64,000 nt of DNA, taken from positions 62,001-126,000 of the forward strand of contig JAAYPT010000013.1 of NCBI GenBank assembly GCA_012519695.1, written 5' to 3'. How positions within the stretch are numbered: position 1 is the first letter of the stretch; each line of letters begins with the position of its first letter. The translations under genes were made by a program, and so were the position numbers. Origin of the DNA: Clostridiales bacterium. GTDB taxonomy: Bacteria; Bacillota; Clostridia; Lachnospirales; Lachnospiraceae. The notes beneath the pieces were generated by a model. The model saw only the letters and a program-made list of their open reading frames with translations. It did not search any database and was not told where the DNA came from. Shown here one piece after another: positions 1-64,000 of this stretch.

Positions 1-168
1 TTGACATGCATTTCTCCATTAACAGAAACACCACAGATTAATCTTCCGATGGTAAGTCAATATGATGTTCCTCTTGGACTTGGAATTATAGGTGAATGGG
101 GAACGGATAGGGCAATGGTTGATTTTGCTGCTAATATGGTATTGAATTTTAAGAAAGAAAAGAAGTAA
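1..168 (+). CDS. Amidase-family enzyme, C-terminal fragment
   Basis: The reading frame is open from the left edge and stops at 166-168, giving 55 residues. The segment INLPMV..DVPLGLGIIGEWGTDRAMVDFA matches the end of amidase-signature enzymes, where a 'P-x-GL-x-IIG-x-x-x-D' block is typical. The catalytic Ser/Lys part lies outside the window, so the substrate cannot be told. It ends 13 bases before the gamma-glutamyltransferase-like gene and is probably in one operon with it, which would fit joint use of amide or peptide substrates. That link is inference. Confidence 0.6.
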   Translation: MTCISPLTETPQINLPMVSQYDVPLGLGIIGEWGTDRAMVDFAANMVLNFKKEKK

Positions 169-181
169 AGGAGGATGAGTT

Positions 182-1804
182 ATGAGATATGAAGGAGGAG
201 TAAATCCATTTGATTATACTTATACATCCAGACGGAGTGTGACCTATGGAATGCATGGAATGGTGGCAACAAGTCAGCAACAGGCATCACAAGCTGGACT
301 AGAGATATTAAAGAAAGGTGGAAATGCCATAGATGCAGCTATCGCTATGGCGATTGCATTGACAGTGGTAGAGCCTACTTGTAATGGAGTAGGTGGAGAT
401 GCGTTCGCTATCGTATGGACAAAAGATGGTCTTGCCGGACTTAATTCCAGTGGACCGGCAGGAAGCCTTGCAGATGCAAAAAAGCTGAAAGAGCAGGGTT
501 ATACGCAGATGCCTGCATACGGTTTTCAGCCGGTTACCGTACCGGGGGCCCCTTCGGCATGGATTACACTTTCGGAAAAATATGGAAAACTTCCGTTTGA
601 GGAATTATTTGAACCGGCAATTCGGTTGGTAGAGGAAGGATTTGCAGTATCACCGGTAATTTCTGAAATATGGGAAAATGAATTTAATATACATTATGAA
701 CAACATAGAGAGGATCCTGCACATAAGGCGTGGTTTGATACCTTTGCTCCCAAAGGGAGAGCGCCAAAAGCCGGTGAAATTTTCTATAATCCGGAATTGG
801 CTGAAACTTTAAAGGAATTGGCAAAGACGAAATGTGAAAGTTTTTACCGTGGAAAAATTGCGGATAAGATCGTAGCATTTTCAGAAGAGTTTGGTGGTAA
901 TTTAGTAAAAGAAGATTTGGCAAATTATTATGCTGAATGGGTGAAACCGATCAACGTAAATTATAGAGGATACGATGTATGGGAAATTCCGCCAAATGGA
1001 CATGGAATTGTAGCACTGATGACTTTAAATATGTTAAAAGGATTTGATTTAAACGAAAAAGAGAGTGTTGACACCTATCATAAGTCGATAGAAGCATTAA
1101 AGATTGCTTATGCGGATGGAAAGAAATATGTAACAGATATCCGCCATATGTCAGTTGGTGTGGAAGATTTGTTAAGTGATGAATATGCAGCAGAAAGAAG
1201 AAGTCTGATTGGAGAAAAAGCTATTGTTCCAACAGCCGGAAAGCCGAAAAAGGGTGGTACGGTGTATATGTGTGCGGCAGATGAAGAAGGAAATATGATA
1301 TCTTATATTCAGAGTAATTATCAAAAATTTGGTTCTGGTCTGGTAGTGCCGGGAACATCAATTGCGTTACATAATAGGGGAAAAGATTTTTCTTTAAATG
1401 AAGAAGATGACAACTATTTGTTACCGGGAAAGAAACCTTATCATACCATTATACCGGGATTTTTGACAAAAGATGGAAAGCCGGTAGGACCTTTTGGCGT
1501 TATGGGGAATTATATGCAGCCACAGGGACATGTGCAAGTGGTACAGAATATGATAGATTTTCATATGAATCCGCAGCAGGCATTGGATGCACCTAGATGG
1601 CAGTGGACAGGTGGCAAGGAGGTTTTGGTAGAGTACAATTTCCCACTGGATACTTATCAGAAGTTGCAGGAAATGGGACACGAAATAAAGTATTCTAACG
1701 ATACCGGTTCTTTTGGAAGAGGACAGATTATCGTTAGAATGGATAATGGCGTCTACGCAGGAGGTACGGAGCCAAGGACAGATGGAGCTGTATTAGGATA
1801 TTAA
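182..1804 (+). CDS. Gamma-glutamyltransferase family protein
   Basis: The 540-residue protein belongs to the Ntn-hydrolase gamma-glutamyltranspeptidase family, whose members move or hydrolyse gamma-glutamyl groups such as in glutathione. The N-terminal region has the usual GGNAIDAAIA..EPTCNGVGGD pattern (about residues 45-75). The likely self-cleavage nucleophile is Thr360 in GGTVY, followed by the DEEGNMIS-IQSNYQKFGSG block. The C-terminal end carries GxGRGQ-like and AGGTEPRTDGA segments. A GGAGG site sits just before ATG 182. No signal peptide is visible, so it may act in the cytoplasm, as some clostridial members seem to. It sits behind an amidase end and faces a LysR gene, which could be its regulator. 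The exact substrate is unknown. Confidence 0.85.
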   Translation: MRYEGGVNPFDYTYTSRRSVTYGMHGMVATSQQQASQAGLEILKKGGNAIDAAIAMAIALTVVEPTCNGVGGDAFAIVWTKDGLAGLNSSGPAGSLADAKKLKEQGYTQMPAYGFQPVTVPGAPSAWITLSEKYGKLPFEELFEPAIRLVEEGFAVSPVISEIWENEFNIHYEQHREDPAHKAWFDTFAPKGRAPKAGEIFYNPELAETLKELAKTKCESFYRGKIADKIVAFSEEFGGNLVKEDLANYYAEWVKPINVNYRGYDVWEIPPNGHGIVALMTLNMLKGFDLNEKESVDTYHKSIEALKIAYADGKKYVTDIRHMSVGVEDLLSDEYAAERRSLIGEKAIVPTAGKPKKGGTVYMCAADEEGNMISYIQSNYQKFGSGLVVPGTSIALHNRGKDFSLNEEDDNYLLPGKKPYHTIIPGFLTKDGKPVGPFGVMGNYMQPQGHVQVVQNMIDFHMNPQQALDAPRWQWTGGKEVLVEYNFPLDTYQKLQEMGHEIKYSNDTGSFGRGQIIVRMDNGVYAGGTEPRTDGAVLGY

Positions 1805-1807
1805 AAC

Positions 1808-2689
1808 TTATGATTCCTCATAAAGAGTTTGTATGTATTGAAAAAAGAGCTGGGCAGCAACGGAACGGAAGTTTTCCGGTGTAAACATACATACAATGTT
1901 TGTTGTTATATCGAAATCCTTAAAATATTTTATTGCAATATTGGAAGTGTGAAGCATGTGGGAACTGGATTCCGGTAGGATTCCAATCCCCATGCCCTTT
2001 TCAATCCAGGCAATAGAGGTTCTTGCATCATCATTAATGCAGGTGAAGTATGGATTGACTTCTCTTTTTTGAAATTCTTGTTTGATAATAGAAAGCCAAC
2101 GACGGTATACCACAAGCGGTTTCTGAGTTAAGTCAGAATAGTAAATGGTATCTTCTGTAAGATTGTCAAAAAAACGTTTATCTCCAAATGCCACTAAGTG
2201 TTCTGAATCTATAGTGAAAAATTCCAAATCGTTGGGTGTGTAAGGAGTACGAACAAAAGCAAGTTCAATAATTCTAGAATTTAACATATCAATTAATTCG
2301 TAAGTATTTCCCTCATAAAGTTCAAAACGAATATCAGGATAAAGTTCATGGAATTGTAAGGCGAATTTCTCCAAAAATATATTTTCTGTAGAAGAAATAA
2401 CACCGATTTTTAGAGTCCCCTTTACGCCATTTGTATTGTCTTTGATGCTTTCGATAGTATTTTCATATAACTTAATAATTGAGCATGCCTGGGAGTATAA
2501 AAGTTTACCTGAATCTGTTAAATAGATGCGCCGATTTCCTCGTTGGAATAGAGTGGTTCCAAGTTCATGTTCTAACTGTTTAATGGCTGTACTAAGCGGA
2601 GGCTGAGAAATATGAAGTTTTCTGGCAGCACCTGAAATTGTTTTTTCTTCTACAATAGTAACAAAATAGTATAGTTGTTTAATATCCAT
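1808..2689 (-). CDS. LysR-family transcriptional regulator
   Basis: The 293-residue protein has the LysR winged helix-turn-helix at residues 1-60 (MDIKQLYYFVTIVEEKTIS, then AARKLHISQPPLSTAIKQLE) and a periplasmic-binding-like effector domain from about residue 90 (LKIGVISSTE). Its start is preceded by AGGAGG in reverse orientation. It is convergent with the gamma-glutamyltransferase-like gene, with only three bases between the stop codons, so the two probably do not share a promoter. LysR proteins usually control a neighbouring operon; the amidase/glutamyltransferase operon is the obvious candidate, but this is inference. Confidence 0.9.
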   Translation of the reverse strand: MDIKQLYYFVTIVEEKTISGAARKLHISQPPLSTAIKQLEHELGTTLFQRGNRRIYLTDSGKLLYSQACSIIKLYENTIESIKDNTNGVKGTLKIGVISSTENIFLEKFALQFHELYPDIRFELYEGNTYELIDMLNSRIIELAFVRTPYTPNDLEFFTIDSEHLVAFGDKRFFDNLTEDTIYYSDLTQKPLVVYRRWLSIIKQEFQKREVNPYFTCINDDARTSIAWIEKGMGIGILPESSSHMLHTSNIAIKYFKDFDITTNIVCMFTPENFRSVAAQLFFQYIQTLYEES

Positions 2690-2932
2690 GCAAGTAGCCT
2701 CCTTTTTTGTAAATTATACTATGATTTTTTTGCAATCGCAACTAATGATATTAGTGGGTTCATATGAGTAAAAAACTAAAAATCTCTTGCAATTTTTCAA
2801 ATACCATGTATGATAGAAAAAGTAATACAAGTCTTGAGGTCCCAATTTCTGGAATCTAAATCCAATGCATCAGGAATAAGTAAATAATAAGAAAAGTATG
2901 CAGGAAGACTGCATAAAGGAAGGAGTTTGCCT

Positions 2933-3254
2933 ATGAAACGTTAAAAATTGAATTGAAAGAGTATGAGGAGTATTTAGAATTTTACGAAGAATATCATTTG
3001 GCAAAGTCAAAAGAATCCCTCCGAATGGATATTCTGGTGATTCAAAAGTTGGCTGATTTACATATTTCTAAAAGGATTGGCGAGAATTTTCAAAGGTATA
3101 ATATTGTGGAGTATAAAAGCCCAAATGATAATTTAAGTGTGGATGATTATTATAAAGTTATCTTGCTAAAAATCTTTTAGATATTCTTTCAGACGAGGTG
3201 ATTGCAGAAAAAGTAGGACTTAATATTGAAGAAGTGCGTGAAATGCGAAAATGA
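2933..3254 (+). pseudogene. Decayed PD-(D/E)XK nuclease/transposase-family gene
   Basis: A good AAGGAGG site precedes ATG 2933, but this frame stops after three codons. One base later in another frame the sequence reads ETLKIELKEYEEYLEFYEEYHLAK and on through IVEYKSPNDNLSVDDYYKV, a pattern I recognise from Rpn/PD-(D/E)XK putative transposase proteins of Lachnospiraceae; EYKSP holds the acidic-x-lysine motif. The frame breaks at 3178, after which a third frame gives LDILSDEVIAEKVGLNIEEVREMRK, which looks like the normal C-terminus. The gene therefore seems to have lost one base at codon 2 and about two-thirds of its middle. I consider it non-functional. Confidence 0.6.
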
Positions 3255-3328
3255 ATTTGACAATCGGAACCCTTGGTATCAGTGGGTTTGCGCTATTATA
3301 CGGGATTATGCTCTATAAAATTTTGTAA
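3251..3328 (+). CDS. Very small membrane peptide ORF (25 aa)
   Basis: ATG 3251 overlaps the stop of the decayed gene (ATGA) and opens a 25-codon frame (MNLTIGTLGISGFALLYGIM..) that would form a single membrane helix. There is no clear ribosome site of its own. It could be a coupled small gene from the intact ancestor or a chance frame. Confidence 0.25.
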   Translation: MNLTIGTLGISGFALLYGIMLYKIL

Positions 3329-3364
3329 CTATTTTACAAAAATGGAAAAAATGCATGATTTCCC

Positions 3365-3393
3365 TTTACAAGAAAAAATGCTTAGGATATAAT
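3365..3393 (+). promoter_or_regulatory. Sigma-A type promoter of the Tad pilus operon
   Basis: TTTACA at 3365-3370 and TATAAT at 3388-3393 are separated by exactly 17 bases. It lies just before the AGGAGAGGTG ribosome site (3411-3420) of the first pilus gene, so it likely drives the whole operon. Confidence 0.7.
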
Positions 3394-3457
3394 GCAAATT
3401 ACCAATAATGAGGAGAGGTGATAGGTTGGAAATGTAAGCGTTATTGTTACACTGTTT

Positions 3458-3940
3458 GTGCTGGGGATTGCAGTGTGGATGGATTTTAGAACCTGGCGAA
3501 TCAGTAATTGGCTGATTCTATGCGGACTTTTAATAGGATTACTTTTTCAGGTATGGCAATATCAAGTCAAAGGAATTGTGACCTTCATAGTTCAAGTATC
3601 AGTACCGATTATCTTATTATATCTTTTATTTCTTATGCGTGCCTTAGGGGCAGGCGACATCAAGTTGTTTTCCGTTATTAGTGGTATATGGAATTTAAAA
3701 ATAGCGTTTATTACAATGGGAGCGGCATTTTTTGTGGCAGCCGTATTGTCAGTGTGCAAACTTATTTGTCAAAAAAATCTTTTTGCGCGTTTGCGTGTCT
3801 GTGGAGAGTATCTGCATCAGGTAATGGTGACAGGAAAAATCACAAAATATCCCAGAGAATCAAAAGGAAAACAAAATATCATTCATTTTTCAGTTGCAAT
3901 ATTAATTGGATTTTTTATCGCATGTGAGGTGGTTTATTGA
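3458..3940 (+). CDS. Prepilin peptidase, A24 family (TadV/CpaA-like), start unclear
   Basis: This is a membrane aspartic protease that would cleave the leader of Flp-type prepilins. The two expected aspartates are visible in AVWMDFRTWRISN and LGAGDIKLF. The frame can be extended upstream to the stop at 3422, but it contains no ATG, GTG or TTG before GTG 3458. Starting there leaves an unusually short first membrane helix. The strong ribosome site AGGAGAGGTG (3411-3420) points instead at TTG 3426, which is in another frame and stops after three codons (TTG GAA ATG TAA). A one-base loss near 3428-3434 would explain this. It overlaps the next gene at TTGA (3937-3940). Confidence 0.75.
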   Translation: MLGIAVWMDFRTWRISNWLILCGLLIGLLFQVWQYQVKGIVTFIVQVSVPIILLYLLFLMRALGAGDIKLFSVISGIWNLKIAFITMGAAFFVAAVLSVCKLICQKNLFARLRVCGEYLHQVMVTGKITKYPRESKGKQNIIHFSVAILIGFFIACEVVY

Positions 3941-4959
3941 GTACATTGTCTGTAGCGGTATGTGATGCAAATCAATCCTATGGGGAAAGTATCGGCACAT
4001 ATCTGTTTATAGAACAGGGAGAAAAATTTTCAGGTGGATTTTTTTTTGCATTAGAGGCGTTTCGGGAGCAATTTTCTAAGCAAAAATTTGAAATTGTTTT
4101 GCTGGGAAAAGCATTCATACAGGAAGCGTGGATTCAGGAAGAAATCGGGCAGAATGAGAATATTCTGTGGATACATTTGTGGGAAGAAGGGGAGGAGCCA
4201 GAAGCACTTCCTATTATTGAAAAGTACCAGCCGGCATCAGGGGTTATACGCAAGATATATGAATTTTATGAGGCATATCATAAAGAAAAGTTTGTGAGAA
4301 CAGGAAAGCGGGCGCAGATAATAGGATGGTATTCGCCGGAACAAAATATCTGGCAGACACCGTTAGCACTTACCATGGCAACAATTTTGGCAGAAACAGA
4401 AAGGACTTTGTATGTGAATTTGAAGGAATGCAGTGGATTAACATACTGGCTTCAAGAGGATTATGGACAAGATTTGTTGGATGTAATGTATTTTTCTAAG
4501 AATTTGCAAACCGGAGAAAAAATGAATCTTGGAAGATTTACATATCAATTAGGGAAACTGTCATATCTTCCACCGGTGCAGGATGGAATCTTACTTTCAG
4601 AATTAAAGGAGTCGGATTATCTGAGCTTTTTAGAAATGTTGGAACAGCAAGAAGAGTATGATGTGATTGTGTTGGATATAGGAACCATGTTTTCAGGATT
4701 TTTTTCTGTGTTAGAAAAGTGCAGAACTATATATTTACCACAAGAGCAAAATGTGTTATCACATGGAATCTATAAAGACTTTCAAAAAATGGCCGGTCGG
4801 TCAAATATTAATTCCGTAGAAGAAAAAATAGTAAAATTGTCGTTGCCGGAATGGAACAGACAAAAAATCACACCGGGATGTGTAATGCAGCAGTGGATGT
4901 GGGGAGGACAGGGAGACTATGTCAGAGAGTTGTTGGCAGGAACAGGTAGAGGAGATTAA
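3937..4959 (+). CDS. TadZ/CpaE-like pilus localisation ATPase with degenerate P-loop
   Basis: The 340-residue protein has a receiver-like N-terminal part (residues 1-110) and a MinD/ParA-like C-terminal part. TadZ proteins set the site of Tad pilus assembly at the cell pole. The strand after the linker reads GWYSPEQNIWQTPLALTMA, where a Walker A loop (GG-x-GK-S/T) is expected, and no lysine is present. The later EYDVIVLDIGTM strand fits the Walker B position. The TTG start at 3937 overlaps the previous stop (TTGA), and the 3' end overlaps tadA by 41 bases, so translation is probably coupled. Loss of the P-loop lysine suggests a scaffold that binds nucleotide weakly or not at all, as reported for some TadZ proteins. 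Confidence 0.75.
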   Translation: MSTLSVAVCDANQSYGESIGTYLFIEQGEKFSGGFFFALEAFREQFSKQKFEIVLLGKAFIQEAWIQEEIGQNENILWIHLWEEGEEPEALPIIEKYQPASGVIRKIYEFYEAYHKEKFVRTGKRAQIIGWYSPEQNIWQTPLALTMATILAETERTLYVNLKECSGLTYWLQEDYGQDLLDVMYFSKNLQTGEKMNLGRFTYQLGKLSYLPPVQDGILLSELKESDYLSFLEMLEQQEEYDVIVLDIGTMFSGFFSVLEKCRTIYLPQEQNVLSHGIYKDFQKMAGRSNINSVEEKIVKLSLPEWNRQKITPGCVMQQWMWGGQGDYVRELLAGTGRGD

Positions 4960-6164
4960 AAAGCGGGTACTGATACAGTTAGATATTACCCAGGAAAACG
5001 ATGAAGAGCGTTTGTTAGAAGTAATTGATACAGAGATAATTCGTTACAGCAAAGAACGTCTGTTATCTTTAGAACAGCGACAAAAGTTAAGAAAAGGTGT
5101 ATTTCATTCCCTGCGGCGGTTAGATGTGTTGCAAGAGCTTTTAGAGGAAGAAGATATCACAGAGATTATGGTAAATGGCGCAGGAAAAATATTTTATGAA
5201 AAAGACGGAGCGATGTACCTGTGGAAACAGCATTTTTCTTCCGTAGAAAAATTAGAAGATATTATACAGCAAATGGTAGGGCGGCATAATCGTGTCATTA
5301 ACACAGCACAGCCAATTGCAGATACAAGGTTGCCGGATGGTTCCAGAGTAAATGTAGTACTATCTCCCATAGCCATTGATGGATCGGCAGTAACGATACG
5401 AAAGTTTCCAAAGTCGCCAATGGATATGAAAGCCATGATAGAAAAAGAAAGCATTAGTTCAGAGTGCGCAAAGTTATTAGAACAACTGGTAAAGGCGGGC
5501 TATAACATTTTTATTTCGGGCGGAACAGGTTCCGGAAAAACCACATTTCTAAATGCACTTTCTGCATTTATTCCGGAAACAGAGCGTGTGATTACCATTG
5601 AAGATTCTGCGGAGCTTCAGTTGCAGGGAATTCCTAATTTAGTGAGACTAGAAACGAGAAATGCAGGAGCAGATGGGAGTCTTGAAATTAACATTCGTGA
5701 CTTGATACGAACAGCTCTCAGAATGCGCCCTACACGGATTATTGTGGGAGAGATTCGGGGGGGCAGAATGTTTGGATATGCTTCAAGCCATGAATACAGG
5801 GCACGACGGTTCTTTAAGTACCGGACATGCCAATAGTTGTAAGGATATGTTGCACCGTATGGAAACTATGGTTTTGATGGGAATGGAATTGCCTTTAGCA
5901 GCAATTCAGGCGCAGATTGCCTCCGGCATTGACATTATGGTACATCTTGGAAGACTGAGAGATAAAAGTCGCAGAGTATTGTCAATTGCAGAATTAAATG
6001 GAGTGAAAGAAGGAGAGATTCAGCTAAATCCATTGTATGAATTTATAGAAAGTGGCATACAAGAAGGAAAAATTATAGGTCACTGGGAAAAGAGAGGAGA
6101 GCTGTTGAATCAAGAAAAGCTACTTGCAGCAGGATTGGAGAATATAAGTGCAAACGGAAAATAA
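4919..6164 (+). pseudogene. TadA/CpaF pilus motor ATPase, frameshifted
   Basis: This is the secretion ATPase that powers Tad pilus assembly. The first frame runs from ATG 4919 (GGAGGA site upstream) and holds EIMVNGAGKIFYE, the TRLPDGSRV block and the Walker A loop GGTGSGKTT with Lys207. It continues to RPTRIIVGEIRG (about residue 281). There the frame breaks at seven G bases (5757-5763). The second frame resumes with AECLDMLQAMNTGHDGSLSTGHANS, the family's next conserved block, and ends at 6164. With six Gs the gene would read GEIRGAECLDML without a gap and give 414 residues, the normal size. All other parts look intact, so this is a recent change, a phase-variable tract or a sequencing error. 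The truncated form ends at 5836 and lacks the histidine-box region. Confidence 0.9.
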
Positions 6165-6882
6165 GTATTATTTTACCAGGGGAGAAAGGCTGGTGTGTAT
6201 GCTGGTAGCAGTAGGATTGTCAGCGGTGATTGCATGGTTGTTTTACCGAAGTGCCTGGGCGATGATATTGCTACCCATTTGCAATTGGTTTGTAAAAAGG
6301 CAATTAGGTAATCATTGGAGGGAGAAACAAAAGCAGGAAAACTTATTACAGTTTCAAGGAATGCTTCAGATTATTTCAGGGTTACTAAAAGCCGGATATT
6401 CCATGGAAAATGCATTTTTAGAAGGAGAGCAGGACTTTCTTCGATTGTATGGAACGAAATGTATTATGTCGCAAGAATTTCGTGCAATCAATCATCAACT
6501 TAAAATGAACATCCCGATAGAGCATCTGTTAGAGAAATTGGCAGAGCGAAGCGAAATAGAAGAAATAGACAGTTTCTCACAGGTATTTGCTTTCGCAAAA
6601 CGACAAGGTGGAGATATGGGAAAAGTATTTCGGGATAGTACCGAGAGAATTGCAGAGGGCATAGAAGTAAAGCGGGAAATTAATACGGTTATTGCGGCAA
6701 AGCGGTTGGAGCAAAATATCATGTCACTGGTGCCTTGTGGAATACTGCTTTATATGGGAATGGGTATGCCCGAATTTTTAAGTCCGTTATATGGAAATCT
6801 TACCGGAGTTGCGGTTATGAGTGGATGCTTAGGATTATATGCAGGAGCATATCTGTTAGGACAAAAAATTATTCGGTTATAG
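6148..6882 (+). CDS. TadB-like pilus assembly inner membrane protein (T2SSF domain)
   Basis: The 244-residue protein has two short N-terminal membrane segments (about residues 15-47), a cytoplasmic T2SSF domain (FQGMLQIISGLLKAGYSMENAF... through the GGDMGKVFRDSTERI block) and C-terminal hydrophobic helices. TadB and TadC form the inner-membrane platform on which TadA acts. Start GTG 6148 lies inside the end of tadA and has a GGAG site about 8 bases upstream. The product may still be made even though tadA is frameshifted. Confidence 0.85.
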   Translation: MQTENKYYFTRGERLVCMLVAVGLSAVIAWLFYRSAWAMILLPICNWFVKRQLGNHWREKQKQENLLQFQGMLQIISGLLKAGYSMENAFLEGEQDFLRLYGTKCIMSQEFRAINHQLKMNIPIEHLLEKLAERSEIEEIDSFSQVFAFAKRQGGDMGKVFRDSTERIAEGIEVKREINTVIAAKRLEQNIMSLVPCGILLYMGMGMPEFLSPLYGNLTGVAVMSGCLGLYAGAYLLGQKIIRL

Positions 6883-6894
6883 GGAGGCAATAAG

Positions 6895-8109
6895 GTGGTA
6901 TCAAGAGAAAATAAGAAAAAGGCAATAAAAGTAATTATTGCAACAGGTGTGCTGGCTGCCATATTAGCTGTCCTTGATGGAAGAGAAAGTCATACAGATA
7001 CACTGGAAAGAAAAGAGGCGGGAAAGGGTAGTCAGAAGCAGGAATATACTCTGGACGCTGGAAAAACAATAAAGAGTTATGCGTGGACAGTTACGGCGGA
7101 GGAATACCAATTTACACAAAAGGAAAAGAAAGAAGTACTAAAAAAGGCAAAAGCGGAGTTAGAAAAGAGAATACTTGGTGACAATAAAAGCCTGGAAGAT
7201 ATTAGTACGGATTTGTATTTAACGGAAAAGTTACAAAAGGGAGCGGTTCGGGCAGAATATGGGCTTTCAGATTATCACATTTTTTACCCGGATGGAACCA
7301 TACGGGAATTGCCCCCAAAGGCAGCTATGGTTACAGTCAGTGCTGAATTAGAGTGTCAGGGTGAAAGGGAAATTTATGAATTTGCCATACAAGTAGTTCC
7401 TCCCCAAAAGAGTAAAACGGAACAACTCATAGGGGACATACAAAAGACCTTGGAAGAGGAAAATAAAAGAACTGGAACAAATCAGTTGGAATTGCCTCAA
7501 GAAGTAAACGGCATAAAACTTTCGTGGAAGAAAAAGAAAGAAAATCGCGCTTTTTTTGTGGCCGGATTAGGAATGATTGCAGCAGGATGCATAGTGGCAT
7601 CAGAAAAGGAAAAAGTAAAAAAAGAGCAAAAGGAAAGAGAACAACAACTATTGTGGGATTATCAGGATATTCTTGGAAAACTAATTTTGCTTGCAGGAGC
7701 AGGCATGAATGTTGCCTTGGCATGGAAGCAGATAGCAGATACCTATCAAAGGCGTAGAGATGAGCAACGTATATCGGAAAGACCAGCCTATGAAGAAATG
7801 GTAATTGCGGTTTATGAAATGCAGGAAGGCGTGGGAGAAGTTCAGGCATATCAGCATTTCGGAGAACGATGCGCCTTACCGGAATATCGAAAATTATCAT
7901 GGATACTGGTGCAAAATGTCCGTAAAGGAAGTGCACAGATACAAAGACTGTTAGAGGAAGAAAAGTCAGAGGCATATGAAAAACAGAAAGCAAGGATAAA
8001 AACGGCGGGAGAAGAAGCCGGAACAAAGTTATTATTTCCTATGCTTCTAATGTTGTTAGTAGTTTTAATTATCATTATGGTACCAGCCATGATGTCAATG
8101 GAAATATAA
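6895..8109 (+). CDS. TadC-like pilus assembly protein with large N-terminal extracytoplasmic domain
   Basis: The protein starts at GTG 6895 (GGGAGG site) with a membrane helix (about residues 10-26). An approximately 185-residue hydrophilic domain follows and would lie outside the membrane. A second helix at FFVAGLGMIAAGC leads into a cytoplasmic T2SSF-like region (LLWDYQDILGKLILLAGAGMNV...) and the protein ends in a strong membrane helix (LLMLLVVLIIIMVP). The order next to TadB and the T2SSF-like pattern support TadC. The long N-terminal domain is not part of classical TadC but I believe similar versions occur in Lachnospiraceae Tad loci. Its role is unknown. Confidence 0.75.
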   Translation: MVSRENKKKAIKVIIATGVLAAILAVLDGRESHTDTLERKEAGKGSQKQEYTLDAGKTIKSYAWTVTAEEYQFTQKEKKEVLKKAKAELEKRILGDNKSLEDISTDLYLTEKLQKGAVRAEYGLSDYHIFYPDGTIRELPPKAAMVTVSAELECQGEREIYEFAIQVVPPQKSKTEQLIGDIQKTLEEENKRTGTNQLELPQEVNGIKLSWKKKKENRAFFVAGLGMIAAGCIVASEKEKVKKEQKEREQQLLWDYQDILGKLILLAGAGMNVALAWKQIADTYQRRRDEQRISERPAYEEMVIAVYEMQEGVGEVQAYQHFGERCALPEYRKLSWILVQNVRKGSAQIQRLLEEEKSEAYEKQKARIKTAGEEAGTKLLFPMLLMLLVVLIIIMVPAMMSMEI

Positions 8110-8135
8110 GAAAAGAATGAGAAAGGAGCAAAAAT

Positions 8136-8303
8136 ATGAAAGAATGGAAAAATTTTTTGACAGAGGAAGAAGGAATCGGAGTGGTAGAAGTAATTCTGAT
8201 TCTGGTCGTACTTATTGGATTAGTGATTATTTTTAAGAAGGAGATAACAGCACTGATAAATGATATTTTTGCAAAAATTACAGAGCGTGCAGGACAACTC
8301 TAA
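8136..8303 (+). CDS. Flp-type major pilin (prepilin)
   Basis: This 55-residue ORF starts at ATG 8136 behind AAAGGAGCA. It begins with a short charged leader (MKEWKNFLTEEEG) followed by IGVVEVILILVVLIGLVIIF, the hydrophobic pilin helix with the conserved glutamate. Cleavage by a prepilin peptidase would be expected after the leader glycine. It sits where flp genes sit in Tad operons. Its 3' end overlaps the next gene by 44 bases. Confidence 0.85.
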   Translation: MKEWKNFLTEEEGIGVVEVILILVVLIGLVIIFKKEITALINDIFAKITERAGQL

Positions 8304-9813
8304 AAAGGAAGAGGGGAGTGTAACGGTATTCTTAGCACTTGTATTAGTGCTGATTTTATCATTTCTACTTAGTATGTTGGAGTTGGCGCGGGTAAACGGT
8401 TTGCAAACCATGGCAAATAGAAAATTGCAATTGGAAATGGAATCGGTATTTGGCGGTTATAACAAAGAGCTTTGGGAGCATTATGGATTATTGTTTTTGG
8501 ATATAAGTAATGGAAATGGAGAAGCAGACCTTCGGCTTTTGGAAAGCCGAATCATGGAAGAGGCATATCAAGAAAACAGACAATCGAATGTATATCGGTT
8601 GGCACTAAAAGATGTGGAAATAGCATCTTTTATAATGGCAACAGATCAAAACGGCGTGGAGTTCAAGCGGCAGGCATGTAGAATAGCAAAGCAACAGTTG
8701 GCAAAAGAGGGAATCGATGCACTGAAAGAGCAGGTGGATGTGTGGAAAAACGTAGAAAATGAAACTGGTGATTTAGAGCAAACATGGAAAGAAGCATTAG
8801 AAGCACAAGAAAATGCAGACAATGCAGAAAATACAGAGAAATCAAAAGATACAGAAAACGAAAGTGAGACAGGCAATCGACAAGAAATACCTAAAGAATC
8901 AGAAATGCTACAAGAATCAGAAGAGGTACTACCGGAAAATCCCATTCATTATATAACAGAACTAAAGAGTTCTCCATTGTTGGCAATCGTGTTAGGGGAA
9001 ACGTCGCAGTTATCAGGAAAAGGGATGGATATGGTTGACAGTCTGGATAACCGCACATTATTTTGTGGAAATATGACAGCAGATACAAATGACAGTGTGG
9101 ATAAGTTATGGCTGGTGCAGTATTTAAATCACTGTTTTTCCTGTAAAACAAAAGGTAGTGAACAGGAACATGTCTTAGATTATGAGTTGGAATATTGCAT
9201 TGCAGGAAAAGACACAGATAAGGAGAACTTAGAAGAAGTGGTAAAAAGACTATTGATTTTACGCCAAAGCGCCAATTTCGTTGCGATTATGAAGGATAGT
9301 CAGAAAAAAGAACTGGCATTAAAGATTGCCACCGGAGCAGTAGGATTTACAGGAAGTGCATCCCTTATTCGAACAGTACAAATGGGAGTTTTAATAGCGT
9401 GGTGTTATGGGGAGAGTATTTTAGATGTACGATGCCTTTTACGAGGAGAAAAAGTTCCGCTTATAAAAGACAGCACCCAATGGAAATGTAATTTATTTCA
9501 ATTGACAGAAAGCATTTCAGGAGAGAATCAGGAAAAACAGGAAGTGGGCATGAGCTATCAGGAATATTTGCAGATATTGTTGTACATGACAGAAGAAAAT
9601 CAGTTAACCATGCGTGCATTAAATATGATAGAGAAAAATATAAGATTGTTTTCCGGAAATGACAGGTTATGTATGGACACCATGACATCTGGGATAAAGG
9701 TAAATGCAGTTTATAGTGGGAAACCATTATTTTTCAGTGTGATTCCAGTTGGAAAGAAGATAAATGGAGATTACTATTTTTATACATCAAAAACATTTAT
9801 GTATGAAGAATAA
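8260..9813 (+). CDS. DUF5702 Tad-locus envelope protein
   Basis: The 517-residue protein has one N-terminal membrane helix (EEGSVTVFLALVLVLILSFLLSMLELARVNG), typical of DUF5702/TadG-like proteins in Firmicutes Tad loci, and a long outside part. A Glu/Asn-rich low-complexity stretch lies at about residues 180-235. The start ATG 8260 is inside the pilin gene and has only a distant GGAG, so it may depend on translational coupling. A role in pilus assembly or anchoring is inferred only from the neighbourhood. Confidence 0.7.
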   Translation: MIFLQKLQSVQDNSKKEEGSVTVFLALVLVLILSFLLSMLELARVNGLQTMANRKLQLEMESVFGGYNKELWEHYGLLFLDISNGNGEADLRLLESRIMEEAYQENRQSNVYRLALKDVEIASFIMATDQNGVEFKRQACRIAKQQLAKEGIDALKEQVDVWKNVENETGDLEQTWKEALEAQENADNAENTEKSKDTENESETGNRQEIPKESEMLQESEEVLPENPIHYITELKSSPLLAIVLGETSQLSGKGMDMVDSLDNRTLFCGNMTADTNDSVDKLWLVQYLNHCFSCKTKGSEQEHVLDYELEYCIAGKDTDKENLEEVVKRLLILRQSANFVAIMKDSQKKELALKIATGAVGFTGSASLIRTVQMGVLIAWCYGESILDVRCLLRGEKVPLIKDSTQWKCNLFQLTESISGENQEKQEVGMSYQEYLQILLYMTEENQLTMRALNMIEKNIRLFSGNDRLCMDTMTSGIKVNAVYSGKPLFFSVIPVGKKINGDYYFYTSKTFMYEE

Positions 9814-9836
9814 GTAGCAAGGGAGGGGAGGAAAGA

Positions 9837-10634
9837 GTGCCTCAAATATATAGAAAGGAAAAACAAAAAAGCTCTCTCAAACACAACGGATTAAAAGTTG
9901 GGGCACTGTTTTCTCCCCTTGCAAAAGGAAGTCTGACAGTAGAAACAGCTCTGGTGTTGCCTTGGTTTTTATTTGCAATGGTGACAGTGCTGTTCCTATT
10001 TCGGGGATTGCAGATTCAGTATATAGTGGGGGAAGCACTGGATGGGGCAGTGGCACAAACTGCATTAGAAAAAGAAATAGCACCAGAAGAGGCAGAAAAT
10101 GAAATAAAGTATTTATTTTATAAAAAAATAGAAGAGAGTCAGTGTTCCACAGCTATGATAAATTTAGGAATGGCGGGATTTTCGTGGAGTGATTCCGTAG
10201 TGGATGAACGCTATCTGGATATGAAAGTTGACTATCAGATAAAATTGCCCGGCTGGCTATTGCAGGATAGCATGTGGAAAGTTTCAAAATCCAGTAGATG
10301 TCGACGTTGGAAGGGGATTCCGGGAAATGGTGAAAACGGGAACAGTGCAGAATGGGTGTATATAACACCGGAGGGAAGTGTTTATCATAAAAGTAGAGAA
10401 TGCACCCATTTAAAATTATCCATCCATGCAGTATCAATGGAAGAGGCAGAAAAATATCGGGCATGTGAACATTGTACGAAGAAAACAAAAAAGACAGCTA
10501 TGGTCTATATCACAGAAGAAGGGGAATGTTATCATATAAAATTAAATTGTAGTGGACTGAAACGTACGATATATATGATGCGTTTTGACCAGGTAAAAGG
10601 GCGTAGCCCTTGCTCAAGATGTGGAGGAAAGTGA
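9837..10634 (+). CDS. TadE-like pseudopilin with two C-terminal Cys/His repeats
   Basis: GTG 9837 follows GGGAGGGGAGG. The N-terminal part has the TadE signature KGSLTVETALVLPWFLFAMVTVLFLF (about residues 31-57), a prepilin-like membrane helix with glutamate. The C-terminal third holds two tandem ~40-residue repeats (about 174-216 and 222-264). Each reads VYIT-E-G-x-x-YH, then C-x-x-LK, and closes with a C-x-x-C pair. The regular Cys/His spacing suggests metal binding, or oxidation to disulfides outside the cell. Similar single repeats occur at the ends of other clostridial surface proteins. The function of the fusion is unknown. Confidence 0.75.
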   Translation: MPQIYRKEKQKSSLKHNGLKVGALFSPLAKGSLTVETALVLPWFLFAMVTVLFLFRGLQIQYIVGEALDGAVAQTALEKEIAPEEAENEIKYLFYKKIEESQCSTAMINLGMAGFSWSDSVVDERYLDMKVDYQIKLPGWLLQDSMWKVSKSSRCRRWKGIPGNGENGNSAEWVYITPEGSVYHKSRECTHLKLSIHAVSMEEAEKYRACEHCTKKTKKTAMVYITEEGECYHIKLNCSGLKRTIYMMRFDQVKGRSPCSRCGGK

Positions 10635-10635
10635 A

Positions 10636-11049
10636 ATGCAAAGTGTAGTATTATTAATATTGTTGAGTATATGTGCAGTAGAGGATTTAAAACAGAAAGA
10701 GGTAACGGTAACATATATATTGTTATTTGGAATCATAGGGGTATTCTTACATTTATTTTACCCCGGATGTTCTGTATACAGTATGCTTTGGGGACTGTTA
10801 CTGGGAATTGCAGTTATGGCAATGAATGTTTTGACCCACGGAGAGATTGGATTGGGAGACGGAATTTTGCTAACAGTAACAGGCGTATATTTAGGGGGCT
10901 ATCAAAATCTGGAATTATTTTTAATTGGAATATGTCTTGCCGGAGTCTGGTCATTGGGAGTAATCCTATTAAAAAAGAAAAAACGTAAGGATAAAATTGC
11001 ATTTATGCCGTTTTTATTAATGGCATATGCATTTATGCTGGTAGTTTAA
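10636..11049 (+). CDS. Second prepilin peptidase, A24 family
   Basis: This 137-residue integral membrane protein carries two candidate catalytic aspartates, in CAVEDLKQKEV and HGEIGLGDGILL (the GxGD motif). I chose ATG 10636 because GGAGG (10623-10627) is ideally spaced; an upstream in-frame GTG at 10621 is possible. It overlaps nothing but begins one base after the TadE-like stop. It is clearly different in sequence from the peptidase at 3458, so the operon has two processing enzymes, perhaps one for Flp and one for the TadE-type pseudopilins. Confidence 0.8.
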   Translation: MQSVVLLILLSICAVEDLKQKEVTVTYILLFGIIGVFLHLFYPGCSVYSMLWGLLLGIAVMAMNVLTHGEIGLGDGILLTVTGVYLGGYQNLELFLIGICLAGVWSLGVILLKKKKRKDKIAFMPFLLMAYAFMLVV

Positions 11050-11050
11050 C

Positions 11051-11266
11051 ATGAGAGTGCAAGGAAGTTATACCGTAGAAGCAGCGTTGGTTGTTCCCAT
11101 TGTACTAGGGTGTATCTTATTGATTCTGAGTCAAACAATCGACCTATATATAGAAGTAACAGAAACAACCCGGTATGACCGATGGTGGGAGGAGTTTCAA
11201 CCGGCAGAGTCTTTTCGGAAAATAGAATTTTTAAGAACGTTTGAAAATAATAGTGGGGAGGAGTAG
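11051..11266 (+). CDS. Small TadE-like pseudopilin
   Basis: This 71-residue protein begins with MRVQGSYTVEAALVVPIVLGCILLIL, the TadE/pilin-like helix with the conserved glutamate, followed by a short polar tail. It starts two bases after the stop of the second prepilin peptidase and has no strong ribosome site of its own, suggesting coupled translation. It is probably a minor pilin processed by one of the two peptidases. Confidence 0.75.
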   Translation: MRVQGSYTVEAALVVPIVLGCILLILSQTIDLYIEVTETTRYDRWWEEFQPAESFRKIEFLRTFENNSGEE

Positions 11267-11268
11267 CA

Positions 11269-12495
11269 ATGAATATAACCTATCAGAGAAATTTGCATAA
11301 AAGTTATATGTGCATTGAAACAACAAAGGATATTGTACAATCCCACGAATTGATACTTTTGCAAAAGTATCAGGTACCGCAATTATTAGATATGCAGATA
11401 GTAATTCAAGATGGAAAAATGCAATATTGGTTTGAGGTTACAGGAAAACAGCAATTGGCAGATTATCTGGGGGGAAAACCCATAGGCATGGAAATGCTAA
11501 GAACAATTTTGTTTTCTTTAGAGCAAGTGTGCGAAAAAATGCCGGAATTTTTGCTGAAGGAAGATCGGCTTTCATTACAAAAAGAATTGATTTATGTAGA
11601 TTTAGCGGATAAAACAGTACATTTTACTTATTTGCCTTTTGAAGATGGTTGTTTTCCGGAAAAATTTCAAGCTTGGATGGCAGAGACATTAAAAGAAATC
11701 AATCATCAAGAGCAGGCGTGTGTGGAATTGGCATATCAGGTTTATGAAGCTTCTATCAATGAAAATATTAGTATTCATCAGGTATTGAGGGAAGTAATGA
11801 AAAATAATGTGTTAAAACCCGAGATTCCTATTTTTGAAACAGTAGAAAAAGAGAAGAAAGCGGAATTTCTACAACGGGATTTACAAGAAGAACAAGTACT
11901 ATCCCAAAAGAAAAAGATTGGAACGTTTTTGGCGGATGCAATAGCGGAGAAAAAAGAAGAAATACAGTGGGAAATAAAAGAATATTTCCAAAGTAGAGTT
12001 CCTTCTTCCATAAGAAATTATTTGAAGTCAAATGAAAGTCAAAAAGCAAAAGAAAGTACAATATTATCAAGATTATCAAGAAAAAAATCAGGAGAAAAGG
12101 AAAAGAAAACACAAAAGGAAAAACAAAAGAAAAAGAAAACTTCAAAGGAAATGCCAATTGAAATGTATCATACCCAAAAACTATATAAAAATAAAGATCA
12201 ACCAGAGGGAAAAATGGTGTACCAAGGGGAAAATCAATGTGAAGATATATGGATTCAGGGAGTAGAGTTTTTTATAGGGCGTAACTCCGGGCAGGCAGAT
12301 GCCAATATAAAAACAGAGAGCATCAGCAGACTGCATGCAAGAATTTTGAAAAAAGAAGGAGAGTATTATATTGAAGACTTAAATTCCACCAATGGAACTT
12401 ACCTAAATGGGGAAAAGTTGGAATATCATAAAAGTGAAAAATTAAATAAGAATGACATGGTACAATTTGGGGCAGAAGCCTATGTATTTTATTAA
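11269..12495 (+). CDS. DUF6382/FHA-domain protein of the Tad locus
   Basis: The 408-residue protein has an N-terminal alpha/beta domain of about 180 residues that looks like DUF6382. A very Lys/Glu-rich linker follows (about 240-300), and the C-terminal part is an FHA domain (FFIGRNSGQADANI, SRLHARI, EDLNSTNGTYLNG). FHA domains bind phosphothreonine. This points to control of the pilus by a Ser/Thr kinase encoded elsewhere, or to recognition of a phosphorylated partner. It follows the small TadE gene by two bases and is the last gene of the operon. Confidence 0.8.
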   Translation: MNITYQRNLHKSYMCIETTKDIVQSHELILLQKYQVPQLLDMQIVIQDGKMQYWFEVTGKQQLADYLGGKPIGMEMLRTILFSLEQVCEKMPEFLLKEDRLSLQKELIYVDLADKTVHFTYLPFEDGCFPEKFQAWMAETLKEINHQEQACVELAYQVYEASINENISIHQVLREVMKNNVLKPEIPIFETVEKEKKAEFLQRDLQEEQVLSQKKKIGTFLADAIAEKKEEIQWEIKEYFQSRVPSSIRNYLKSNESQKAKESTILSRLSRKKSGEKEKKTQKEKQKKKKTSKEMPIEMYHTQKLYKNKDQPEGKMVYQGENQCEDIWIQGVEFFIGRNSGQADANIKTESISRLHARILKKEGEYYIEDLNSTNGTYLNGEKLEYHKSEKLNKNDMVQFGAEAYVFY

Positions 12496-12501
12496 AATAG
12501 A

Positions 12502-12530
12502 TTGATTTTATCAGGGAAAATTTATATACT
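12502..12530 (+). promoter_or_regulatory. Predicted promoter of the flavodoxin-SCP2 gene
   Basis: TTGATT (12502-12507) and TATACT (12525-12530) are spaced by 17 bases, 30 bases before ATG 12560. It separates this gene from the pilus operon. Confidence 0.55.
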
Positions 12531-12559
12531 AAGGATAGTGAAAAAATTGGAGGCAGTAT

Positions 12560-13552
12560 ATGAAGATAAATATCTATTATGGCGGAAGAGGGTTGATGGA
12601 TGACCCGACAATTTATGTCATTAATAAAATGCAGGAAGTATTAACAGAGTTAAGAGTAAACGTAGAGCGATATAATATATTTGAATATAAGAATAGCATT
12701 TCCACGTTACCACAGACTATTAAAGATGCAGATGGAATCATCCTGGCGACCACAGTAGAATGGTTGGGAATCGGTGGCTATATGCAGCAGTTTCTGGACG
12801 CATGCTGGTTGTATGCAGACAAGGATAAAATAGCAACAACGTATATGCAGCCCATTGTCATGTCTACGACTTACGGGGAACGGGAAGGAGAACTTACCTT
12901 ATCAAATGCATGGGAAATTTTAGGTGGACTTCCTTGCGCAGGTTTATGCGGTTATGTGGATGATTTGGTCTCTTTTGAAATGAATCATGATTATACATTG
13001 ATTATTGAGAAAAAGGCAGAGAATCTGTATCGAACCATTTCTCAGAAAATCAAGAATCTTCCAACAAGTAATCAGGCAGTAAAACAGTCTGTACTGCGTA
13101 CCCAGCAGATGGATTTAACACCACAGGAAAGTGAACAGCTTTCCAAGTTTGTGTCAAACGACAATTATGTAAAAAAACAGAAGGAAGATATTGAAGAGTT
13201 GACCAGTATGTTTAAGGATATGATGGGAAAGAGTGAAACGGAGGACGAGGTAGCGTATATCCATGAGTTAAAAAATGGGTTTGTACCACAGGAAGATTTC
13301 TCGGCAATCTATACATTTATGATAGAGGGCAGGAAAAAGCCATTAACCATTAATGTTCACAATGAAGAATTAAATATTCATTACGGACAGGAGGAGCACG
13401 TAGATGTATTAGCAAAACTTCCGGTTTCTGTAATGGAAGAAATCATACAAGGAAGAATGACCTTTCAGCGGGCATTTATGACAGGTGCAATGACTGCAAA
13501 GGGTGATTTTAAAACGTTAAAAATGTTAGATCAGATATTTGTTTTAGGATAA
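12560..13552 (+). CDS. Flavodoxin-like/SCP2-like fusion protein
   Basis: Residues 1-170 form a flavodoxin-like NAD(P)H:FMN reductase fold (MKINIYYGGRG, DADGIILATTVEWLGIGGYMQQFLD). The C-terminal part (about 235-330) resembles an SCP2/sterol-carrier-like domain (GRKKPLTINVHNEELNIHYG...GRMTFQRAFMTGAMTAKGDFKTLK). The fusion is unusual in that a redox-like domain is joined to a lipid-binding-like domain. GGAGG precedes the start. It is followed by the HIT gene after 15 bases, probably in one transcript. The substrate is unknown. Confidence 0.65.
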   Translation: MKINIYYGGRGLMDDPTIYVINKMQEVLTELRVNVERYNIFEYKNSISTLPQTIKDADGIILATTVEWLGIGGYMQQFLDACWLYADKDKIATTYMQPIVMSTTYGEREGELTLSNAWEILGGLPCAGLCGYVDDLVSFEMNHDYTLIIEKKAENLYRTISQKIKNLPTSNQAVKQSVLRTQQMDLTPQESEQLSKFVSNDNYVKKQKEDIEELTSMFKDMMGKSETEDEVAYIHELKNGFVPQEDFSAIYTFMIEGRKKPLTINVHNEELNIHYGQEEHVDVLAKLPVSVMEEIIQGRMTFQRAFMTGAMTAKGDFKTLKMLDQIFVLG

Positions 13553-13567
13553 GTAGGAGGTAGCACA

Positions 13568-13984
13568 ATGAAAGACACAAATTGTATTTTTTGTAAAATT
13601 GCAGCAGGAGACATTCCATCTAAAACCATATATGAAGATGAGCAGTTTCGTGTAATTATGGATATTAGTCCAGCAACTAAGGGACATGCTTTAATTCTTC
13701 CAAAAGAGCATTATGCAAATCTGTATGAAATCCCGGAAGAAGTTGCAGCAGATGCCATGAAATTAGCAAAGAAGCTGGCAAAGAAGATGAAAGATACTTT
13801 GGAATGCGATGGATTTAATTTAGTACAGAATAATGGAGAAGTAGCAGGACAGACCGTATTTCACTTCCATATGCATTTGATTCCGCGTTATAAAAATGAC
13901 GGGAATGAGGACAAGATTTGTTGGAATCATCTGGAATTGAGTGATAGTGAATTAGAAGAGATTCATCAGAAGCTGATAAAATAG
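13568..13984 (+). CDS. HIT (histidine triad) family protein
   Basis: The 138-residue protein has the family N-terminus with a zinc-type CxxC (C6, C9 in NCIFCK) and the histidine triad H99-F-H101-M-H103 followed by LIPR. HIT hydrolases of this group cleave nucleoside phosphoramidates such as AMP-lysine. It starts behind AGGAGG. It is likely a cytoplasmic housekeeping enzyme co-transcribed with the preceding gene. Confidence 0.92.
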   Translation: MKDTNCIFCKIAAGDIPSKTIYEDEQFRVIMDISPATKGHALILPKEHYANLYEIPEEVAADAMKLAKKLAKKMKDTLECDGFNLVQNNGEVAGQTVFHFHMHLIPRYKNDGNEDKICWNHLELSDSELEEIHQKLIK

Positions 13985-14025
13985 AAAATAATGCAAATCA
14001 GAATCAATCTTACGTTTGGTTATGC

Positions 14026-14054
14026 TTGAATTTAAAGTGATTTAATAGTATAAT
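14026..14054 (+). promoter_or_regulatory. Predicted promoter of pgi
   Basis: TTGAAT (14026-14031) and TATAAT (14049-14054) are separated by 17 bases and lie 47 bases before the pgi start. Confidence 0.65.
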
Positions 14055-14101
14055 TTCTCCGATAAGAAGTTATAACATATCGATTTAAGGAGGCACGAAT
14101 C

Positions 14102-15682
14102 ATGATCAATTGGAATAATTTGGATACAGTTCATGCATATCAGGAACTTTCCAAAGTAGTGCGCGTAAATTTGGGAGAAACTATGACAGGAGAAAATGGT
14201 GCAGAACGTGTAAAGAAGTACTCTGTACCTATGGGAGAAGGACTTGTTTATAATTATGCAGCAAAACAGGTCGATGACAATGTACTTGCAGCACTTGCAA
14301 AATTAGCAGAAGAGACTCAGCTGGTAGAAAAGTTTGAGGCACTTTACAATGGTGAAGTTGTAAATACCGGAGAAAAGCGTCGTGTACTTCATCACATGAC
14401 CCGCGGACAGTTGGGAGAAGCTGTAGTAGCAGATGGCGTAGATAAGCGTACATTTTATGTAGAGCAGCAAAAGAGAATTGCAGAGCTTGCAAACAAAGTG
14501 CATAATGGTGAGATTACAAACGCAGCAGGAGAGAAGTTTACAACTGTTGTACAGATTGGTATCGGTGGTAGTGACCTTGGACCTCGTGCAATGTATTTAG
14601 CACTTGAGAATTGGGCAAAAGTAAATCATACTTTTAAAATGGAAGCAAAGTTCATCAGTAATGTAGATCCGGATGATGCAGCAGCCGTGTTAAATAGTAT
14701 TGATGTAGCACATTCACTTTTCGTACTTGTTTCAAAATCAGGTACAACACTTGAGACATTAACCAATGAATCTTTTGTAAAAGATGCATTAAAGAATGCA
14801 GGCTTAGACGCTTCTAAGCATATGATTGCAGTTACAAGTGAAACATCTCCATTAGCAAAGAGTGATGACTATCTTGCAGCTTTCTATATGGATGATTATA
14901 TCGGAGGACGTTTCTCTTCCACTTCTGCAGTAGGTGGTGCAGTTTTATCACTGGCATTTGGACCGGAAGTATTTGCACAGTTCTTAGAGGGTGCCGCAGC
15001 AGAGGATAAACTGGCTAAGAACAAAGACTTACTTGCAAACCCGGCAATGTTAGATGCATTGATTGGGGTTTATGAACGTAACGTATTGGGATATCAGAAT
15101 ACAGCAATTCTTCCGTATTCTCAGGCATTGAGCCGTTTCCCAGCTCATTTACAGCAGCTTGATATGGAGTCCAACGGAAAATCTGTAAACCGTTTTGGTG
15201 AACCGGTAAATTACCAGACAGGTCCTGTTATTTTCGGTGAACCGGGAACTAATGGACAGCACTCCTTCTATCAGTTGCTTCATCAGGGAACTGATATTGT
15301 ACCACTTCAGTTTGTTGGATTTAAAAACAATCAGATGGGCAGAGATGTTGTGATTCAGGATAGCACAAGTCAGCAAAAACTGTGTGCAAATGTTGCAGCA
15401 CAGATTGTTGCTTTTGCATGTGGTAAAGCCGATGAAGACCGCAACAAGAGTTTTGAAGGTGGACGTCCATCCAGTATTATCATTGGTGAACAGTTAAATC
15501 CTAAGACACTTGGAGCACTTTTGGCACACTTCGAGAATAAAGTTATGTTCCAGGGATTTGTATGGAATATCAACAGCTTTGATCAGGAAGGTGTACAGCT
15601 TGGTAAAGTATTAGCAAAGCGTGTATTAGCACATGAAACAGACGGAGCTTTGAAAGTATATAGTGATTTATTAAATATTTAA
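14102..15682 (+). CDS. pgi: Glucose-6-phosphate isomerase
   Basis: The 526-residue protein interconverts glucose 6-phosphate and fructose 6-phosphate in glycolysis. Visible family blocks are IGIGGSDLGPRAMYLAL (sugar phosphate site), VSKSGTTLETLTN, DYIGGRFSSTSAVGG, QLDMESNGKSVN and EPGTNGQHSFYQLLHQGT. AAGGAGG precedes ATG 14102. It has its own promoter and a shared terminator with murG, so it forms a single-gene unit. Confidence 0.96.
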   Translation: MINWNNLDTVHAYQELSKVVRVNLGETMTGENGAERVKKYSVPMGEGLVYNYAAKQVDDNVLAALAKLAEETQLVEKFEALYNGEVVNTGEKRRVLHHMTRGQLGEAVVADGVDKRTFYVEQQKRIAELANKVHNGEITNAAGEKFTTVVQIGIGGSDLGPRAMYLALENWAKVNHTFKMEAKFISNVDPDDAAAVLNSIDVAHSLFVLVSKSGTTLETLTNESFVKDALKNAGLDASKHMIAVTSETSPLAKSDDYLAAFYMDDYIGGRFSSTSAVGGAVLSLAFGPEVFAQFLEGAAAEDKLAKNKDLLANPAMLDALIGVYERNVLGYQNTAILPYSQALSRFPAHLQQLDMESNGKSVNRFGEPVNYQTGPVIFGEPGTNGQHSFYQLLHQGTDIVPLQFVGFKNNQMGRDVVIQDSTSQQKLCANVAAQIVAFACGKADEDRNKSFEGGRPSSIIIGEQLNPKTLGALLAHFENKVMFQGFVWNINSFDQEGVQLGKVLAKRVLAHETDGALKVYSDLLNI

Positions 15683-15710
15683 TAAATCAAAATAAAACTT
15701 GAGCAAGAAA

Positions 15711-15745
15711 AAGGGAAGATTTGAATCAACAAATCTTCCCTTTTG
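15711..15745. terminator. Bidirectional terminator between pgi and murG
   Basis: A 13-bp perfect stem (15711-15723 with 15730-15742) has a six-base loop and is flanked by an A-run on one side and a T-run on the other. It can therefore stop transcription from both convergent genes. Confidence 0.8.
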
Positions 15746-15752
15746 TGCACCA

Positions 15753-16820
15753 TTATTTTTTAGCAGCTTCTTCAATAATTTGAACTACAGTTTCCACTGA
15801 GTTCATCTGTTTACTTTCTTTCATGGCGGTGATGTATTGGTCACGATTTTCATAGAGCTTTTGCACCGCATCTAAAAGAACTACATTACTTAAGTTCTCT
15901 TCTTCAATCACCATACTAAATCCCTGTTGTTCAAAAGAATGTGCATTTAATATCTGGTCACCACGGCTGGCATTGGCAGAAAGTGGAATCAAAATATTTG
16001 GCTTATGTAAGGCAAGTAATTCGCAGATAGAATTTGCACCGGCACGGGAAATTACAATATCTGCAAGAGCAAACATATCACTTAATTCCTGGTTGGCATA
16101 CTCAAATTGGGCATAGCCTGGGGTACCATGTAAGGATTTGTCCAGATTTCCTTTTCCACACAGATGAATAACCTGATAGTTCTTTAAAAGTTCTGGCAAT
16201 ATGCCACGAACAACCTCGTTAATAAACTGGGAACCGCTACTTCCACCCACTACCAGAATAACAGGTTTTTCCTCTGTCAAATGGCAATAATTCAGAGCAT
16301 TTTGACGGTTACCGCTCAATAACTCGCTTCGAATTGGAGAACCGGTAAGGATGGCTTTGTCAGCCGGAAGATATTTTAAGGTTTCCGGGAAGTTGCAACA
16401 TACCTTATAGGCATTTGGAATAGCAAGCTTGTTAGCAAGTCCCGGAGTAATATCAGATTCATGTATAATAGCTGGAATGTGGCAACGCTTTGCGGCAAAG
16501 ATAACAGGAACAGACACAAATCCTCCCTTAGAAAAAACTACATCCGGTTTCAATTTCTTCAAAAGTTTACGCGCCTGACCGTATCCTTTTAATACCTTAA
16601 AAGGATCGGAAAAGTTCTTTACATCAAAGTAACGGCGTAGTTTTCCGGAAGAAATACCATAATAAGGAATACCGCAGTCTTCAATCAGCTTCTTTTCCAT
16701 TCCTTCATAGGAGCCGATGTAGTGAATATCATATCCCAGTTCTTTTAAACGGGGAAGCAATGCAATGTTAGGAGTAACATGTCCGGCAGTTCCACCGCCG
16801 GTAAGTACGATTCGTTTCAT
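15753..16820 (-). CDS. murG: UDP-GlcNAc:lipid II N-acetylglucosaminyltransferase MurG
   Basis: MurG adds GlcNAc to lipid I to make lipid II at the inner face of the membrane. The N-terminus MKRIVLTGGGTAGHVTP has the membrane-donor glycine loop. The acceptor part has GKLRRYFD and VFSKGGFVSVPV, and the C-terminal domain has VVGGSSGSQFINE and ADIVISRAGANSICELLAL. I start at 16820 because GGAGG lies just upstream; an earlier in-frame ATG at 16832 would overlap that site. It stands alone, away from a cell-wall gene cluster. Confidence 0.95.
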   Translation of the reverse strand: MKRIVLTGGGTAGHVTPNIALLPRLKELGYDIHYIGSYEGMEKKLIEDCGIPYYGISSGKLRRYFDVKNFSDPFKVLKGYGQARKLLKKLKPDVVFSKGGFVSVPVIFAAKRCHIPAIIHESDITPGLANKLAIPNAYKVCCNFPETLKYLPADKAILTGSPIRSELLSGNRQNALNYCHLTEEKPVILVVGGSSGSQFINEVVRGILPELLKNYQVIHLCGKGNLDKSLHGTPGYAQFEYANQELSDMFALADIVISRAGANSICELLALHKPNILIPLSANASRGDQILNAHSFEQQGFSMVIEEENLSNVVLLDAVQKLYENRDQYITAMKESKQMNSVETVVQIIEEAAKK

Positions 16821-16999
16821 TAGAACCTCCAAAATTATTTTTCAAATTATCATTACTCATTATTTTATACTCCTCTATAAAAAAGTCAAGGGAAACATGT
16901 CGTCGAAAAAGCCCGAAACATGCGATGAAAAGTGGGTTTGTCCTACTTTCCAAAAGTAGGAAACTCCATTATAATAAGAGAAGAAAAGGAGGCGGGATT

Positions 17000-17314
17000 A
17001 TGAATACAGTAACAGAGCTACTGCAAAATTACGGAGAGATAGCAAAAATCGGACTGGAGGCAGTGTTTGGAATAGTGATATTGTGCCTGCTAACAGGGAT
17101 TTTAAAACAGATAAAAAGATTAAATTCCAGTTTGAAGAGCATTACTGCAAATATGCAGGCGTATTTTGATGTGATTCTTACAGAAGAAGAGGAAACAGAT
17201 GGTGAGCAACATATGGAACGGGAAGAGGAAATTAGAGCTAAGATAGAAGCATTGAAAAAGCAGGAAGAGGATGAACAAATCTTTAATGCTGTTTTGCAGG
17301 AATATTTTTCCTAA
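17000..17314 (+). CDS. Small membrane-anchored coiled-coil protein, unknown function
   Basis: ATG 17000 follows AAAAGGAGGCGGG. The 104-residue product has one membrane helix (IGLEAVFGIVILCLLTGILK, about residues 17-36) and a charged, helical tail rich in Glu (EEEIRAKIEALKKQEEDEQI). A TATAAT lies at 16970-16975, with a short palindrome (16942-16960, cctacttt arms) where the -35 box would be, which might be an operator. I do not recognise the family. Confidence 0.6.
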   Translation: MNTVTELLQNYGEIAKIGLEAVFGIVILCLLTGILKQIKRLNSSLKSITANMQAYFDVILTEEEETDGEQHMEREEEIRAKIEALKKQEEDEQIFNAVLQEYFS

Positions 17315-17362
17315 GACGAGACAAAACTTGCGTAAACTATGAGAAACTTGCGGAAATAAAAC

Positions 17363-17402
17363 AAAGAGCACTACATATATTCGTGTATGTAGCGCTCTTT
17401 TG
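17363..17402. terminator. Terminator between the small membrane gene and the chemotaxis receptor
   Basis: The stem pairs aaagagc-a-ctacata (17363-17377) with tatgtag-c-gctcttt (17386-17400) and is flanked by T and A runs. It serves two convergent genes. Confidence 0.75.
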
Positions 17403-17411
17403 GTATAAGCA

Positions 17412-19172
17412 TTAAATTTTGAAAATGGAAATATTCTTTTCCAAGGTAGAAGCAATATTCTGTAATTCTGCCGCATGGTCTGAAATCTCTTGCATTACGT
17501 TTGCAACTTCAATAACAGCAGCAGATGTTTCTTCCGTACTTGCTGCATTTTCTTCTGCAATAGCAGTAAGATTTTGCACCACATCAACAATACCGCTTCT
17601 GGTAGAGTTTAACTTGTTTGTGCGGTCCGCAATCTGGGCAATACCATTGATAGACTCTGTAATACCTGTTTCCACCTGAGAGAACACAGTTCCGGCTTTG
17701 GAAACATTTTCACTTTGTTGTTCCATAATAGTCTTTACTTCGTCCATGGTCTTTACAGCCTTTTCAGAATCTTCTAACAGTGCATAAATAACTTCATCAA
17801 TTTGTCTTGCAGAGTCATTGGACTGTTCTGCAAGTTTTTGAATCTGAGAAGCAACAACGGCAAATCCACGACCAGCTTCTCCGGCTCTTGCAGCTTCAAT
17901 AGAAGCATTTAAAGAAAGTAAGTTTGTCTCATCGGCAATAGAGGCAATCAATGTAGTTGCTTCTTTAATCTTCAGAGCAGATTCGTTTGTTGTATGTGTT
18001 TGTTCGTAAATAACGTTGATAGAATCAATTGCTTTCTTATTAATAAGGTCAAGTTCCTGAAGGGTATTGTTAGCAGTATCACTGGATTCTTTAATTGCAT
18101 CTGCTGCGTTATGCAGAGCAGAAACCTGAGAATTGGTATCTTCCACCATAGTACCCATGAGAACAATATCTTCGGTAGCCTTTTGTGTTTCCTGTGCCTG
18201 ATTTGTTGCACCGGAGGCAATTTCAGAAACCGCTTGTTCTACGTTTTGCACAGTACCGCTTGTAGTATTTGCACTTCCGGTTAATTGTGCAGAAGTTTCA
18301 TATAATAAAGCACTTTGATTTTTAATATCCGTTACAACTTGAACGAGGGATTCGCGCAGGGCAAGAAGGGCTTTTGCCATAGTGCCGCATTCATCCGAAC
18401 GTTTACTGATTTTAATGGTCTTTGCATCTTTCTGAAAATCCATATCCGCTAAACGATTGATAAGGGTTGTGACCTGTAAAATAGGCCGTGTAAGTTTAGC
18501 GGTGATAAGGTAACCTACAATGCCAAGTAATACAATGATGAAAATACCGGCACCGATTGCAGTATAAAATGCCTTGTTAACAGATGCCATAACTTCGCTG
18601 TTGTCAGCGGTAAGAATCAGAATGGCCTTCCCGTTTCCGGCAACATAATAAGAAGCATATTTTTGTGTACCGTGATATTTATATTGCTTTACGGCAGGGC
18701 CTGGAATATTTCCTTTATCGAGTTGAGTTACAACATCCTGTATAACCGAACTCTCTGCCATAGTACCAATTTTAGATTGGTCAGGGTGGTAAAGAATAGT
18801 TCCGTCAGCACTTGTTACATAGAAGTAACTGCTGTCCATTCCTTCAAGTCCAACACCACCTACTAAGTTTTCCAAACGGTCCGCATATAGGTACATAACA
18901 GAAATGTTAATATTCTGATCCAAAACACGTCCGTAAGCAGAGGTTATATCATCCATATAGTCCTTTGTCAGGGTCATAGTATTATTTCTAACAGATGGGA
19001 TAATCAGTACAATACTTAATACAATACCCACAAAAATGGAACCTGTCAGAAGCATGACGATTTTTGATTTGATGGAAGAAAAGAAACCGGTTTTTGCTGA
19101 TTTTCCGGAGCTTTTTTTCTGCAAATTTTTCTCTCTTTTTGGCTTTGTTGCAGCCTTTTTTACGTTACCCAC
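17412..19172 (-). CDS. Methyl-accepting chemotaxis protein
   Basis: This membrane receptor would sense a ligand outside the cell and control CheA. The N-terminal region is basic, followed by a membrane helix ([21 protein letters not shown]), a Cache-like sensor domain ([24 protein letters not shown]) and a second helix ([18 protein letters not shown]). A HAMP segment follows, then the signalling domain with the hairpin block [31 protein letters not shown] place the start at GTG 19172: AAAGGAGGA lies 7-8 bases upstream in reverse orientation, and the earlier ATG at 19193 overlaps that site. No other chemotaxis genes are nearby. Confidence 0.93.
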
Positions 19173-19329
19173 AAGAATTCCTCCTTTGTTCATGCGTCTT
19201 TGCTACATTATAACATCATAATTTGTCAAATGCAATAAAAAGCGACAAAATATAAGGAAAAGAAATGGTGAAAATAGACAAAGAAAATGGGCAAAATAAG
19301 AGTAAAAAACAGCACATATTTTTGAAAAC

Positions 19330-19358
19330 TTGACAAATTACAAAAATTTTGCTATATT
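19330..19358 (+). promoter_or_regulatory. Strong promoter of the SleB-like wall hydrolase
   Basis: TTGACA (19330-19335) and TATATT (19353-19358) are spaced by 17 bases. Two TGTAAC words and a TGTAAT word lie between 19357 and 19384, just at and after the expected start point, and could be a binding site. The leader is about 85 bases. Confidence 0.65.
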
Positions 19359-19448
19359 GTAACAGAGTTGTAATAATTGTAACAAATTTGCATAAAATAA
19401 TATAATAAAATGAAATTTATGCAGCGATGTACAATCAGGAGGTTAATT

Positions 19449-20654
19449 ATGAAATTCAAGAAGGTTATAGAAAGCGGAATAATTGCAGGATTTGCACTTG
19501 CTATTACACTTTCAGCAGCATTTGGTACAAATGTATCTACCAAGGCGGCAAACCAGAAACCGGAAACAGAATTCGCAGAAGAGACCAAAGAAGAAAATGA
19601 AGTAGCAACCATAGAGAAGACGGAAAATAATTTGGTGGCAGAAGCAGCAGAGGCAATCGAAACAGCACAAGATTCAGCGGAGGTGGAAAACGCAGCTGTA
19701 ACAGTGCAACAGACAAATGTAGAAGCACCGGTACAGATGGTAAATGAGGAAGTATCTCCATGGGCTTCAAAGCTTATGCCAAATGTAGAGGATTATCTGA
19801 ATGTTCGTTCAGAGGCATCCGATGATTCTGAATTAGTAGGAAAGATTCACAAAGGAGCAGTTGCGGATATCGTAGAACGTGGAGATGTTTGGACAAAGAT
19901 TAGTTCCGGAAGTGTAGAAGGATATGTAAAAAATGAGTTCTGTGTAACCGGAATTCAGGCAGAAAGTCTTGCAAATGAACAGGGAACCACATATGCTACA
20001 GCAGTAAGTGGTGGTGTAAGAGTAAGAGCACAGGCATCTTCCGAAGATGGAATAGAAATCTTAGATGTAATGGAAGAGGGCGGAAAGCTCAAGGTAGACA
20101 AAGAGGCACCACAGGTAGAAGGATGGGTTGCTGTTAAATGTAATGACAAAACAGGATATGTAAGTCAGGAATTTGTAAATGTAGAGTTAGAGCTTGGAAA
20201 AGCAATTTCCGTAGAGGAAGAAAAGGCAGCGATCGCAGCGGCAGAAGCGGAAAAGGCAAAGAAAGCACAGGAAGAGCAGAAAAAGGCTGCTAAGACACAG
20301 AAAGATGCAGTTGCAGCATCTTATGATGATGTCACATTGCTGGGAGCATTAATTCAGTGTGAAGCAGGAAGCGAAGGCTATGAAGGTCAGTTGGCAGTTG
20401 GAGCTGTTGTAATGAATCGTTATCGTGCAGGATATGCAGGAAGCATTTCAGGAGTTATTTACCAGCGCGGACAGTTTTCACCGGCATCCAGCGGAAGATT
20501 GGAAAGTGTATTAAGCAGAGGAGTTAGCGGAAGTTGTTTACAGGCAGCTCAGGAAGCAATTAACGGAGCTGATAATGTAGGCGGAGCTAAGAACTTTAAA
20601 AATGCAGCATCCGGACAGGCAGGAATCGTAATCGGAAACCATGTATTCTTTTAA
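19449..20654 (+). CDS. Secreted cell-wall hydrolase with two SH3 domains and a SleB-like catalytic domain
   Basis: I start at ATG 19449 (CAGGAGG upstream) rather than 19410. The 401-residue product has a signal peptide (MKFKKVIESGIIAGFALAIT... with a likely cut after STKA). A Glu/Ala-rich spacer, two bacterial SH3 domains (about 105-170 and 185-255, each with a LNVRS or VRVRA start) and an Ala/Lys/Glu-rich linker follow. The C-terminal domain is Hydrolase_2/SleB-like: ALIQCEAGSEGYEGQLAVGAVVMNR holds the probable catalytic glutamate. Such proteins cut glycan strands in spore cortex or vegetative wall. The SH3 domains would bind peptidoglycan. The gene is a monocistron. Confidence 0.88.
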   Translation: MKFKKVIESGIIAGFALAITLSAAFGTNVSTKAANQKPETEFAEETKEENEVATIEKTENNLVAEAAEAIETAQDSAEVENAAVTVQQTNVEAPVQMVNEEVSPWASKLMPNVEDYLNVRSEASDDSELVGKIHKGAVADIVERGDVWTKISSGSVEGYVKNEFCVTGIQAESLANEQGTTYATAVSGGVRVRAQASSEDGIEILDVMEEGGKLKVDKEAPQVEGWVAVKCNDKTGYVSQEFVNVELELGKAISVEEEKAAIAAAEAEKAKKAQEEQKKAAKTQKDAVAASYDDVTLLGALIQCEAGSEGYEGQLAVGAVVMNRYRAGYAGSISGVIYQRGQFSPASSGRLESVLSRGVSGSCLQAAQEAINGADNVGGAKNFKNAASGQAGIVIGNHVFF

Positions 20655-20669
20655 ATAACATACAAACGG

Positions 20670-20704
20670 AAAGCAGTTCTATCATTTGATAGGGCTGCTT
20701 TTTG
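20670..20704 (+). terminator. Rho-independent terminator after the SleB-like gene
   Basis: The arms aaagcagttctatc (20670-20683) and gatagggctgcttt (20688-20701) pair with one wobble and are followed by a T-run. Confidence 0.8.
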
Positions 20705-20779
20705 TTGCATTAAATATTGTAATCTTGGAAAAAGTATAGTAATATGGAAGAAACTATAAATTATAAAGGAGGGGAAGTT

Positions 20780-21214
20780 ATGGAAGGGCTTTTCTGGCTG
20801 ATAATGATTGTTGTAATGGCAATTATTGAGATTATAACATTGGGACTTACCACGATTTGGTTTGCCGGTGGAGCACTGGTTGCATTTATTGCTAGTTTAC
20901 TTGGTGCAAGTACTCTGATGCAGTGGATATTGTTCTGTATAGTGTCCTTTATATTGCTGATATTTACAAGACCTTTTGCAATGAAGTATCTAAATCACGA
21001 TAAGACCCGTACCAATGCAGAAAGTTTGATTGGAAGGGAAGCCATAGTGATTGAAACAATTGATAATCTGAAGTCAGAAGGTGTGGCAAGTGTAGCCGGT
21101 CAGGAATGGACAGCAAGGGCTGTGGATGATACCATAATTGCCAAAGACACCGTTGTTGAAATTGTAGAAATCAAAGGTGTAAAGTTAATTGTAAAGGTGA
21201 AAGAACAAAAATAA
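20780..21214 (+). CDS. NfeD-like membrane protein
   Basis: I start at ATG 20780, just after AAAGGAGGGG; an earlier in-frame ATG at 20744 has no such site. The 144-residue product has three hydrophobic helices (residues 1-70) and a C-terminal OB-fold (LIGREAIVIETIDNLKSEGVASVAGQEWTARA..). NfeD proteins are partners of SPFH/stomatin proteins in the membrane, and the next gene is such a protein, which supports the call. They are thought to form membrane microdomains. Confidence 0.87.
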   Translation: MEGLFWLIMIVVMAIIEIITLGLTTIWFAGGALVAFIASLLGASTLMQWILFCIVSFILLIFTRPFAMKYLNHDKTRTNAESLIGREAIVIETIDNLKSEGVASVAGQEWTARAVDDTIIAKDTVVEIVEIKGVKLIVKVKEQK

Positions 21215-21251
21215 TAAAAAGAACAAAATATTATAAACGGAGGAGTTTATT

Positions 21252-22184
21252 ATGTCAGGTGGATTAGTAGTATTCATTATTTTAATTGTATTAATATTAG
21301 TTTTATTAGCATCCTGTATCAAGGTGGTACCCCAGGCAAACGCAATGGTTATCGAGCGTTTAGGTGGTTACTTAGCTACATGGGGCGTTGGAATTCATTT
21401 TAAAGTTCCATTTATTGATCGTGTCGCAAAACGTGTATTATTAAAAGAACAGGTAGTAGATTTTGCACCACAGCCGGTTATCACTAAGGATAACGTAACA
21501 ATGAGAATTGATACCGTTGTATTTTTCCAGATAACAGATCCAAAATTGTTTTCTTACGGAGTGGAGAATCCAATTATGGCAATTGAGAATTTAACAGCAA
21601 CAACACTTCGTAACATCATCGGTGATATGGAGTTAGATGAAACACTTACCTCCAGAGAGACAATCAATACCAAGATGAGAGCTTCTCTTGACGTAGCAAC
21701 AGACCCTTGGGGAATCAAGGTAAACCGTGTAGAACTTAAGAACATCATTCCTCCACAGGCAATTCAGGATGCCATGGAGAAACAGATGAAGGCAGAGCGT
21801 GAACGTCGTGAGGCTGTTACAAGAGCAGAAGGAGAAAAGACAGCAACTATCCTTGTGGCACAAGGTAAGAAAGAATCTGCAATTTTGGATGCAGAGGCAG
21901 AAAAACAGGCAGCAATTCTTCGTGCAGAAGCAAAGAAAGAAGCAACCGTTCGCGAGGCAGAAGGTCAGGCAGAAGCTATTTTAAAGATTCAGCAGGCAAA
22001 CGCAGATGGTCTTCGTTTCTTAAAAGAATCTCAGCCAGACGGTGCAGTACTTCAGTTAAAGAGCTTAGAAGCATTTGCAAAGGCAGCAGATGGAAAAGCT
22101 ACAAAAATTATTATCCCATCTGAAATCCAGGGAATGGCAGGATTAGTAAAATCTATTGCAGAAGTAGCAAAAGAGGATAAATAA
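21252..22184 (+). CDS. SPFH/Band 7 (stomatin/QmcA-like) membrane protein
   Basis: The 310-residue protein has an N-terminal membrane anchor (VVFIILIVLILVLLASC) and then the Band 7 domain (PQANAMVIERLGGYLATWGVGIHFKVPFIDRVAKRV). Ala/Glu-rich helical heptads follow (about 175-245), with the conserved end block SLEAFAKAADGKATKIIIPSE. It forms rings in the membrane and probably acts with the NfeD protein encoded 37 bases upstream. A clear GGAGG site precedes the start. Confidence 0.93.
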   Translation: MSGGLVVFIILIVLILVLLASCIKVVPQANAMVIERLGGYLATWGVGIHFKVPFIDRVAKRVLLKEQVVDFAPQPVITKDNVTMRIDTVVFFQITDPKLFSYGVENPIMAIENLTATTLRNIIGDMELDETLTSRETINTKMRASLDVATDPWGIKVNRVELKNIIPPQAIQDAMEKQMKAERERREAVTRAEGEKTATILVAQGKKESAILDAEAEKQAAILRAEAKKEATVREAEGQAEAILKIQQANADGLRFLKESQPDGAVLQLKSLEAFAKAADGKATKIIIPSEIQGMAGLVKSIAEVAKEDK

Positions 22185-22207
22185 AGTAAGTCAGAACTAA
22201 GAAACAA

Positions 22208-22241
22208 GAGCGGGGTGTCACAATTTCGGACAGCCCGCTCT
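22208..22241. terminator. Strong hairpin after the NfeD-SPFH operon
   Basis: gagcggggtgtc (22208-22219) pairs with gacagcccgctc (22230-22241), with one G-G mismatch. The following sequence is only weakly T-rich, so it is either a terminator or an RNA stability element ahead of argF. Confidence 0.5.
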
Positions 22242-22267
22242 CATATGCATAGAACAGGAGTGAAAAC

Positions 22268-23254
22268 ATGAACTTAAAAGGACGTCATTTTTTAAAATTA
22301 AAGGATTATACACCGGAAGAAATTACATATTTAATTGATTTGTCAGCAGAATTAAAAGATAAAAAGAAAAAGGGAATTGCACATGATGAACTAAAGGGAA
22401 AAAACATTGCCTTGATTTTTGAAAAGACAAGTACCAGAACACGTTGCTCCTTTGAAGTGGCAGCTCACGACTTGGGAATGCATGTGACCTACTTAGATCC
22501 ATCCGGTTCTCAGATTGGGAAAAAGGAAAGCATTGCAGATACAGCGAGAGTGTTAGGAAGAATGTTTGATGGTATAGAGTATCGTGGATACGGACAGGAC
22601 ATTGTAGAAGAACTGGCACAGTATGCAGGAGTTCCTGTATGGAATGGTCTGACCAATGAGTTTCATCCAACACAGATGATAGCAGATATGCTTACCATAA
22701 GAGAACATTTGGGACATTTAAAAGGTGTAAAATTTGTTTATATGGGAGATGCTCGTTATAATATGGGAAATTCCCTTATGGTAACTTGTGCAAAGCTTGG
22801 TATGAACTTTGTAGCATGTACTAATAAAAACTACTTCCCGGATAAAGAATTGGTAGCTTACTGTGAATCCGTAGCAAAGGAGACTGGAGCAACTATTACA
22901 CTTACCGAAGATGTTATAGAAGGAACCAAGGATGCAGATGTTATCTACACAGATGTATGGGTATCCATGGGAGAACCGGAAGAAGTATGGGAATCCAGAA
23001 TCAAAGAATTATTGCCATACCAGGTAAATAAAAAAGTAATGGAAAATGCAGGAGAAAAGGCAATTTTCATGCACTGTTTACCGGCATTCCATGACTTAAA
23101 GACCGGAATTGGCCGCCAGATACACGAAAAATTCGGCTTAAGTGAAATGGAAGTAACAGACGAAGTATTTGAAAGTAAACAGTCAGTAGTATTTGATGAA
23201 GCAGAAAATCGTATGCATAGCATAAAAGCAATTATGTATGCAACATTAAAATAA
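22268..23254 (+). CDS. argF: Ornithine carbamoyltransferase
   Basis: The enzyme makes citrulline from ornithine and carbamoyl phosphate in arginine synthesis (or the reverse in arginine breakdown). The carbamoyl phosphate site S55-TRTR is visible, with [11 protein letters not shown], the domain-linker region [15 protein letters not shown], and the ornithine loop [11 protein letters not shown]. Length (328) is normal. No other arg gene adjoins, so sequence alone does not decide between the biosynthetic and catabolic role. GGAG precedes ATG 22268. Confidence 0.93.
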
Positions 23255-23267
23255 ACAGGGTAAAATC

Positions 23268-24260
23268 ATGAAGACAAAAATATTGCAGATATTACGTCAA
23301 AGTGAAGCATATATATCCGGACAGGAATTATGCGAAAAATTGGGAGTTTCCAGAACAGCGGTGTGGAAGGCAATTAAGCAGCTTCGGGAACAGGGATATG
23401 AAATAGAAGCGGCACAAAACAGAGGATACCGTCTGTCTGCTGTGCCGGACGTATTATCCAAACAGGAAATTGTAAGCTGTATGCACACCAAATGGCTGGG
23501 ACACAATGTATTTTATTATGATGAGATTGATTCTACCAATACGGAGGCGAAGCGTAAGGCAGAAGAAGGTGAACCACACGGAACACTTGTAGTTGCCGAT
23601 ATGCAAAGTGCAGGTCGTGGTAGACGAGGAAGAGATTGGAGTTCCCCACATCATCAGGGAATCTTTTTTACCATATTGTTAAGACCCGAAATCGAGCCTG
23701 TGAACGCACCAATGCTGACACTTGTAATGGCAATGGCAGTGGCACGAGGTATTTCAGAAAGTACCGGATTAAAGGCGCAGATTAAGTGGCCAAACGATAT
23801 TGTCATAAATGGAAAAAAGGTAGTGGGAATTCTTACGGAAATGAGTGCACAGATAGATTATGTAAACCATGTGGTAATCGGAACAGGAATCAATGTACAT
23901 CAGTCATCTTTTCCGGAGAAATTGGCGCAAAAGGCAACATCAATCGATATAGAAAATGAAAAGCTGGGAGGAGCAAAGATATCCAGAGCACAGCTTTTAG
24001 AGAAAATTTTAGAGCAATTTGAAATATATTATGAAAAATATATAAAAACACAGGACTTATCCGGCTTAATGGAGGAATATAATCAGGAACTTGTGAATAA
24101 AAACCGCAAAGTTCGCGTATTAGATCCTTTAGGAGAATTTGAAGGACAGGCACTTGGAATCAATGCACATGGTAGTCTTTTGGTAGAAAAGGACAGTGGA
24201 GAGACAGTGGAAATTTCTTCCGGAGAAGTATCTGTTCGTGGAATTTACGGATATGTATAA
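23268..24260 (+). CDS. birA: Bifunctional biotin-protein ligase/biotin operon repressor
   Basis: Residues 1-65 form an HTH_11 winged helix (LCEKLGVSRTAVWKAIKQLREQGYEI). The catalytic domain has QSAGRGRRGRDWSSP (biotinyl-AMP loop), IKWPNDIVINGKKVVGIL and VIGTGINVHQ. The C-terminal SH3-like domain is present (about 270-330). It joins biotin to acceptor proteins such as acetyl-CoA or pyruvate carboxylase, and the HTH implies a repressor role. It starts 13 bases after argF and leads a likely operon through dusB. Confidence 0.94.
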   Translation: MKTKILQILRQSEAYISGQELCEKLGVSRTAVWKAIKQLREQGYEIEAAQNRGYRLSAVPDVLSKQEIVSCMHTKWLGHNVFYYDEIDSTNTEAKRKAEEGEPHGTLVVADMQSAGRGRRGRDWSSPHHQGIFFTILLRPEIEPVNAPMLTLVMAMAVARGISESTGLKAQIKWPNDIVINGKKVVGILTEMSAQIDYVNHVVIGTGINVHQSSFPEKLAQKATSIDIENEKLGGAKISRAQLLEKILEQFEIYYEKYIKTQDLSGLMEEYNQELVNKNRKVRVLDPLGEFEGQALGINAHGSLLVEKDSGETVEISSGEVSVRGIYGYV

Positions 24261-24270
24261 AGGAGAACTT

Positions 24271-24621
24271 ATGGAACGGGAAGAAGTAATTTTATGCGGT
24301 TCTAGCGCATATACCCAGAAATATTATTTAAACGAGGCATTTGAAGGGCTTCCGGAGAGTATCAAGGATGAGCTGAAAATCATGTGTGTACTGTATACAG
24401 AAGATATTGGTGGTGTACTTACACTGATATTTGATGAAGAAGGCAATCTGAACTTTCGTACAGTAGCGGATGAAGGAGACTTACTGTATGATGAAATCGG
24501 AAGTGTGCTGAAGATTAAGCAGTTCCAACAGACGAAACGTGAATTACTGGAGTCACTGGAAATGTATTATAAAGTGTTTTTCCTTGGAAAAGAACTAACA
24601 GAAGAGGAATTGGAGGATTAA
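24271..24621 (+). CDS. Conserved clostridial protein (DUF6145-like)
   Basis: ATG 24271 follows AAAGGAGAACTT; the frame extends upstream into birA but that part has no ribosome site. The 116-residue product reads [47 protein letters not shown], a pattern I associate with DUF6145 in Clostridia, often between birA and coaX. It is acidic, soluble and without a known catalytic motif. Function unknown. Confidence 0.65.
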
Positions 24622-24625
24622 GTCT

Positions 24626-25402
24626 ATGTTATTAGGTGTAGATGTAGGAAATACCAATATTACCTTTGGTGTATTTAATGGGACAGAGATTGAAGCAACA
24701 TTTCGTATGACAACCAAGCTGCTTCGTGCCTCAGACGAGTATGGAATATGTATTCGTGATTTGCTAAAACATAACGGAATCGATTACGAGAAGATTAACG
24801 ATGTAATTATCGCCTCTGTTGTGCCCAATGTAATGCACTCTTTATTAAGTTCCTTTATAAAATATTTTGGTGTTAATCCGGTAATTGTAGAGCCGGGAAT
24901 TAAGACGGGGATTCGCATTGCAACAGAAAATCCAAGACAGATAGGAGCAGACCGTATTGTAGATGCAGCTGCCGCTTATGAACTATATGGTGGACCGGTA
25001 TTTGTTATTGATTTTGGAACCGGAACCACATACGATTTGGTAGATGGAAACGGTGCATTTTTGTCAGGAGTAACAGCACCCGGTATTCGAACTTCTGCAA
25101 AAGCATTGTGGGAAGATGCGGCAAAACTGCCGGAAATTGAAATTCGTAAGCCGGCAAGTATTCTGGCGAAAGAAACCATTAGCAGTATGCAGGCAGGATT
25201 GATTTACGGTCAGATTGGACAGACAGAATATATCATTCAAAAGACCAAGGAAGAAACCGGCTGGCACGATATGCAGGTAGTTGCAACCGGGGGACTTGGA
25301 AAGATTATTGCAAAGGAAACAAAAATGATAGATATCTACGACCCGAATCTGACGCTTCAGGGATTGCGCCTGATATATAATAAGCAAAATCGGGGAAAAT
25401 AA
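24626..25402 (+). CDS. coaX: Type III pantothenate kinase
   Basis: The 258-residue ASKHA-fold enzyme phosphorylates pantothenate, the first step of coenzyme A synthesis. Visible motifs are [10 protein letters not shown] (phosphate 1), [20 protein letters not shown] and [16 protein letters not shown] (phosphate 2), and [11 protein letters not shown] (adenosine motif). It starts four bases after the previous stop. Type III enzymes are not inhibited by CoA and need a monovalent cation. Confidence 0.95.
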
Positions 25403-25406
25403 AGGT

Positions 25407-26390
25407 ATGGAAAAACTAACAATCGGAAATATAACATTAGAAAATAATCTGGTATTAGCACCCATGGCAGGAGTAACAGACCTGCCATTTCGTGTGTTAT
25501 GTAAAGGACAGGGAGCAGGGCTTATCTGTATGGAAATGGTAAGTGCCAAGGGAATTTACTATAACAATAAAAATACAGAGATTCTCCTTACCACCACAGA
25601 GGAAGAACGTCCGGTGTCCCTTCAGCTATTTGGCTCAGACCCTAAGATTATGAGCGAGATGGCAAAAAAAATCGAAGAACGCCCATTTGATATTTTAGAT
25701 ATTAACATGGGATGTCCTGTGCCCAAGGTAGTAAATAACGGGGAAGGCTCTGCACTGATGAAGAATCCCAAACTGGTGTATGAAATTGTTTCTGCTATTG
25801 TAAAAGCTATTCAAAAGCCGGTTACGGTAAAGATTCGCAAAGGCTTCGACGAGGAACATGTCAATGCAGTGGAAATTGCAAAAATTGCGGAAGAGGCAGG
25901 AGCAGCTGCGGTTGCGGTGCATGGAAGAACCAGAGAACAGTATTATGTCGGAAAGGCAGACTGGGATATTATCCGTCAGGTAAAAGAGGCGGTTTCCATT
26001 CCGGTTATCGGAAATGGAGATATTCTTACCGCAGAAGATGCTTTGAAAATGAAATCCCAGACCAATTGTGATGGCTTTATGATTGGGCGAGGGGCACAAG
26101 GAAATCCATGGATATTTCGTCAAATCTTACATTCCCTAGAAACAGGGGAAGAATTGCCAAAGCCGTCCATGGAGGAAGTGACAGAGATGTTGCTGCGTCA
26201 TGCAAGAGCACAGATTGCATTCAAAGGAGAACTGGTAGGAATTCGTGAAATGCGAAAGCATGCAGCATGGTATACCAGCGGCTACAAGAACTCTGCCAAA
26301 CTTCGTGGAAAAATTAACGAAGTGGAGACTTACGAGGATTTAGAGGCATTATTCCGAAGTGTTGCATCATATACTAGAGAAAAACAGTAG
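25407..26390 (+). CDS. dusB: tRNA-dihydrouridine synthase
   Basis: The FMN enzyme reduces uridines of the tRNA D-loop. The TIM barrel opens with [19 protein letters not shown]. The active-site Cys103 lies in [10 protein letters not shown], and the FMN-phosphate region is [11 protein letters not shown]...[15 protein letters not shown]. The helical C-terminal domain is present. In Firmicutes this group is usually named DusB. It is in the birA-coaX operon with a 4-base gap. Confidence 0.94.
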
Positions 26391-26402
26391 TAGGATTCGT
26401 GT

Positions 26403-26933
26403 ATGTTGAAATGGCTGAAACGTCTTTGGAGTTTCAAGGAAAATCCAAAGGAAGACAAGCAAACAAAGGAAGTACAACAAAATCCGTTTCTTGTGTATTT
26501 TCGAAGGATTATAGAACAGATACTTGAGAAATACGAAATCCCCTATGGTGCATTTCACCCACTTTTGCTGGATCAGGACACAGAACCGGAATCCATGCTT
26601 TCTCAGGATGATGTAGCAGTGGTTTTAGAACAAATATCGGAAGATTTGAACTTTTTGCGGATTGCAACGGAGCGACCGGCATATTTTTCCGAGTATATAG
26701 AAAAAATGTATGTGGAAAATGGTCTAATAGTGCAATTGGAAGCAAAGAATGATTTTTCTCTGGAAGGAATCAATGTGGTTTTGGATATGGAACAGAAAAG
26801 TGGAATTTTAAGAGAATGTATCAATGAGAAAATTCATTATATTCCAATCTACAAAAAACCTTGGAATCAAGGGGAAAATCTTGACATTTCAGTACCTATT
26901 GGGTATAATATTGTGATTGTTAAAGGAATATAA
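26403..26933 (+). CDS. Hypothetical protein between dusB and greA
   Basis: The 176-residue soluble protein begins with a short basic segment (MLKWLKRLWSFKENPKED) and ends with a beta-rich part (LDISVPIGYNIVIVKGI). No catalytic motif or membrane helix is visible and I do not recognise a family. The ribosome site is poor (TAGGATTC). It lies 12 bases after dusB and was probably translated as part of that operon. Confidence 0.6.
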   Translation: MLKWLKRLWSFKENPKEDKQTKEVQQNPFLVYFRRIIEQILEKYEIPYGAFHPLLLDQDTEPESMLSQDDVAVVLEQISEDLNFLRIATERPAYFSEYIEKMYVENGLIVQLEAKNDFSLEGINVVLDMEQKSGILRECINEKIHYIPIYKKPWNQGENLDISVPIGYNIVIVKGI

Positions 26934-26975
26934 AAATAATAATGATAAATAGATAGAGGAAAGGTGTAACGCTTT

Positions 26976-27455
26976 ATGGAAAAGAAAAAATTATTGACTT
27001 ATGAAGGTTTACAGAGATTAGAAAACGAGTTACAGGATTTAAAGGTAGTAAAAAGAAAGGAAGTTGCTCAGAAGATTAAGGAAGCAAGAGAGCAGGGTGA
27101 CCTTTCCGAAAATGCAGAGTATGATGCTGCAAAGGATGAACAGCGTGATATTGAAGCTCGTATCGAAGAAATCGAAAAGATTTTGAAAAATGCAGAAGTA
27201 GTAGTAGAAGACGAAGTGGATTTAGATAAAATCAATGTTGGATGTCGTGTTAAGATTTACGACTGTGAGTTTGAAGAAGAGTTAGACTACAAAATCGTAG
27301 GTTCTACCGAAGCAAACAGCCTTCAGGGTAAGATTTCTAACGAATCTCCAGTAGGAAAAGCTTTAATCGGAGCAAAAGTAGGAGATGTAGTAAAGGTAGA
27401 GACTCAGGCTGGTGAGATAGAATACAAGGTATTGGGAATCCAGCGTTCCAATTAA
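26976..27455 (+). CDS. greA: Transcription elongation factor GreA
   Basis: The 159-residue protein rescues backtracked RNA polymerase. The N-terminal coiled coil holds [19 protein letters not shown], with the acidic tip residues DLSENAEY. The C-terminal FKBP-like domain has the [17 protein letters not shown] block. GAGGAAAGG precedes the start. The lysS gene follows after 13 bases, a greA-lysS order that is common in Firmicutes. Confidence 0.95.
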
Positions 27456-27468
27456 GAGGAGGATACAA

Positions 27469-28959
27469 ATGGCTCAGAATAATAATGGACAAGAGCAGGA
27501 CATTAACCAGTTATTAAAGGTTCGTCGTGAAAAATTACAGGATTTACAGGAAAACGGAAAAGATCCTTTTCAGATTACAAAGTATGATGTGACACATCAC
27601 AGTCAGGAAATCAAGGACAACTATGATGAATTAGAAGGAAAGACTGTTTCCGTTGCAGGAAGAATGATGTTCAAGCGTGTAATGGGAAAAGCTTCTTTCT
27701 GTAATGTACAGGATTTACAGGGAAATATTCAGGCATATGTTGCGAGAGATAATATTGGCGAAGATTCTTACAAGGACTTTAAGAAATATGATGTAGGTGA
27801 CATTCTTGGTATTAAGGGTGAAGTGTTCACCACTAAGACCGGAGAAAAGTCTATCCATGCAACAGAAGTAACTTTGTTATCAAAGAGTCTTCAGATTTTA
27901 CCGGAGAAGTTCCATGGATTGACAGATACGGATGTGAGATATCGTCAGAGATATGTAGACCTTATCATGAACGCAGATGTAAAGGATACTTTTGTAAAGC
28001 GTTCTAAGATATTGAGTACAATCCGTAGATTCTTAGATGGACAAGGATTCATGGAAGTAGAGACTCCAATGTTAGTATCAAATGCAGGTGGTGCAGCAGC
28101 AAGACCATTTGAAACACATTTCAATGCATTAGATGAAGATTTGAAGTTGAGAATTTCTTTGGAATTATACTTAAAGAGATTAATCGTAGGCGGAATGGAA
28201 AGAGTCTATGAAATCGGACGAGTATTCCGTAATGAAGGATTAGATACCAGACATAACCCAGAGTTTACATTAATGGAGCTATATCAGGCATATACAGATT
28301 ATCACGGCATGATGGATTTGACCGAGAACTTATACCGCTATGTGGCAAAAGAAGTAACCGGTTCTGAAATTTTAACATACGGAGACAAGGAATTAGACTT
28401 GTCTAAGCCATTTGAGCGTATTACCATGGTAGACGCTGTTAAGAAGTATTCCGGTGTAGATTTCAATGAGATTCATACCTTAGAAGAAGCAAGAGCCATT
28501 GCAAAAGAGAAACATGTAGAGTTTGAAGAAAGACATAAGAAGGGTGATATCCTGAACCTGTTCTTCGAGGAGTTCGTAGAGGAACACCTGATTCAGCCAA
28601 CCTTTGTTATGGACCATCCAATCGAGATTTCTCCATTGACCAAGAAGAAACCGGAAAATCCAGACTATGTAGAACGTTTTGAGTTCTTCATGAACGGATG
28701 GGAAATGGCAAATGCTTACTCTGAGTTGAACGATCCAATCGACCAGAGAGAACGTTTCAAGGCACAGGAAGAATTATTAGCTGCCGGAGATGATGAGGCA
28801 AACCACACAGATGAAGATTTCTTAAATGCATTGAGCATTGGTATGCCACCAACAGGAGGAATCGGATTCGGTATCGATAGAATGGTTATGATGATGACAA
28901 ATAGCCCTGCTATCAGGGATGTGTTGTTGTTCCCGACGATGAAGAGCTTGGATAAATAA
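27469..28959 (+). CDS. lysS: Lysyl-tRNA synthetase, class II
   Basis: The 496-residue enzyme has the N-terminal OB-fold anticodon domain ([18 protein letters not shown]). Class II motif 2 ([22 protein letters not shown]) and motif 3 ([13 protein letters not shown]) are also present. Its stop marks the last chromosomal gene before the mobile element. The very end, [11 protein letters not shown], looks complete, so the insertion did not visibly change the protein. Confidence 0.96.
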
Positions 28960-29040
28960 ACCTAGTGTTTATGCGGGGTTGAGGCATTTGAGTACGTCAA
29001 AGGACGCATTAAAAGACGCATTTTGACATAGTCATTTACA
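28960..29040. other. Candidate left attachment site (attL) of the integrative element
   Basis: Directly behind the lysS stop lies a stretch with the direct repeat GACGCATT twice (29005-29027) enclosed by GTCAAA and TTTTGAC. It follows the G/C-rich CCTAGTGTTTATGCGGGGTTG. I have seen similar 'TTTATGCGGGG' plus repeated GACGCA words beside clostridial tyrosine integrases, which would be core and arm sites. The other end of the element is outside the window, so the direct repeat that would prove attL cannot be seen. Confidence 0.4.
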
Positions 29041-29098
29041 TCAGTATGAAAGAATACACAATCTGAAAAGAAAAAGATTCAATCAAATATGAACTACT

Positions 29099-29143
29099 AA
29101 GAGGACATTTTCTAAAGAAATTTAGAAGATGTCCTCTTTTTTG
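29099..29143 (+). terminator. Terminator at the left edge of the element
   Basis: aagaggacattttctaaa (29099-29116) pairs with tttagaagatgtcctctt (29120-29137) and is followed by a T-run. It probably stops read-through from lysS into the element. Confidence 0.75.
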
Positions 29144-29198
29144 CGTTATGGAGAAAATACGTCATTTGTTATGAAGTCAAAGTGAAAGGAGCACAGCA

Positions 29199-29420
29199 AT
29201 GAATGAATCAAAGAAGAAAGATAGATATGAGGATGCAAAAAAGTTTGTAAGATATTCAGATGGTGCAAAAATGTACAGTATGGGAATGACAAAATTTCAA
29301 GAAGTGGCTAAGGATGCCAAGGCTTGTTATAAAATTGGTCAGCTTGTACTTGTTAATACAGAAATATTGGATAAGTATCTTGAAACTTTTCATATTACAG
29401 ATTCTGAGTTTTATAAGTAG
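29199..29420 (+). CDS. Small DUF6462-like DNA-binding-type protein 1
   Basis: The 73-residue protein reads KKFVRYSDGAKMYSMGMTKFQEVAKDAKACYKIGQLVLVNTEILDKYLETF. This pattern is common in small proteins at the ends of Tn1549-like elements (I believe DUF6462) and resembles an excisionase/MerR-type helix-turn-helix followed by a wing. A GAAAGGAG site precedes ATG 29199. It is the first of three related genes. A role in excision or in control of the element is inferred from position and fold type. Confidence 0.6.
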   Translation: MNESKKKDRYEDAKKFVRYSDGAKMYSMGMTKFQEVAKDAKACYKIGQLVLVNTEILDKYLETFHITDSEFYK

Positions 29421-29428
29421 GTGATGTT

Positions 29429-29887
29429 ATGGTAAATACATTGAGTGGTTCAGTTTGTGCCTATAGAAAAGAAACTGTAAAACCAAGATTTATTCGTATT
29501 GATGAGGTAATGGCTTTATTAGATGTAACACAAGATGAGGCAATGGATATAGCGTTGGCTGCTGGAGCAAGATATCAGCTTGCAAAGATTATATTAGTAC
29601 ATAAGGAAAGGTTGATGAAATTTATGAAACATTCTGCAAGAGTTCCTAGTTCAAATAAAATTGTGGAAAAGAAGTTTGTGAGAATCGGAGAGGGTTCAAT
29701 GACTTACAGCATAGGACATCATAGATTTATCGAAATGGCTAGAGCAGCTGGAGCTGTATATAAGATAGGCGAAGCAAAAGGAAATACTATTCTGATTAAT
29801 CTGGAGGTGTTTGATGAATATATGGAGCAATTCAGAGAACCGCCAACAGAAATGAAACATCCATTGCCAAATGTGAAAGGAGACTGA
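29429..29887 (+). CDS. DUF6462-like protein 2, two-domain form
   Basis: The 152-residue protein contains two copies of the domain found in its neighbours. Copy one (about residues 18-67, PRFIRIDEVMALLDV...KERLMKFM) is diverged. Copy two (about 82-140, KKFVRIGEGSMTYSIGHHRFIEMARAAGAVYKIG...FDEYMEQF) is close to the consensus. A duplicated form could bind a longer or palindromic site as a monomer. It lies between the other two family members in one operon. Confidence 0.55.
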   Translation: MVNTLSGSVCAYRKETVKPRFIRIDEVMALLDVTQDEAMDIALAAGARYQLAKIILVHKERLMKFMKHSARVPSSNKIVEKKFVRIGEGSMTYSIGHHRFIEMARAAGAVYKIGEAKGNTILINLEVFDEYMEQFREPPTEMKHPLPNVKGD

Positions 29888-29890
29888 TGA

Positions 29891-30175
29891 ATGAGTTACT
29901 CATATAAGTGCTATTCAGATACAAAGGATTTTATGAAAAAATTTGTCAATGCAGAGGAAGGAGCGATTATTTATGGGATAAGTAAATCGAGAATCATAGT
30001 AATTGCGAGAGAGGCAGGAGCAGTCTATAAAGTCGGTAATTCAGCATTAATCAATACGGAATTATTTGAAAAATATCTTGAACGATTCAGAGAGCCGGCA
30101 AGAGAACTGCCTAAGCATACATGGAACAAATTAAAGGAAATGACAAATACACCAAAAACTGGTGAAAATTCGTAA
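29891..30175 (+). CDS. DUF6462-like protein 3
   Basis: The 94-residue protein has the same domain (KKFVNAEEGAIIYGISKSRIIVIAREAGAVYKVGNSALINTELFEKYLERF) plus a short polar tail. AAAGGAG lies before ATG 29891, and the previous gene stops at 29885-29887. It ends directly before the long non-coding structured stretch. Confidence 0.6.
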   Translation: MSYSYKCYSDTKDFMKKFVNAEEGAIIYGISKSRIIVIAREAGAVYKVGNSALINTELFEKYLERFREPARELPKHTWNKLKEMTNTPKTGENS

Positions 30176-30721
30176 AAATACACCAGTGGTGTCACTTCCG
30201 TAAAATTAAAGTGCATTGTAGAATATCAATTGTCCAAGAGAGATTGGACGTAACAATTGAATAATCAGTTACAGATTTGCAAAGTAGTTTGCACTACAGA
30301 ATTTCTGTAGGTAGTAAAATTACGGGGCATGTACCTGGAAGATGAAAGTCACAGCTATCATATTAGTAGTCTGATGGATCGAAAGATGAAGGGCGAGAAG
30401 CTGGATGGAAATCTGGTAAAAGGAATCGGCATGTTGCGTAAGGATAATTAACCACAGAGGGCGAGAAGTTCGTCCTTATCCTCAAAAGGCTAAAAGAGGA
30501 GATAGTGCTTCTGATAATTCAGAAGGGCGTCGTGAAACACATTTTGTGGCTCGTCTGTAACTCCCGGAGGTGAGAACACCTCTTTGTACACGGGGCGATA
30601 TAGGAGTCTAGAAGACTGGCGTGTACCTACATGCTTAGCATTAAGCATAGCCATGTAGACTATATCACTTCCAAATTCAAATTTTGTCTATATGGCAACT
30701 AATTTGAAGGAGGATAAAGTG
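30176..30721 (+). ncRNA. Long structured non-coding region, candidate ncRNA or leader
   Basis: No convincing gene covers these ~545 bases, but many hairpins do. The clearest are: tcaattgtccaa with ttggac..caattga (30225-30261); ctacagaa/ttctgtag (30294-30310); cttctga/tcagaag (30508-30525); gaggtg-agaa-cacctc (30567-30582); gtacacg/cgtgtac (30586-30626) with agtct/agact inside; ctacatg..catgtag with an inner tgctta/taagca (30627-30658); and ttcaaatt/aatttgaa (30676-30708) ending at the ribosome site of the next gene. A 40-codon ATG frame at 30329-30451 has no ribosome site. I do not recognise the RNA class. It may be a regulatory leader of the segregation operon, a stand-alone RNA or an intron remnant. 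Confidence 0.45.
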
Positions 30722-30871
30722 ATGATGGGATTTAGCATAGCATTTATAATTATTGTTCTTATCGTATTGTATTCATTAGCAAGGACAGCAGGTGAGTCGG
30801 ACAGGATATTGGAAAATATAAGAGAGCAATCACTCCTTGGAAGGGAGGAGAGCTCTGGTGGGAACAGTTGA
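30722..30871 (+). CDS. Small single-helix membrane protein
   Basis: A strong GAAGGAGGATAAAG site precedes ATG 30722. The 49-residue product has one membrane helix (FSIAFIIIVLIVLYSLA) and a charged tail. Small membrane proteins of this kind (for example DUF3789-like) are frequent in Tn1549-like elements. It overlaps the next gene by 14 bases. Confidence 0.5.
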   Translation: MMGFSIAFIIIVLIVLYSLARTAGESDRILENIREQSLLGREESSGGNS

Positions 30872-31112
30872 AAAAAGAGATAAGCATAAGAAACGCAGGT
30901 TTGTATCTCCAGAAGAAAAGCTTGAAAGAGAATTAAAAGATTGTATGCATTGTAGATTCTTCTGGGGACATAACAACAGATGTGCCAATGGAACATGTTG
31001 TAAACCATCTAAGAAAAAAGAACAGAAACTTCCGACGGAATGTGTCGGATGTCCATATTATCAAGGGAATGGTTATTGTTTTCCTTGTATGCGAAAGCTG
31101 ATAGGAAAGTAG
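30858..31112 (+). CDS. Small cysteine-rich protein, possible zinc ribbon
   Basis: I start at GTG 30858, with GGGAGGAG upstream; the open frame reaches further left without a better start. The 84-residue basic protein holds about ten cysteines in pairs: DCMHCRFFW, RCANGTCC, ECVGCPYY and YCFPCMRK. This spacing suggests two zinc sites. It is just before the ParM-like gene. The function is unknown. Confidence 0.6.
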   Translation: MGTVEKRDKHKKRRFVSPEEKLERELKDCMHCRFFWGHNNRCANGTCCKPSKKKEQKLPTECVGCPYYQGNGYCFPCMRKLIGK

Positions 31113-31163
31113 GTGGTTAAGATGTTCAAGTGGCTGTTTAAGAAGAAAGGATGTGCAAAACAT

Positions 31164-32084
31164 ATGAATAACAAGTTAGAAGTAATCGGCATTGATCATG
31201 GTTGGTCAATGATGAAAACAATCTCTCAGGTATTTGTCACAGGAGTTAAGGAGATTACAACAACTCCGGCACTTTTCGGCGATGTACTTGAGTATGAAGG
31301 AAAGTTCTATAAGGTTGGAACTGTGAGGCAGGAAGTAAAGGATACAAAGGTCGAAGATGACAGCTTTTATCTTCTCACTCTTGCAGCAGTTGCTAAGGAA
31401 CTTAAAAGAAGAGGTCTTGCAGAGGCAAAGGTATTCCTTGCCGTAGGACTACCACTTACAAGGTTTGGAGCAGAGAAGAATGATTTTATCAAGTACCTGA
31501 CAAAGAATAAGCGTGTAAGCTTCAAATATGAGAATGAGCCGTATTATATTGAAATTGATGATGTGGCAGTATTCCCTCAGTGTTATGCAGCAGTAGTGGA
31601 CAAGATTCCTACAATGGCAAAGAAAACGCTGATAGTAGATATCGGTAGCTGGACAATCGACATTATGCCGGTAATCAACAAGTCACCGGATGAATCAAAG
31701 TGTGTGACGATACCAAAAGGTCTTATTACCTGTATGCGTTCTATCAATGAACAGTGTGTAAGACAACTTAACGGAGAGGTAGACGAGTCAGAGATACAGA
31801 ACATCATGCGGTATGGCAGGTCAGATATTGATGATGAATACTTTGCCATTATCAAGGCAGAGATAGAGGATTTTGTTGATAAGGTATATAACTCAATCCG
31901 TGAGTTTGGGTATAACTTAAAGACTACACCGATTGTATTTGTCGGTGGCGGGGCAGTTGTGATGAAGAATTTTGGTAGTCATGATGCTAAGAACATTTCC
32001 TATAACCTTGATGTAAAGGCAAATGCAAGAGGATATGAGCAGCTTGCCACAATGGGACTTAAAAGCACTAAGCGATTATCATAA
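31164..32084 (+). CDS. ParM/actin-like segregation protein
   Basis: The protein is an actin-like ATPase. Phosphate 1 is VIGIDHGWSMMKT, phosphate 2 is LIVDIGSWTIDIM and the adenosine motif is PIVFVGGGAVV. ParM proteins form filaments that push plasmid copies apart. I prefer ATG 31164 (AAAGGA ten bases upstream), which gives the usual MNNKLEVIGID start; GTG 31113 and ATG 31122 are also in frame and would add a basic tail. The next gene encodes a ParR-like protein. Its presence in an integrated element suggests a plasmid-like replicating stage. Confidence 0.8.
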   Translation: MNNKLEVIGIDHGWSMMKTISQVFVTGVKEITTTPALFGDVLEYEGKFYKVGTVRQEVKDTKVEDDSFYLLTLAAVAKELKRRGLAEAKVFLAVGLPLTRFGAEKNDFIKYLTKNKRVSFKYENEPYYIEIDDVAVFPQCYAAVVDKIPTMAKKTLIVDIGSWTIDIMPVINKSPDESKCVTIPKGLITCMRSINEQCVRQLNGEVDESEIQNIMRYGRSDIDDEYFAIIKAEIEDFVDKVYNSIREFGYNLKTTPIVFVGGGAVVMKNFGSHDAKNISYNLDVKANARGYEQLATMGLKSTKRLS

Positions 32085-32092
32085 GGAGGCAG

Positions 32093-32542
32093 ATGATGGG
32101 AAGAAGACTTGAATATGAAGTAAAAACTTCTGTCCGCCTCAACATGAGCAATCCTCAGCATGTGAAAATCAATGATGTGATTCAGAACCTTGATCCGAAG
32201 ATTTTCAAATCTAAGAACCAGTTCATTATAGATGCGATTCAGTTCTACATTGATAATTATGGAAAAGAAACTTTTGTTATCAAGAAGAAGGAAAAAGAGA
32301 GGGCTGAATATATCCGGTCAGAAGATATTGATGACATTAAGGAAGAAGTCATTGAAGCAGCAACCAATGAGGCTAGGAAAGAGGTCATAAGGCTGTTAGG
32401 CGGAGTGATATCCGGAATGAATGTTGGTCAGCCGGTAATAATGCAGGCAGCCAATAGTGAAGCACAAGAACCTACAGAAGATGTTATGGACGATGCAGAT
32501 GTTGCAGGACTTGCAATGGGATGGATGTCGAAAGGAGACTGA
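32093..32542 (+). CDS. ParR-like adaptor, ribbon-helix-helix type
   Basis: The 149-residue protein follows the ParM-like gene by eight bases (AAGGAGG site). The N-terminal part (KTSVRLNMSNPQHVKINDVIQNLDPKIFKSKNQFIIDAIQFYI) looks like a ribbon-helix-helix DNA-binding unit. The tail is acidic, as expected for a ParR C-terminus that contacts ParM. Together they would make a type II partition system. The DNA site (parC) would be expected upstream, perhaps within the structured region before 30722. Confidence 0.65.
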   Translation: MMGRRLEYEVKTSVRLNMSNPQHVKINDVIQNLDPKIFKSKNQFIIDAIQFYIDNYGKETFVIKKKEKERAEYIRSEDIDDIKEEVIEAATNEARKEVIRLLGGVISGMNVGQPVIMQAANSEAQEPTEDVMDDADVAGLAMGWMSKGD

Positions 32543-32547
32543 TTATT

Positions 32548-32721
32548 ATGAGAAGAGTTATGGGAGCCGTAGGAACAGTAATTTTAGAGATACTCAAGTG
32601 GATATTAAGGATAATTCTTGGAGCGTTGAAGCTGGTCTTAGGACTTGCCAGAATAATTCTTCTTCTATTCGCTATGGTGGCAAGGATATTTCTTTCATTC
32701 GTAAGAATGGGCACATTCTGA
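32548..32721 (+). CDS. Small highly hydrophobic protein
   Basis: ATG 32548 lies behind AAAGGAGACTG. The 57-residue product is a basic N-terminus followed by about 45 hydrophobic residues (VILEILKWILRIILGALKLVLGLARIILLLF), which form one long or two short amphipathic membrane helices. It lies in the operon with the ParR-like gene. The regular spacing of Arg/Lys among Leu/Ile resembles toxin-like or antimicrobial-like peptides, but this is only an impression. Confidence 0.5.
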   Translation: MRRVMGAVGTVILEILKWILRIILGALKLVLGLARIILLLFAMVARIFLSFVRMGTF

Positions 32722-32735
32722 GAGGAGGTGAGCGT

Positions 32736-32819
32736 ATGCAGGTAAAGGGTTTATTCTTAAATTATAAGAAAAACAGAAGACTTATGCAGTATTTCTTTAA
32801 AATAAGAGAGCTGGTATAA
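32736..32819 (+). CDS. Very small basic peptide ORF (27 aa)
   Basis: GAGAGGAGGTGAGC precedes ATG 32736, an excellent ribosome site. The product MQVKGLFLNYKKNRRLMQYF.. is basic and short. A further 15-codon ORF with AAAGGAG follows at 32835-32882. Both could be leader peptides for the lipoprotein gene downstream. Confidence 0.35.
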   Translation: MQVKGLFLNYKKNRRLMQYFFKIRELV

Positions 32820-32888
32820 TGAAAGGAGTTTAAGATGCACAGAATACGGGACAGTCCTATGTGTCCCGTGCATTACAGATAAATAGTT

Positions 32889-32956
32889 CACCGCAAGGGT
32901 GGATGGCACGGAACACAAAGCCCGTCCCTCTTGCGGAGAAGGGATGGGTGATTACT
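32889..32956 (+). promoter_or_regulatory. Pseudoknot-capable leader before the lipoprotein gene
   Basis: Stem 1 pairs ccgcaag (32891-32897) with cttgcgg (32930-32936). Stem 2 pairs cccgtccct (32921-32929) with agggatggg (32940-32948). The order 1-2-1'-2' is an H-type pseudoknot. Stem 2's right arm holds the only likely ribosome site, nine bases before ATG 32957. A competing hairpin CACC-GCAAG-GGTG (32889-32901) uses the same bases as stem 1. The layout fits a translation switch. A hairpin acgggaca/gtgtcccgt lies just upstream. Confidence 0.45.
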
Positions 32957-33745
32957 ATGAAGAAGATAAGGATTATCTTATTATCCGCAGTACTGGTCTT
33001 TTCAATGGCTGCCTGTAATGGTGGTAAGGAAAAGGCTGATAATAAGACAGAGAAACAGACGGAAAGTGTAAAGCCAACTGAAGAAGCAGAAATGGCAACG
33101 GAAGCTGTCACAGAGGTCGCAACCGAAGTTGAAATTGAAGAGACAGAGAAAGATATTGCCGAGGCTAAAGATTCAGAAGAGAAGACTGATAAGGAAGATA
33201 ACCGGTCAGCTGATAATGAAACTGCTTCAAAGCAGGAAGAAAAGCCGGAGCAGAATGACGAGCCGGAACAGAAAGCTCCTGCAAGTGGTAATAAGGAAGC
33301 TGGAGGAAATCAGAGTAATGCAGGTAATGGTGGTCAGACTACAGACAGACCGAAAGACAATGTGAGCAATCCACAGCCTGCATCCGTGGCATACAGTCCA
33401 CAGAATGTTGTGTCACTTGCAACAGCAAAGTGTCAGGCAGGAGGGATGATTACCACACAGCAGAATTTACAGAATCATTTGAATGACGGTAGTATCACGC
33501 AGGAAGAGTACAATGAGTATTATCCTTACGATGGTATGGAAGGCTCTTATTATAGTGTGTTTGTAGAGACAGACCTCAACAAAGCAAGTACCATTGATGG
33601 ACAGCGGTTATCATCTGAGGATGCAATTGCAGAATATATTGCAAGTATGTTACTTTTGGAAACAGATCCGGTATTCTACATCAGTTATGATGGAGTTTAC
33701 ACGACAGGCGGCACAGACTATTACGAGTTTCGATGTCACAGATAA
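32957..33745 (+). CDS. Surface lipoprotein of the conjugative element
   Basis: The 262-residue product has a lipoprotein signal (MKKIRIILLSAVLVFSMAAC, lipid site Cys20). A long Glu/Lys/Thr-rich linker follows (about 21-150). The compact C-terminal domain holds DGSITQEEYNEYYPYDGMEGSYYSVFVETDLNKAST and ends with YYEFRCHR. It would sit on the outer face of the membrane. The domain is not one I can name. It stands directly before the adhesin gene, and a surface role in mating or entry exclusion is possible. Confidence 0.7.
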   Translation: MKKIRIILLSAVLVFSMAACNGGKEKADNKTEKQTESVKPTEEAEMATEAVTEVATEVEIEETEKDIAEAKDSEEKTDKEDNRSADNETASKQEEKPEQNDEPEQKAPASGNKEAGGNQSNAGNGGQTTDRPKDNVSNPQPASVAYSPQNVVSLATAKCQAGGMITTQQNLQNHLNDGSITQEEYNEYYPYDGMEGSYYSVFVETDLNKASTIDGQRLSSEDAIAEYIASMLLLETDPVFYISYDGVYTTGGTDYYEFRCHR

Positions 33746-33770
33746 ATAAAAACGAATAGAAGCAGAAGGA

Positions 33771-33810
33771 AGAAAGATGTAAGCCATAAACTTATGTCTT
33801 TCTTTTTTTA
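33771..33810 (+). terminator. Leader hairpin with T-run before the adhesin gene
   Basis: A 13-bp stem (33771-33783 with 33791-33803, two G-T pairs) and loop CCATAAA are followed by seven Ts. Its top part ATGTAAGCCAnnnACTTATGT is shared with the hairpin at 39227. It ends about 17 bases before the ribosome site of the adhesin, so it may be an attenuator for that gene rather than only a terminator. Confidence 0.65.
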
Positions 33811-33836
33811 TGCGTAAATTAAGGAGGAAAGAGCAT

Positions 33837-36800
33837 ATGAAACAGAAACTAAAGCGTTTTATGGCAGGATTTATGGCTATGCTCACACTGGTTGGAACAC
33901 TCTTTACGAATGGAACAACAGCATTTGCAGCCAGTCCGCAGGCAAATATTGCGTTCTGGAATGCGTCAGTCAAAAATTCCGGAGAAGTAAGTGAGCTGAA
34001 GCCCGGATATAATCATGGCAAGATTCTGTATTCAATTCTTGACGGAAATTCTGCATATTGTATGAATTTCGGATTAAGAGCAGATGGCGGTCAGCTTATG
34101 AACAGCTACGATGATGCGAGCACATCAATGTCAGCACAGCAGAGAAAACTTTTAAGTTACTGCCTTTATTATGGGTTTAACAGTACACAAAAGGCGGCAC
34201 CAAGCAACAGTCAGTGCGATGAGTATATCGCAACTCAGGCAATGGTATGGGTTATTGTAGCAGATATCTTTGGAACCGGAAGTGGTGATTCGGCAGCAAG
34301 AAAGCTCTGTAACACAGCACCAAGTCCTGATTCTTCATACAGCTATTATGAGAGACTCAGGGACAATATCAGCAGCTCCTACAATGCAACACTTCCAAGT
34401 TTTGCATCACGCAGAATTAGTGAGGCACCAACTTATGAATTAAAGTGGAATGAGGGAAGTCAGAGATTTGAAACAACACTATCTGACAGCAATGGTGTTT
34501 TATCGGATTTTGATTTTGGCATCAGCGGATATTCTGTTGATAAGAATGGCAACAGTATTACAATCTCTTCAACGAGCGTGAATACTACAGCTACAACAGG
34601 AACATTCACATCCAATGCTGGCAAGGTTGAGACAACATCAAGCTGTGTATTCTGGCTTACAGGAAAGAGCGGATATCAGGAGTTTATTTCTGAAAGACCG
34701 ACAGCAGATCCTATCAAAGCCTATATCAAGGTCAAGACAGAGAACATCGGATATGGTGAGCTTACAAAGACAGACGAGTCAAGCGGAGTGAAGCTTTCCG
34801 GTGCAGTCTATGGAATCTATTCTGACAGCGGATGCACAAACAGAGTACAGACCATGACAACAGATGGAAACGGATATGCAAAGTCAGCTGCACTTGTTGC
34901 AGGCACTTATTATGTAAAAGAGATTACCGCACCAAAGGGATATGTCCTTTCCGGTAAAGTTCATACACTTACTGTAAAAGCAGGACAGACAACGGGAATC
35001 TCTGCAACAGATAAAGAGCAGCTTGGAGCAATCACAATCTATAAAGAGGGTGAGGTGCTTAGCTCATGGAATGGAAGCAATTTCACTTATGAGAAAAAGA
35101 AGCTTTCTGGAGCAACTTTTAAGGTAACTGCTGGAGCAGATATCTATAAGGCAGATGGTACAAAGGTGTATAGTGCTGGCGATGTTGTGGCAGAAAGCCT
35201 TACAACAGGAACTGACGGACAGGTGGTATTATCTGACCTTCATCTTGGAACTTATGTGGTAACTGAGATTAAGAGCATTGACGGGTATACAATCAATACC
35301 ACACCTCAGACAGTAGCAGTTGAGTATAAGGATCAGACTGTGACAGTACAGTATGAATCAACTACGATTGAGAATACAAGACAGAAAGCGGATGTATCTG
35401 TCGTAAAGAAGGACTCTGACACAGAGAATCCTCTTGATGGTGGCAAGTACACACTTTATGCCGGAAATGACATCAAAAACTATGCCGGACAGGTTATTGT
35501 GACAAAGGGTACAGCTCTTGAGACAGTATCTACAGGTGAGGACGGAAAGGCAAGCTATAGCGTGGATCTGCCAATCTCTAACGGATATTATGTCTCAGAG
35601 ACACAGGCACCATATGCGTATATCAGAAACAGTAAAGATGTTTACAGCTTCAATTTCAATGTATTACCTGAAACACAGGCAAAGGCATCATTCAGTCACA
35701 CATTTGTAAATGACAGAACCACAGCAAAGATTCATATCTACAAGGTAGACAAGGAATCAGGCAAGGCAGCAGCCCAGGGAGATGCAAGCCTTGAAGGTGC
35801 AGTTTATGGTCTTTATGCGAGAAACGATATCGTGCATCCGGACGGAGCAACAGGAGTCGTATTCAAAGCAGGAGACCTTGTAGCAACACTTACAACAGAT
35901 AAGAATGGCGAAGCAGAGGTCAATAACCTTTACCTTGGAAACTATTATGTGAAAGAAATCACTCCATCAGAGGGGTATCTCTTAGACGAAGAGGAGCACG
36001 ATGTAGTATGCGACTATGAGGGAGACCTTGTAGCAGAGGTATCAAGAAGCACAACCTCAGCAGAGCAGGTCATCAAGCAGCCATTCCAGCTTATCAAGGT
36101 ATCTGACAATGGCGATGATACTGAAGCAGGCTTATTGGCAGGTGCAGAGTTCACAGCTTATTTGAAATCATCTTTACCTGTAAAGGCAGATGGAAGTTAT
36201 GACTTTGACAAGGCAGCTCCGGTAGTAATCGGGGAAAACGGAGCAACAACAATCACATCCGATGACAAGGGACATGCAGTTTCTATTGCAATTCCTTATG
36301 GAACCTATGTGGTAGTTGAGTCAAAGACTCCGCATAATATGAAAACAATCAAGCCATTTGAGGTAAAGATAAAGGAGAATCATCCAACAGAGCCTCAGAC
36401 ATGGAGAGTTTTCTTGGACAGAGAGTTTACAGCAAAGCTTCGTGTAATCAAGAAGGATTCTGATACAAAGCAGACAGTACTTGTACCAAATGCAGAGTTT
36501 AAGATTTTCAACCTTGATAAGAACGAATATGTAAAGCAGTACACAACTTATCCGTCAAAGGTAGAGCATACTTCATTCTTTACTGATGAGGACGGAGATT
36601 TAATCTTACCGGAGGCACTGAAAATCGGTAACTACCGCATTGAGGAAGTGTCTGCACCATTTGGATATGTTGTAAATGATAAGTATGTCAACATCTCTGT
36701 TGATACTGACACAGCATTTGAGACAGATGGTGATACAAATGATGCAATCATTACTGTGGAATATTCCGATGCCCCTGCAGTCGGAGAGCTGACTGTAGAA

Positions 36801-39215
36801 AAGAAGGGAGAGGTACTTGACGGATTTAAGGGTGGACTCCTGGCAAGCTCATATGAGAAAGAGTTTGTTTATAAGGAAGGCTCACTTGCCGGAGCAAAAT
36901 TCAAAGTTTATGCTGCCGAGGATATTTACACAGCAGACAACCAGAAGGATGCAGACGGAAACCGCATTAAGTATTACAGCAAGGGAGACCTTGTGACAAC
37001 TCTTACAACTGGCAAGGATGGAAAGGCAACAGCTAAGAATCTTCCTCTTGGACAGTACAGGGTTGTGGAAGTGGAAGCTCCATACGGATATGTATTAAAT
37101 CCGAATGAGCAGAAAGTGACATTCACATATGTGGATGATAAGACACCTGTTATCAAGGAAAGCCTTACTTTCTCAGATGACAGACAGAAGCTTGATATGT
37201 CAGTGACTAAGCTTGATTCAGAAGATAATACACCGATTGTAGGTGCAGTATTTGGTCTTTATGCAGACGAGGATATCAAGAATGTAGATGGCAAGGTAAT
37301 TATCGAGAAAGGCACACTTCTTGAGAAGACAACATCTGATGAGAATGGAAAGATTGCTTTTGTTAAGGATTATCCATTTGCAAAATATGTTGCAAGAGAG
37401 CTTGTAAAGCCTGCCGGATATGTGACAAATGAGGAAGCAGTAAACTTTGATACAAAATATCAGGGACAGGATGTTAAGACTGCTGTATATAACAGCGAGT
37501 ATAAAAACACACCTACAACCTTTGAGTTTACAAAGACAGATATCACAAGCGGTGCAGAGCTTACAGGTGCAACACTTACTGTACTTGATAAGGATGGAAA
37601 TGTGGTAGACACATGGACATCTGATGCTAAGGAAGCACATGTGATCAAGAGACTTGTCGTAGGCGAGACTTATACACTTCGTGAGGAATTTGCTCCTTAC
37701 GGATATCTTAAAGCAACAGATATTAAGTTTAAAGTAGAGGACACTGGCAAAGTGCAGCATGTAGAGATGAAGGATGAAGTTCCTACAGGTTCCATCGTTA
37801 TCAATAAGGACGGCGAATTTGTAACAGACACTACTCTTATGAAGGGTTACTGGTATGACTTTATCTTCAATTTCTTCAAGGACAGCCTTGCAGGAGTAAC
37901 TTTTGATGTATATGCAAAAGAGGATATCGTAAGTGCTGACGGACTTGACACTGTATATCACAGGGCAGGAGACAAGGTGGCAACCATCGTGACAAATGAT
38001 AAGGGTATCGCAAGAATTGATGACCTTCCACTTGGCAAGTATTATCTTGTTGAGACAAAAACCATTGATGGATTTGTATTAGATGATACACCGATTGAGG
38101 CAGACCTTTCCTATATCGACCAGAATACAAAGGTTGTATTTGCAGGAATGGATGTGACAAATGAGCGTCAGAAAGTGCAGATTACTGTAACCAAGACGGA
38201 TTTAGAGACTAAGGAAGCACTTGAAGGAGCAGTATTCGGTTTATTTGCGAAAGAAGATATCGTGAACAAAGATGGCAAGGTAATCGTAAAAGCTGATACA
38301 CAGATTGAGAGAACAGTAACAGGCAAGGATGGAAAGGCTGCATTTACCTCTGACCTTCCGCTTGGACAGTATTATGTCAAAGAACTTGAGGCACCAAAGG
38401 GCTATGTGAAGTCAGATAAGACATTTGATGTGGATGCTTCATATCAGGGAGATAAGGTAAAGGTTATCGAGTTTGAGGCAGCATTTGAAAATGCACCTAT
38501 TAAGGTAGAAATTTCAAAGACTGATATCACAGGAGAGAAAGAGTTGCCTGGAGCAAAGCTTTCAGTAATTGATGCTGATGGAAAGCTTGTAGAAAGCTGG
38601 ACATCAGAAGCAGGAAAGACGCATATGATTGAGAGACTTCCTGTCGGAAAGTACACACTCAGAGAGGAATCTGCACCGTATGGATATAAGGTGGCAAGTG
38701 ATGTAACCTTTGAAGTAAAGGAGACTGCAGAAATCCAGAAGGTATCCATGAAGGATGAGCAGGCAGTCGGTAAGATTGTCATCGAGAAAACTGACAAAGT
38801 AACCGGAAAGCCGATCGAGGGTGTTGTATTTGAAGTAAGGGATAAGGATGGAAAGGCGCTTGATACACTCACTACTGACAAGAATGGTCATGCAGAGAGC
38901 AAGGAGCTTCCTATCTGTACTTACAATGAGGATGGATCATTCAAAGAAGATATCCATTATACAGTTGTTGAGACTAAAGCAGCTGACGGATATATCCTTG
39001 ATGAAACAGCTCACGATGTAACACTTCGATATGATGATAATGCACCGGATGTTGTTGTAGCAACTCTTAAGCTTGTCAATGTACCGACAGAGCCTAAGCT
39101 TCCACAGACAGGTGACAATGCAAATCCGCTTCTTTATCTTGGAATCGGTGCACTTGCACTTATTACAGGTGTTGGAGTAGGACTTCGTGGAAGAAAGAAA
39201 AAGAATAAACAGTAA
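33837..39215 (+). CDS. Sortase-anchored thioester/Cna-B repeat adhesin
   Basis: I start at ATG 33837 (AAGGAGGA upstream), giving 1792 residues. Residues 1-32 are a signal peptide. A thioester domain follows with Cys75 (AYCMNFG) and Gln134 (ATQAMVW), the pair expected to form the reactive bond that attaches covalently to a target. Then come about 13 Cna-B/SpaA-type repeats (about 310-1745), many with the Lys of 'TKTD' and the Glu of 'VKE' typical of isopeptide bonds. The end is LPQTGDN, a hydrophobic helix and RGRKKKNKQ, a sortase signal. Such proteins bind host or partner cell surfaces. It is flanked by matching leader hairpins and is the largest cargo gene seen. Confidence 0.93.
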   Translation: MKQKLKRFMAGFMAMLTLVGTLFTNGTTAFAASPQANIAFWNASVKNSGEVSELKPGYNHGKILYSILDGNSAYCMNFGLRADGGQLMNSYDDASTSMSAQQRKLLSYCLYYGFNSTQKAAPSNSQCDEYIATQAMVWVIVADIFGTGSGDSAARKLCNTAPSPDSSYSYYERLRDNISSSYNATLPSFASRRISEAPTYELKWNEGSQRFETTLSDSNGVLSDFDFGISGYSVDKNGNSITISSTSVNTTATTGTFTSNAGKVETTSSCVFWLTGKSGYQEFISERPTADPIKAYIKVKTENIGYGELTKTDESSGVKLSGAVYGIYSDSGCTNRVQTMTTDGNGYAKSAALVAGTYYVKEITAPKGYVLSGKVHTLTVKAGQTTGISATDKEQLGAITIYKEGEVLSSWNGSNFTYEKKKLSGATFKVTAGADIYKADGTKVYSAGDVVAESLTTGTDGQVVLSDLHLGTYVVTEIKSIDGYTINTTPQTVAVEYKDQTVTVQYESTTIENTRQKADVSVVKKDSDTENPLDGGKYTLYAGNDIKNYAGQVIVTKGTALETVSTGEDGKASYSVDLPISNGYYVSETQAPYAYIRNSKDVYSFNFNVLPETQAKASFSHTFVNDRTTAKIHIYKVDKESGKAAAQGDASLEGAVYGLYARNDIVHPDGATGVVFKAGDLVATLTTDKNGEAEVNNLYLGNYYVKEITPSEGYLLDEEEHDVVCDYEGDLVAEVSRSTTSAEQVIKQPFQLIKVSDNGDDTEAGLLAGAEFTAYLKSSLPVKADGSYDFDKAAPVVIGENGATTITSDDKGHAVSIAIPYGTYVVVESKTPHNMKTIKPFEVKIKENHPTEPQTWRVFLDREFTAKLRVIKKDSDTKQTVLVPNAEFKIFNLDKNEYVKQYTTYPSKVEHTSFFTDEDGDLILPEALKIGNYRIEEVSAPFGYVVNDKYVNISVDTDTAFETDGDTNDAIITVEYSDAPAVGELTVEKKGEVLDGFKGGLLASSYEKEFVYKEGSLAGAKFKVYAAEDIYTADNQKDADGNRIKYYSKGDLVTTLTTGKDGKATAKNLPLGQYRVVEVEAPYGYVLNPNEQKVTFTYVDDKTPVIKESLTFSDDRQKLDMSVTKLDSEDNTPIVGAVFGLYADEDIKNVDGKVIIEKGTLLEKTTSDENGKIAFVKDYPFAKYVARELVKPAGYVTNEEAVNFDTKYQGQDVKTAVYNSEYKNTPTTFEFTKTDITSGAELTGATLTVLDKDGNVVDTWTSDAKEAHVIKRLVVGETYTLREEFAPYGYLKATDIKFKVEDTGKVQHVEMKDEVPTGSIVINKDGEFVTDTTLMKGYWYDFIFNFFKDSLAGVTFDVYAKEDIVSADGLDTVYHRAGDKVATIVTNDKGIARIDDLPLGKYYLVETKTIDGFVLDDTPIEADLSYIDQNTKVVFAGMDVTNERQKVQITVTKTDLETKEALEGAVFGLFAKEDIVNKDGKVIVKADTQIERTVTGKDGKAAFTSDLPLGQYYVKELEAPKGYVKSDKTFDVDASYQGDKVKVIEFEAAFENAPIKVEISKTDITGEKELPGAKLSVIDADGKLVESWTSEAGKTHMIERLPVGKYTLREESAPYGYKVASDVTFEVKETAEIQKVSMKDEQAVGKIVIEKTDKVTGKPIEGVVFEVRDKDGKALDTLTTDKNGHAESKELPICTYNEDGSFKEDIHYTVVETKAADGYILDETAHDVTLRYDDNAPDVVVATLKLVNVPTEPKLPQTGDNANPLLYLGIGALALITGVGVGLRGRKKKNKQ

Positions 39216-39226
39216 CAATTAACCTT

Positions 39227-39267
39227 GCGGGGAATGTAAGCCAGTGACTTATGTTCCCTGCTTTTTT
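39227..39267 (+). terminator. Hairpin with T-run after the adhesin and before the DUF5688 gene
   Basis: gcggggaatgtaag (39227-39240) pairs with cttatgttccctgc (39248-39261) and is followed by six Ts. It shares its top with the hairpin at 33771. It is 8 bases upstream of the next ribosome site, so it may both end the adhesin transcript and attenuate the next gene. Confidence 0.75.
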
Positions 39268-39288
39268 AGATTAAGGAGGAACCGTAAT

Positions 39289-40284
39289 ATGATGAATTAC
39301 GAGATTTTTAAGGAAGTAGTAAAAGAAAAGTTTATGGATTATATGCCTGAGAAGTTCAAAGGAATGGAGCTTGTGGCAGAGCCAGTGGAAAAGGTGAATG
39401 TGACTCTTGATGGCATCATCTTAAGAGAAGAAGGCAGGAATATTTCGCCTACGATTTATATCAATGACATGTATAAGAAGTATCAGGACTGTGGCGATCT
39501 TGAGGAAACACTTATGGCTGCATGTGACTTCATGGAAAGGGCATATGAGCAGGCTCCGGTTGTTGATGTGGACAGCATTATGAGGGATGCTAACGAGAAG
39601 ATTGTATTCCAGCTCATCAATACAGAGCAGAATAAGACATTTTTGGAACAGGTGCCACACAGGGAGTTTCAGGATCTCTCTATTGTGTATAAGGTAATAA
39701 TCAGTGCCGATAAGGATGCGGTGCAGAGTTCAAAAATTACAAATGAATTTGCAAAAAGACTTGGAATGAGTGAGGAACAGCTCTTTAAGTGTGCAGCGGA
39801 AAACACAAGAAGACTCTTCCCACCTGTCGTTCGTAGCATGAATGACATTATGAGAGAAATGTTCGCAAGGGATGGGATGCCACAAGAGATTGCAGATATG
39901 ATGATAGCCGAGATTCCACCGGAGCAGACGATGTGGGTGATTTCCAATGAAAAGGGTATCAATGGTGCAGCATCCATGCTTTATGAGAATGAGCTTCATG
40001 AGCTGGCAGAGAGTTTAGAGAGTGACCTTTATATTCTCCCTTCGAGCGTGCATGAGGTTATTGCAGTATCTTCAGATATGGGAAGCCCTGAGATGCTTGC
40101 ACAGATGGTAGTCGAGGTAAATATGCAGGAGGTGTCTTTGGACGAGAGACTTTCCAATCAGGTATATCACTATGATAAGGATTTAAGAAAACTCACCCTT
40201 GCAACTGATACACCAAACAAGAGACTTGATGGTATCGTTGCAGAACCTCTCCTTGTATATGACGCGAAGGAAAAGTCCAGATAG
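39289..40284 (+). CDS. DUF5688 family protein
   Basis: ATG 39289 follows TTAAGGAGGA. The 331-residue soluble protein contains NISPTIYINDMYKKY, IVFQLINTEQNKTFLEQVPHREFQDLS and EIPPEQTMWVISNEKGINGAASMLYENELHELAE, the pattern I know as DUF5688 from gut-Firmicutes conjugative elements. No enzyme motif is recognisable. It often sits beside the primase and RadC-like genes, as here. Confidence 0.8.
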   Translation: MMNYEIFKEVVKEKFMDYMPEKFKGMELVAEPVEKVNVTLDGIILREEGRNISPTIYINDMYKKYQDCGDLEETLMAACDFMERAYEQAPVVDVDSIMRDANEKIVFQLINTEQNKTFLEQVPHREFQDLSIVYKVIISADKDAVQSSKITNEFAKRLGMSEEQLFKCAAENTRRLFPPVVRSMNDIMREMFARDGMPQEIADMMIAEIPPEQTMWVISNEKGINGAASMLYENELHELAESLESDLYILPSSVHEVIAVSSDMGSPEMLAQMVVEVNMQEVSLDERLSNQVYHYDKDLRKLTLATDTPNKRLDGIVAEPLLVYDAKEKSR

Positions 40285-40293
40285 GAGGCAGCT

Positions 40294-40410
40294 ATGGAGC
40301 AGGAACTTACAATGGAAGAACTCATTGCTCTCATAAACAGCCAGAAAGGTGACTTTGTTATCCGTGTCGAGTTTGGAGAGGAGGCGGTGTCTGATGCCAA
40401 AGAAGAATGA
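40294..40410 (+). CDS. Small acidic ORF (38 aa)
   Basis: ATG 40294 follows ATAGGAGGCAG. The product MEQELTMEELIALINSQKGD.. is acidic and ends at 40410, overlapping the RadC-like gene by 17 bases. The ribosome site of that gene lies within this ORF, which suggests coupled translation. Function unknown. Confidence 0.5.
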   Translation: MEQELTMEELIALINSQKGDFVIRVEFGEEAVSDAKEE

Positions 40411-40933
40411 CTTCAAGCTTGATGTGGTTTCGGTAAGACTTGTAAAGGATGCTCCGATTTATTCGGAGCACACCTTTAATAATCCGGCGGATATAGCTGC
40501 TGTCATGGGAGACTGTATGTGCCAGTTTGACAGGGAAGTAGTGTGTGTGGTCAATCTAAGGTCAGATTTAAAACCTATCAATGTGCATTTTGCAAGTGTT
40601 GGTTCTTTAAATGAGGCAATGGCACATCCGAGAGAGCTGTTTAAATCAAGTATCCTAAGCAATGCGGCAAGCATGATGTTAATCCATTGTCATCCATCCG
40701 GGAATGTATTCCCAAGCAAGGCAGACACGATGATGACAGACCGTATGAACAAGCTGTGTGAACTGATGGGAATACCGCTTATTGACCATATCATAGTCGG
40801 TGGAGACAATCGTGAATTTTTCAGTTTCAGGGAAAAAGGCATGATTGATAATCCTAAGATTACCCTGAGCACAGATTACCGGACACTTGATATCAAGTCA
40901 CCGCTTGTAGCAGAGCAGGGAAAGGCAAGGTGA
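40394..40933 (+). CDS. RadC-like JAB-domain protein
   Basis: GAGAGGAGGCGG precedes ATG 40394. The 179-residue protein has the JAB/MPN metalloprotease-type motif LIHCHPSGNVFPSKADTMMTDRM (H-x-H...S...D) and the following LCELMGIPLIDHIIVGG block. RadC-like proteins are common in mobile elements; their biochemical role is not settled. It overlaps the small ORF upstream and leads into the primase gene. Confidence 0.85.
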   Translation: MPKKNDFKLDVVSVRLVKDAPIYSEHTFNNPADIAAVMGDCMCQFDREVVCVVNLRSDLKPINVHFASVGSLNEAMAHPRELFKSSILSNAASMMLIHCHPSGNVFPSKADTMMTDRMNKLCELMGIPLIDHIIVGGDNREFFSFREKGMIDNPKITLSTDYRTLDIKSPLVAEQGKAR

Positions 40934-40937
40934 AAAC

Positions 40938-41915
40938 ATGGATGGAAGATTTACGGATGAAGAGCTTGCCATAGCAAAGCGTGTTGATCTGTGTGCAGTT
41001 GCAGAAAGCCTTGGGTATACAGTAAAGAGGATTGGCAAATACCACACTTTAAAGGAGATGGATTCCATCCGTATCTATAACAGAAGCCATTGGTACAGAT
41101 GGTCAAGGCAGTTTGACAAAGGCAACAATGGCGGCTCACAGATAGATTTCTTACGGGTATTCTGTGGAATGAGTGTAAAAGAGGCTGTATTCTGGCTTTT
41201 AGATTTTGCAGGATACAGAAGAATCGAGAATCCTGTAAAGCAGCCACTTGTTCATCAGGTATCGCAGAAGCAGGCAGAAGAGAGAAAGCCATTTGTCCTA
41301 CCGGAACCGGCAGGAGATAATTCCTATCTTATTTCCTATCTGAATCAGGAGAGAGGAATCAGCAGAGCAGTCATAGATTTGTTTTTAAAAGAAGGACTGA
41401 TTTATGAGAGCAGGCATTATCACAATGTTGTTTTCAAAGGAAATGATAAAAATGGAGTGACAAGATTTGCAAGTATGCGGGGAGTGTTTGATAAGCAGGG
41501 TAAGTCATTCAAGTGTGATGTCACAGGAAATGATAAGAACTATGGATTTAATGTGGTGAATGAAAACAGTACAGAGCTTGTAGTATTTGAGGCTGCAATC
41601 GACCTTATGAGTTATGCCGATATCTTCGCGGATTATGAATCAAATAAGCTGGCACTTGGGATGCTTGCAGATGCACCACTTGAGACTTTTCTTCGGGAAT
41701 ATCCGCAGATTACTTCCATCCGGTTCTGCCTTGATGGAGATGAGCCGGGGAGAAAAGCAGCAGCTGAACTTATGAGAAAGTATTATGAGCTTGGATATGA
41801 GGTAGAAGACTGTCCGCCACCTGCCGGATATAAGGATTACAACGAGTGGCTTGTAGCGGCAAAGCTTAATCTGAACAGGATGAATAAGCGAGCAGATGAA
41901 CCAGTCAGGGCATGA
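40938..41915 (+). CDS. DUF3991/Toprim primase-like protein
   Basis: The 325-residue protein has an N-terminal zinc-finger-like fold lacking its cysteines (VAESLGYTVKRIGKYHTLKEMDSIRIYNRSHWYRW). A DUF3991 region and a Toprim domain follow (ELVVFEAAIDLMSYADI, then SIRFCLDGDEPGRKAAAELM, with the DxD-like acidic pair DGDEPG). Such proteins may prime replication of the transferred strand. The hairpin array starts 4 bases after its stop, consistent with a link to replication. Confidence 0.85.
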   Translation: MDGRFTDEELAIAKRVDLCAVAESLGYTVKRIGKYHTLKEMDSIRIYNRSHWYRWSRQFDKGNNGGSQIDFLRVFCGMSVKEAVFWLLDFAGYRRIENPVKQPLVHQVSQKQAEERKPFVLPEPAGDNSYLISYLNQERGISRAVIDLFLKEGLIYESRHYHNVVFKGNDKNGVTRFASMRGVFDKQGKSFKCDVTGNDKNYGFNVVNENSTELVVFEAAIDLMSYADIFADYESNKLALGMLADAPLETFLREYPQITSIRFCLDGDEPGRKAAAELMRKYYELGYEVEDCPPPAGYKDYNEWLVAAKLNLNRMNKRADEPVRA

Positions 41916-41919
41916 GAAA

Positions 41920-42087
41920 CCGGATTTTGATGTGTGGGGGCAGAAAGCGCCCCCAAAACAGCAAAGTGGGGGCAGAAAGCGCCCCCAAAATGTCAAAGTG
42001 GGGGCAAAAAGTGCCCCCAAAATTTGGACACGACAAAATCCGGACTGAAGTAAAAATAAAAGTGGGGGCAAAAAGCGCCCCCACTTT
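41920..42087. repeat. Four-copy G-rich hairpin array, three copies closed by a 10-bp inverted repeat
   Basis: Four copies of tgggggca-(g/a)aaag-(c/t)gccccca lie at 41934-41956, 41966-41988, 41998-42020 and 42059-42087. Each folds as a stem of G5C/GC5. The fourth is a perfect 11-bp stem (aaagtgggggc/gcccccacttt). Copies one to three are enclosed by ccggattttg (41920-41929) and caaaatccgg (42034-42043), a perfect 10-bp inverted repeat. It is intergenic, between primase and mobilisation genes. It may be an origin of replication or transfer, a single-strand origin or a strong terminator block. Confidence 0.85.
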
Positions 42088-42102
42088 CATAAACAGAGGG
42101 TT

Positions 42103-42165
42103 TTAGGGAGATTTTCTCCCTAACTAGATGGCATTAGGACAGAGATGTCTCTAATGCGTATCTAG
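42103..42165. repeat. Two palindromes upstream of the mobilisation genes, possible oriT
   Basis: Palindrome A is ttagggaga/tctccctaa (42103-42123, 3-base loop). Palindrome B (42124-42165) is layered: ctagat/atctag outside, gcattag/ctaatgc in the middle and gaca/tgtc at the top. A tandem repeat ACTGGAG-ACTGGAG (about 42182-42195) follows. Origins of transfer are usually next to the mobC/relaxase genes and contain such repeats. No nick site can be identified from the sequence alone. Confidence 0.5.
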
Positions 42166-42242
42166 CAGTCGCCGGGGACTAACTGGAGACTGGAGCTTTG
42201 GTGAATATTTACTAAACACGGATAAGGAGGTGCAAGGAAGCA

Positions 42243-42767
42243 ATGGATGCAGAAGTTACGCTATTTACAAAACCAGAAGAACTGATTGCCTGGGCAGACA
42301 CATTTGATATCTTACTTAACCCTTCGATAGAAGATGCTGCAATATTGCTTAACTATATGGAAGGTCATGATTATGCTATTGGCATAGATTCTGATGGAAA
42401 GATGTACAGACAGGATGTAGCTGAGGAGAATGGTGAAATTGAACCATACCCGATAGATGATGTTATAGATACTGTTTGTGAATGGAACTATGAACTGATA
42501 CTTGATGCTGATGCACACAGGAATGATCCAAAGGATTTTAAAGATTACAGTGAGTTTCAGGATAAGTATGACAGTTTGAAAGCAGATGAAAAGAGGCTGG
42601 ACAGGTTGTTTGAAAAGACCTGTTATGCAAAGGAGATTGATGAAATGGCAGCTGCTTTGGTGGAATCATTCATTAGTCATCTAAGTAGCAGGGATGATTT
42701 GGAAAAAGCTGCGGTGACAGTTGCAGAAGGAATTAAGGATTATAGTACGGGTAAGAGAGGAAGGTGA
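42243..42767 (+). CDS. Conserved acidic protein of the element, unknown function
   Basis: The 174-residue acidic protein starts at ATG 42243 behind AAGGAGGTGCAAGG. It has VTLFTKPEELIAWADTFDILLNPSIEDAAILLNYMEGHDYAIGI in the first third, an LPD-like small domain, and a helical end. It lies between the candidate oriT and mobC. I do not recognise a catalytic site. A relaxosome accessory role is inferred from location only. Confidence 0.55.
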   Translation: MDAEVTLFTKPEELIAWADTFDILLNPSIEDAAILLNYMEGHDYAIGIDSDGKMYRQDVAEENGEIEPYPIDDVIDTVCEWNYELILDADAHRNDPKDFKDYSEFQDKYDSLKADEKRLDRLFEKTCYAKEIDEMAAALVESFISHLSSRDDLEKAAVTVAEGIKDYSTGKRGR

Positions 42768-42771
42768 GTCT

Positions 42772-43104
42772 ATGGCAGATAAAGTTCATTGTATTAGGAA
42801 AACACTAAGACTAATGCCAGAGGAAGCCAAGATGCTTGCAAAAAAGGCATGTGATAATGGAATGAATGAGGCTGAGTATATCCGTCTTCTTATCAGTCAG
42901 AAACCAAATGATTATCCGGAAGTAAGGAAGATTCTGAAGGAACTCATTAATGAAGTCAACAGAATTGGAATAAATATCAATCAGATAGTATTTAACAATA
43001 ATGCCGGGCTGTATTCCAAGGAAGATAAGACACAGCTGATAGCTTATATGCGAAAACTGAATCAGAAGATAGATGAGGCGGTGGTAAAGATTGGCAATCA
43101 GTAA
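42772..43104 (+). CDS. MobC-like relaxosome protein
   Basis: I start at ATG 42772 (AGGAAGGTGAG upstream). The 110-residue protein has an N-terminal ribbon-helix-helix-like segment (IRKTLRLMPEEAKMLAKKACDNGMNEAEYIRLLI) and the typical MobC end (VRKILKELINEVNRIGININQIVFNNN). MobC proteins bind oriT and help the relaxase to nick. It overlaps the relaxase start by 14 bases. Confidence 0.85.
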   Translation: MADKVHCIRKTLRLMPEEAKMLAKKACDNGMNEAEYIRLLISQKPNDYPEVRKILKELINEVNRIGININQIVFNNNAGLYSKEDKTQLIAYMRKLNQKIDEAVVKIGNQ

Positions 43105-44539
43105 AATCCTTAATATGAAGGATTGTGGTGGGCATTTTCACGGAAAACATCTGAAGAGATCTCTTGATTATGTGATGAATCCGGAGAAAACACAGGATGG
43201 AAGGCTCGTTGGTGCAATCAACTGTCAGGTCGATTCTGCTTTTGAACAGATGAAAGCTACAAAACGGAAGTTTGGAAAAGTTGATAAAAGGCAGGGATAT
43301 CATATCATTCTCTCATTTAAGGAAGATGAAGTGAATCCTGATATGGCATTTGAGATAACCCGCAGATTCGTGGAAGAGTATCTTGGAAAATCATATGAGG
43401 CAGTATATGTGGTGCATGATAATACAGCACATGTTCATTCACACATTGTATTTAACAGTGTGAGTTTTGTGGATGGGAAAAAGTATCGCTATGAAAAAGG
43501 AGACTGGGCAAAGTATATCCAGCCAATCACGAATCAGTTGTGTCAGGAATATGGTCTTTCAATCATTGATGTTGATGATGGCAGTAAGGAAAAAGAGTAT
43601 GAAAGCTATAAGGACTGGAGCGAATATCGTGAAGGCAGTTTTGTATGGGCAGATATGATTAAGAGAGACCTGGATTCCTGCATACTGCAGGCAGGAAATA
43701 ATGAGCAGTTTCTGGAGCTGTTATCTGACAAAGGATATGAGGTCAAGCAGGGAAAGTATCTGGCAGTAAAGCCACAAGGAATGACGAGATTTCGCAGATG
43801 TAAGACATTAGGTGACATGTATTCTGATGAGGCAATCCGGGAAAGGATAGAAAAAGAGGATATTTCATTTTACCGGGAACAGCAGAAAGAAGTACAACCG
43901 GTTCTTTGTAAGTGTAAGGTGAGAAGATACCGAAGGGCAAAGATGTCGGGGCTTCAAAAGAGATACTATGCAAAGCTATACCGGATAGGAAAGCTGAAAA
44001 AGAAGCCATACAGTCAGGTATGGAAGTATAAGGATGATATCCGTAAGATGCATAAACTGCAGGAGGAGTATTTGTTCCTTGTCAATCATGACATTCATTC
44101 AGCAGAGGAGCTTGTCAGTGTAATCAGCTCATTGACAGATAAAAGAAAAGAAGTTTCAGCAGAGAAAAGCCGCATTTATAAGGCTAGGGAGAGAAGTCGA
44201 GAACTTTTTGATATAGCAGATGATATGAAAGAGTTAGAACCTGCTGAGAAGTCTTTCCTCCAGGGAGATGAATTTTTTACGGATGAGCATCTGCAATGGG
44301 AAACTTTGAAACAGAAGCTTTTATCACAGGGATATAGCCTTGAAGAGGTGGAAGCACTGCGTAAACATTATAAAGAGGAGTATTCCAAAGCATGTGCAAA
44401 AGAAAGGGCAGTATTCAAAGAGTTGAATATTGGTAAATCTATATGGAAGAGTCTTATTCCAGACAGCGTATCAGATGGAAAAGATGCACAGTACAACAAA
44501 GAGACAATACGAGACAGGAAAGAGCAGCCAGAACGTTAG
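43091..44539 (+). CDS. Relaxase, MobA/VirD2 type
   Basis: The 482-residue protein is a DNA-nicking relaxase. The nicking tyrosine is probably Tyr27 (SLDYVMN), and the metal-binding histidines are H114-V-H116-S-H118 after HDN (109-111). The N-terminal ~210 residues form the nuclease domain; the rest is long helices. The start is TTG 43091, overlapping mobC, with a weak GGTGG site, which suggests coupling. Together with MobC it should cut at an oriT, probably in the palindromic region upstream. Confidence 0.88.
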   Translation: MAISKILNMKDCGGHFHGKHLKRSLDYVMNPEKTQDGRLVGAINCQVDSAFEQMKATKRKFGKVDKRQGYHIILSFKEDEVNPDMAFEITRRFVEEYLGKSYEAVYVVHDNTAHVHSHIVFNSVSFVDGKKYRYEKGDWAKYIQPITNQLCQEYGLSIIDVDDGSKEKEYESYKDWSEYREGSFVWADMIKRDLDSCILQAGNNEQFLELLSDKGYEVKQGKYLAVKPQGMTRFRRCKTLGDMYSDEAIRERIEKEDISFYREQQKEVQPVLCKCKVRRYRRAKMSGLQKRYYAKLYRIGKLKKKPYSQVWKYKDDIRKMHKLQEEYLFLVNHDIHSAEELVSVISSLTDKRKEVSAEKSRIYKARERSRELFDIADDMKELEPAEKSFLQGDEFFTDEHLQWETLKQKLLSQGYSLEEVEALRKHYKEEYSKACAKERAVFKELNIGKSIWKSLIPDSVSDGKDAQYNKETIRDRKEQPER

Positions 44540-44550
44540 GCTGTTTTTTT
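44525..44550 (+). terminator. Terminator overlapping the relaxase stop codon
   Basis: cagcc (44525-44529) and ggctg (44539-44543) form a short stem followed by seven Ts. The relaxase stop lies in its loop, so it can partly separate the mobilisation genes from the transfer operon. Confidence 0.6.
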
Positions 44551-44568
44551 AGTAGTTAGGAGGCATAT

Positions 44569-45753
44569 ATGGAAGAAAACAGAGAACCGCTTAGTGCGAT
44601 AGCAATCGAGAAAAAATTGCAGCTTCTCCGAAATAAGCATTTTAGTGAAGATACGATTGCTCTTGTAAAAAGTGATTATGAATATGGACTGAAAGAGGAG
44701 GAGATCAGCCTTTATCTCAATAAGTCATACGATATTGAACAGATGAAGATTTTATCGGAATGTCTGCACAAGGATGTTTCAAAAGATGTGATTGATATTA
44801 TCAAGAATACCAAGTATTCGGTTCATCAGATGCAGGTGTCCCTTGAATTTTATGAAAAGGGTGTACCTGTTCAGACAATTAAGGAGGTTATGGACAAAGG
44901 GGAAAAACCTATTACCATGCGACGATTATATGAGGAAGTTTTGGAACAGCTGAATAAAGTCAAGAAACAGATTCCGGAAGAGTCTGAGTATGTGAAAGCA
45001 CTCATTTCTCAGATGGATGAAGTGGTTGCAAAGATCAATCATCAGAATGAAAGGTATGATGCCCTGAATAAGAAGCTTTCTGAAATAGAGACTTCCAAAG
45101 ATGATGAGGGAGTCAGGGAGCGTCTGGTCAAGGAGAACCAGGATAAGGATGCTCTTATCAACAGTCAGCAGAATGAACTGAATAAGGCAAGCAGTACGAT
45201 TGCAAGACTCAGGGATGATATTGAGAAAAAGGATAAGGAGATGAAGCGTATGGGAGACAGAATAGAGTCATTGGAAGATAAGATCATAAGTGTTGCCACA
45301 GAGAATAAGAAAGAGGCAGAAAGTAAGGCAGAGCCGCAGGAAAGCCAGTCCGTACCACAGGCAGAAAAAAAGATGGTTGATACAGTTGCAGTTCCGCAGA
45401 ATATGCAGGCTGTGGCAAACGGGATTCCGGTCTATTATCAGATTCCGGTAGTTGATGGTACCGGAAATGTGGTGCAGAGACTTCCGATTGAGAGAAGTGT
45501 GAGAAAGAGCAGCAACAGCGGAGTGGCAAGCCTTTTTGCAAGACTTTCTTTTAAGAAAAAGTCGAGAGCAGACATTGTAAAGCTTGTTGCATCGGGCGAT
45601 CTTGTTCCGGCACAGCTTGTCCAGATTAAGAGTGCAATAGAAAAGGGACTTACGGAGACACAGCTTATAGAGCTTATTACCAATAATATTTCAGCAGAAA
45701 AGATGAAAGAGATTATTGAGATAGCGGTACTTGAAAACAGTATGGCAGATTAG
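44569..45753 (+). CDS. Coiled-coil protein of the transfer region
   Basis: The 394-residue hydrophilic protein has a helical N-terminal part with short repeats (about 1-130) and a long coiled coil (about 130-245, EQLNKVKKQIPEE...LRDDIEKKDKEMKRMGDRIESLEDKI). A Gln/Pro-rich linker and a helical end (about 330-390) containing VKLVASGDLVPAQLVQIKSAIEKGLTETQLIELI follow. AGGAGG precedes ATG 44569. I do not recognise a named family; its place between relaxase and coupling protein suggests a DNA-processing helper. Confidence 0.6.
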   Translation: MEENREPLSAIAIEKKLQLLRNKHFSEDTIALVKSDYEYGLKEEEISLYLNKSYDIEQMKILSECLHKDVSKDVIDIIKNTKYSVHQMQVSLEFYEKGVPVQTIKEVMDKGEKPITMRRLYEEVLEQLNKVKKQIPEESEYVKALISQMDEVVAKINHQNERYDALNKKLSEIETSKDDEGVRERLVKENQDKDALINSQQNELNKASSTIARLRDDIEKKDKEMKRMGDRIESLEDKIISVATENKKEAESKAEPQESQSVPQAEKKMVDTVAVPQNMQAVANGIPVYYQIPVVDGTGNVVQRLPIERSVRKSSNSGVASLFARLSFKKKSRADIVKLVASGDLVPAQLVQIKSAIEKGLTETQLIELITNNISAEKMKEIIEIAVLENSMAD

Positions 45754-45762
45754 GAGGTACTT

Positions 45763-46167
45763 ATGAATTTAGCAGTAGTAAATGAAGCAGTAACAGAGAT
45801 GAATGGTGTGGAGCATCAGTTTACAGAGGAAGAGAAAAACTTTGTTGTCCAGTTCGCATTCAGAAGCGGCAGCAAGGAAGATACGATTTCTCTTATTGAA
45901 GCATTGGCACATTCGGCGGATAAGGCTGAGTCGGACGAGATTATGGTCACATACAGGGCTAAATATGATATGAAGCCTGCATGGGTGGAACAGGTGGAAA
46001 ACCTGCTTGTGGCACTTGAAATGTACCGTATCGAGGAGGAAAAAGCAATTAATCATCTGGCAGATATTTTGAATGCTTATGGTATTGATGTATCAGCCGA
46101 GGAAATCCGTACTACAGAGACAGAAACACTTAAAACAACAGTCAGAGAGAAAGCGGAGGTGCGATAA
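45763..46167 (+). CDS. Small transfer-region protein, unknown function
   Basis: The 134-residue acidic, helical protein starts at ATG 45763 (TTAGGAGG upstream). It lacks membrane segments and recognisable motifs. Its stop overlaps the start of the PcfB-like gene (TAATG), implying coupled translation with the coupling machinery. Confidence 0.55.
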   Translation: MNLAVVNEAVTEMNGVEHQFTEEEKNFVVQFAFRSGSKEDTISLIEALAHSADKAESDEIMVTYRAKYDMKPAWVEQVENLLVALEMYRIEEEKAINHLADILNAYGIDVSAEEIRTTETETLKTTVREKAEVR

Positions 46168-47285
46168 TGGCAGAAGAGATTCAGGAAGCGGTGCAGATCA
46201 TCCGTGTTGCTTATGATGGCATTGAGATTGCCATGAAGGTAGGAAGTGGAGGAATAGCTGCCATGCAGAAGGCAATAGATTTCTTAAAAGGGATGCTTGA
46301 TTATGAGAAGTCACTTGGCAAGACATCCATGAGAAAGCTGCTCTTAAAGGGCGGTGATTTACAGGTGTTACAGTTTAATACCGAAGATATGAAAAAGGTT
46401 GAAAAGATGGCAAAGAAGTATGGAATACTCTATTCAGTACTTCCGGACTGCAACAGGAAAGACGGACTGAGTGAGGTAATCTTTCATACAGAGGCAGTTC
46501 CACGTGTGAATATGATGATACAGAAGCTCAAGTTTGGCAAGATTGCCACATTTGACGATTATCTGAAGAATGGAGATGAAAAATCACTTGGCAAGCTGAT
46601 GGATTTTTTGAAGAAACAGCAGGGAAACGAGAAAAGCCACACGATAGAAGGGGATAGGGTTAATTCCGCTATTGACGGACTGATTGAAAAGGTAGGAATG
46701 TTTGCAATGGAAAAGAAAGCTATCAGTGTGGATCAGGTCAAGGAGAATTTCAGTATCAATGGTGAGCAGGCTGAAAGTGTTATCAGACAGCTTGAGACAA
46801 TCGGTGTGCTTGGCAGCAAGAATGAAGATGGCACCCATACAGTAATGATGGACAAGGATGCATTTATTAATCGTGTCAGAGGTTATCAGGACCTTGCTGA
46901 GAGAATGAGGGCGGTTGCGGCATCAAAGAATGCGAACCTGTCAGATGTGACTATCAGCAAGAAGCTGATTATAGAAGAGAATGACCATGCTGTTAAGACC
47001 AGAGTTCCCGGCACATGGGGAGAAGAGGCAAAATATGTATGGCTCCGTAAGGAAAACATCATGGAGATTCATGGTGGAAAGACAATGCTTACCTTCCTTG
47101 ATTCAACCAAGGATTATAAGCTCTACGATGAGCAGAATCGTGTGGTGACAACCCAGAAAGGAACCGAGCTTTATACTCACTATGATAAGGTGGAATCATC
47201 TGTCAGGGAGCGTTACGAGAAAGTGCAGAAGCAGCAGAAAAAGACAGCGCAGAAGAAAACTGTTACCACAAAGAAAGCGAGGTAG
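46167..47285 (+). CDS. PcfB/DUF3801-like protein
   Basis: The 372-residue protein has a DUF3801-like N-terminal part (about 25-160, with FLKGMLDYEKSLGKTSMRKLLLKGGDLQVLQFNTEDMKKVEKMAKKYGILYSVLPD). A winged-helix-like middle (KAISVDQVKENFSINGEQAESVIRQLETIGVLG) and a Lys-rich end follow. PcfB-type proteins are encoded just before VirD4-like coupling proteins and are thought to help bring the relaxosome to the channel. Here the coupling protein gene follows after 6 bases. Confidence 0.7.
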   Translation: MAEEIQEAVQIIRVAYDGIEIAMKVGSGGIAAMQKAIDFLKGMLDYEKSLGKTSMRKLLLKGGDLQVLQFNTEDMKKVEKMAKKYGILYSVLPDCNRKDGLSEVIFHTEAVPRVNMMIQKLKFGKIATFDDYLKNGDEKSLGKLMDFLKKQQGNEKSHTIEGDRVNSAIDGLIEKVGMFAMEKKAISVDQVKENFSINGEQAESVIRQLETIGVLGSKNEDGTHTVMMDKDAFINRVRGYQDLAERMRAVAASKNANLSDVTISKKLIIEENDHAVKTRVPGTWGEEAKYVWLRKENIMEIHGGKTMLTFLDSTKDYKLYDEQNRVVTTQKGTELYTHYDKVESSVRERYEKVQKQQKKTAQKKTVTTKKAR

Positions 47286-47291
47286 CAGCCT

Positions 47292-49487
47292 ATGCAGACA
47301 ACAAAGAAAAAGCCGTCACTGATATTCATTCTTGTGGGTGCAGTGTTAGCAGGGTATCTTGGTTATCTGATAAATGGTGCGTGGACGGAAGGGATTGCCT
47401 TTAATGAATTTATGGACAGATTCAATGAAGTATGTGCTGTTCCTTTTGCCAATTATTACAATTCTAATACAGTAAAAGCAGTAGCCATTGCATTAGGTAT
47501 CTATGCGATGGCTATTGTCATGTATTACACCAGTCAGAGAAACTATATGCCCGGTAAGGAATTTGGTACGGCAAGATTTGAAAATCCAAAGCAGGTCAAC
47601 AAGATACTTGCAGATAAGGATGATAATTTCAACCGGATACTCAGCCAGAATGTGAAGATGTCGCTTGATTTCAGAAGGCTCAAGCTCAATGGAAATATAC
47701 TTATCTGTGGTGGTTCCGGAGCAGGAAAGACATTTTATGAAGTAAAGCCGAATCTGATGCAGATGCCGCATAACTGTTCCTTTATCTGTACCGATCCAAA
47801 GGGAGAAATCCTTAGAAGCTGCGGGCAGATGTTAAAAAATAACGGATATAACCTGAAAGTCATTAATCTGTTAGAGATGGATAAATCAGACTGTTACAAT
47901 CCATTTTCTTATATCAGAGAGGAAACAGATGTGGTCAAGCTGATTACAAACCTTATCAGCAATACGACACCAAAGGGAGCGACACCAAGTGATCCGTTCT
48001 GGGAAAAAGCGGAAGGATTGTTCTTGCAGGCTATCTTTTATTATGTGTGGCTGGAGGTACAGCCGGCAAAGAGAAACTTCGAGACAGTACTGAAACTTCT
48101 TGGAGAGGCAGAGGTTACAGAGCAGGGAAAGGCATCAAAGCTGGATGTGCGTATGAAGTTTTTAGAGGAAAGTTCTCCGCTTGGAGCTAATCATCCGGCA
48201 GTAAAGCAGTACAACAAATGTATGAGAGGTGCTGGAGATACCGTCCGTTCCATTATCATCAGTGCCAACTCAAGACTTGCATTTCTTGAGAATAAGCAGG
48301 TTTTACGATTGCTCTCAAAAGATGAGCTTAACCTGTCAGATATCGGAATTGGAGTAAACGGAGATGGTGAGACAAAGACAGCACTCTTTTGTGTAATTCC
48401 CGATAGCGATAAATCCTATAACTTCATTATCGGTATGCTCTACACACAGATATTTCAGGAATTGTACTATCAGGCGGACTTTAACTGTGGAGGAAGACTG
48501 CCAATCCATGTGACATTTATGTTAGATGAATTTGCGAATGTCGCATTGCCAGATGACTTCTGCTCACTGTTATCGACAATGCGAAGCCGTGAGATTTCAA
48601 GTATTATCATTATTCAGAACTTTGCCCAGCTAAAGGCACTATTCAAAGATACTTGGGAGACAATTCCCGGCAACTGCGATACTTTCATCTATCTTGGTGG
48701 AAATGAGCAGAGTACACACAAATACGTGTCGGAGCTGCTTGGAAAAGGTACGATCGATAAGAAGTCAAGCGGAGAGACAAAGGGCAGACAGGGAAGCTCT
48801 TCAAGGAATTATGATGTGTTAGGAAGGGAACTGTTTACACCCGATGAGGTCAGAAAGCTGGATAATAAGAAGTGTATTATTTTTATCCGTGGTTTTGATC
48901 CTATCATGGATAATAAGTTTATACCATTCAATCATCCGATGTTTAACCAGACAGCAGATGGCAAGGGAGAGCCTTATGTTCATCAGATAAGAGGAGCAGA
49001 TAATCTTATCGGTCCGCCATTTGAGATTCTTTCAGACAAGGCAGTTAAGTATTATGAAAAACTGAAGGATAAGGGCGAGAATGTGTATATTGATTCTCTT
49101 ACCTATGAGCAGTTTATGATGCTTGGTGATGCGGAATTAAGCAGAAGATTCTCCATGCAGGATGAAGCAGAGCAGAAAGCAAAGATTGACAGGGAACAGG
49201 CAAATGAGCTTGAGTATGTCGATGAGTCGCAGAAGTCTGATACTACAGAAAGTGCCAACTCTTCTAATGGAAGTGCTGGTGCTAAGCCTGTAAGGAATCC
49301 AGAGAGGGAAAAGCCTAAGTGGGAGGATACTATCACAAACCGAATGCTGCACTGGTCGTATACACCGGAGCAGAAAGAGGAAGTGAAGAAAGCTCTTGCT
49401 GCAGGTGTTCCAAAGTCAACGATTCTGACGTATTTCTATCCGGAGGTTACTGTGGAGAAGATGAGTTCATATCGAAAGAAGCAGTAA
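47292..49487 (+). CDS. VirD4/TraG-type coupling protein (T4CP)
   Basis: The 731-residue protein has two N-terminal membrane helices (about 10-28 and 62-80). The Walker A loop is GGSGAGKT (140-147, Lys146), Walker B is HVTFMLDEFANVA, and the TraG/TraD block IIIIQNFAQLKALFKDTWETIPGNCDTFIYLGG is present. It feeds DNA into the mating channel. The C-terminal ~90 residues are acidic and disordered-looking, then helical. GAGG lies shortly before the start. The two-gene cargo follows. Confidence 0.93.
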   Translation: MQTTKKKPSLIFILVGAVLAGYLGYLINGAWTEGIAFNEFMDRFNEVCAVPFANYYNSNTVKAVAIALGIYAMAIVMYYTSQRNYMPGKEFGTARFENPKQVNKILADKDDNFNRILSQNVKMSLDFRRLKLNGNILICGGSGAGKTFYEVKPNLMQMPHNCSFICTDPKGEILRSCGQMLKNNGYNLKVINLLEMDKSDCYNPFSYIREETDVVKLITNLISNTTPKGATPSDPFWEKAEGLFLQAIFYYVWLEVQPAKRNFETVLKLLGEAEVTEQGKASKLDVRMKFLEESSPLGANHPAVKQYNKCMRGAGDTVRSIIISANSRLAFLENKQVLRLLSKDELNLSDIGIGVNGDGETKTALFCVIPDSDKSYNFIIGMLYTQIFQELYYQADFNCGGRLPIHVTFMLDEFANVALPDDFCSLLSTMRSREISSIIIIQNFAQLKALFKDTWETIPGNCDTFIYLGGNEQSTHKYVSELLGKGTIDKKSSGETKGRQGSSSRNYDVLGRELFTPDEVRKLDNKKCIIFIRGFDPIMDNKFIPFNHPMFNQTADGKGEPYVHQIRGADNLIGPPFEILSDKAVKYYEKLKDKGENVYIDSLTYEQFMMLGDAELSRRFSMQDEAEQKAKIDREQANELEYVDESQKSDTTESANSSNGSAGAKPVRNPEREKPKWEDTITNRMLHWSYTPEQKEEVKKALAAGVPKSTILTYFYPEVTVEKMSSYRKKQ

Positions 49488-49496
49488 ATGTTATCG

Positions 49497-49531
49497 CATA
49501 GGCACAGAAACCGTGGTATAATGTGCCTATG
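49497..49531 (+). promoter_or_regulatory. Promoter with a 10-bp inverted repeat ahead of the flavoprotein gene
   Basis: cataggcaca (49497-49506) and tgtgcctatg (49522-49531) are perfect arms around TGGTATAAT (49514-49522), an extended -10 box. The -35 box is poor. The layout fits repressor or activator control of the cargo genes. The hairpin could also be a weak terminator after the coupling-protein gene. Confidence 0.5.
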
Positions 49532-49594
49532 TGAGAAAAATTATTATTTAGAACTTATTTGCTTATATGATAAGCAGAATGGAGGCTTTGCGAG

Positions 49595-50119
49595 ATGAAA
49601 GTAATCATTATAAATGGAAGTGCAAGAAAAGGAAACACTCTTACAGCGATTGAGGCTTTTGTAAAAGGAGCATCTGAAAAAAACGAAATTGAAATCATTG
49701 AACCTGACAAACTTAATATTGCACCATGCAAGGGCTGTGGTGCCTGTCAATGTTCTAAGGGATGTGTAGATAAGGATGATACAAATCCTACAATTGATAA
49801 AATTGCTGCCGCAGATATGATCCTTTTTGCAACACCGGTTTATTGGTGGGGAATGTCAGCACAATTGAAACTTATTATTGATAAGTGTTATTGCCGGGGA
49901 ATGCAGTTAAAAAATAAAAAAGTTGGCACGATTGTTGTAGGCGGTTCTCCAGTTGACAGTATCCAGTATGAGTTGATTGATAAGCAGTTTGACTGTATGG
50001 CAAAATATCTTTCATGGGATTTGCTTTTCCAGAAGTCATATTATGCAACAGCAAAGGATGAGCTTTCTAAAAATCAGGATGCTATGAAAGAGCTTGAGGA
50101 TATTGGAAAAGATTTATAA
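49595..50119 (+). CDS. Flavodoxin-fold NAD(P)H-dependent FMN oxidoreductase
   Basis: The 174-residue protein opens with MKVIIINGSARKGNT (FMN-phosphate loop). It has a four-cysteine stretch PCKGCGACQCSKGCVDKDD and the ADMILFATPVYWWGMSAQLKLIIDK flavin-binding block. It resembles iron-sulfur flavoproteins or azo/quinone-type reductases. GGAGG lies 17 bases before the start. The gene sits as cargo in the middle of the transfer genes, under its own regulated promoter. Confidence 0.85.
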   Translation: MKVIIINGSARKGNTLTAIEAFVKGASEKNEIEIIEPDKLNIAPCKGCGACQCSKGCVDKDDTNPTIDKIAAADMILFATPVYWWGMSAQLKLIIDKCYCRGMQLKNKKVGTIVVGGSPVDSIQYELIDKQFDCMAKYLSWDLLFQKSYYATAKDELSKNQDAMKELEDIGKDL

Positions 50120-50159
50120 AGCTTGTGATGAAAATCAGGAATTGAAGGAGAATTATTTT

Positions 50160-50969
50160 TTGAAAATCAATAAAAATGTATTAAAAAAAGATCTCAAAGA
50201 GATTAATGCAATCGAAAAATTATTCCAGTATTTTATATCAGAACAAGTTGATGTCGAAAATGGAAAAAGTGCAAAGTTATTATATGAAGAATTAGGGTGG
50301 AACCAAAATGTAAGTTATGATGTAATTAATTCATTTTGGATAACTTTTTCATATGCAATGAGATTAAAATATCCGGGCAAATATCGTATAGCAAAAGCAG
50401 GGAATGTAAAAATTTATAAACATCATAATACTGATTGGGGATATGATTCGTTTCCAGAAAAATACTTCAAAGAAAACTCAGAGGAAAGAGGTCAAGTAAA
50501 TGATTTATGTAAAGAATATCCAGATATTTTAAAATTGGCAGATATGTGTCATACTGTAGCGAATTTTATGCCTTGTCCAGAAAGGTTTAATTCTGTAAAA
50601 GGACTATTAGGTGATGTAAGAGATTACTTACCGTTGATGATTGATAAGATACAACTATGTGTTGATGCTGGAAAAGACCTAGAGTATTATCACTTAGGTA
50701 GTTTACAAAAAGTAGACAATAAAATCGTTAAAGATTGGCATAGCTTTTTTATTAAAAACCAAGAAAAATATTGTTTGAGTATGTATTACCAAGTCAAAAA
50801 AAACAGAATTAGTGGAATTACGTTTTTTAAAGGTCAATCTTTATCTTATCCATGTCCACTAGAAAAAGAAGAGGTAGAAGAATGCTTGAAAACCATGTTG
50901 GACAAAATAAACAAAAGAGCAGATCTAATACTTAATAGGTATAATGAAGAACATAAATCAAATAGTTAA
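50160..50969 (+). CDS. Unknown cargo protein
   Basis: I prefer TTG 50160, ten bases after AAGGAG; the frame can extend to TTG 50094 overlapping the flavoprotein gene. The 269-residue product is AT-rich in its coding and has HTVANFMPCPERFNSVKGLLGDVRDYLPLMIDKIQLCV and KNQEKYCLSMYYQVK. I have seen similar hypothetical proteins in clostridial accessory regions but know no function. Codon use is clearly more AT-rich than that of the transfer genes, which suggests a separate arrival. A defence or stress role is only a guess. Confidence 0.55.
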   Translation: MKINKNVLKKDLKEINAIEKLFQYFISEQVDVENGKSAKLLYEELGWNQNVSYDVINSFWITFSYAMRLKYPGKYRIAKAGNVKIYKHHNTDWGYDSFPEKYFKENSEERGQVNDLCKEYPDILKLADMCHTVANFMPCPERFNSVKGLLGDVRDYLPLMIDKIQLCVDAGKDLEYYHLGSLQKVDNKIVKDWHSFFIKNQEKYCLSMYYQVKKNRISGITFFKGQSLSYPCPLEKEEVEECLKTMLDKINKRADLILNRYNEEHKSNS

Positions 50970-51014
50970 ATTTCTGTTTGTCTGACTCACAACAATTTAA
51001 TATCAAACTAATAC

Positions 51015-51051
51015 AAGCACTTTAGCCAATAAAGGTTAAGGTGCTTTTTTT
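51015..51051 (+). terminator. Terminator after the cargo pair
   Basis: agcactttagcc and ggttaaggtgct pair with a few mismatches (51016-51045) and are followed by seven Ts. It closes the cargo transcript before the channel operon. Confidence 0.7.
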
Positions 51052-51084
51052 GCGCCTTGAAAGGAGGTGGTTACAGCTAAACAC

Positions 51085-51187
51085 ATCGGGAAAAGCCCGA
51101 TTTAATCATTACAACAGGCATTGCCTGATCATATAGAGTAACTTTTAACAGCCAGTTAGGGATTATCCCTGCTGGCTTATTTTTTTA
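51085..51187 (+). promoter_or_regulatory. Structured leader with terminator before the pilin gene
   Basis: Hairpins are atcggg/cccgat (51085-51101) and caggca/tgcctg (51115-51127). The last is a nested hairpin agccag..tagggat/tatccct..ctggct (51150-51177) followed by a long T-run. It ends only ~20 bases before the pilin start with its own AAAAGGAG site, so it looks like an attenuator of the mating-channel operon. No gene lies between 50970 and 51207. Confidence 0.5.
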
Positions 51188-51207
51188 TCAAAAAGGAGAC
51201 AAACAAC

Positions 51208-51585
51208 ATGAGAAAAGAACAGATTATTACGACAAACAACAATCAGATGGAGGAGAAAGGCATGAAGAGCAGATTCATTCACTTTAAAAAGAGATTCGTT
51301 CCGGCATTATCCGGAGCACTTATGGGAGTAATGCTTATGAGCACTACTTGTTTTGCAGCAGGTACAGGTACTTCCGCAGTAACACAGCCGCTTGAGAACT
51401 TAAAGACACTTATCATTGCAGTCATTGGTGCTGTTGGTGTCATCATTCTTGCAAAGAATGTCATGGAGTTCGCACAAGCCTATCAGCAGCAGGATTCATC
51501 TACTATGAACTCTGCACTGAAAGGAATTGTAGCAGGTGTCATGATGGCTGGTATTTCAACAGTACTGACATTCTTAGGCTTCTAA
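51208..51585 (+). CDS. VirB2-like conjugative pilin
   Basis: The 125-residue product (or 107 residues from ATG 51262, which also has GGAGGAG upstream) has a signal peptide with a likely cut after CFAA. Two membrane helices follow (TLIIAVIGAVGVIILAKNVMEFAQAY and SALKGIVAGVMMAGISTVLTFLGF). That is the pattern of VirB2/TrbC-type proteins. It begins the channel gene group and lies behind an attenuator-like leader. Confidence 0.75.
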   Translation: MRKEQIITTNNNQMEEKGMKSRFIHFKKRFVPALSGALMGVMLMSTTCFAAGTGTSAVTQPLENLKTLIIAVIGAVGVIILAKNVMEFAQAYQQQDSSTMNSALKGIVAGVMMAGISTVLTFLGF

Positions 51586-51639
51586 GATTGGGGAAAAAGA
51601 GTTCCCCTTTTAGTAAAAGGAAAGAGGTGAATAACAAGT

Positions 51640-52482
51640 ATGGATATTTTTAAGCTTGGAGACAAGATCCTTGCACTTCTTGAGGCGGTGTTTGGGTTTT
51701 GGAACAATCAGATATCCCTGGTCTTTGCAATGCTTGGACAGTCACCGGTCAGTTTCAAGGGCGGAGGTCCTTGGGCAGTTATTGAGGGTATTGAGCCGGT
51801 CTTTGTAGCGGTCGGTTCATCCCTCGTTGTGCTGTTCTTTGTTATCGGTTTCTGCTCGGAAAGCATAGATGTAAAAGATGAGATGAGGTTTGAGTCTATA
51901 TTTCGTATGCTTATCCGACTGGGACTTGCAGAATGGTTTGTTGCAAATAATGTCACGATTATGAAAGCATTTTTTACTTCCATAGGAAATCTGGTGGGAC
52001 TTATATCTGCCGGGACAACGACGCAGCTAGCCATTGACAGTACACAGGCAGATATCATTAAGGGACTTGGATTTGGTGAAAGTTTAGTAATGCTGATACT
52101 TACAGCTTTGCTTGCAATCATCATTATTATCTGTGGATTCTTTATTATCTACACAGTGTATTTCAGGTTCTTAAAGATACTGATCATTGTGCCGCTCGGT
52201 GCGATTGCCTGTTCCACGATGGCAGGAAACAGAATGGTCAGCCATACAATGGCTACCTACTGCAAATATTTCCTGTCATGTGTGTTTGAGGCAGTAACGA
52301 TGGCACTTGCGATTGTGGTATGTAATGCATTTATCAATGCAGGACTTCCGGCATTTACAGGAAGTTATGCTGACTGGGCACAGACACTTATATATCTGTG
52401 TGAAATGACATTTACGATAGCAATGACTGTCGGAAGTGTGAAGGGTGCACAGACACTTACAAGCAAGGCATTTGGATTATAG
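51640..52482 (+). CDS. VirB6/TrbL-like channel protein
   Basis: The 280-residue protein has about six membrane helices, including VFVAVGSSLVVLFFVIGF, LVMLILTALLAIIIIICGFFIIYTVYF and IPLGAIACSTMAG-type segments. Its position after the pilin and before PrgI and VirB4 matches TrbL/VirB6 proteins of Tn1549-like elements. AAAGAGGTGAAT precedes the start. It would form the inner-membrane pore. Confidence 0.82.
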   Translation: MDIFKLGDKILALLEAVFGFWNNQISLVFAMLGQSPVSFKGGGPWAVIEGIEPVFVAVGSSLVVLFFVIGFCSESIDVKDEMRFESIFRMLIRLGLAEWFVANNVTIMKAFFTSIGNLVGLISAGTTTQLAIDSTQADIIKGLGFGESLVMLILTALLAIIIIICGFFIIYTVYFRFLKILIIVPLGAIACSTMAGNRMVSHTMATYCKYFLSCVFEAVTMALAIVVCNAFINAGLPAFTGSYADWAQTLIYLCEMTFTIAMTVGSVKGAQTLTSKAFGL

Positions 52483-52494
52483 AAGGAGGCAGAA

Positions 52495-52905
52495 ATGGAT
52501 AATGAAAAGAAACAGGTTACTTATAATTCAAGCATAACCGGAGAAACGCAGGTGACATTTGATATCCAGCAGTATATGAATAACAGTGCAATGTTTATTG
52601 GTCTTATGTGTAATGAAGATGGATATGAGGAGCCTTTTGGGGATGTGACTGTGAATTTGTCGGTTGCAGCACCAAATTACTGCGGATATCTGAATGTGAA
52701 TGACATGCCGGATATTGAAAAGTTTATTACAGACAATGACATTGGAGAGTTTACAGGATTCACGCAAAGGAGTGGTTTCTGCGAATATCCGCTTTATCTG
52801 TTCAATGTAGATAAGCTTAGAGAACTGTGTCCGGATGGAATGGATAAGTATGAGGCGAATATTGGAATGACAAGAAAGCCGGAGACAAAGGATTTATCAA
52901 GATAG
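52495..52905 (+). CDS. DUF4313-like protein
   Basis: The 136-residue soluble protein has VTVNLSVAAPNYCGYLNVNDMPDIEKFITDNDIGEFTGFTQRSGFCEYPLYLFNVDKLREL, a pattern I associate with DUF4313 of conjugative elements. No membrane segment is present. It is in line with the channel operon (AAGGAGG site), and the PrgI-like gene follows after 12 bases. The role is unknown. Confidence 0.6.
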   Translation: MDNEKKQVTYNSSITGETQVTFDIQQYMNNSAMFIGLMCNEDGYEEPFGDVTVNLSVAAPNYCGYLNVNDMPDIEKFITDNDIGEFTGFTQRSGFCEYPLYLFNVDKLRELCPDGMDKYEANIGMTRKPETKDLSR

Positions 52906-52917
52906 GAGGCAGGGACA

Positions 52918-53430
52918 ATGGTGATCGAAGTAAACAAGGATATTGACCGCTATCAGGAATCGGTTGCGATGGGACTTACTGCAAGGCAGCTTATATTTTC
53001 CATTGCAAGCGTAGTAGTCGGTGGCGGTATCGTCCTTCTTCTTTACAAGTATATCGGTCTTACGGGTTCTGCTTATGTGGCAATTCCCTGTGTGGCACCG
53101 ATTGCACTTGGCGGATTCTATTCCTTTAACGGGATGAATTTCTACGAGTATATGGGAAAGAAGCTGCATTTTATGTTTGGGAACAGGACACTTACCTATG
53201 TATCAACAGAGGGAGAGCCTGCAATAAAGCAGTTAGAAGCAGAACAGAATGAACAGGTAAAGAAGAAAGGCAGAAAGGCTGAACCGGAGACTGTAACAGC
53301 TGATTCGGCTGTAAAGAAGCAGGAGGAGTTTGAAGCAATGAAGAAAAAGACGAGAAACATGCTGCTTGGACTTGTCGCAGTCATTGTTGCGATAGCAGCT
53401 GGTATTGCAGCATATAAGGCAATGCATTAG
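52918..53430 (+). CDS. PrgI/VirB3-like membrane protein
   Basis: The 170-residue protein contains two close membrane helices (about 25-70: ARQLIFSIASVVVGGGIVLLLYKYIGLTGSAYVAIPCVAPIALGG). A conserved YEYMGKKLHFMF segment, a charged linker and a third C-terminal helix follow. PrgI proteins are VirB3 analogues and sit directly before VirB4-type genes, as here. Confidence 0.88.
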   Translation: MVIEVNKDIDRYQESVAMGLTARQLIFSIASVVVGGGIVLLLYKYIGLTGSAYVAIPCVAPIALGGFYSFNGMNFYEYMGKKLHFMFGNRTLTYVSTEGEPAIKQLEAEQNEQVKKKGRKAEPETVTADSAVKKQEEFEAMKKKTRNMLLGLVAVIVAIAAGIAAYKAMH

Positions 53431-53445
53431 AAACGAATAGTATCT

Positions 53446-53494
53446 GACCGCAAGGTCGGGAACATAGCCCGCAGGGTGAAGTTCCCGGCGGGCT
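53446..53494 (+). promoter_or_regulatory. Pseudoknot-capable hairpin region before virB4
   Basis: A hairpin gacc-gcaa-ggtc (53446-53457) is followed by stem 1 gggaac/gttccc (53458-53463, 53481-53486). The interleaved stem 2 is agcccgc/gcgggct (53466-53472, 53488-53494). The order makes an H-type pseudoknot. Alone, stem 2 looks like a terminator. It shares ACCGCAAGG and GGAACA-x-AGCCCG with the leader at 32889. No gene lies here. Confidence 0.45.
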
Positions 53495-53522
53495 TTCATT
53501 ATAAGAAAGCGAGGTTAGAGAC

Positions 53523-55904
53523 ATGGGTTTATTTACAGACGGATTTAAGTTATTAAAGAAGGCGAGTGAGCCTTTGTATAAGACACCTAAATCCATTCAG
53601 GAAACCATAGAGATTATGGCGGTGGCTGAAAACGGCATTTTTGAAGTAAGCAAAAATAAGTATTCCAAATGCTACCGCTTTCAGGACATCAATTACACGA
53701 CAGCAACCGAGGATGAGCAGATCGGTATTTTCGAGAGATACTGTAAGTTCTTAAATTCGCTGGACTGTAATTATAAGATTACGATCAACAATAAGAACAA
53801 AAACATGGATGACCTCCGTGATAAGGTTCTGATTGCTGAGAAAAACGATGGCTTCAATAATTATAGAAGTATCTACAATGACATCATTGAGGAGAAGATT
53901 ATTGAGGGCAGACAGGGGATTGAGCAGGAGAGATACCTGACAATCACGATTGAGAGAAAGAACTTTGAGGAGGCGAAGGCACAGTTTGCAACCCTTGAGG
54001 CAACGATACACAAGGCTTTCATTGAGCTTGGTGCAGAGATTGTACCACTTAATGGCAATGAGAGACTGAAAGTGCTCTATGACTATTATCATCTTGGAGA
54101 TGAGGGCAGCTTTGATTTTGATATTAAGAAGGCAAAGAAGGTCGGAGCAGATTTTAAGAATGATCTGTGTAATGGAATGGTGAAATATTTTCCAGATCAT
54201 TTTGAGGATGAGAGTAAATTCTGCAAGGCACTTTTTATCAAGAAGTATCCGAGCAGTTTATCAGACAGATTCATCAATGAGATTACTTCTCTTCCAGTCC
54301 ATTCTATTACAAGCATTGATGTAGTGCCTGTGCCAAAGGATTTAACTACTAAGGTGCTTCAGAAAAAGTACCTTGGTATCGAGTCGGATATCATCAAACA
54401 GCAGAGAATCCGTAATAAGAACAATGATTTTTCTACGGAAATCTCGTATGCAAAGAGAACGGAGAAAAAGGAGATTGAAGAAATTATGGATGATGTTCGT
54501 GAGAATGACCAGTGCCTTTTCTTCGTGGGAGTTACTATTATTCTTATGGCAGAGAGCAAAAAAGAGCTTGATAGCGTCTGTGAGACAGTGGAGACTATCG
54601 GAAAGCGTAACAGCTGTACGATTGATACGCACTACTTAAAGCAGAGGGAAGCACTTAATACAGCACTTCCGATTGGCGTAAGACAGGTGGAGACAATGCG
54701 TACACTTCTTACCCAGTCGCTTGCGGTACTTATGCCATTTAATGTGCAGGAGCTTAATGACAGCACTGGCAATTATTATGGTATCAACCAGATTAGTAAG
54801 AATGTGAATATCGGTAACAGAAAGAAGCTCATCAATGGAAATGGCTTTGTATTTGGTGTGCCGGGTTCCGGTAAATCCTTCTTCTGCAAGATGGAAATGG
54901 GCAGCGTATTCTTGTCGGGAGATGATGAAATAATCGTCATAGATCCAATGAACGAATACTTTGATATTGCTGAGACTTATGGTGGAACAGTGGTAAATAT
55001 GTCCACCTATACGGATAACTATGTGAATCCGCTGGAGATGGATGTATGGAGCCTTGATCCGAATGATTCCAAGGGAATGGTAAGAGAAAAGGGCGAGTTC
55101 ATGCTTGGTCTTTGTGAGCAGTGCATCGGTGACAGCTTAAATTCAAGACAGAAGTCAATCATCGACCGCTGTGTGAGAAAACTGTATATCGACATTGCAA
55201 GGAGCAAAGAGAAGTATATCCCGGTAATGAGTGATTTTTACGATATTCTCATGGCACAGCCGGAGGACGAGGCAAAGGACATTGCACTGTCACTAGAGCT
55301 TTTCGTAAATGGTTCCCTAAATATCTTCAATCACCAGACAAATGTGGATGTGGATAACAGATTCACAGTATATGGCATCAGGGACTTAGGTACAGAGCTT
55401 AGTCCTATCACAATGCTTGTTATGATGGAGTCCATTCAGAACAGAATTGTTGAGAATGGTAAGCGAGGCAAGGCAACATGGCTCTATATTGATGAATTCC
55501 ACGTCCTGCTTAATTCGGAGTATTCTGCAAAATATTTGCAGCAGCTCTGGAAGAAAGTAAGAAAGCAGGGAGGTCTTTGTACCGGTATCACGCAGAATGT
55601 GGTTGATCTGTTACAGAACTACACTGCAACAACGATGCTTGCAAACTCTGAGTTCGTGGCACTCTTAAAGCAGGCGAATACAGATAGTTCCAAGATGGCG
55701 GAGGTTATCGGGGTATCAGAGGCACAGCTTCGGTTCGTAACTAATACCTCATCTGGAATGGGACTTATTAAGTGTGGTTCGGTGGTGATTCCGTTTGATA
55801 ATCAGATTAGTAAGGATACAGACCTTTACAGGCTGTATAACACCAATATTCACGAGAAGATTGCAGAACAGAAGAAACGTGAAATGCAGAATAATGTCGA
55901 ATAA
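53523..55904 (+). CDS. VirB4-type conjugation ATPase
   Basis: The 793-residue protein powers pilus and channel assembly. Walker A is GVPGSGKS (445-452, Lys451), Walker B is TWLYIDEFHVLL, and the family block GLCTGITQNVVDLLQNYTATTMLANSEFV is present. The N-terminal half is the CagE/TrbE-like region. GCGAGG lies before the start. It is the largest complete transfer gene and marks the element as self-transmissible by a type IV channel. Confidence 0.95.
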   Translation: MGLFTDGFKLLKKASEPLYKTPKSIQETIEIMAVAENGIFEVSKNKYSKCYRFQDINYTTATEDEQIGIFERYCKFLNSLDCNYKITINNKNKNMDDLRDKVLIAEKNDGFNNYRSIYNDIIEEKIIEGRQGIEQERYLTITIERKNFEEAKAQFATLEATIHKAFIELGAEIVPLNGNERLKVLYDYYHLGDEGSFDFDIKKAKKVGADFKNDLCNGMVKYFPDHFEDESKFCKALFIKKYPSSLSDRFINEITSLPVHSITSIDVVPVPKDLTTKVLQKKYLGIESDIIKQQRIRNKNNDFSTEISYAKRTEKKEIEEIMDDVRENDQCLFFVGVTIILMAESKKELDSVCETVETIGKRNSCTIDTHYLKQREALNTALPIGVRQVETMRTLLTQSLAVLMPFNVQELNDSTGNYYGINQISKNVNIGNRKKLINGNGFVFGVPGSGKSFFCKMEMGSVFLSGDDEIIVIDPMNEYFDIAETYGGTVVNMSTYTDNYVNPLEMDVWSLDPNDSKGMVREKGEFMLGLCEQCIGDSLNSRQKSIIDRCVRKLYIDIARSKEKYIPVMSDFYDILMAQPEDEAKDIALSLELFVNGSLNIFNHQTNVDVDNRFTVYGIRDLGTELSPITMLVMMESIQNRIVENGKRGKATWLYIDEFHVLLNSEYSAKYLQQLWKKVRKQGGLCTGITQNVVDLLQNYTATTMLANSEFVALLKQANTDSSKMAEVIGVSEAQLRFVTNTSSGMGLIKCGSVVIPFDNQISKDTDLYRLYNTNIHEKIAEQKKREMQNNVE

Positions 55905-55912
55905 AGTTGATA

Positions 55913-55969
55913 GAGGTCGCAATTTGCGACCTCAAAGCATAGCCATCCGGGAAGCTGGGTGGCTGTTTT
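55913..55969 (+). terminator. Two hairpins between virB4 and the NlpC/P60 gene
   Basis: A 10-base inverted repeat gaggtcgcaa/ttgcgacctc (55913-55933) and a second hairpin agccatcc/gggtggct (55941-55964) followed by GTTTTG. They may reduce read-through or give RNA stability. The next ribosome site is 14 bases further on. Confidence 0.45.
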
Positions 55970-55997
55970 GCATTTTGAGTGAAAGAAGGTGAGAACA

Positions 55998-57920
55998 TTG
56001 AAGATAAAGAAAGTGGATGACAAGCCGATGGTCATTCACACCAAGGAGAAAGCCAAGATTCATGCTCACGAGCCAAAGGGTGCCAAGATAAAGGGCAGCA
56101 ATATCTATACAGTAGAGAGAGGTCCTAAGACTATCGGTGCAAAGGTATCTGATGATAAAAAGAAGTCCTATCGCAAGAGTACCATTCATCAGTCGGAGCC
56201 GAAGAATAAGGGATTATCAAGATTCAAGCGAAACCTTAAAGAATCCAACACTTCCATCAAGACCAAGAACACGAATCTTCACATTGCAGGAAGAACTGGA
56301 GCACTTGCAGCCGGGGCAGTAACAGAGCAGGTAGAAGGTGGGCATGAGGTATCGCAGGCAGCATATCTTGCATATGAAGCAAGCCGCCCTGTTACCGGAA
56401 CTGCTTCTAAGGGTGCAGCACTTTTCAGGAAAAAGGCGGCAGCCGAGGCAAAGAAGCGTATCAAGAAGGTAGAGGCAGGAAAGAAGCTGGCAAAAAAGAC
56501 AGCAAAGAAAGCTGCCAAAGATACAGCCAAGGCGGTAGCTAAAGAGACGGCAAAAGAAACAGCGAAGACTACTGCCAAGGTTGCTACGAAAACTGCGACA
56601 AAGGCAGCTGCTACGGCGGCAGGAACAGCGGTTGCACCGGGAGTAGGAACTGCAATCGGCATGGCAGCCGGATATGCTGCAGGTGTGTCCATAGAGGTCA
56701 AGGATGAAAAGATGACCAACCGGAGCAGGAAGATAAAATTCTTTCTGGATAAGATGAAAGCACAGGAGAATCAGACAGATAGCGTGGCAAAGCTGGTAAA
56801 GGATCTGATTGTGCGAAAAGCGATTACCTGGGTAAAGGCAGCTGCACCGATTATCGGACTGGTGCTGTTGTTACTTGTTCTTGTAGTTGCCATGATTGCG
56901 GTTCCGGTTATAGCGGTGATAGCAATCCTTTACAATTCTCCATTTGCTTTATTCCTGCCACCACTTGAATCAGGAGATACAGTACAGACTGTAACGAGTG
57001 CCTATGTGCAGGAGTTTAACCGGGATGTTAATACGAAAGTGAATGAGCATACCGGATATGACCTTGGAGAGCTTGTATATGTGGATTATGAAGGTATGGA
57101 AGAAAACCCAAGCAATTACTATGACATCATGGCAGTCTATATGGTCAAGCATGGTGTCGGAGATACAGCAACAGTCATGAATGATACTTCAAAAGGCTGG
57201 CTGCAGGCAGTTGTAAATGATATGTGTTCATACACCACAAGCACCGGAACAAAGGATGTGGAAGAAACGGATGCAGACGGCAATGTAACTACTGTCACAA
57301 AGTCGGTTCTGTATGTGAATGTCACACTAAAATCGTACAGGGATATGATTTCGGTCTATGGATTTAATTCTGATCAGGTGGAAATGCTTGAGCAGATCAT
57401 GAGTCCGGAGTTTATGGGACAGCTTGGATATGCCGGAAGCGGAAGTGGCGGCGGAGGCGGAAGTCCTGGAGTAAGCTCCATGACTGAGGATGAAATCAAT
57501 GCCATCCTAAACGGAATTACAGACAGCAGGCAGAAAACAGTCTGCTCCTATGCACTTCACAGAGTTGGCTTCCCTTATAGTCAGGATTTAAGAGACAGCG
57601 GTAACTATTATGACTGCAGCTCCTTAGCCTATTATTCATGGAAGGATGCAGGCGTGGATATTAGTTTCGGCGGTGCAACCACAGCGGCAGCGGAGGCACA
57701 GGGACTGGATGAAGCCGGAAAGACAGTCTCCTTTGATGAGTTACAGCCGGGAGACCTTATCTTCTACAGTTTTACAAGCAACGGAAGATATAAGAACATC
57801 AGCCATGTGGCAGTATATGTCGGAAATGGCAAGGTGGTAGAGGCACTTAATGAAAGTCTTGGTGTGGTCTACAGGGATGTGGCAAGCACAGGAAAGATTG
57901 TTGTGATTGGAAGACCATAA
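55998..57920 (+). CDS. NlpC/P60 cell-wall hydrolase of the conjugation channel
   Basis: I choose TTG 55998 (AAGAAGGTGAG upstream); GTG 55989 is also in frame. The 640-residue product has a basic cytoplasmic part and a Lys/Ala/Thr-rich repeat (about 150-205, with repeated KKTAKKAAKD-like units). A small glycine zipper-like part, a membrane helix (IIGLVLLLLVLVVAMIAVPVIAVIAIL) and an outside domain follow. The C-terminal NlpC/P60 domain has Cys540 (YDCSSLAYYSW) and His603 (ISHVAVYVG). It cuts wall peptides to let the channel pass, like Tn916 Orf14. Confidence 0.88.
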   Translation: MKIKKVDDKPMVIHTKEKAKIHAHEPKGAKIKGSNIYTVERGPKTIGAKVSDDKKKSYRKSTIHQSEPKNKGLSRFKRNLKESNTSIKTKNTNLHIAGRTGALAAGAVTEQVEGGHEVSQAAYLAYEASRPVTGTASKGAALFRKKAAAEAKKRIKKVEAGKKLAKKTAKKAAKDTAKAVAKETAKETAKTTAKVATKTATKAAATAAGTAVAPGVGTAIGMAAGYAAGVSIEVKDEKMTNRSRKIKFFLDKMKAQENQTDSVAKLVKDLIVRKAITWVKAAAPIIGLVLLLLVLVVAMIAVPVIAVIAILYNSPFALFLPPLESGDTVQTVTSAYVQEFNRDVNTKVNEHTGYDLGELVYVDYEGMEENPSNYYDIMAVYMVKHGVGDTATVMNDTSKGWLQAVVNDMCSYTTSTGTKDVEETDADGNVTTVTKSVLYVNVTLKSYRDMISVYGFNSDQVEMLEQIMSPEFMGQLGYAGSGSGGGGGSPGVSSMTEDEINAILNGITDSRQKTVCSYALHRVGFPYSQDLRDSGNYYDCSSLAYYSWKDAGVDISFGGATTAAAEAQGLDEAGKTVSFDELQPGDLIFYSFTSNGRYKNISHVAVYVGNGKVVEALNESLGVVYRDVASTGKIVVIGRP

Positions 57921-57970
57921 CAGAAAATTTGCGGAGAGGGCATAGTCCCTCTCTGAGACTGGAGGTAAGA

Positions 57971-58867
57971 ATGGATTTAAAAGATATGATACTGGTAACA
58001 GAAAACGACAGGGGAACAGAGATAAATATGCTGATGACTCTGGATGATTATAAGAGTTTTATAGCAATTGATGACATGTCAGAGCTTGCAGACCATCTGT
58101 TGCAGCTTGGAAGGACACTTGGTGAAGCAGATAACTTCACAGAGTATTACAGGGCAGCAAATGTAACTGTATCTGCGAGATTCTGTCTGGATGATATTCA
58201 GCTGGGACACTTTCTTCAGGGACTTTATAACGATTCCAAAGAAATTCGGTTTGATAAAGAAGCCAGTTCTTCTGAATGTGTTGCAAAGCTTAAGGAGATT
58301 GGAATGACCGATAAGGGCTGGGTGGATGATTTTAACCTGCATTATGAAAGTGTGGACAGATTATTTGAAAGGGGACAGACATTCCATAACTTCAATGACC
58401 ATGATTACATGGTGCTTGAAGCATTATCACCAAGGAATCTTGTGGTGATGGATATGAAGTCAGGTTCCCTTACAATCGCCCTTGGTGCGACAGAGTATAA
58501 GCGTTATCACAAGGATGAGAAGCCTACAAAGGACAATACCACAATCGGGGTATCGTGGGAGCATGGCATTTATCTTGGTTCCACACTCTCAACCACGAAT
58601 TTCAAGGCATACAAGAGGGAGTATGGTACACCGGAAAAGATAGAGGATATCTATGATTACAGGGCAAAGCTAAAGCAGAAGTTCTATTTTTATCAGGATA
58701 TGTCAAAGGATGATGATGTGCCAAAGAAACTGCAGAATGATTTCCTTCACCAGATGTATGAGGATTTCGGAACGATTGAAGAGGACTGTTTTTACGACAG
58801 GTTGGAAGATGGAAAGTACGATGAGGGCTTTAAGGAAAGACAGGTAAAGGAAGAAAAGAGCCGATGA
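57971..58867 (+). CDS. Conserved element protein, unknown function
   Basis: ATG 57971 follows GGAGGTAAGA; the longer frame from 57929 has no site. The 298-residue acidic protein contains TLDDYKSFIAIDDMSELADHLLQLGR and DHDYMVLEALSPRNLVVMDMKSG, without membrane segments or catalytic motifs that I know. A hairpin gagaggg/ccctctc lies just upstream (57935-57955). It is followed by a DpnD/PcfM-like gene, so it is probably part of the accessory block of the transfer operon. Confidence 0.6.
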   Translation: MDLKDMILVTENDRGTEINMLMTLDDYKSFIAIDDMSELADHLLQLGRTLGEADNFTEYYRAANVTVSARFCLDDIQLGHFLQGLYNDSKEIRFDKEASSSECVAKLKEIGMTDKGWVDDFNLHYESVDRLFERGQTFHNFNDHDYMVLEALSPRNLVVMDMKSGSLTIALGATEYKRYHKDEKPTKDNTTIGVSWEHGIYLGSTLSTTNFKAYKREYGTPEKIEDIYDYRAKLKQKFYFYQDMSKDDDVPKKLQNDFLHQMYEDFGTIEEDCFYDRLEDGKYDEGFKERQVKEEKSR

Positions 58868-58894
58868 TGAGATTTTTACAGGAGGCGATATCAT

Positions 58895-59113
58895 ATGGAA
58901 CAGGAATTTGATGTTGAGATAAAAGAAGTGCTTTCACGAGTACAGAAAGTAAAGGCAGAGTCGCTTGACGATGCCATTAATAAGGCAATGGATATGTATT
59001 ATGCAGAGCAGATAGTCCTTGGAGCAGAGGACATGAAGGGAGTTGATTTTGCGCCTATCAGCGAAGGTCAGCTCCCTTCTTCATTAAAAGAAAACGGAGG
59101 AAAAGCAAGATGA
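58895..59113 (+). CDS. DpnD/PcfM-like small protein
   Basis: The 72-residue acidic protein has EFDVEIKEVLSRVQKVKAESLDDAINKAMDMYYAEQIVLGAEDMKGVDFAPI, the compact beta-alpha pattern of the DpnD/PcfM family found in conjugative elements. CAGGAGGCGA precedes ATG 58895. It overlaps the next gene by four bases (ATGA). Biochemical role unknown. Confidence 0.75.
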   Translation: MEQEFDVEIKEVLSRVQKVKAESLDDAINKAMDMYYAEQIVLGAEDMKGVDFAPISEGQLPSSLKENGGKAR

Positions 59114-59478
59114 AAAGTGATTCAACAACAGTAATTAAGAACATGGAGTTTTTAGTAAAGGAACTTCATAAGGAGTGGGACAGATCGGGTGCTTCTAAGG
59201 CATCCGTTATTATTTCCCTTGAGGAAGTAGATGGTATCAATGATAAGTTAAAAGAGATTATCTATCAGACACAGAAGTCAGTCGATGAGGATGAGCTGAC
59301 CTTTAAACAGAGCATTGCAAAGTCAAAGGAGTGCTATGTGCTTCTTCGTGTGGTGCGTAAGATTGCAAAGAAAAAGGATAAATGCGAAAAACAGGCAATC
59401 GACAATGAATTTGCAATCGAGCTGGATAAGGATGAGTTAAAGCTATTTAAGGGATTGTTTGCAGAGATGTTTAAGTAG
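59110..59478 (+). CDS. Small helical protein, unknown function
   Basis: The 122-residue protein starts at ATG 59110 within ATGA, coupled to the PcfM-like gene (CGGAGGAAAAG upstream). It is charged and helical, without recognisable motifs. The large methyltransferase/helicase gene follows after 14 bases. Confidence 0.55.
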   Translation: MKSDSTTVIKNMEFLVKELHKEWDRSGASKASVIISLEEVDGINDKLKEIIYQTQKSVDEDELTFKQSIAKSKECYVLLRVVRKIAKKKDKCEKQAIDNEFAIELDKDELKLFKGLFAEMFK

Positions 59479-59492
59479 AGGAGGACAAAGGT

Positions 59493-62400
59493 ATGGGCGT
59501 TGATATGAAGGTCAAAGCGATATACGATTCTGAAATTGGTAACATCACCAGATCAGAAAAGAACTGGAAGGATGTGTTAAAGGTCGCAGGTCAGTTATAC
59601 CGCTATGAATTTGACAATATCGTTATGGTAACAGCTCAGAGACCTCCGGAAAAAAGCACACTCATGGCAGATTATGATACCTGGAAAAAGGTGGGAAGAT
59701 ATGTAAAGCGTGGTGCGAAAGGCTGCGCTATCTTCCCGTCAAGGGCACTGAATCCACGCATGAGGTATATATTTGATATCAGTGATACCGGAGGGAAGAA
59801 TGTTAAGCTGACATGGGACCTTGAGGGAGAAAATCTTAAAGATTATGTGGATTTTCTTGTGTCAGAAGGTCAGATTGAGCAGTACGATAACAGCGACAGG
59901 GAGTCTCTAAAAAATATATTAAAACAGTTTACAGGAACAGATGTTTGGTTTATAATAAAAGAAGAGTTCGGAGACCGAATGACCGAGCTTATGCAGCTAT
60001 CAGGTAGTGTGATAAAGGAAGAAAGTAAGAAACGCAATGGCTTACAGCAGGAAATGGACATGGAGCAGCTTGTATATGCAAGTGTCATGTATGCTGTAGG
60101 GACGAGATGCGGATTTGACTTATCTGTGCAAGAACAGGATTTCAGTCAGATCGTAAATATCAAAGACGAAGAGATCATTTACCGTCTTGGTTCCATTGTA
60201 TGCGATGTCTCCTGTAGTGTTCTTAGAGAATTAAGTCGTAACTTAAAGGCAATCGAGAGCGAAAGGAGAATTGGATATGTTAGAAGAAATGACTTACAAG
60301 GAAGTGGACGGACTGCTTTATCCGCAGATAGAGATGCCGGACGAGACGGAGGATCTCACGAAGCTGGGCAAATACGGAAGGATGGCGATGAACTATCTAA
60401 AGGAGAACGAGCCGGCAAGATACAAGACGCTGATGAGATTCGGGAAGATGTACGAGAAGATGTCAGCGGTAGAGGAGGAAGCGAACCAGCTGTACGACCA
60501 GTTAGAGATGCAGTATCTGGCGAAGCACAAGCCACAGAATCCGTCATCGACAATGGAGATGTGGAAGATAAGAGAGCAGGCGAAGATGCAGGCAGAGGAA
60601 GTGGTACTGAATCAGATAGTGATGCGATTCCACTAGAATCAGATGATACAGAACTGAATAGGGAACTTGATGAAATCAATTCATTGGGTGTTAGTAAGGA
60701 AGCCGAATATACACAGGCTTCCTTTTTTTTCGACCAGAACGGGCAGGCAAGCATTGGCACCATTCATACTGAGGACGAAAACAATAATCAGTTTATGCGT
60801 CAGTTCGAGCAGGACAGAAAAGCTGCATTAGCAGGTAAATACAATTACCTGAATCCCAAAAAGTCTGCAACAGTACCAAGTGAGTATATCAAACAGGTGC
60901 TTATGAGAGGTACAGGTTTTATCGGTGGTAAAGGCAGGGTATGCAAGATTTTTGAAACTGAGATTGATGCAGGAACCAGGGCAAAGCGTATCAAAGCAGA
61001 ATATGGTCAGGGAGGTGCAGGCTGGCCGGTTGACGGACTGGGACTGCACGGATATGACACATTTCATGGGAACGGACTGCGTTTTCAGTGGCGAGATGAG
61101 GATGGAGAGGTTGAAGGATATGTTTCATGGAAAGATATCGAAAAAGAGCTTGGTGTCCTTATTCTTACAGGGGAATACCAGCCTGAGACACCTCGTATTG
61201 ATGAGCTTGCGATGGACGGACTCCGTGAGGATGATGAGGTCATTGATGCCGAATATCGGGAAGTGGAACCGGAAGAGGCAGAATCAGAGATTGATGATTA
61301 TGCAATACCGGATGAGCCGGAGAGCTATGCTTCTAACAGAGATTATGTAAGTGCAAAAGGCATGACACCACAGGAAGCTGCCGATGAAGACCGCATGGTA
61401 ACACAGGCAGAATATGGTGCAGAGATAGAAGCTGAAACATCTGAAAAAGATCCATCAGAGCTTCAGTATATTACACCGATTGATTATGCCAAGCGTATTG
61501 CAGAGCTTGATGAAGACCTGCGTGATGTGGCGGAGATTCTTGTAACAGATTGCAGCTGCTACACTCCGTTTAGGGCATTCCTTATGGATGTGGTGCAGTC
61601 TGATTTTGCATTTATGCCCAATAAACTTGACCTTATCAGGGATATTGCATTAGGGACAGATAATGCAGAAAGAAAGGCATATTCCAACAATAAGTATGGT
61701 CTTGTGGAGTACTCAATCAGAAGCGGATATGTGAAGATCAGCTATAAGAACAGGAATGGTGTGCGTAAAGAAGGTGCTCTCGATTGGCGTGAGTTATATG
61801 AAATCTTATCTTATATGGTAAAACAGCCATTTTACTGCGGAGAAGACCAGAAGAAGTATTATCAGGAGACAAAGCAGAAGGCTGACAGGGATAAGATGAA
61901 TCCGGTCTATAAGAGATTCTTTGATATCGAGGATAGTGTAAAAGCCAATCGTCTTGAAACCAGGGAAAGAGCAATAGCGAATGGCTGGGAAACCAAGATT
62001 GATGAGAATGGACATGTGGTTTCAGATGATGCAGTATCAGTATCTGTGGAAGATGTTCAGGCTGATACAGAATCACAGGAAACTGTAGATTTTACACCAA
62101 AGCAGGAGCCGGTACAGCAAGTAGGAAGTCTTGAAAATGAGAAGAATGTTGCCGGGCAGACGAAGCACAACTTCCACTATAATCTCTGGGAAATGGAAAA
62201 AGGTGGTGCCAAGACCAGATACCAGTGGAATATGGATGCAATCCGCACTCTAAAGCAGATTGAATCAGAAAACAGGCTTGCCACACCGGAGGAGCAGAAA
62301 GTTCTGTCGAAGTTTGTCGGATGGGGCGGACTGTCACAGGCATTTGACGAGGAAAACGCAGGCTGGAGCAAAGAGTATGTAGAGCTGAAAGAACTTTTAT

Positions 62401-64000
62401 CTGATGAGGAATACAGTGCTGCCAGGGCAACAGTAAATAACGCCTTTTACACTTCACCGGAGATTGCCATGTGCATGAATTCGGCACTTGTCCAGTTTGG
62501 TTTCAGAGGCGGCAATGTATTAGAGCCATCCATGGGTATCGGTAACTTCTTTGGAAGTATGCCGGAAACAATGCATGAAGCAAAGCTGTATGGAGTGGAG
62601 CTTGACAGCATTTCGGGAAGAATCGCAAAGCAGCTTTATCAGAATGCTAATATTTCTATCACAGGATTTGAGAATACCACATATCCGGATAACTTCTTTG
62701 ATGTGGTTGTTGGAAATGTGCCATTTGGTGATTACAAGGTATTTGATCCAAAGTACAACAAATATAATTTCCGTATCCACGATTATTTTCTGGCAAAAGC
62801 ACTTGATCAGGTAAGACCGGGAGGCATGGTTGCGGTGATTACCACAAAGGGAACACTTGATAAGGCAAATCCTACTATCCGAAAGTATCTGGCTGAAAGA
62901 GCAGAGCTTGTGGGAGCGATAAGACTTCCGAATACTGCATTTAAAGATAATGCAGGAACCGAAGTGACAGCAGATATCCTGTTTTTGCAGAAAAGGGAGA
63001 GAAAGATTGATATTGAGCCGGACTGGGTACACCTTGGTGTAACTGAGAATGGCATTGCAGTCAACTCTTATTTTGCAGAGCATCCGGAAATGATGCTTGG
63101 TTCTATGAAATATGATACAAGGATTTACGGACAGGACAGCAGATACACAGTCTGCGTGAATGATGATGAGAACTTCAATATTTATGAAGCATTAAACAAA
63201 GCTATCGGTAATATCAAAGCACAGATGACAGATTTTGAGAGAGTGGCAGATGAGGCGGAGCAGACGGAGGAAGTTATCCCGGCTGATCCGGATGTGAGAA
63301 ACTACACTTACACATTTTTTGAAGGAAAGCTCTATTACAGGGAAAATTCCGAGATGGTAAGAAAAGAAGTATCACAGACTGCCGAGGAGCGAATCAGAAG
63401 CCTTGATGAAATCAGACAGATAACAAGAGATCTGATTGATATCCAGATGGATGGCTGCAGCGAGGAGGAGCTTTCTGATAAGCAGAGACTTCTTAATGTA
63501 AAATATGATGCCTTCGTAAAGCAGTATGGAGCCATTACTTCAAAAGCAAACAGAATAGCTTTCAGAGATGACAGCGATTACCCACTTCTTTGCAGTCTTG
63601 AAGAAGTAAATGAAGACGGGGAGGTGAAAAAAGCGGATATGTTTTATAAGCAGACGATTAAGGCAAAGACTGTCATAGACAGGGTTGAGACTGCTGTGGA
63701 AGCATTGAATGTATCCGTCAATGAATTTGGATATGTAAATCTTGCCTATATGCTCTCTATCTATGAGCCGGACATTACTAATGCAAAGGAAGAACTTGCA
63801 GAAAAGTCCGGGCAGACAGCTGATGAGATAACATTTAGTGATGATGCTTTGGCAGAGCTTAGAAGGGCAGCTCTTGTGGAAGAGCTGGACGGACTGATTT
63901 TCCTTAATCCCGACCGCTACAACGAGAACAATCCCGACATCGGCTGGGAGACGGCAGACGAGTATCTTTCCGGCAATGTGAGAGACAAGCTACGAGTAGC
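59493..64000 (+). CDS. Giant DNA methyltransferase/helicase-type protein, 3' end outside the window
   Basis: The frame is open from ATG 59493 (GAGGAGG upstream) to the right edge, at least 1502 residues, and I checked it for stops throughout. Residues 20-100 look like the N-terminal domain of ArdC/LtrC-type proteins (NWKDVLKVAGQLYRYEFDNIVMV...GRYVKRGAKGCAIFPS). A Gly/Arg/Asp-rich linker (about 261-383) is the alternate frame of tnpV. Then comes a small domain (GGAGWPVDGLGLHGYDTFHGNGLRF) and the methyltransferase core: FVGWGGLSQAFD, motif I VLEPSMGIGNFFG (about 1009) and NVPFG (Asn1075) in place of NPPY. A helicase part is expected beyond the edge. Such proteins may protect incoming DNA or act in transfer replication. 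Confidence 0.88.
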   Translation, partial: MGVDMKVKAIYDSEIGNITRSEKNWKDVLKVAGQLYRYEFDNIVMVTAQRPPEKSTLMADYDTWKKVGRYVKRGAKGCAIFPSRALNPRMRYIFDISDTGGKNVKLTWDLEGENLKDYVDFLVSEGQIEQYDNSDRESLKNILKQFTGTDVWFIIKEEFGDRMTELMQLSGSVIKEESKKRNGLQQEMDMEQLVYASVMYAVGTRCGFDLSVQEQDFSQIVNIKDEEIIYRLGSIVCDVSCSVLRELSRNLKAIESERRIGYVRRNDLQGSGRTALSADRDAGRDGGSHEAGQIRKDGDELSKGERAGKIQDADEIREDVREDVSGRGGSEPAVRPVRDAVSGEAQATESVIDNGDVEDKRAGEDAGRGSGTESDSDAIPLESDDTELNRELDEINSLGVSKEAEYTQASFFFDQNGQASIGTIHTEDENNNQFMRQFEQDRKAALAGKYNYLNPKKSATVPSEYIKQVLMRGTGFIGGKGRVCKIFETEIDAGTRAKRIKAEYGQGGAGWPVDGLGLHGYDTFHGNGLRFQWRDEDGEVEGYVSWKDIEKELGVLILTGEYQPETPRIDELAMDGLREDDEVIDAEYREVEPEEAESEIDDYAIPDEPESYASNRDYVSAKGMTPQEAADEDRMVTQAEYGAEIEAETSEKDPSELQYITPIDYAKRIAELDEDLRDVAEILVTDCSCYTPFRAFLMDVVQSDFAFMPNKLDLIRDIALGTDNAERKAYSNNKYGLVEYSIRSGYVKISYKNRNGVRKEGALDWRELYEILSYMVKQPFYCGEDQKKYYQETKQKADRDKMNPVYKRFFDIEDSVKANRLETRERAIANGWETKIDENGHVVSDDAVSVSVEDVQADTESQETVDFTPKQEPVQQVGSLENEKNVAGQTKHNFHYNLWEMEKGGAKTRYQWNMDAIRTLKQIESENRLATPEEQKVLSKFVGWGGLSQAFDEENAGWSKEYVELKELLSDEEYSAARATVNNAFYTSPEIAMCMNSALVQFGFRGGNVLEPSMGIGNFFGSMPETMHEAKLYGVELDSISGRIAKQLYQNANISITGFENTTYPDNFFDVVVGNVPFGDYKVFDPKYNKYNFRIHDYFLAKALDQVRPGGMVAVITTKGTLDKANPTIRKYLAERAELVGAIRLPNTAFKDNAGTEVTADILFLQKRERKIDIEPDWVHLGVTENGIAVNSYFAEHPEMMLGSMKYDTRIYGQDSRYTVCVNDDENFNIYEALNKAIGNIKAQMTDFERVADEAEQTEEVIPADPDVRNYTYTFFEGKLYYRENSEMVRKEVSQTAEERIRSLDEIRQITRDLIDIQMDGCSEEELSDKQRLLNVKYDAFVKQYGAITSKANRIAFRDDSDYPLLCSLEEVNEDGEVKKADMFYKQTIKAKTVIDRVETAVEALNVSVNEFGYVNLAYMLSIYEPDITNAKEELAEKSGQTADEITFSDDALAELRRAALVEELDGLIFLNPDRYNENNPDIGWETADEYLSGNVRDKLRV
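60277..60636 (+). CDS. tnpV: TnpV-like transposon protein, nested inside the giant gene
   Basis: ATG 60277 has an ideal AAAGGAG site 8 bases upstream. The 119-residue product MLEEMTYKEVDGLLYPQIEMP..LGKYGRMAMNYLKENEPARYKTLMRFGKM is the recognisable TnpV family pattern. It lies in the +1 frame relative to the giant gene, which has no stop across the same 360 bases. Both frames therefore code. TnpV function is not established. The giant gene's linker here is low-complexity, which suits a nested gene. Confidence 0.8.
   Translation: MLEEMTYKEVDGLLYPQIEMPDETEDLTKLGKYGRMAMNYLKENEPARYKTLMRFGKMYEKMSAVEEEANQLYDQLEMQYLAKHKPQNPSSTMEMWKIREQAKMQAEEVVLNQIVMRFH

Follow-up and report, generated by a model that had tools for sequence, protein, structure and literature searches.

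Dyad repeats beside the transfer origin of a Lachnospiraceae integrative conjugative element: a candidate parC-like centromere

The window described here, a stretch of 64,000 nucleotides from contig JAAYPT010000013.1 of a Clostridiales bacterium (Lachnospiraceae), carries an integrative conjugative element (ICE). An array of dyad repeats lies next to its origin of transfer (oriT). We propose, with moderate confidence, that this array serves as a parC-like centromere for a partition system of the actin type (type II, ParM/ParR) that the ICE itself encodes. The proposal draws on the phased dyads found 5' of an oriT-like block, on a geometry that is kept among relatives, and on co-variation, which among the genes compared is best with a ParR-like gene. 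Like the centromeres of type II parMRC systems, the array is made of repeats.

The array consists of four 21-bp dyad units at 41935-42083 with the pattern TGGGGGC-ANAAAGY-GCCCCCA (Table 1). The unit starts are 32, 32 and 64 nt apart. The first three units, exactly 32 nt apart, form a triplet that is enclosed by a perfect 10-bp inverted repeat; a repeat search returned this inverted repeat as 16-nt arms with 88% complementarity. An earlier, sequence-only reading of this DNA had described four near-identical hairpins, three of them enclosed by this inverted repeat, between a Toprim primase and the mobilisation genes, and all of this holds. The array is a real feature and exceeds what chance would give. 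The RNA fold of 41905-42100 reaches -89.0 kcal/mol (z -8.7) and is equalled by none of 200 dinucleotide shuffles; DNA energies give z -8.9, again with 0 of 200 shuffles as good. The same reading had envisaged a closed stem with three arms. This is the centroid of the DNA fold, but the RNA minimum is a single nested rod in which unit 1 pairs with unit 3 around unit 2. Unit 4 is the counterpart of the last unit of the second triplet in ICE relatives with the same arms. Two triplets are the usual form in these relatives, and the window array, with one triplet and a single unit, looks as if two units were lost. Array boundaries and lineage labels were assigned by eye from the sequences.

Table 1. 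Features of the array, the oriT-like block and the neighbouring genes in the window
Feature	Position	Strand	Remark
ParM-like actin gene (ALP_N), proposed motor	31113..32084	+	
Small ParR-like gene, proposed array reader	32093..32542	+	ribbon-helix-helix-like N-terminus by eye
DUF3991/Toprim_2 primase-like gene	40938..41915	+	left neighbour of the array
Left arm of enclosing inverted repeat (ccggattttg), triplet 1	41920..41929	+	pairs with 42034-42043
Dyad unit 1, TGGGGGC-AGAAAGC-GCCCCCA	41935..41955	+	
Dyad unit 2	41967..41987	+	32 nt past unit 1
Dyad unit 3	41999..42019	+	32 nt past unit 2
Right arm of enclosing inverted repeat (caaaatccgg)	42034..42043	+	
Dyad unit 4	42063..42083	+	stem extends to 11 bp
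oriT-like block, first hairpin TTAGGGAGATTTTCTCCCTAA	42103..42123	+	similar hairpins at the same place in relatives (by eye)
oriT-like inverted repeat CTAGAT...ATCTAG	42124..42166	+	repeat arms within 42124-42165
MobC/NikA-like gene	42721..43104	+	
MOBP-type (MobA/VirD2-type) relaxase gene	43091..44539	+	

The surroundings of the array are an origin-of-transfer region. The oriT-like block (42103-42166), which starts some 20 bp past the right end of the array, has on its sequence what is expected of an oriT, an inverted repeat and a nic motif beside the relaxase genes. The array has no such combination and is not itself the oriT. The origin role suggested by the sequence-only reading is partly supported: oriT, one of the roles it named, fits the adjoining block. 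A nic-like sequence at 42158-42166, GTATCTAG followed by C across the predicted nick after 42165, resembles the RP4-type MOBP nick. In the loci inspected, the predicted nic follows the array on the 3' side of the same strand; in L119 the dyads flank both sides. The Rfam Clostridiales-2 RNA model (RF02937) gives a weak match of 24.6 bits at 42089-42179, which is the oriT block. Both matches of this model in the own genome are oriT blocks. RF02937 was not adopted as a name for the block, as only two of seven family-wide matches adjoin mobC or a relaxase gene.

The geometry of the array is conserved and its sequence is replaced. A relaxase search returned 18 matches of at least 50% identity, and the regions upstream of all 18 (by eye or unit search) carry repeats in the same place, five with the window's arms and 13 with other arms. 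Among 49 repeat lags, 32 nt comes out on top in 11 of 16 lineages (tied with 31 in L119) and within the top three in 14, the misses being L097 and L106; the window itself and an integrative mobilizable element (IME) with related arms are counted in the 16. For one unit from each of 11 lineages, picked by eye, 69 of 77 arm cells are complementary. Arms swapped between lineages have a mean of 3.45 complementary positions of seven, and 23 of 110 swaps reach at least five. Stem pairing, whose absence in relatives the sequence-only reading had taken to argue against an origin role, is therefore conserved. Judging from these loci, related conjugative elements keep the position and geometry of the array and replace its sequence, with both arms changing together. 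Such pairing would also be expected of inverted binding sites for a protein.

The array can be separated from the mobilisation genes. Outside the mob module, the ICEs of two genomes, G047 and G164, share 92-100% identity with the window between 31113 and 61350, as far as the available sequence reaches, and genes past both ends of this interval are 53-87% identical. Within the mob module the identities are 78-79% for a 174-aa ORF, 82% for MobC, 74% for the relaxase and 81-82% for a coiled-coil protein. Both ICEs have the window's arms despite the diverged module. The ICE sequences diverge just right of the predicted nic, while the array and the left half of the oriT stay with the backbone. Since the array stays behind when the mob module is swapped, its partner is probably not the relaxase module. 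The replacement of the segment 42166-45753 by a version 74-82% identical in otherwise near-identical ICEs looks, from the sequence, as if recombination had used the nick site.

Two ICEs with different arms reside together in genome G002, and 21 of their 24 matched proteins are 62-92% identical. The other three are the ParR-like protein (36%), the 174-aa-type ORF (39%) and the coiled-coil protein (42%). Only the ParR-like protein among these is near-identical (99%) in the same-arm, mob-swapped ICE of G164; the G047 contig ends before this gene. In a pairwise comparison of ParR-like N-termini the identity is 100% and 97% in the only two same-arm pairs and at most 55% across the 76 different-arm pairs. 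Nine more ParRs, all from genomes that carry same-arm arrays, match that of the window over residues 1-60 without a difference. Same-arm ICEs with diverged backbones (L049, L057 and L052) keep the ParR strand KTSVR[LF]NM, with N-terminal identities of 85-88% versus 57-70% for the rest. In this set of ParRs one locus label (L044) is uncertain, and the ParM assigned to L049 is on a different contig from the array. When G231 (same arms) and G110 (other arms) are each compared with the window, the identities are 64 and 65% for DUF5688, 73 and 72% for RadC, and 72 and 73% for TrbC. They are 89 and 71% for ParM and 88 and 68% for the ParR N-terminus (55% for G110 in the all-pairs comparison). Intermediate genes are those for the coiled-coil protein (61 and 48%), MobC (77 and 67%), the primase (84 and 76%) and the coupling protein (88 and 80%). 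Among the compared genes the arms appear to follow the ParR-like gene best, and ParM tracks them almost as well. As read from these sequences the co-variation is a correlation, and related ICEs differ in many genes at once. A ParR that resembles that of L095 was also seen on contig C135 of G122, where an L095-type array would be expected; none was found, and the available 16 kb of that element has neither an oriT nor any other array.

The gene preceding the ParR-like gene is, by profile, a ParM-type actin. It matches ALP_N at 1.1e-12, and a ParM profile matches solved ParMs, best 4apw (2.3e-11) and also R1 ParM (3.5e-5). A ParM-like gene with a small gene downstream was found in 13 of 16 ICE regions, and the contigs of the other three end about 4-8 kb from the relaxase. 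The small gene adjoins parM in all 13 regions with a ParM match. The ParR-like proteins share invariant R15, H23 and S40. The ParR-like protein had no meaningful match in Pfam or PDB, and its single-sequence structure model has a pLDDT of only 36.6, which both weigh against the centromere reading. The array of the window is not adjacent to parMR, as it lies about 10 kb from parM, and neither an array nor arm half-sites occur beside parM in the regions examined, a difference from classical parC that also speaks against this reading. Two side observations concern this part of the ICE. Rfam Clostridiales-3 RNA (RF02942) scores 270.7 bits at 30364-30631, upstream of parM, and a repetitive protein of 1801 aa, with an LPQTG-type anchor motif at its end (by eye), is encoded at 33810-39215.

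The order parM, small gene, nic motif, mobC and relaxase occurs in six of 40 relaxase loci (L108, L111, L112, L114, L115 and L116, of which L111 and L112 are near-identical). ParM is matched at E 2.6e-78 or better in all six. In the five loci inspected, the small gene and the nic motif are separated by about 210-260 bp that contain short repeats, direct or inverted. The parR profile values of the six are 7e-9, 1e-7 and 3e-7, with weak values of 0.012, 0.012 and 4.5 in the others. Contig C6 of G012, with an ALP gene some 1.5 kb upstream of a relaxase gene, may be a seventh case. L107, an ambiguous locus that fits the partition model poorly, lacks an array next to mobC, and its ALP gene is 27 kb distant. 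No ParM or ParR was found in about 30 kb around L113, which has a primase and an oriT and no array, or in 36 kb of L119, which has dyads around its oriT. L113 agrees with the partition model, and L119 counts against it.

Eleven matches to the array unit (at most three mismatches) were found in the own genome, and none in a reversed control. They fall at three places, all adjoining oriT-like sequence (by eye). These are the ICE of the window, an IME on contig C68 whose nine units, grouped as three triplets, precede its own mobC and relaxase, and a cassette on contig C74 with one unit and an oriT block and no mob genes. The idea of a dispersed palindromic repeat (REP, MITE) was dropped because the unit is linked to these oriTs and is not scattered over the genome. 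The full unit (at most one mismatch) is present in five of 150 family genomes, the own genome included. A pattern of two adjacent units with partly free arms recovered 23 stretches in the genome collection. The ICE arrays among them have two triplets 64-65 nt apart, and the IME arrays two or three triplets 44-45 nt apart, some minus a unit. A search of viral contigs for the array gave no matches. The oriT end of the region matches eight Enterococcus and Lactococcus plasmid records; the one inspected has two triplets at 32 nt, with still other arms. On an Enterococcus faecium plasmid (L186, NZ_CP079928.1, 17547-23041) the primase-array-oriT-mob module lies as a fragment between resistance genes, and no ParM or ParR is annotated in that stretch.

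The window-type array is shared with smaller elements. It occurs in eight IME-type loci, of which L012 has a confirmed mobC and relaxase and the L038 and L045 regions a confirmed relaxase, the remaining five being assigned from their array and flank alone. Three of these eight genomes also yielded an ICE array of this type. Cassettes with an oriT block and at least one unit and without a relaxase are L013 (5753-5961), L035/L040, L050 and L156, with L036 as a degenerate fifth. They sit at different chromosomal places and have no match to mobC, relaxase, primase or coupling protein in the available sequence, which ends 0.6 kb after the units in L050 and begins 0.1 kb before them in L156. Because the cassettes were located by the units, or by resemblance to these, their count is not unbiased. 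L156 (MT836647.1), named Bacteriophage sp., has the look of bacterial chromosome and encodes carbamoyl-phosphate synthase as well as a sugar transporter.

A mechanism can be proposed for the centromere reading. Dimers of the ParR-like protein would bind the inverted half-sites, and the loaded array would form a segrosome that caps ParM filaments. The filaments would then move the ICE circle, so that the excised, replicating ICE is kept in the cell, and the segrosome may bring the ICE to the transfer machinery. IMEs without parMR and the oriT-only cassettes that bear the address of the window ICE would use its system in trans. A further and tentative step, which we think rather unlikely, is that the array acts as an address that evolves fast and is specific to each element. 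With a centromere inside the oriT region, segregation would be coupled to conjugation, and the ParR-loaded array with its ParM filaments would deliver each element to the transfer machine that it encodes. The addresses would keep most co-resident ICEs apart, and IMEs and relaxase-less cassettes would ride by the address of a helper. In four genomes with two or three elements (relaxases at least 50% identical) the arms differ in three, G002, G110 and G122. The two elements of the fourth, G101, have the same arms and near-identical ParR N-termini, which speaks against addresses that keep co-resident ICEs apart and slightly lowers our rating of this step. If right, the centromere reading with its addresses would explain how related conjugative elements share one gut bacterium. 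It would provide a sequence code for compatibility and for which small elements ride which helper, readable from DNA alone as array arms against the ParR N-terminus, and would tie partition to conjugation in Gram-positive ICEs.

The array may instead be a phased double-strand binding site for another protein of the ICE backbone, with a part in relaxosome assembly, coupling-protein docking or control of the mob operon. We regard this as unlikely, if the least so of the alternatives. It would have the same geometry and would be co-inherited with the backbone in the same way. Hairpins account for the fixed spacing and inverted half-sites no better than protein dimers bound to double-stranded DNA would, and 14 of 17 arrays have triplets spaced at 52-55 or 64-65 bp (the 64 of the window being to its single unit). 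The spacings cluster, with a Rayleigh p of about 3e-4 at a period of 10.5. A specific helical phasing was discarded, as periods 10 to 12 fit alike and A-tracts are phased at p<0.05 in only six of 17 arrays. What weighs against this reading are the results on individual candidates. The best candidate, a DUF3801 protein with an FtsK-gamma-like domain, was rejected as reader because the domain is missing in two array lineages (L099 and L102) and because L104 and L106 share the recognition helix yet differ in arms. In the window this protein is encoded at 46167-47285 and adjoins the coupling protein. In the same-arm G231 (L057) the match to the 174-aa ORF covers only 10% of the ORF, and MobC, the relaxase and the coiled-coil protein are the diverged proteins of same-arm ICEs noted above.

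The array is probably not a single-strand origin, in which the transferred strand would fold into hairpins or the nested rod and a primase or RNA polymerase would start the complementary strand; we consider such an origin quite improbable. The very stable folds and the adjoining primase-like gene would suit such an origin, as would the position 5' of the predicted nic, which most plasmid single-strand origins share relative to the double-strand origin (PMC4595007). The IME on C68, however, keeps the array in a genome whose only DUF3991 primase is that of the window. Other-arm arrays fold at z -3 or below in 10 of 12 cases, the exceptions being L096 (-2.1) and L103 (-1.2). The plus strand folds more stably in 21 of 24 arrays, with one tie and two opposite, but under a shuffle control (40 shuffles each) this excess vanished and the asymmetry took mixed signs with no consistent bias, so that strand-specific hairpins were rejected. 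Among 30 distinct triplet cores, Watson-Crick nesting of unit 1 with unit 3 is better than self-pairing in 12, equal in 18 and never worse. All 12 are cores of IME or cassette arrays, whose sequences are related, and represent few independent events, and a third arrangement beats nesting in L039 and L057. Single mismatches inside the inverted arms are more often G-T (54) than A-C (29) on the plus strand, counts that are neither independent nor controlled, and L094 and L095 hold fixed mismatches within their arms. The enclosing stem is significant (p<0.05) in five of 20 triplets tested: those of the window, L049, L056, weakly L052 (triplet 1) and one IME triplet (L038, the third). Three compensatory pairs are seen by eye in the L049 stem. 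With 15 triplets not significant, the closing repeat is lineage-specific and was dismissed as a general part of the array. Separate hairpins also need no fixed 32-nt spacing. The single-strand origin of the sequence-only reading, taken as strand-specific, gained no support, given the mixed asymmetry, the few closing stems, a 32-nt spacing that persists through sequence turnover, and an array identity that goes with the backbone and best with the ParR-like gene.

An RNA element that lies between the primase and mob genes and acts as a leader, a stabiliser or a terminator is very improbable in spite of the strong RNA fold and a terminator-like match at 42090-42056, one of three such matches (1.7 expected) and all on the minus strand, since no plus-strand terminator-like site was found (the first three hairpins are followed on that strand by A and not by the T run that an intrinsic terminator has after its GC hairpin on the coding strand), the oriT-only cassettes keep at least one unit without mob genes in the available sequence, and no Rfam family matches the array at gathering score.

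The centromere reading has partial parallels in known systems, which are compared here from the available parts of the cited papers. The arrangement in these ICEs was not found in a search of open-licence papers by title and abstract opening. In the pCW3-like plasmids ParR reads repeat arrays, and the specificity of ParR and parC sets compatibility; as here, ParR/parC families differ between co-resident, otherwise similar conjugative elements (PMC9426499). Unlike their parC, which is upstream of parM, the array is about 10 kb from parM, beside oriT and in 32-nt triplets (PMC9426499). The srpMRC locus of SXT/R391 ICEs is likewise an actin-type partition system in an ICE, with srpC and oriT in one intergenic region and repeats both direct and inverted (PMC4489591). 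Unlike the array, it has four 13-bp repeats upstream of srpM, and SrpR was reported to have no homology to known ParRs; binding of SrpR to the oriT fragment itself was non-specific (PMC4489591). The clostridial chromosomal Cb-cParCMR resembles the array in that its parC includes three palindromic repeats (PMC12270681). That parC adjoins parMR, and the available text gives no link to conjugative elements (PMC12270681). The parS-like sites of SGI1 are a case of a mobilizable element carrying the centromere of its helper, although they belong to a ParABS plasmid system and not to ParM/ParR (PMC10954446). The sso1 of ICEBs1 is also structured DNA near the oriT of an ICE; unlike the array, in which no such strand signal was found, it is strand-specific, has three stem-loops and lies downstream of oriT (PMC4595007). 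The relaxase is reported to be stimulated by R1 ParM and ParR, of which ParM also binds the coupling protein (PMC4949242). A partition-related protein is reported to bind an oriT region (PMC12421886). By analogy, a centromere at oriT would suit a coupling of partition to the relaxase of the kind described in these two reports.
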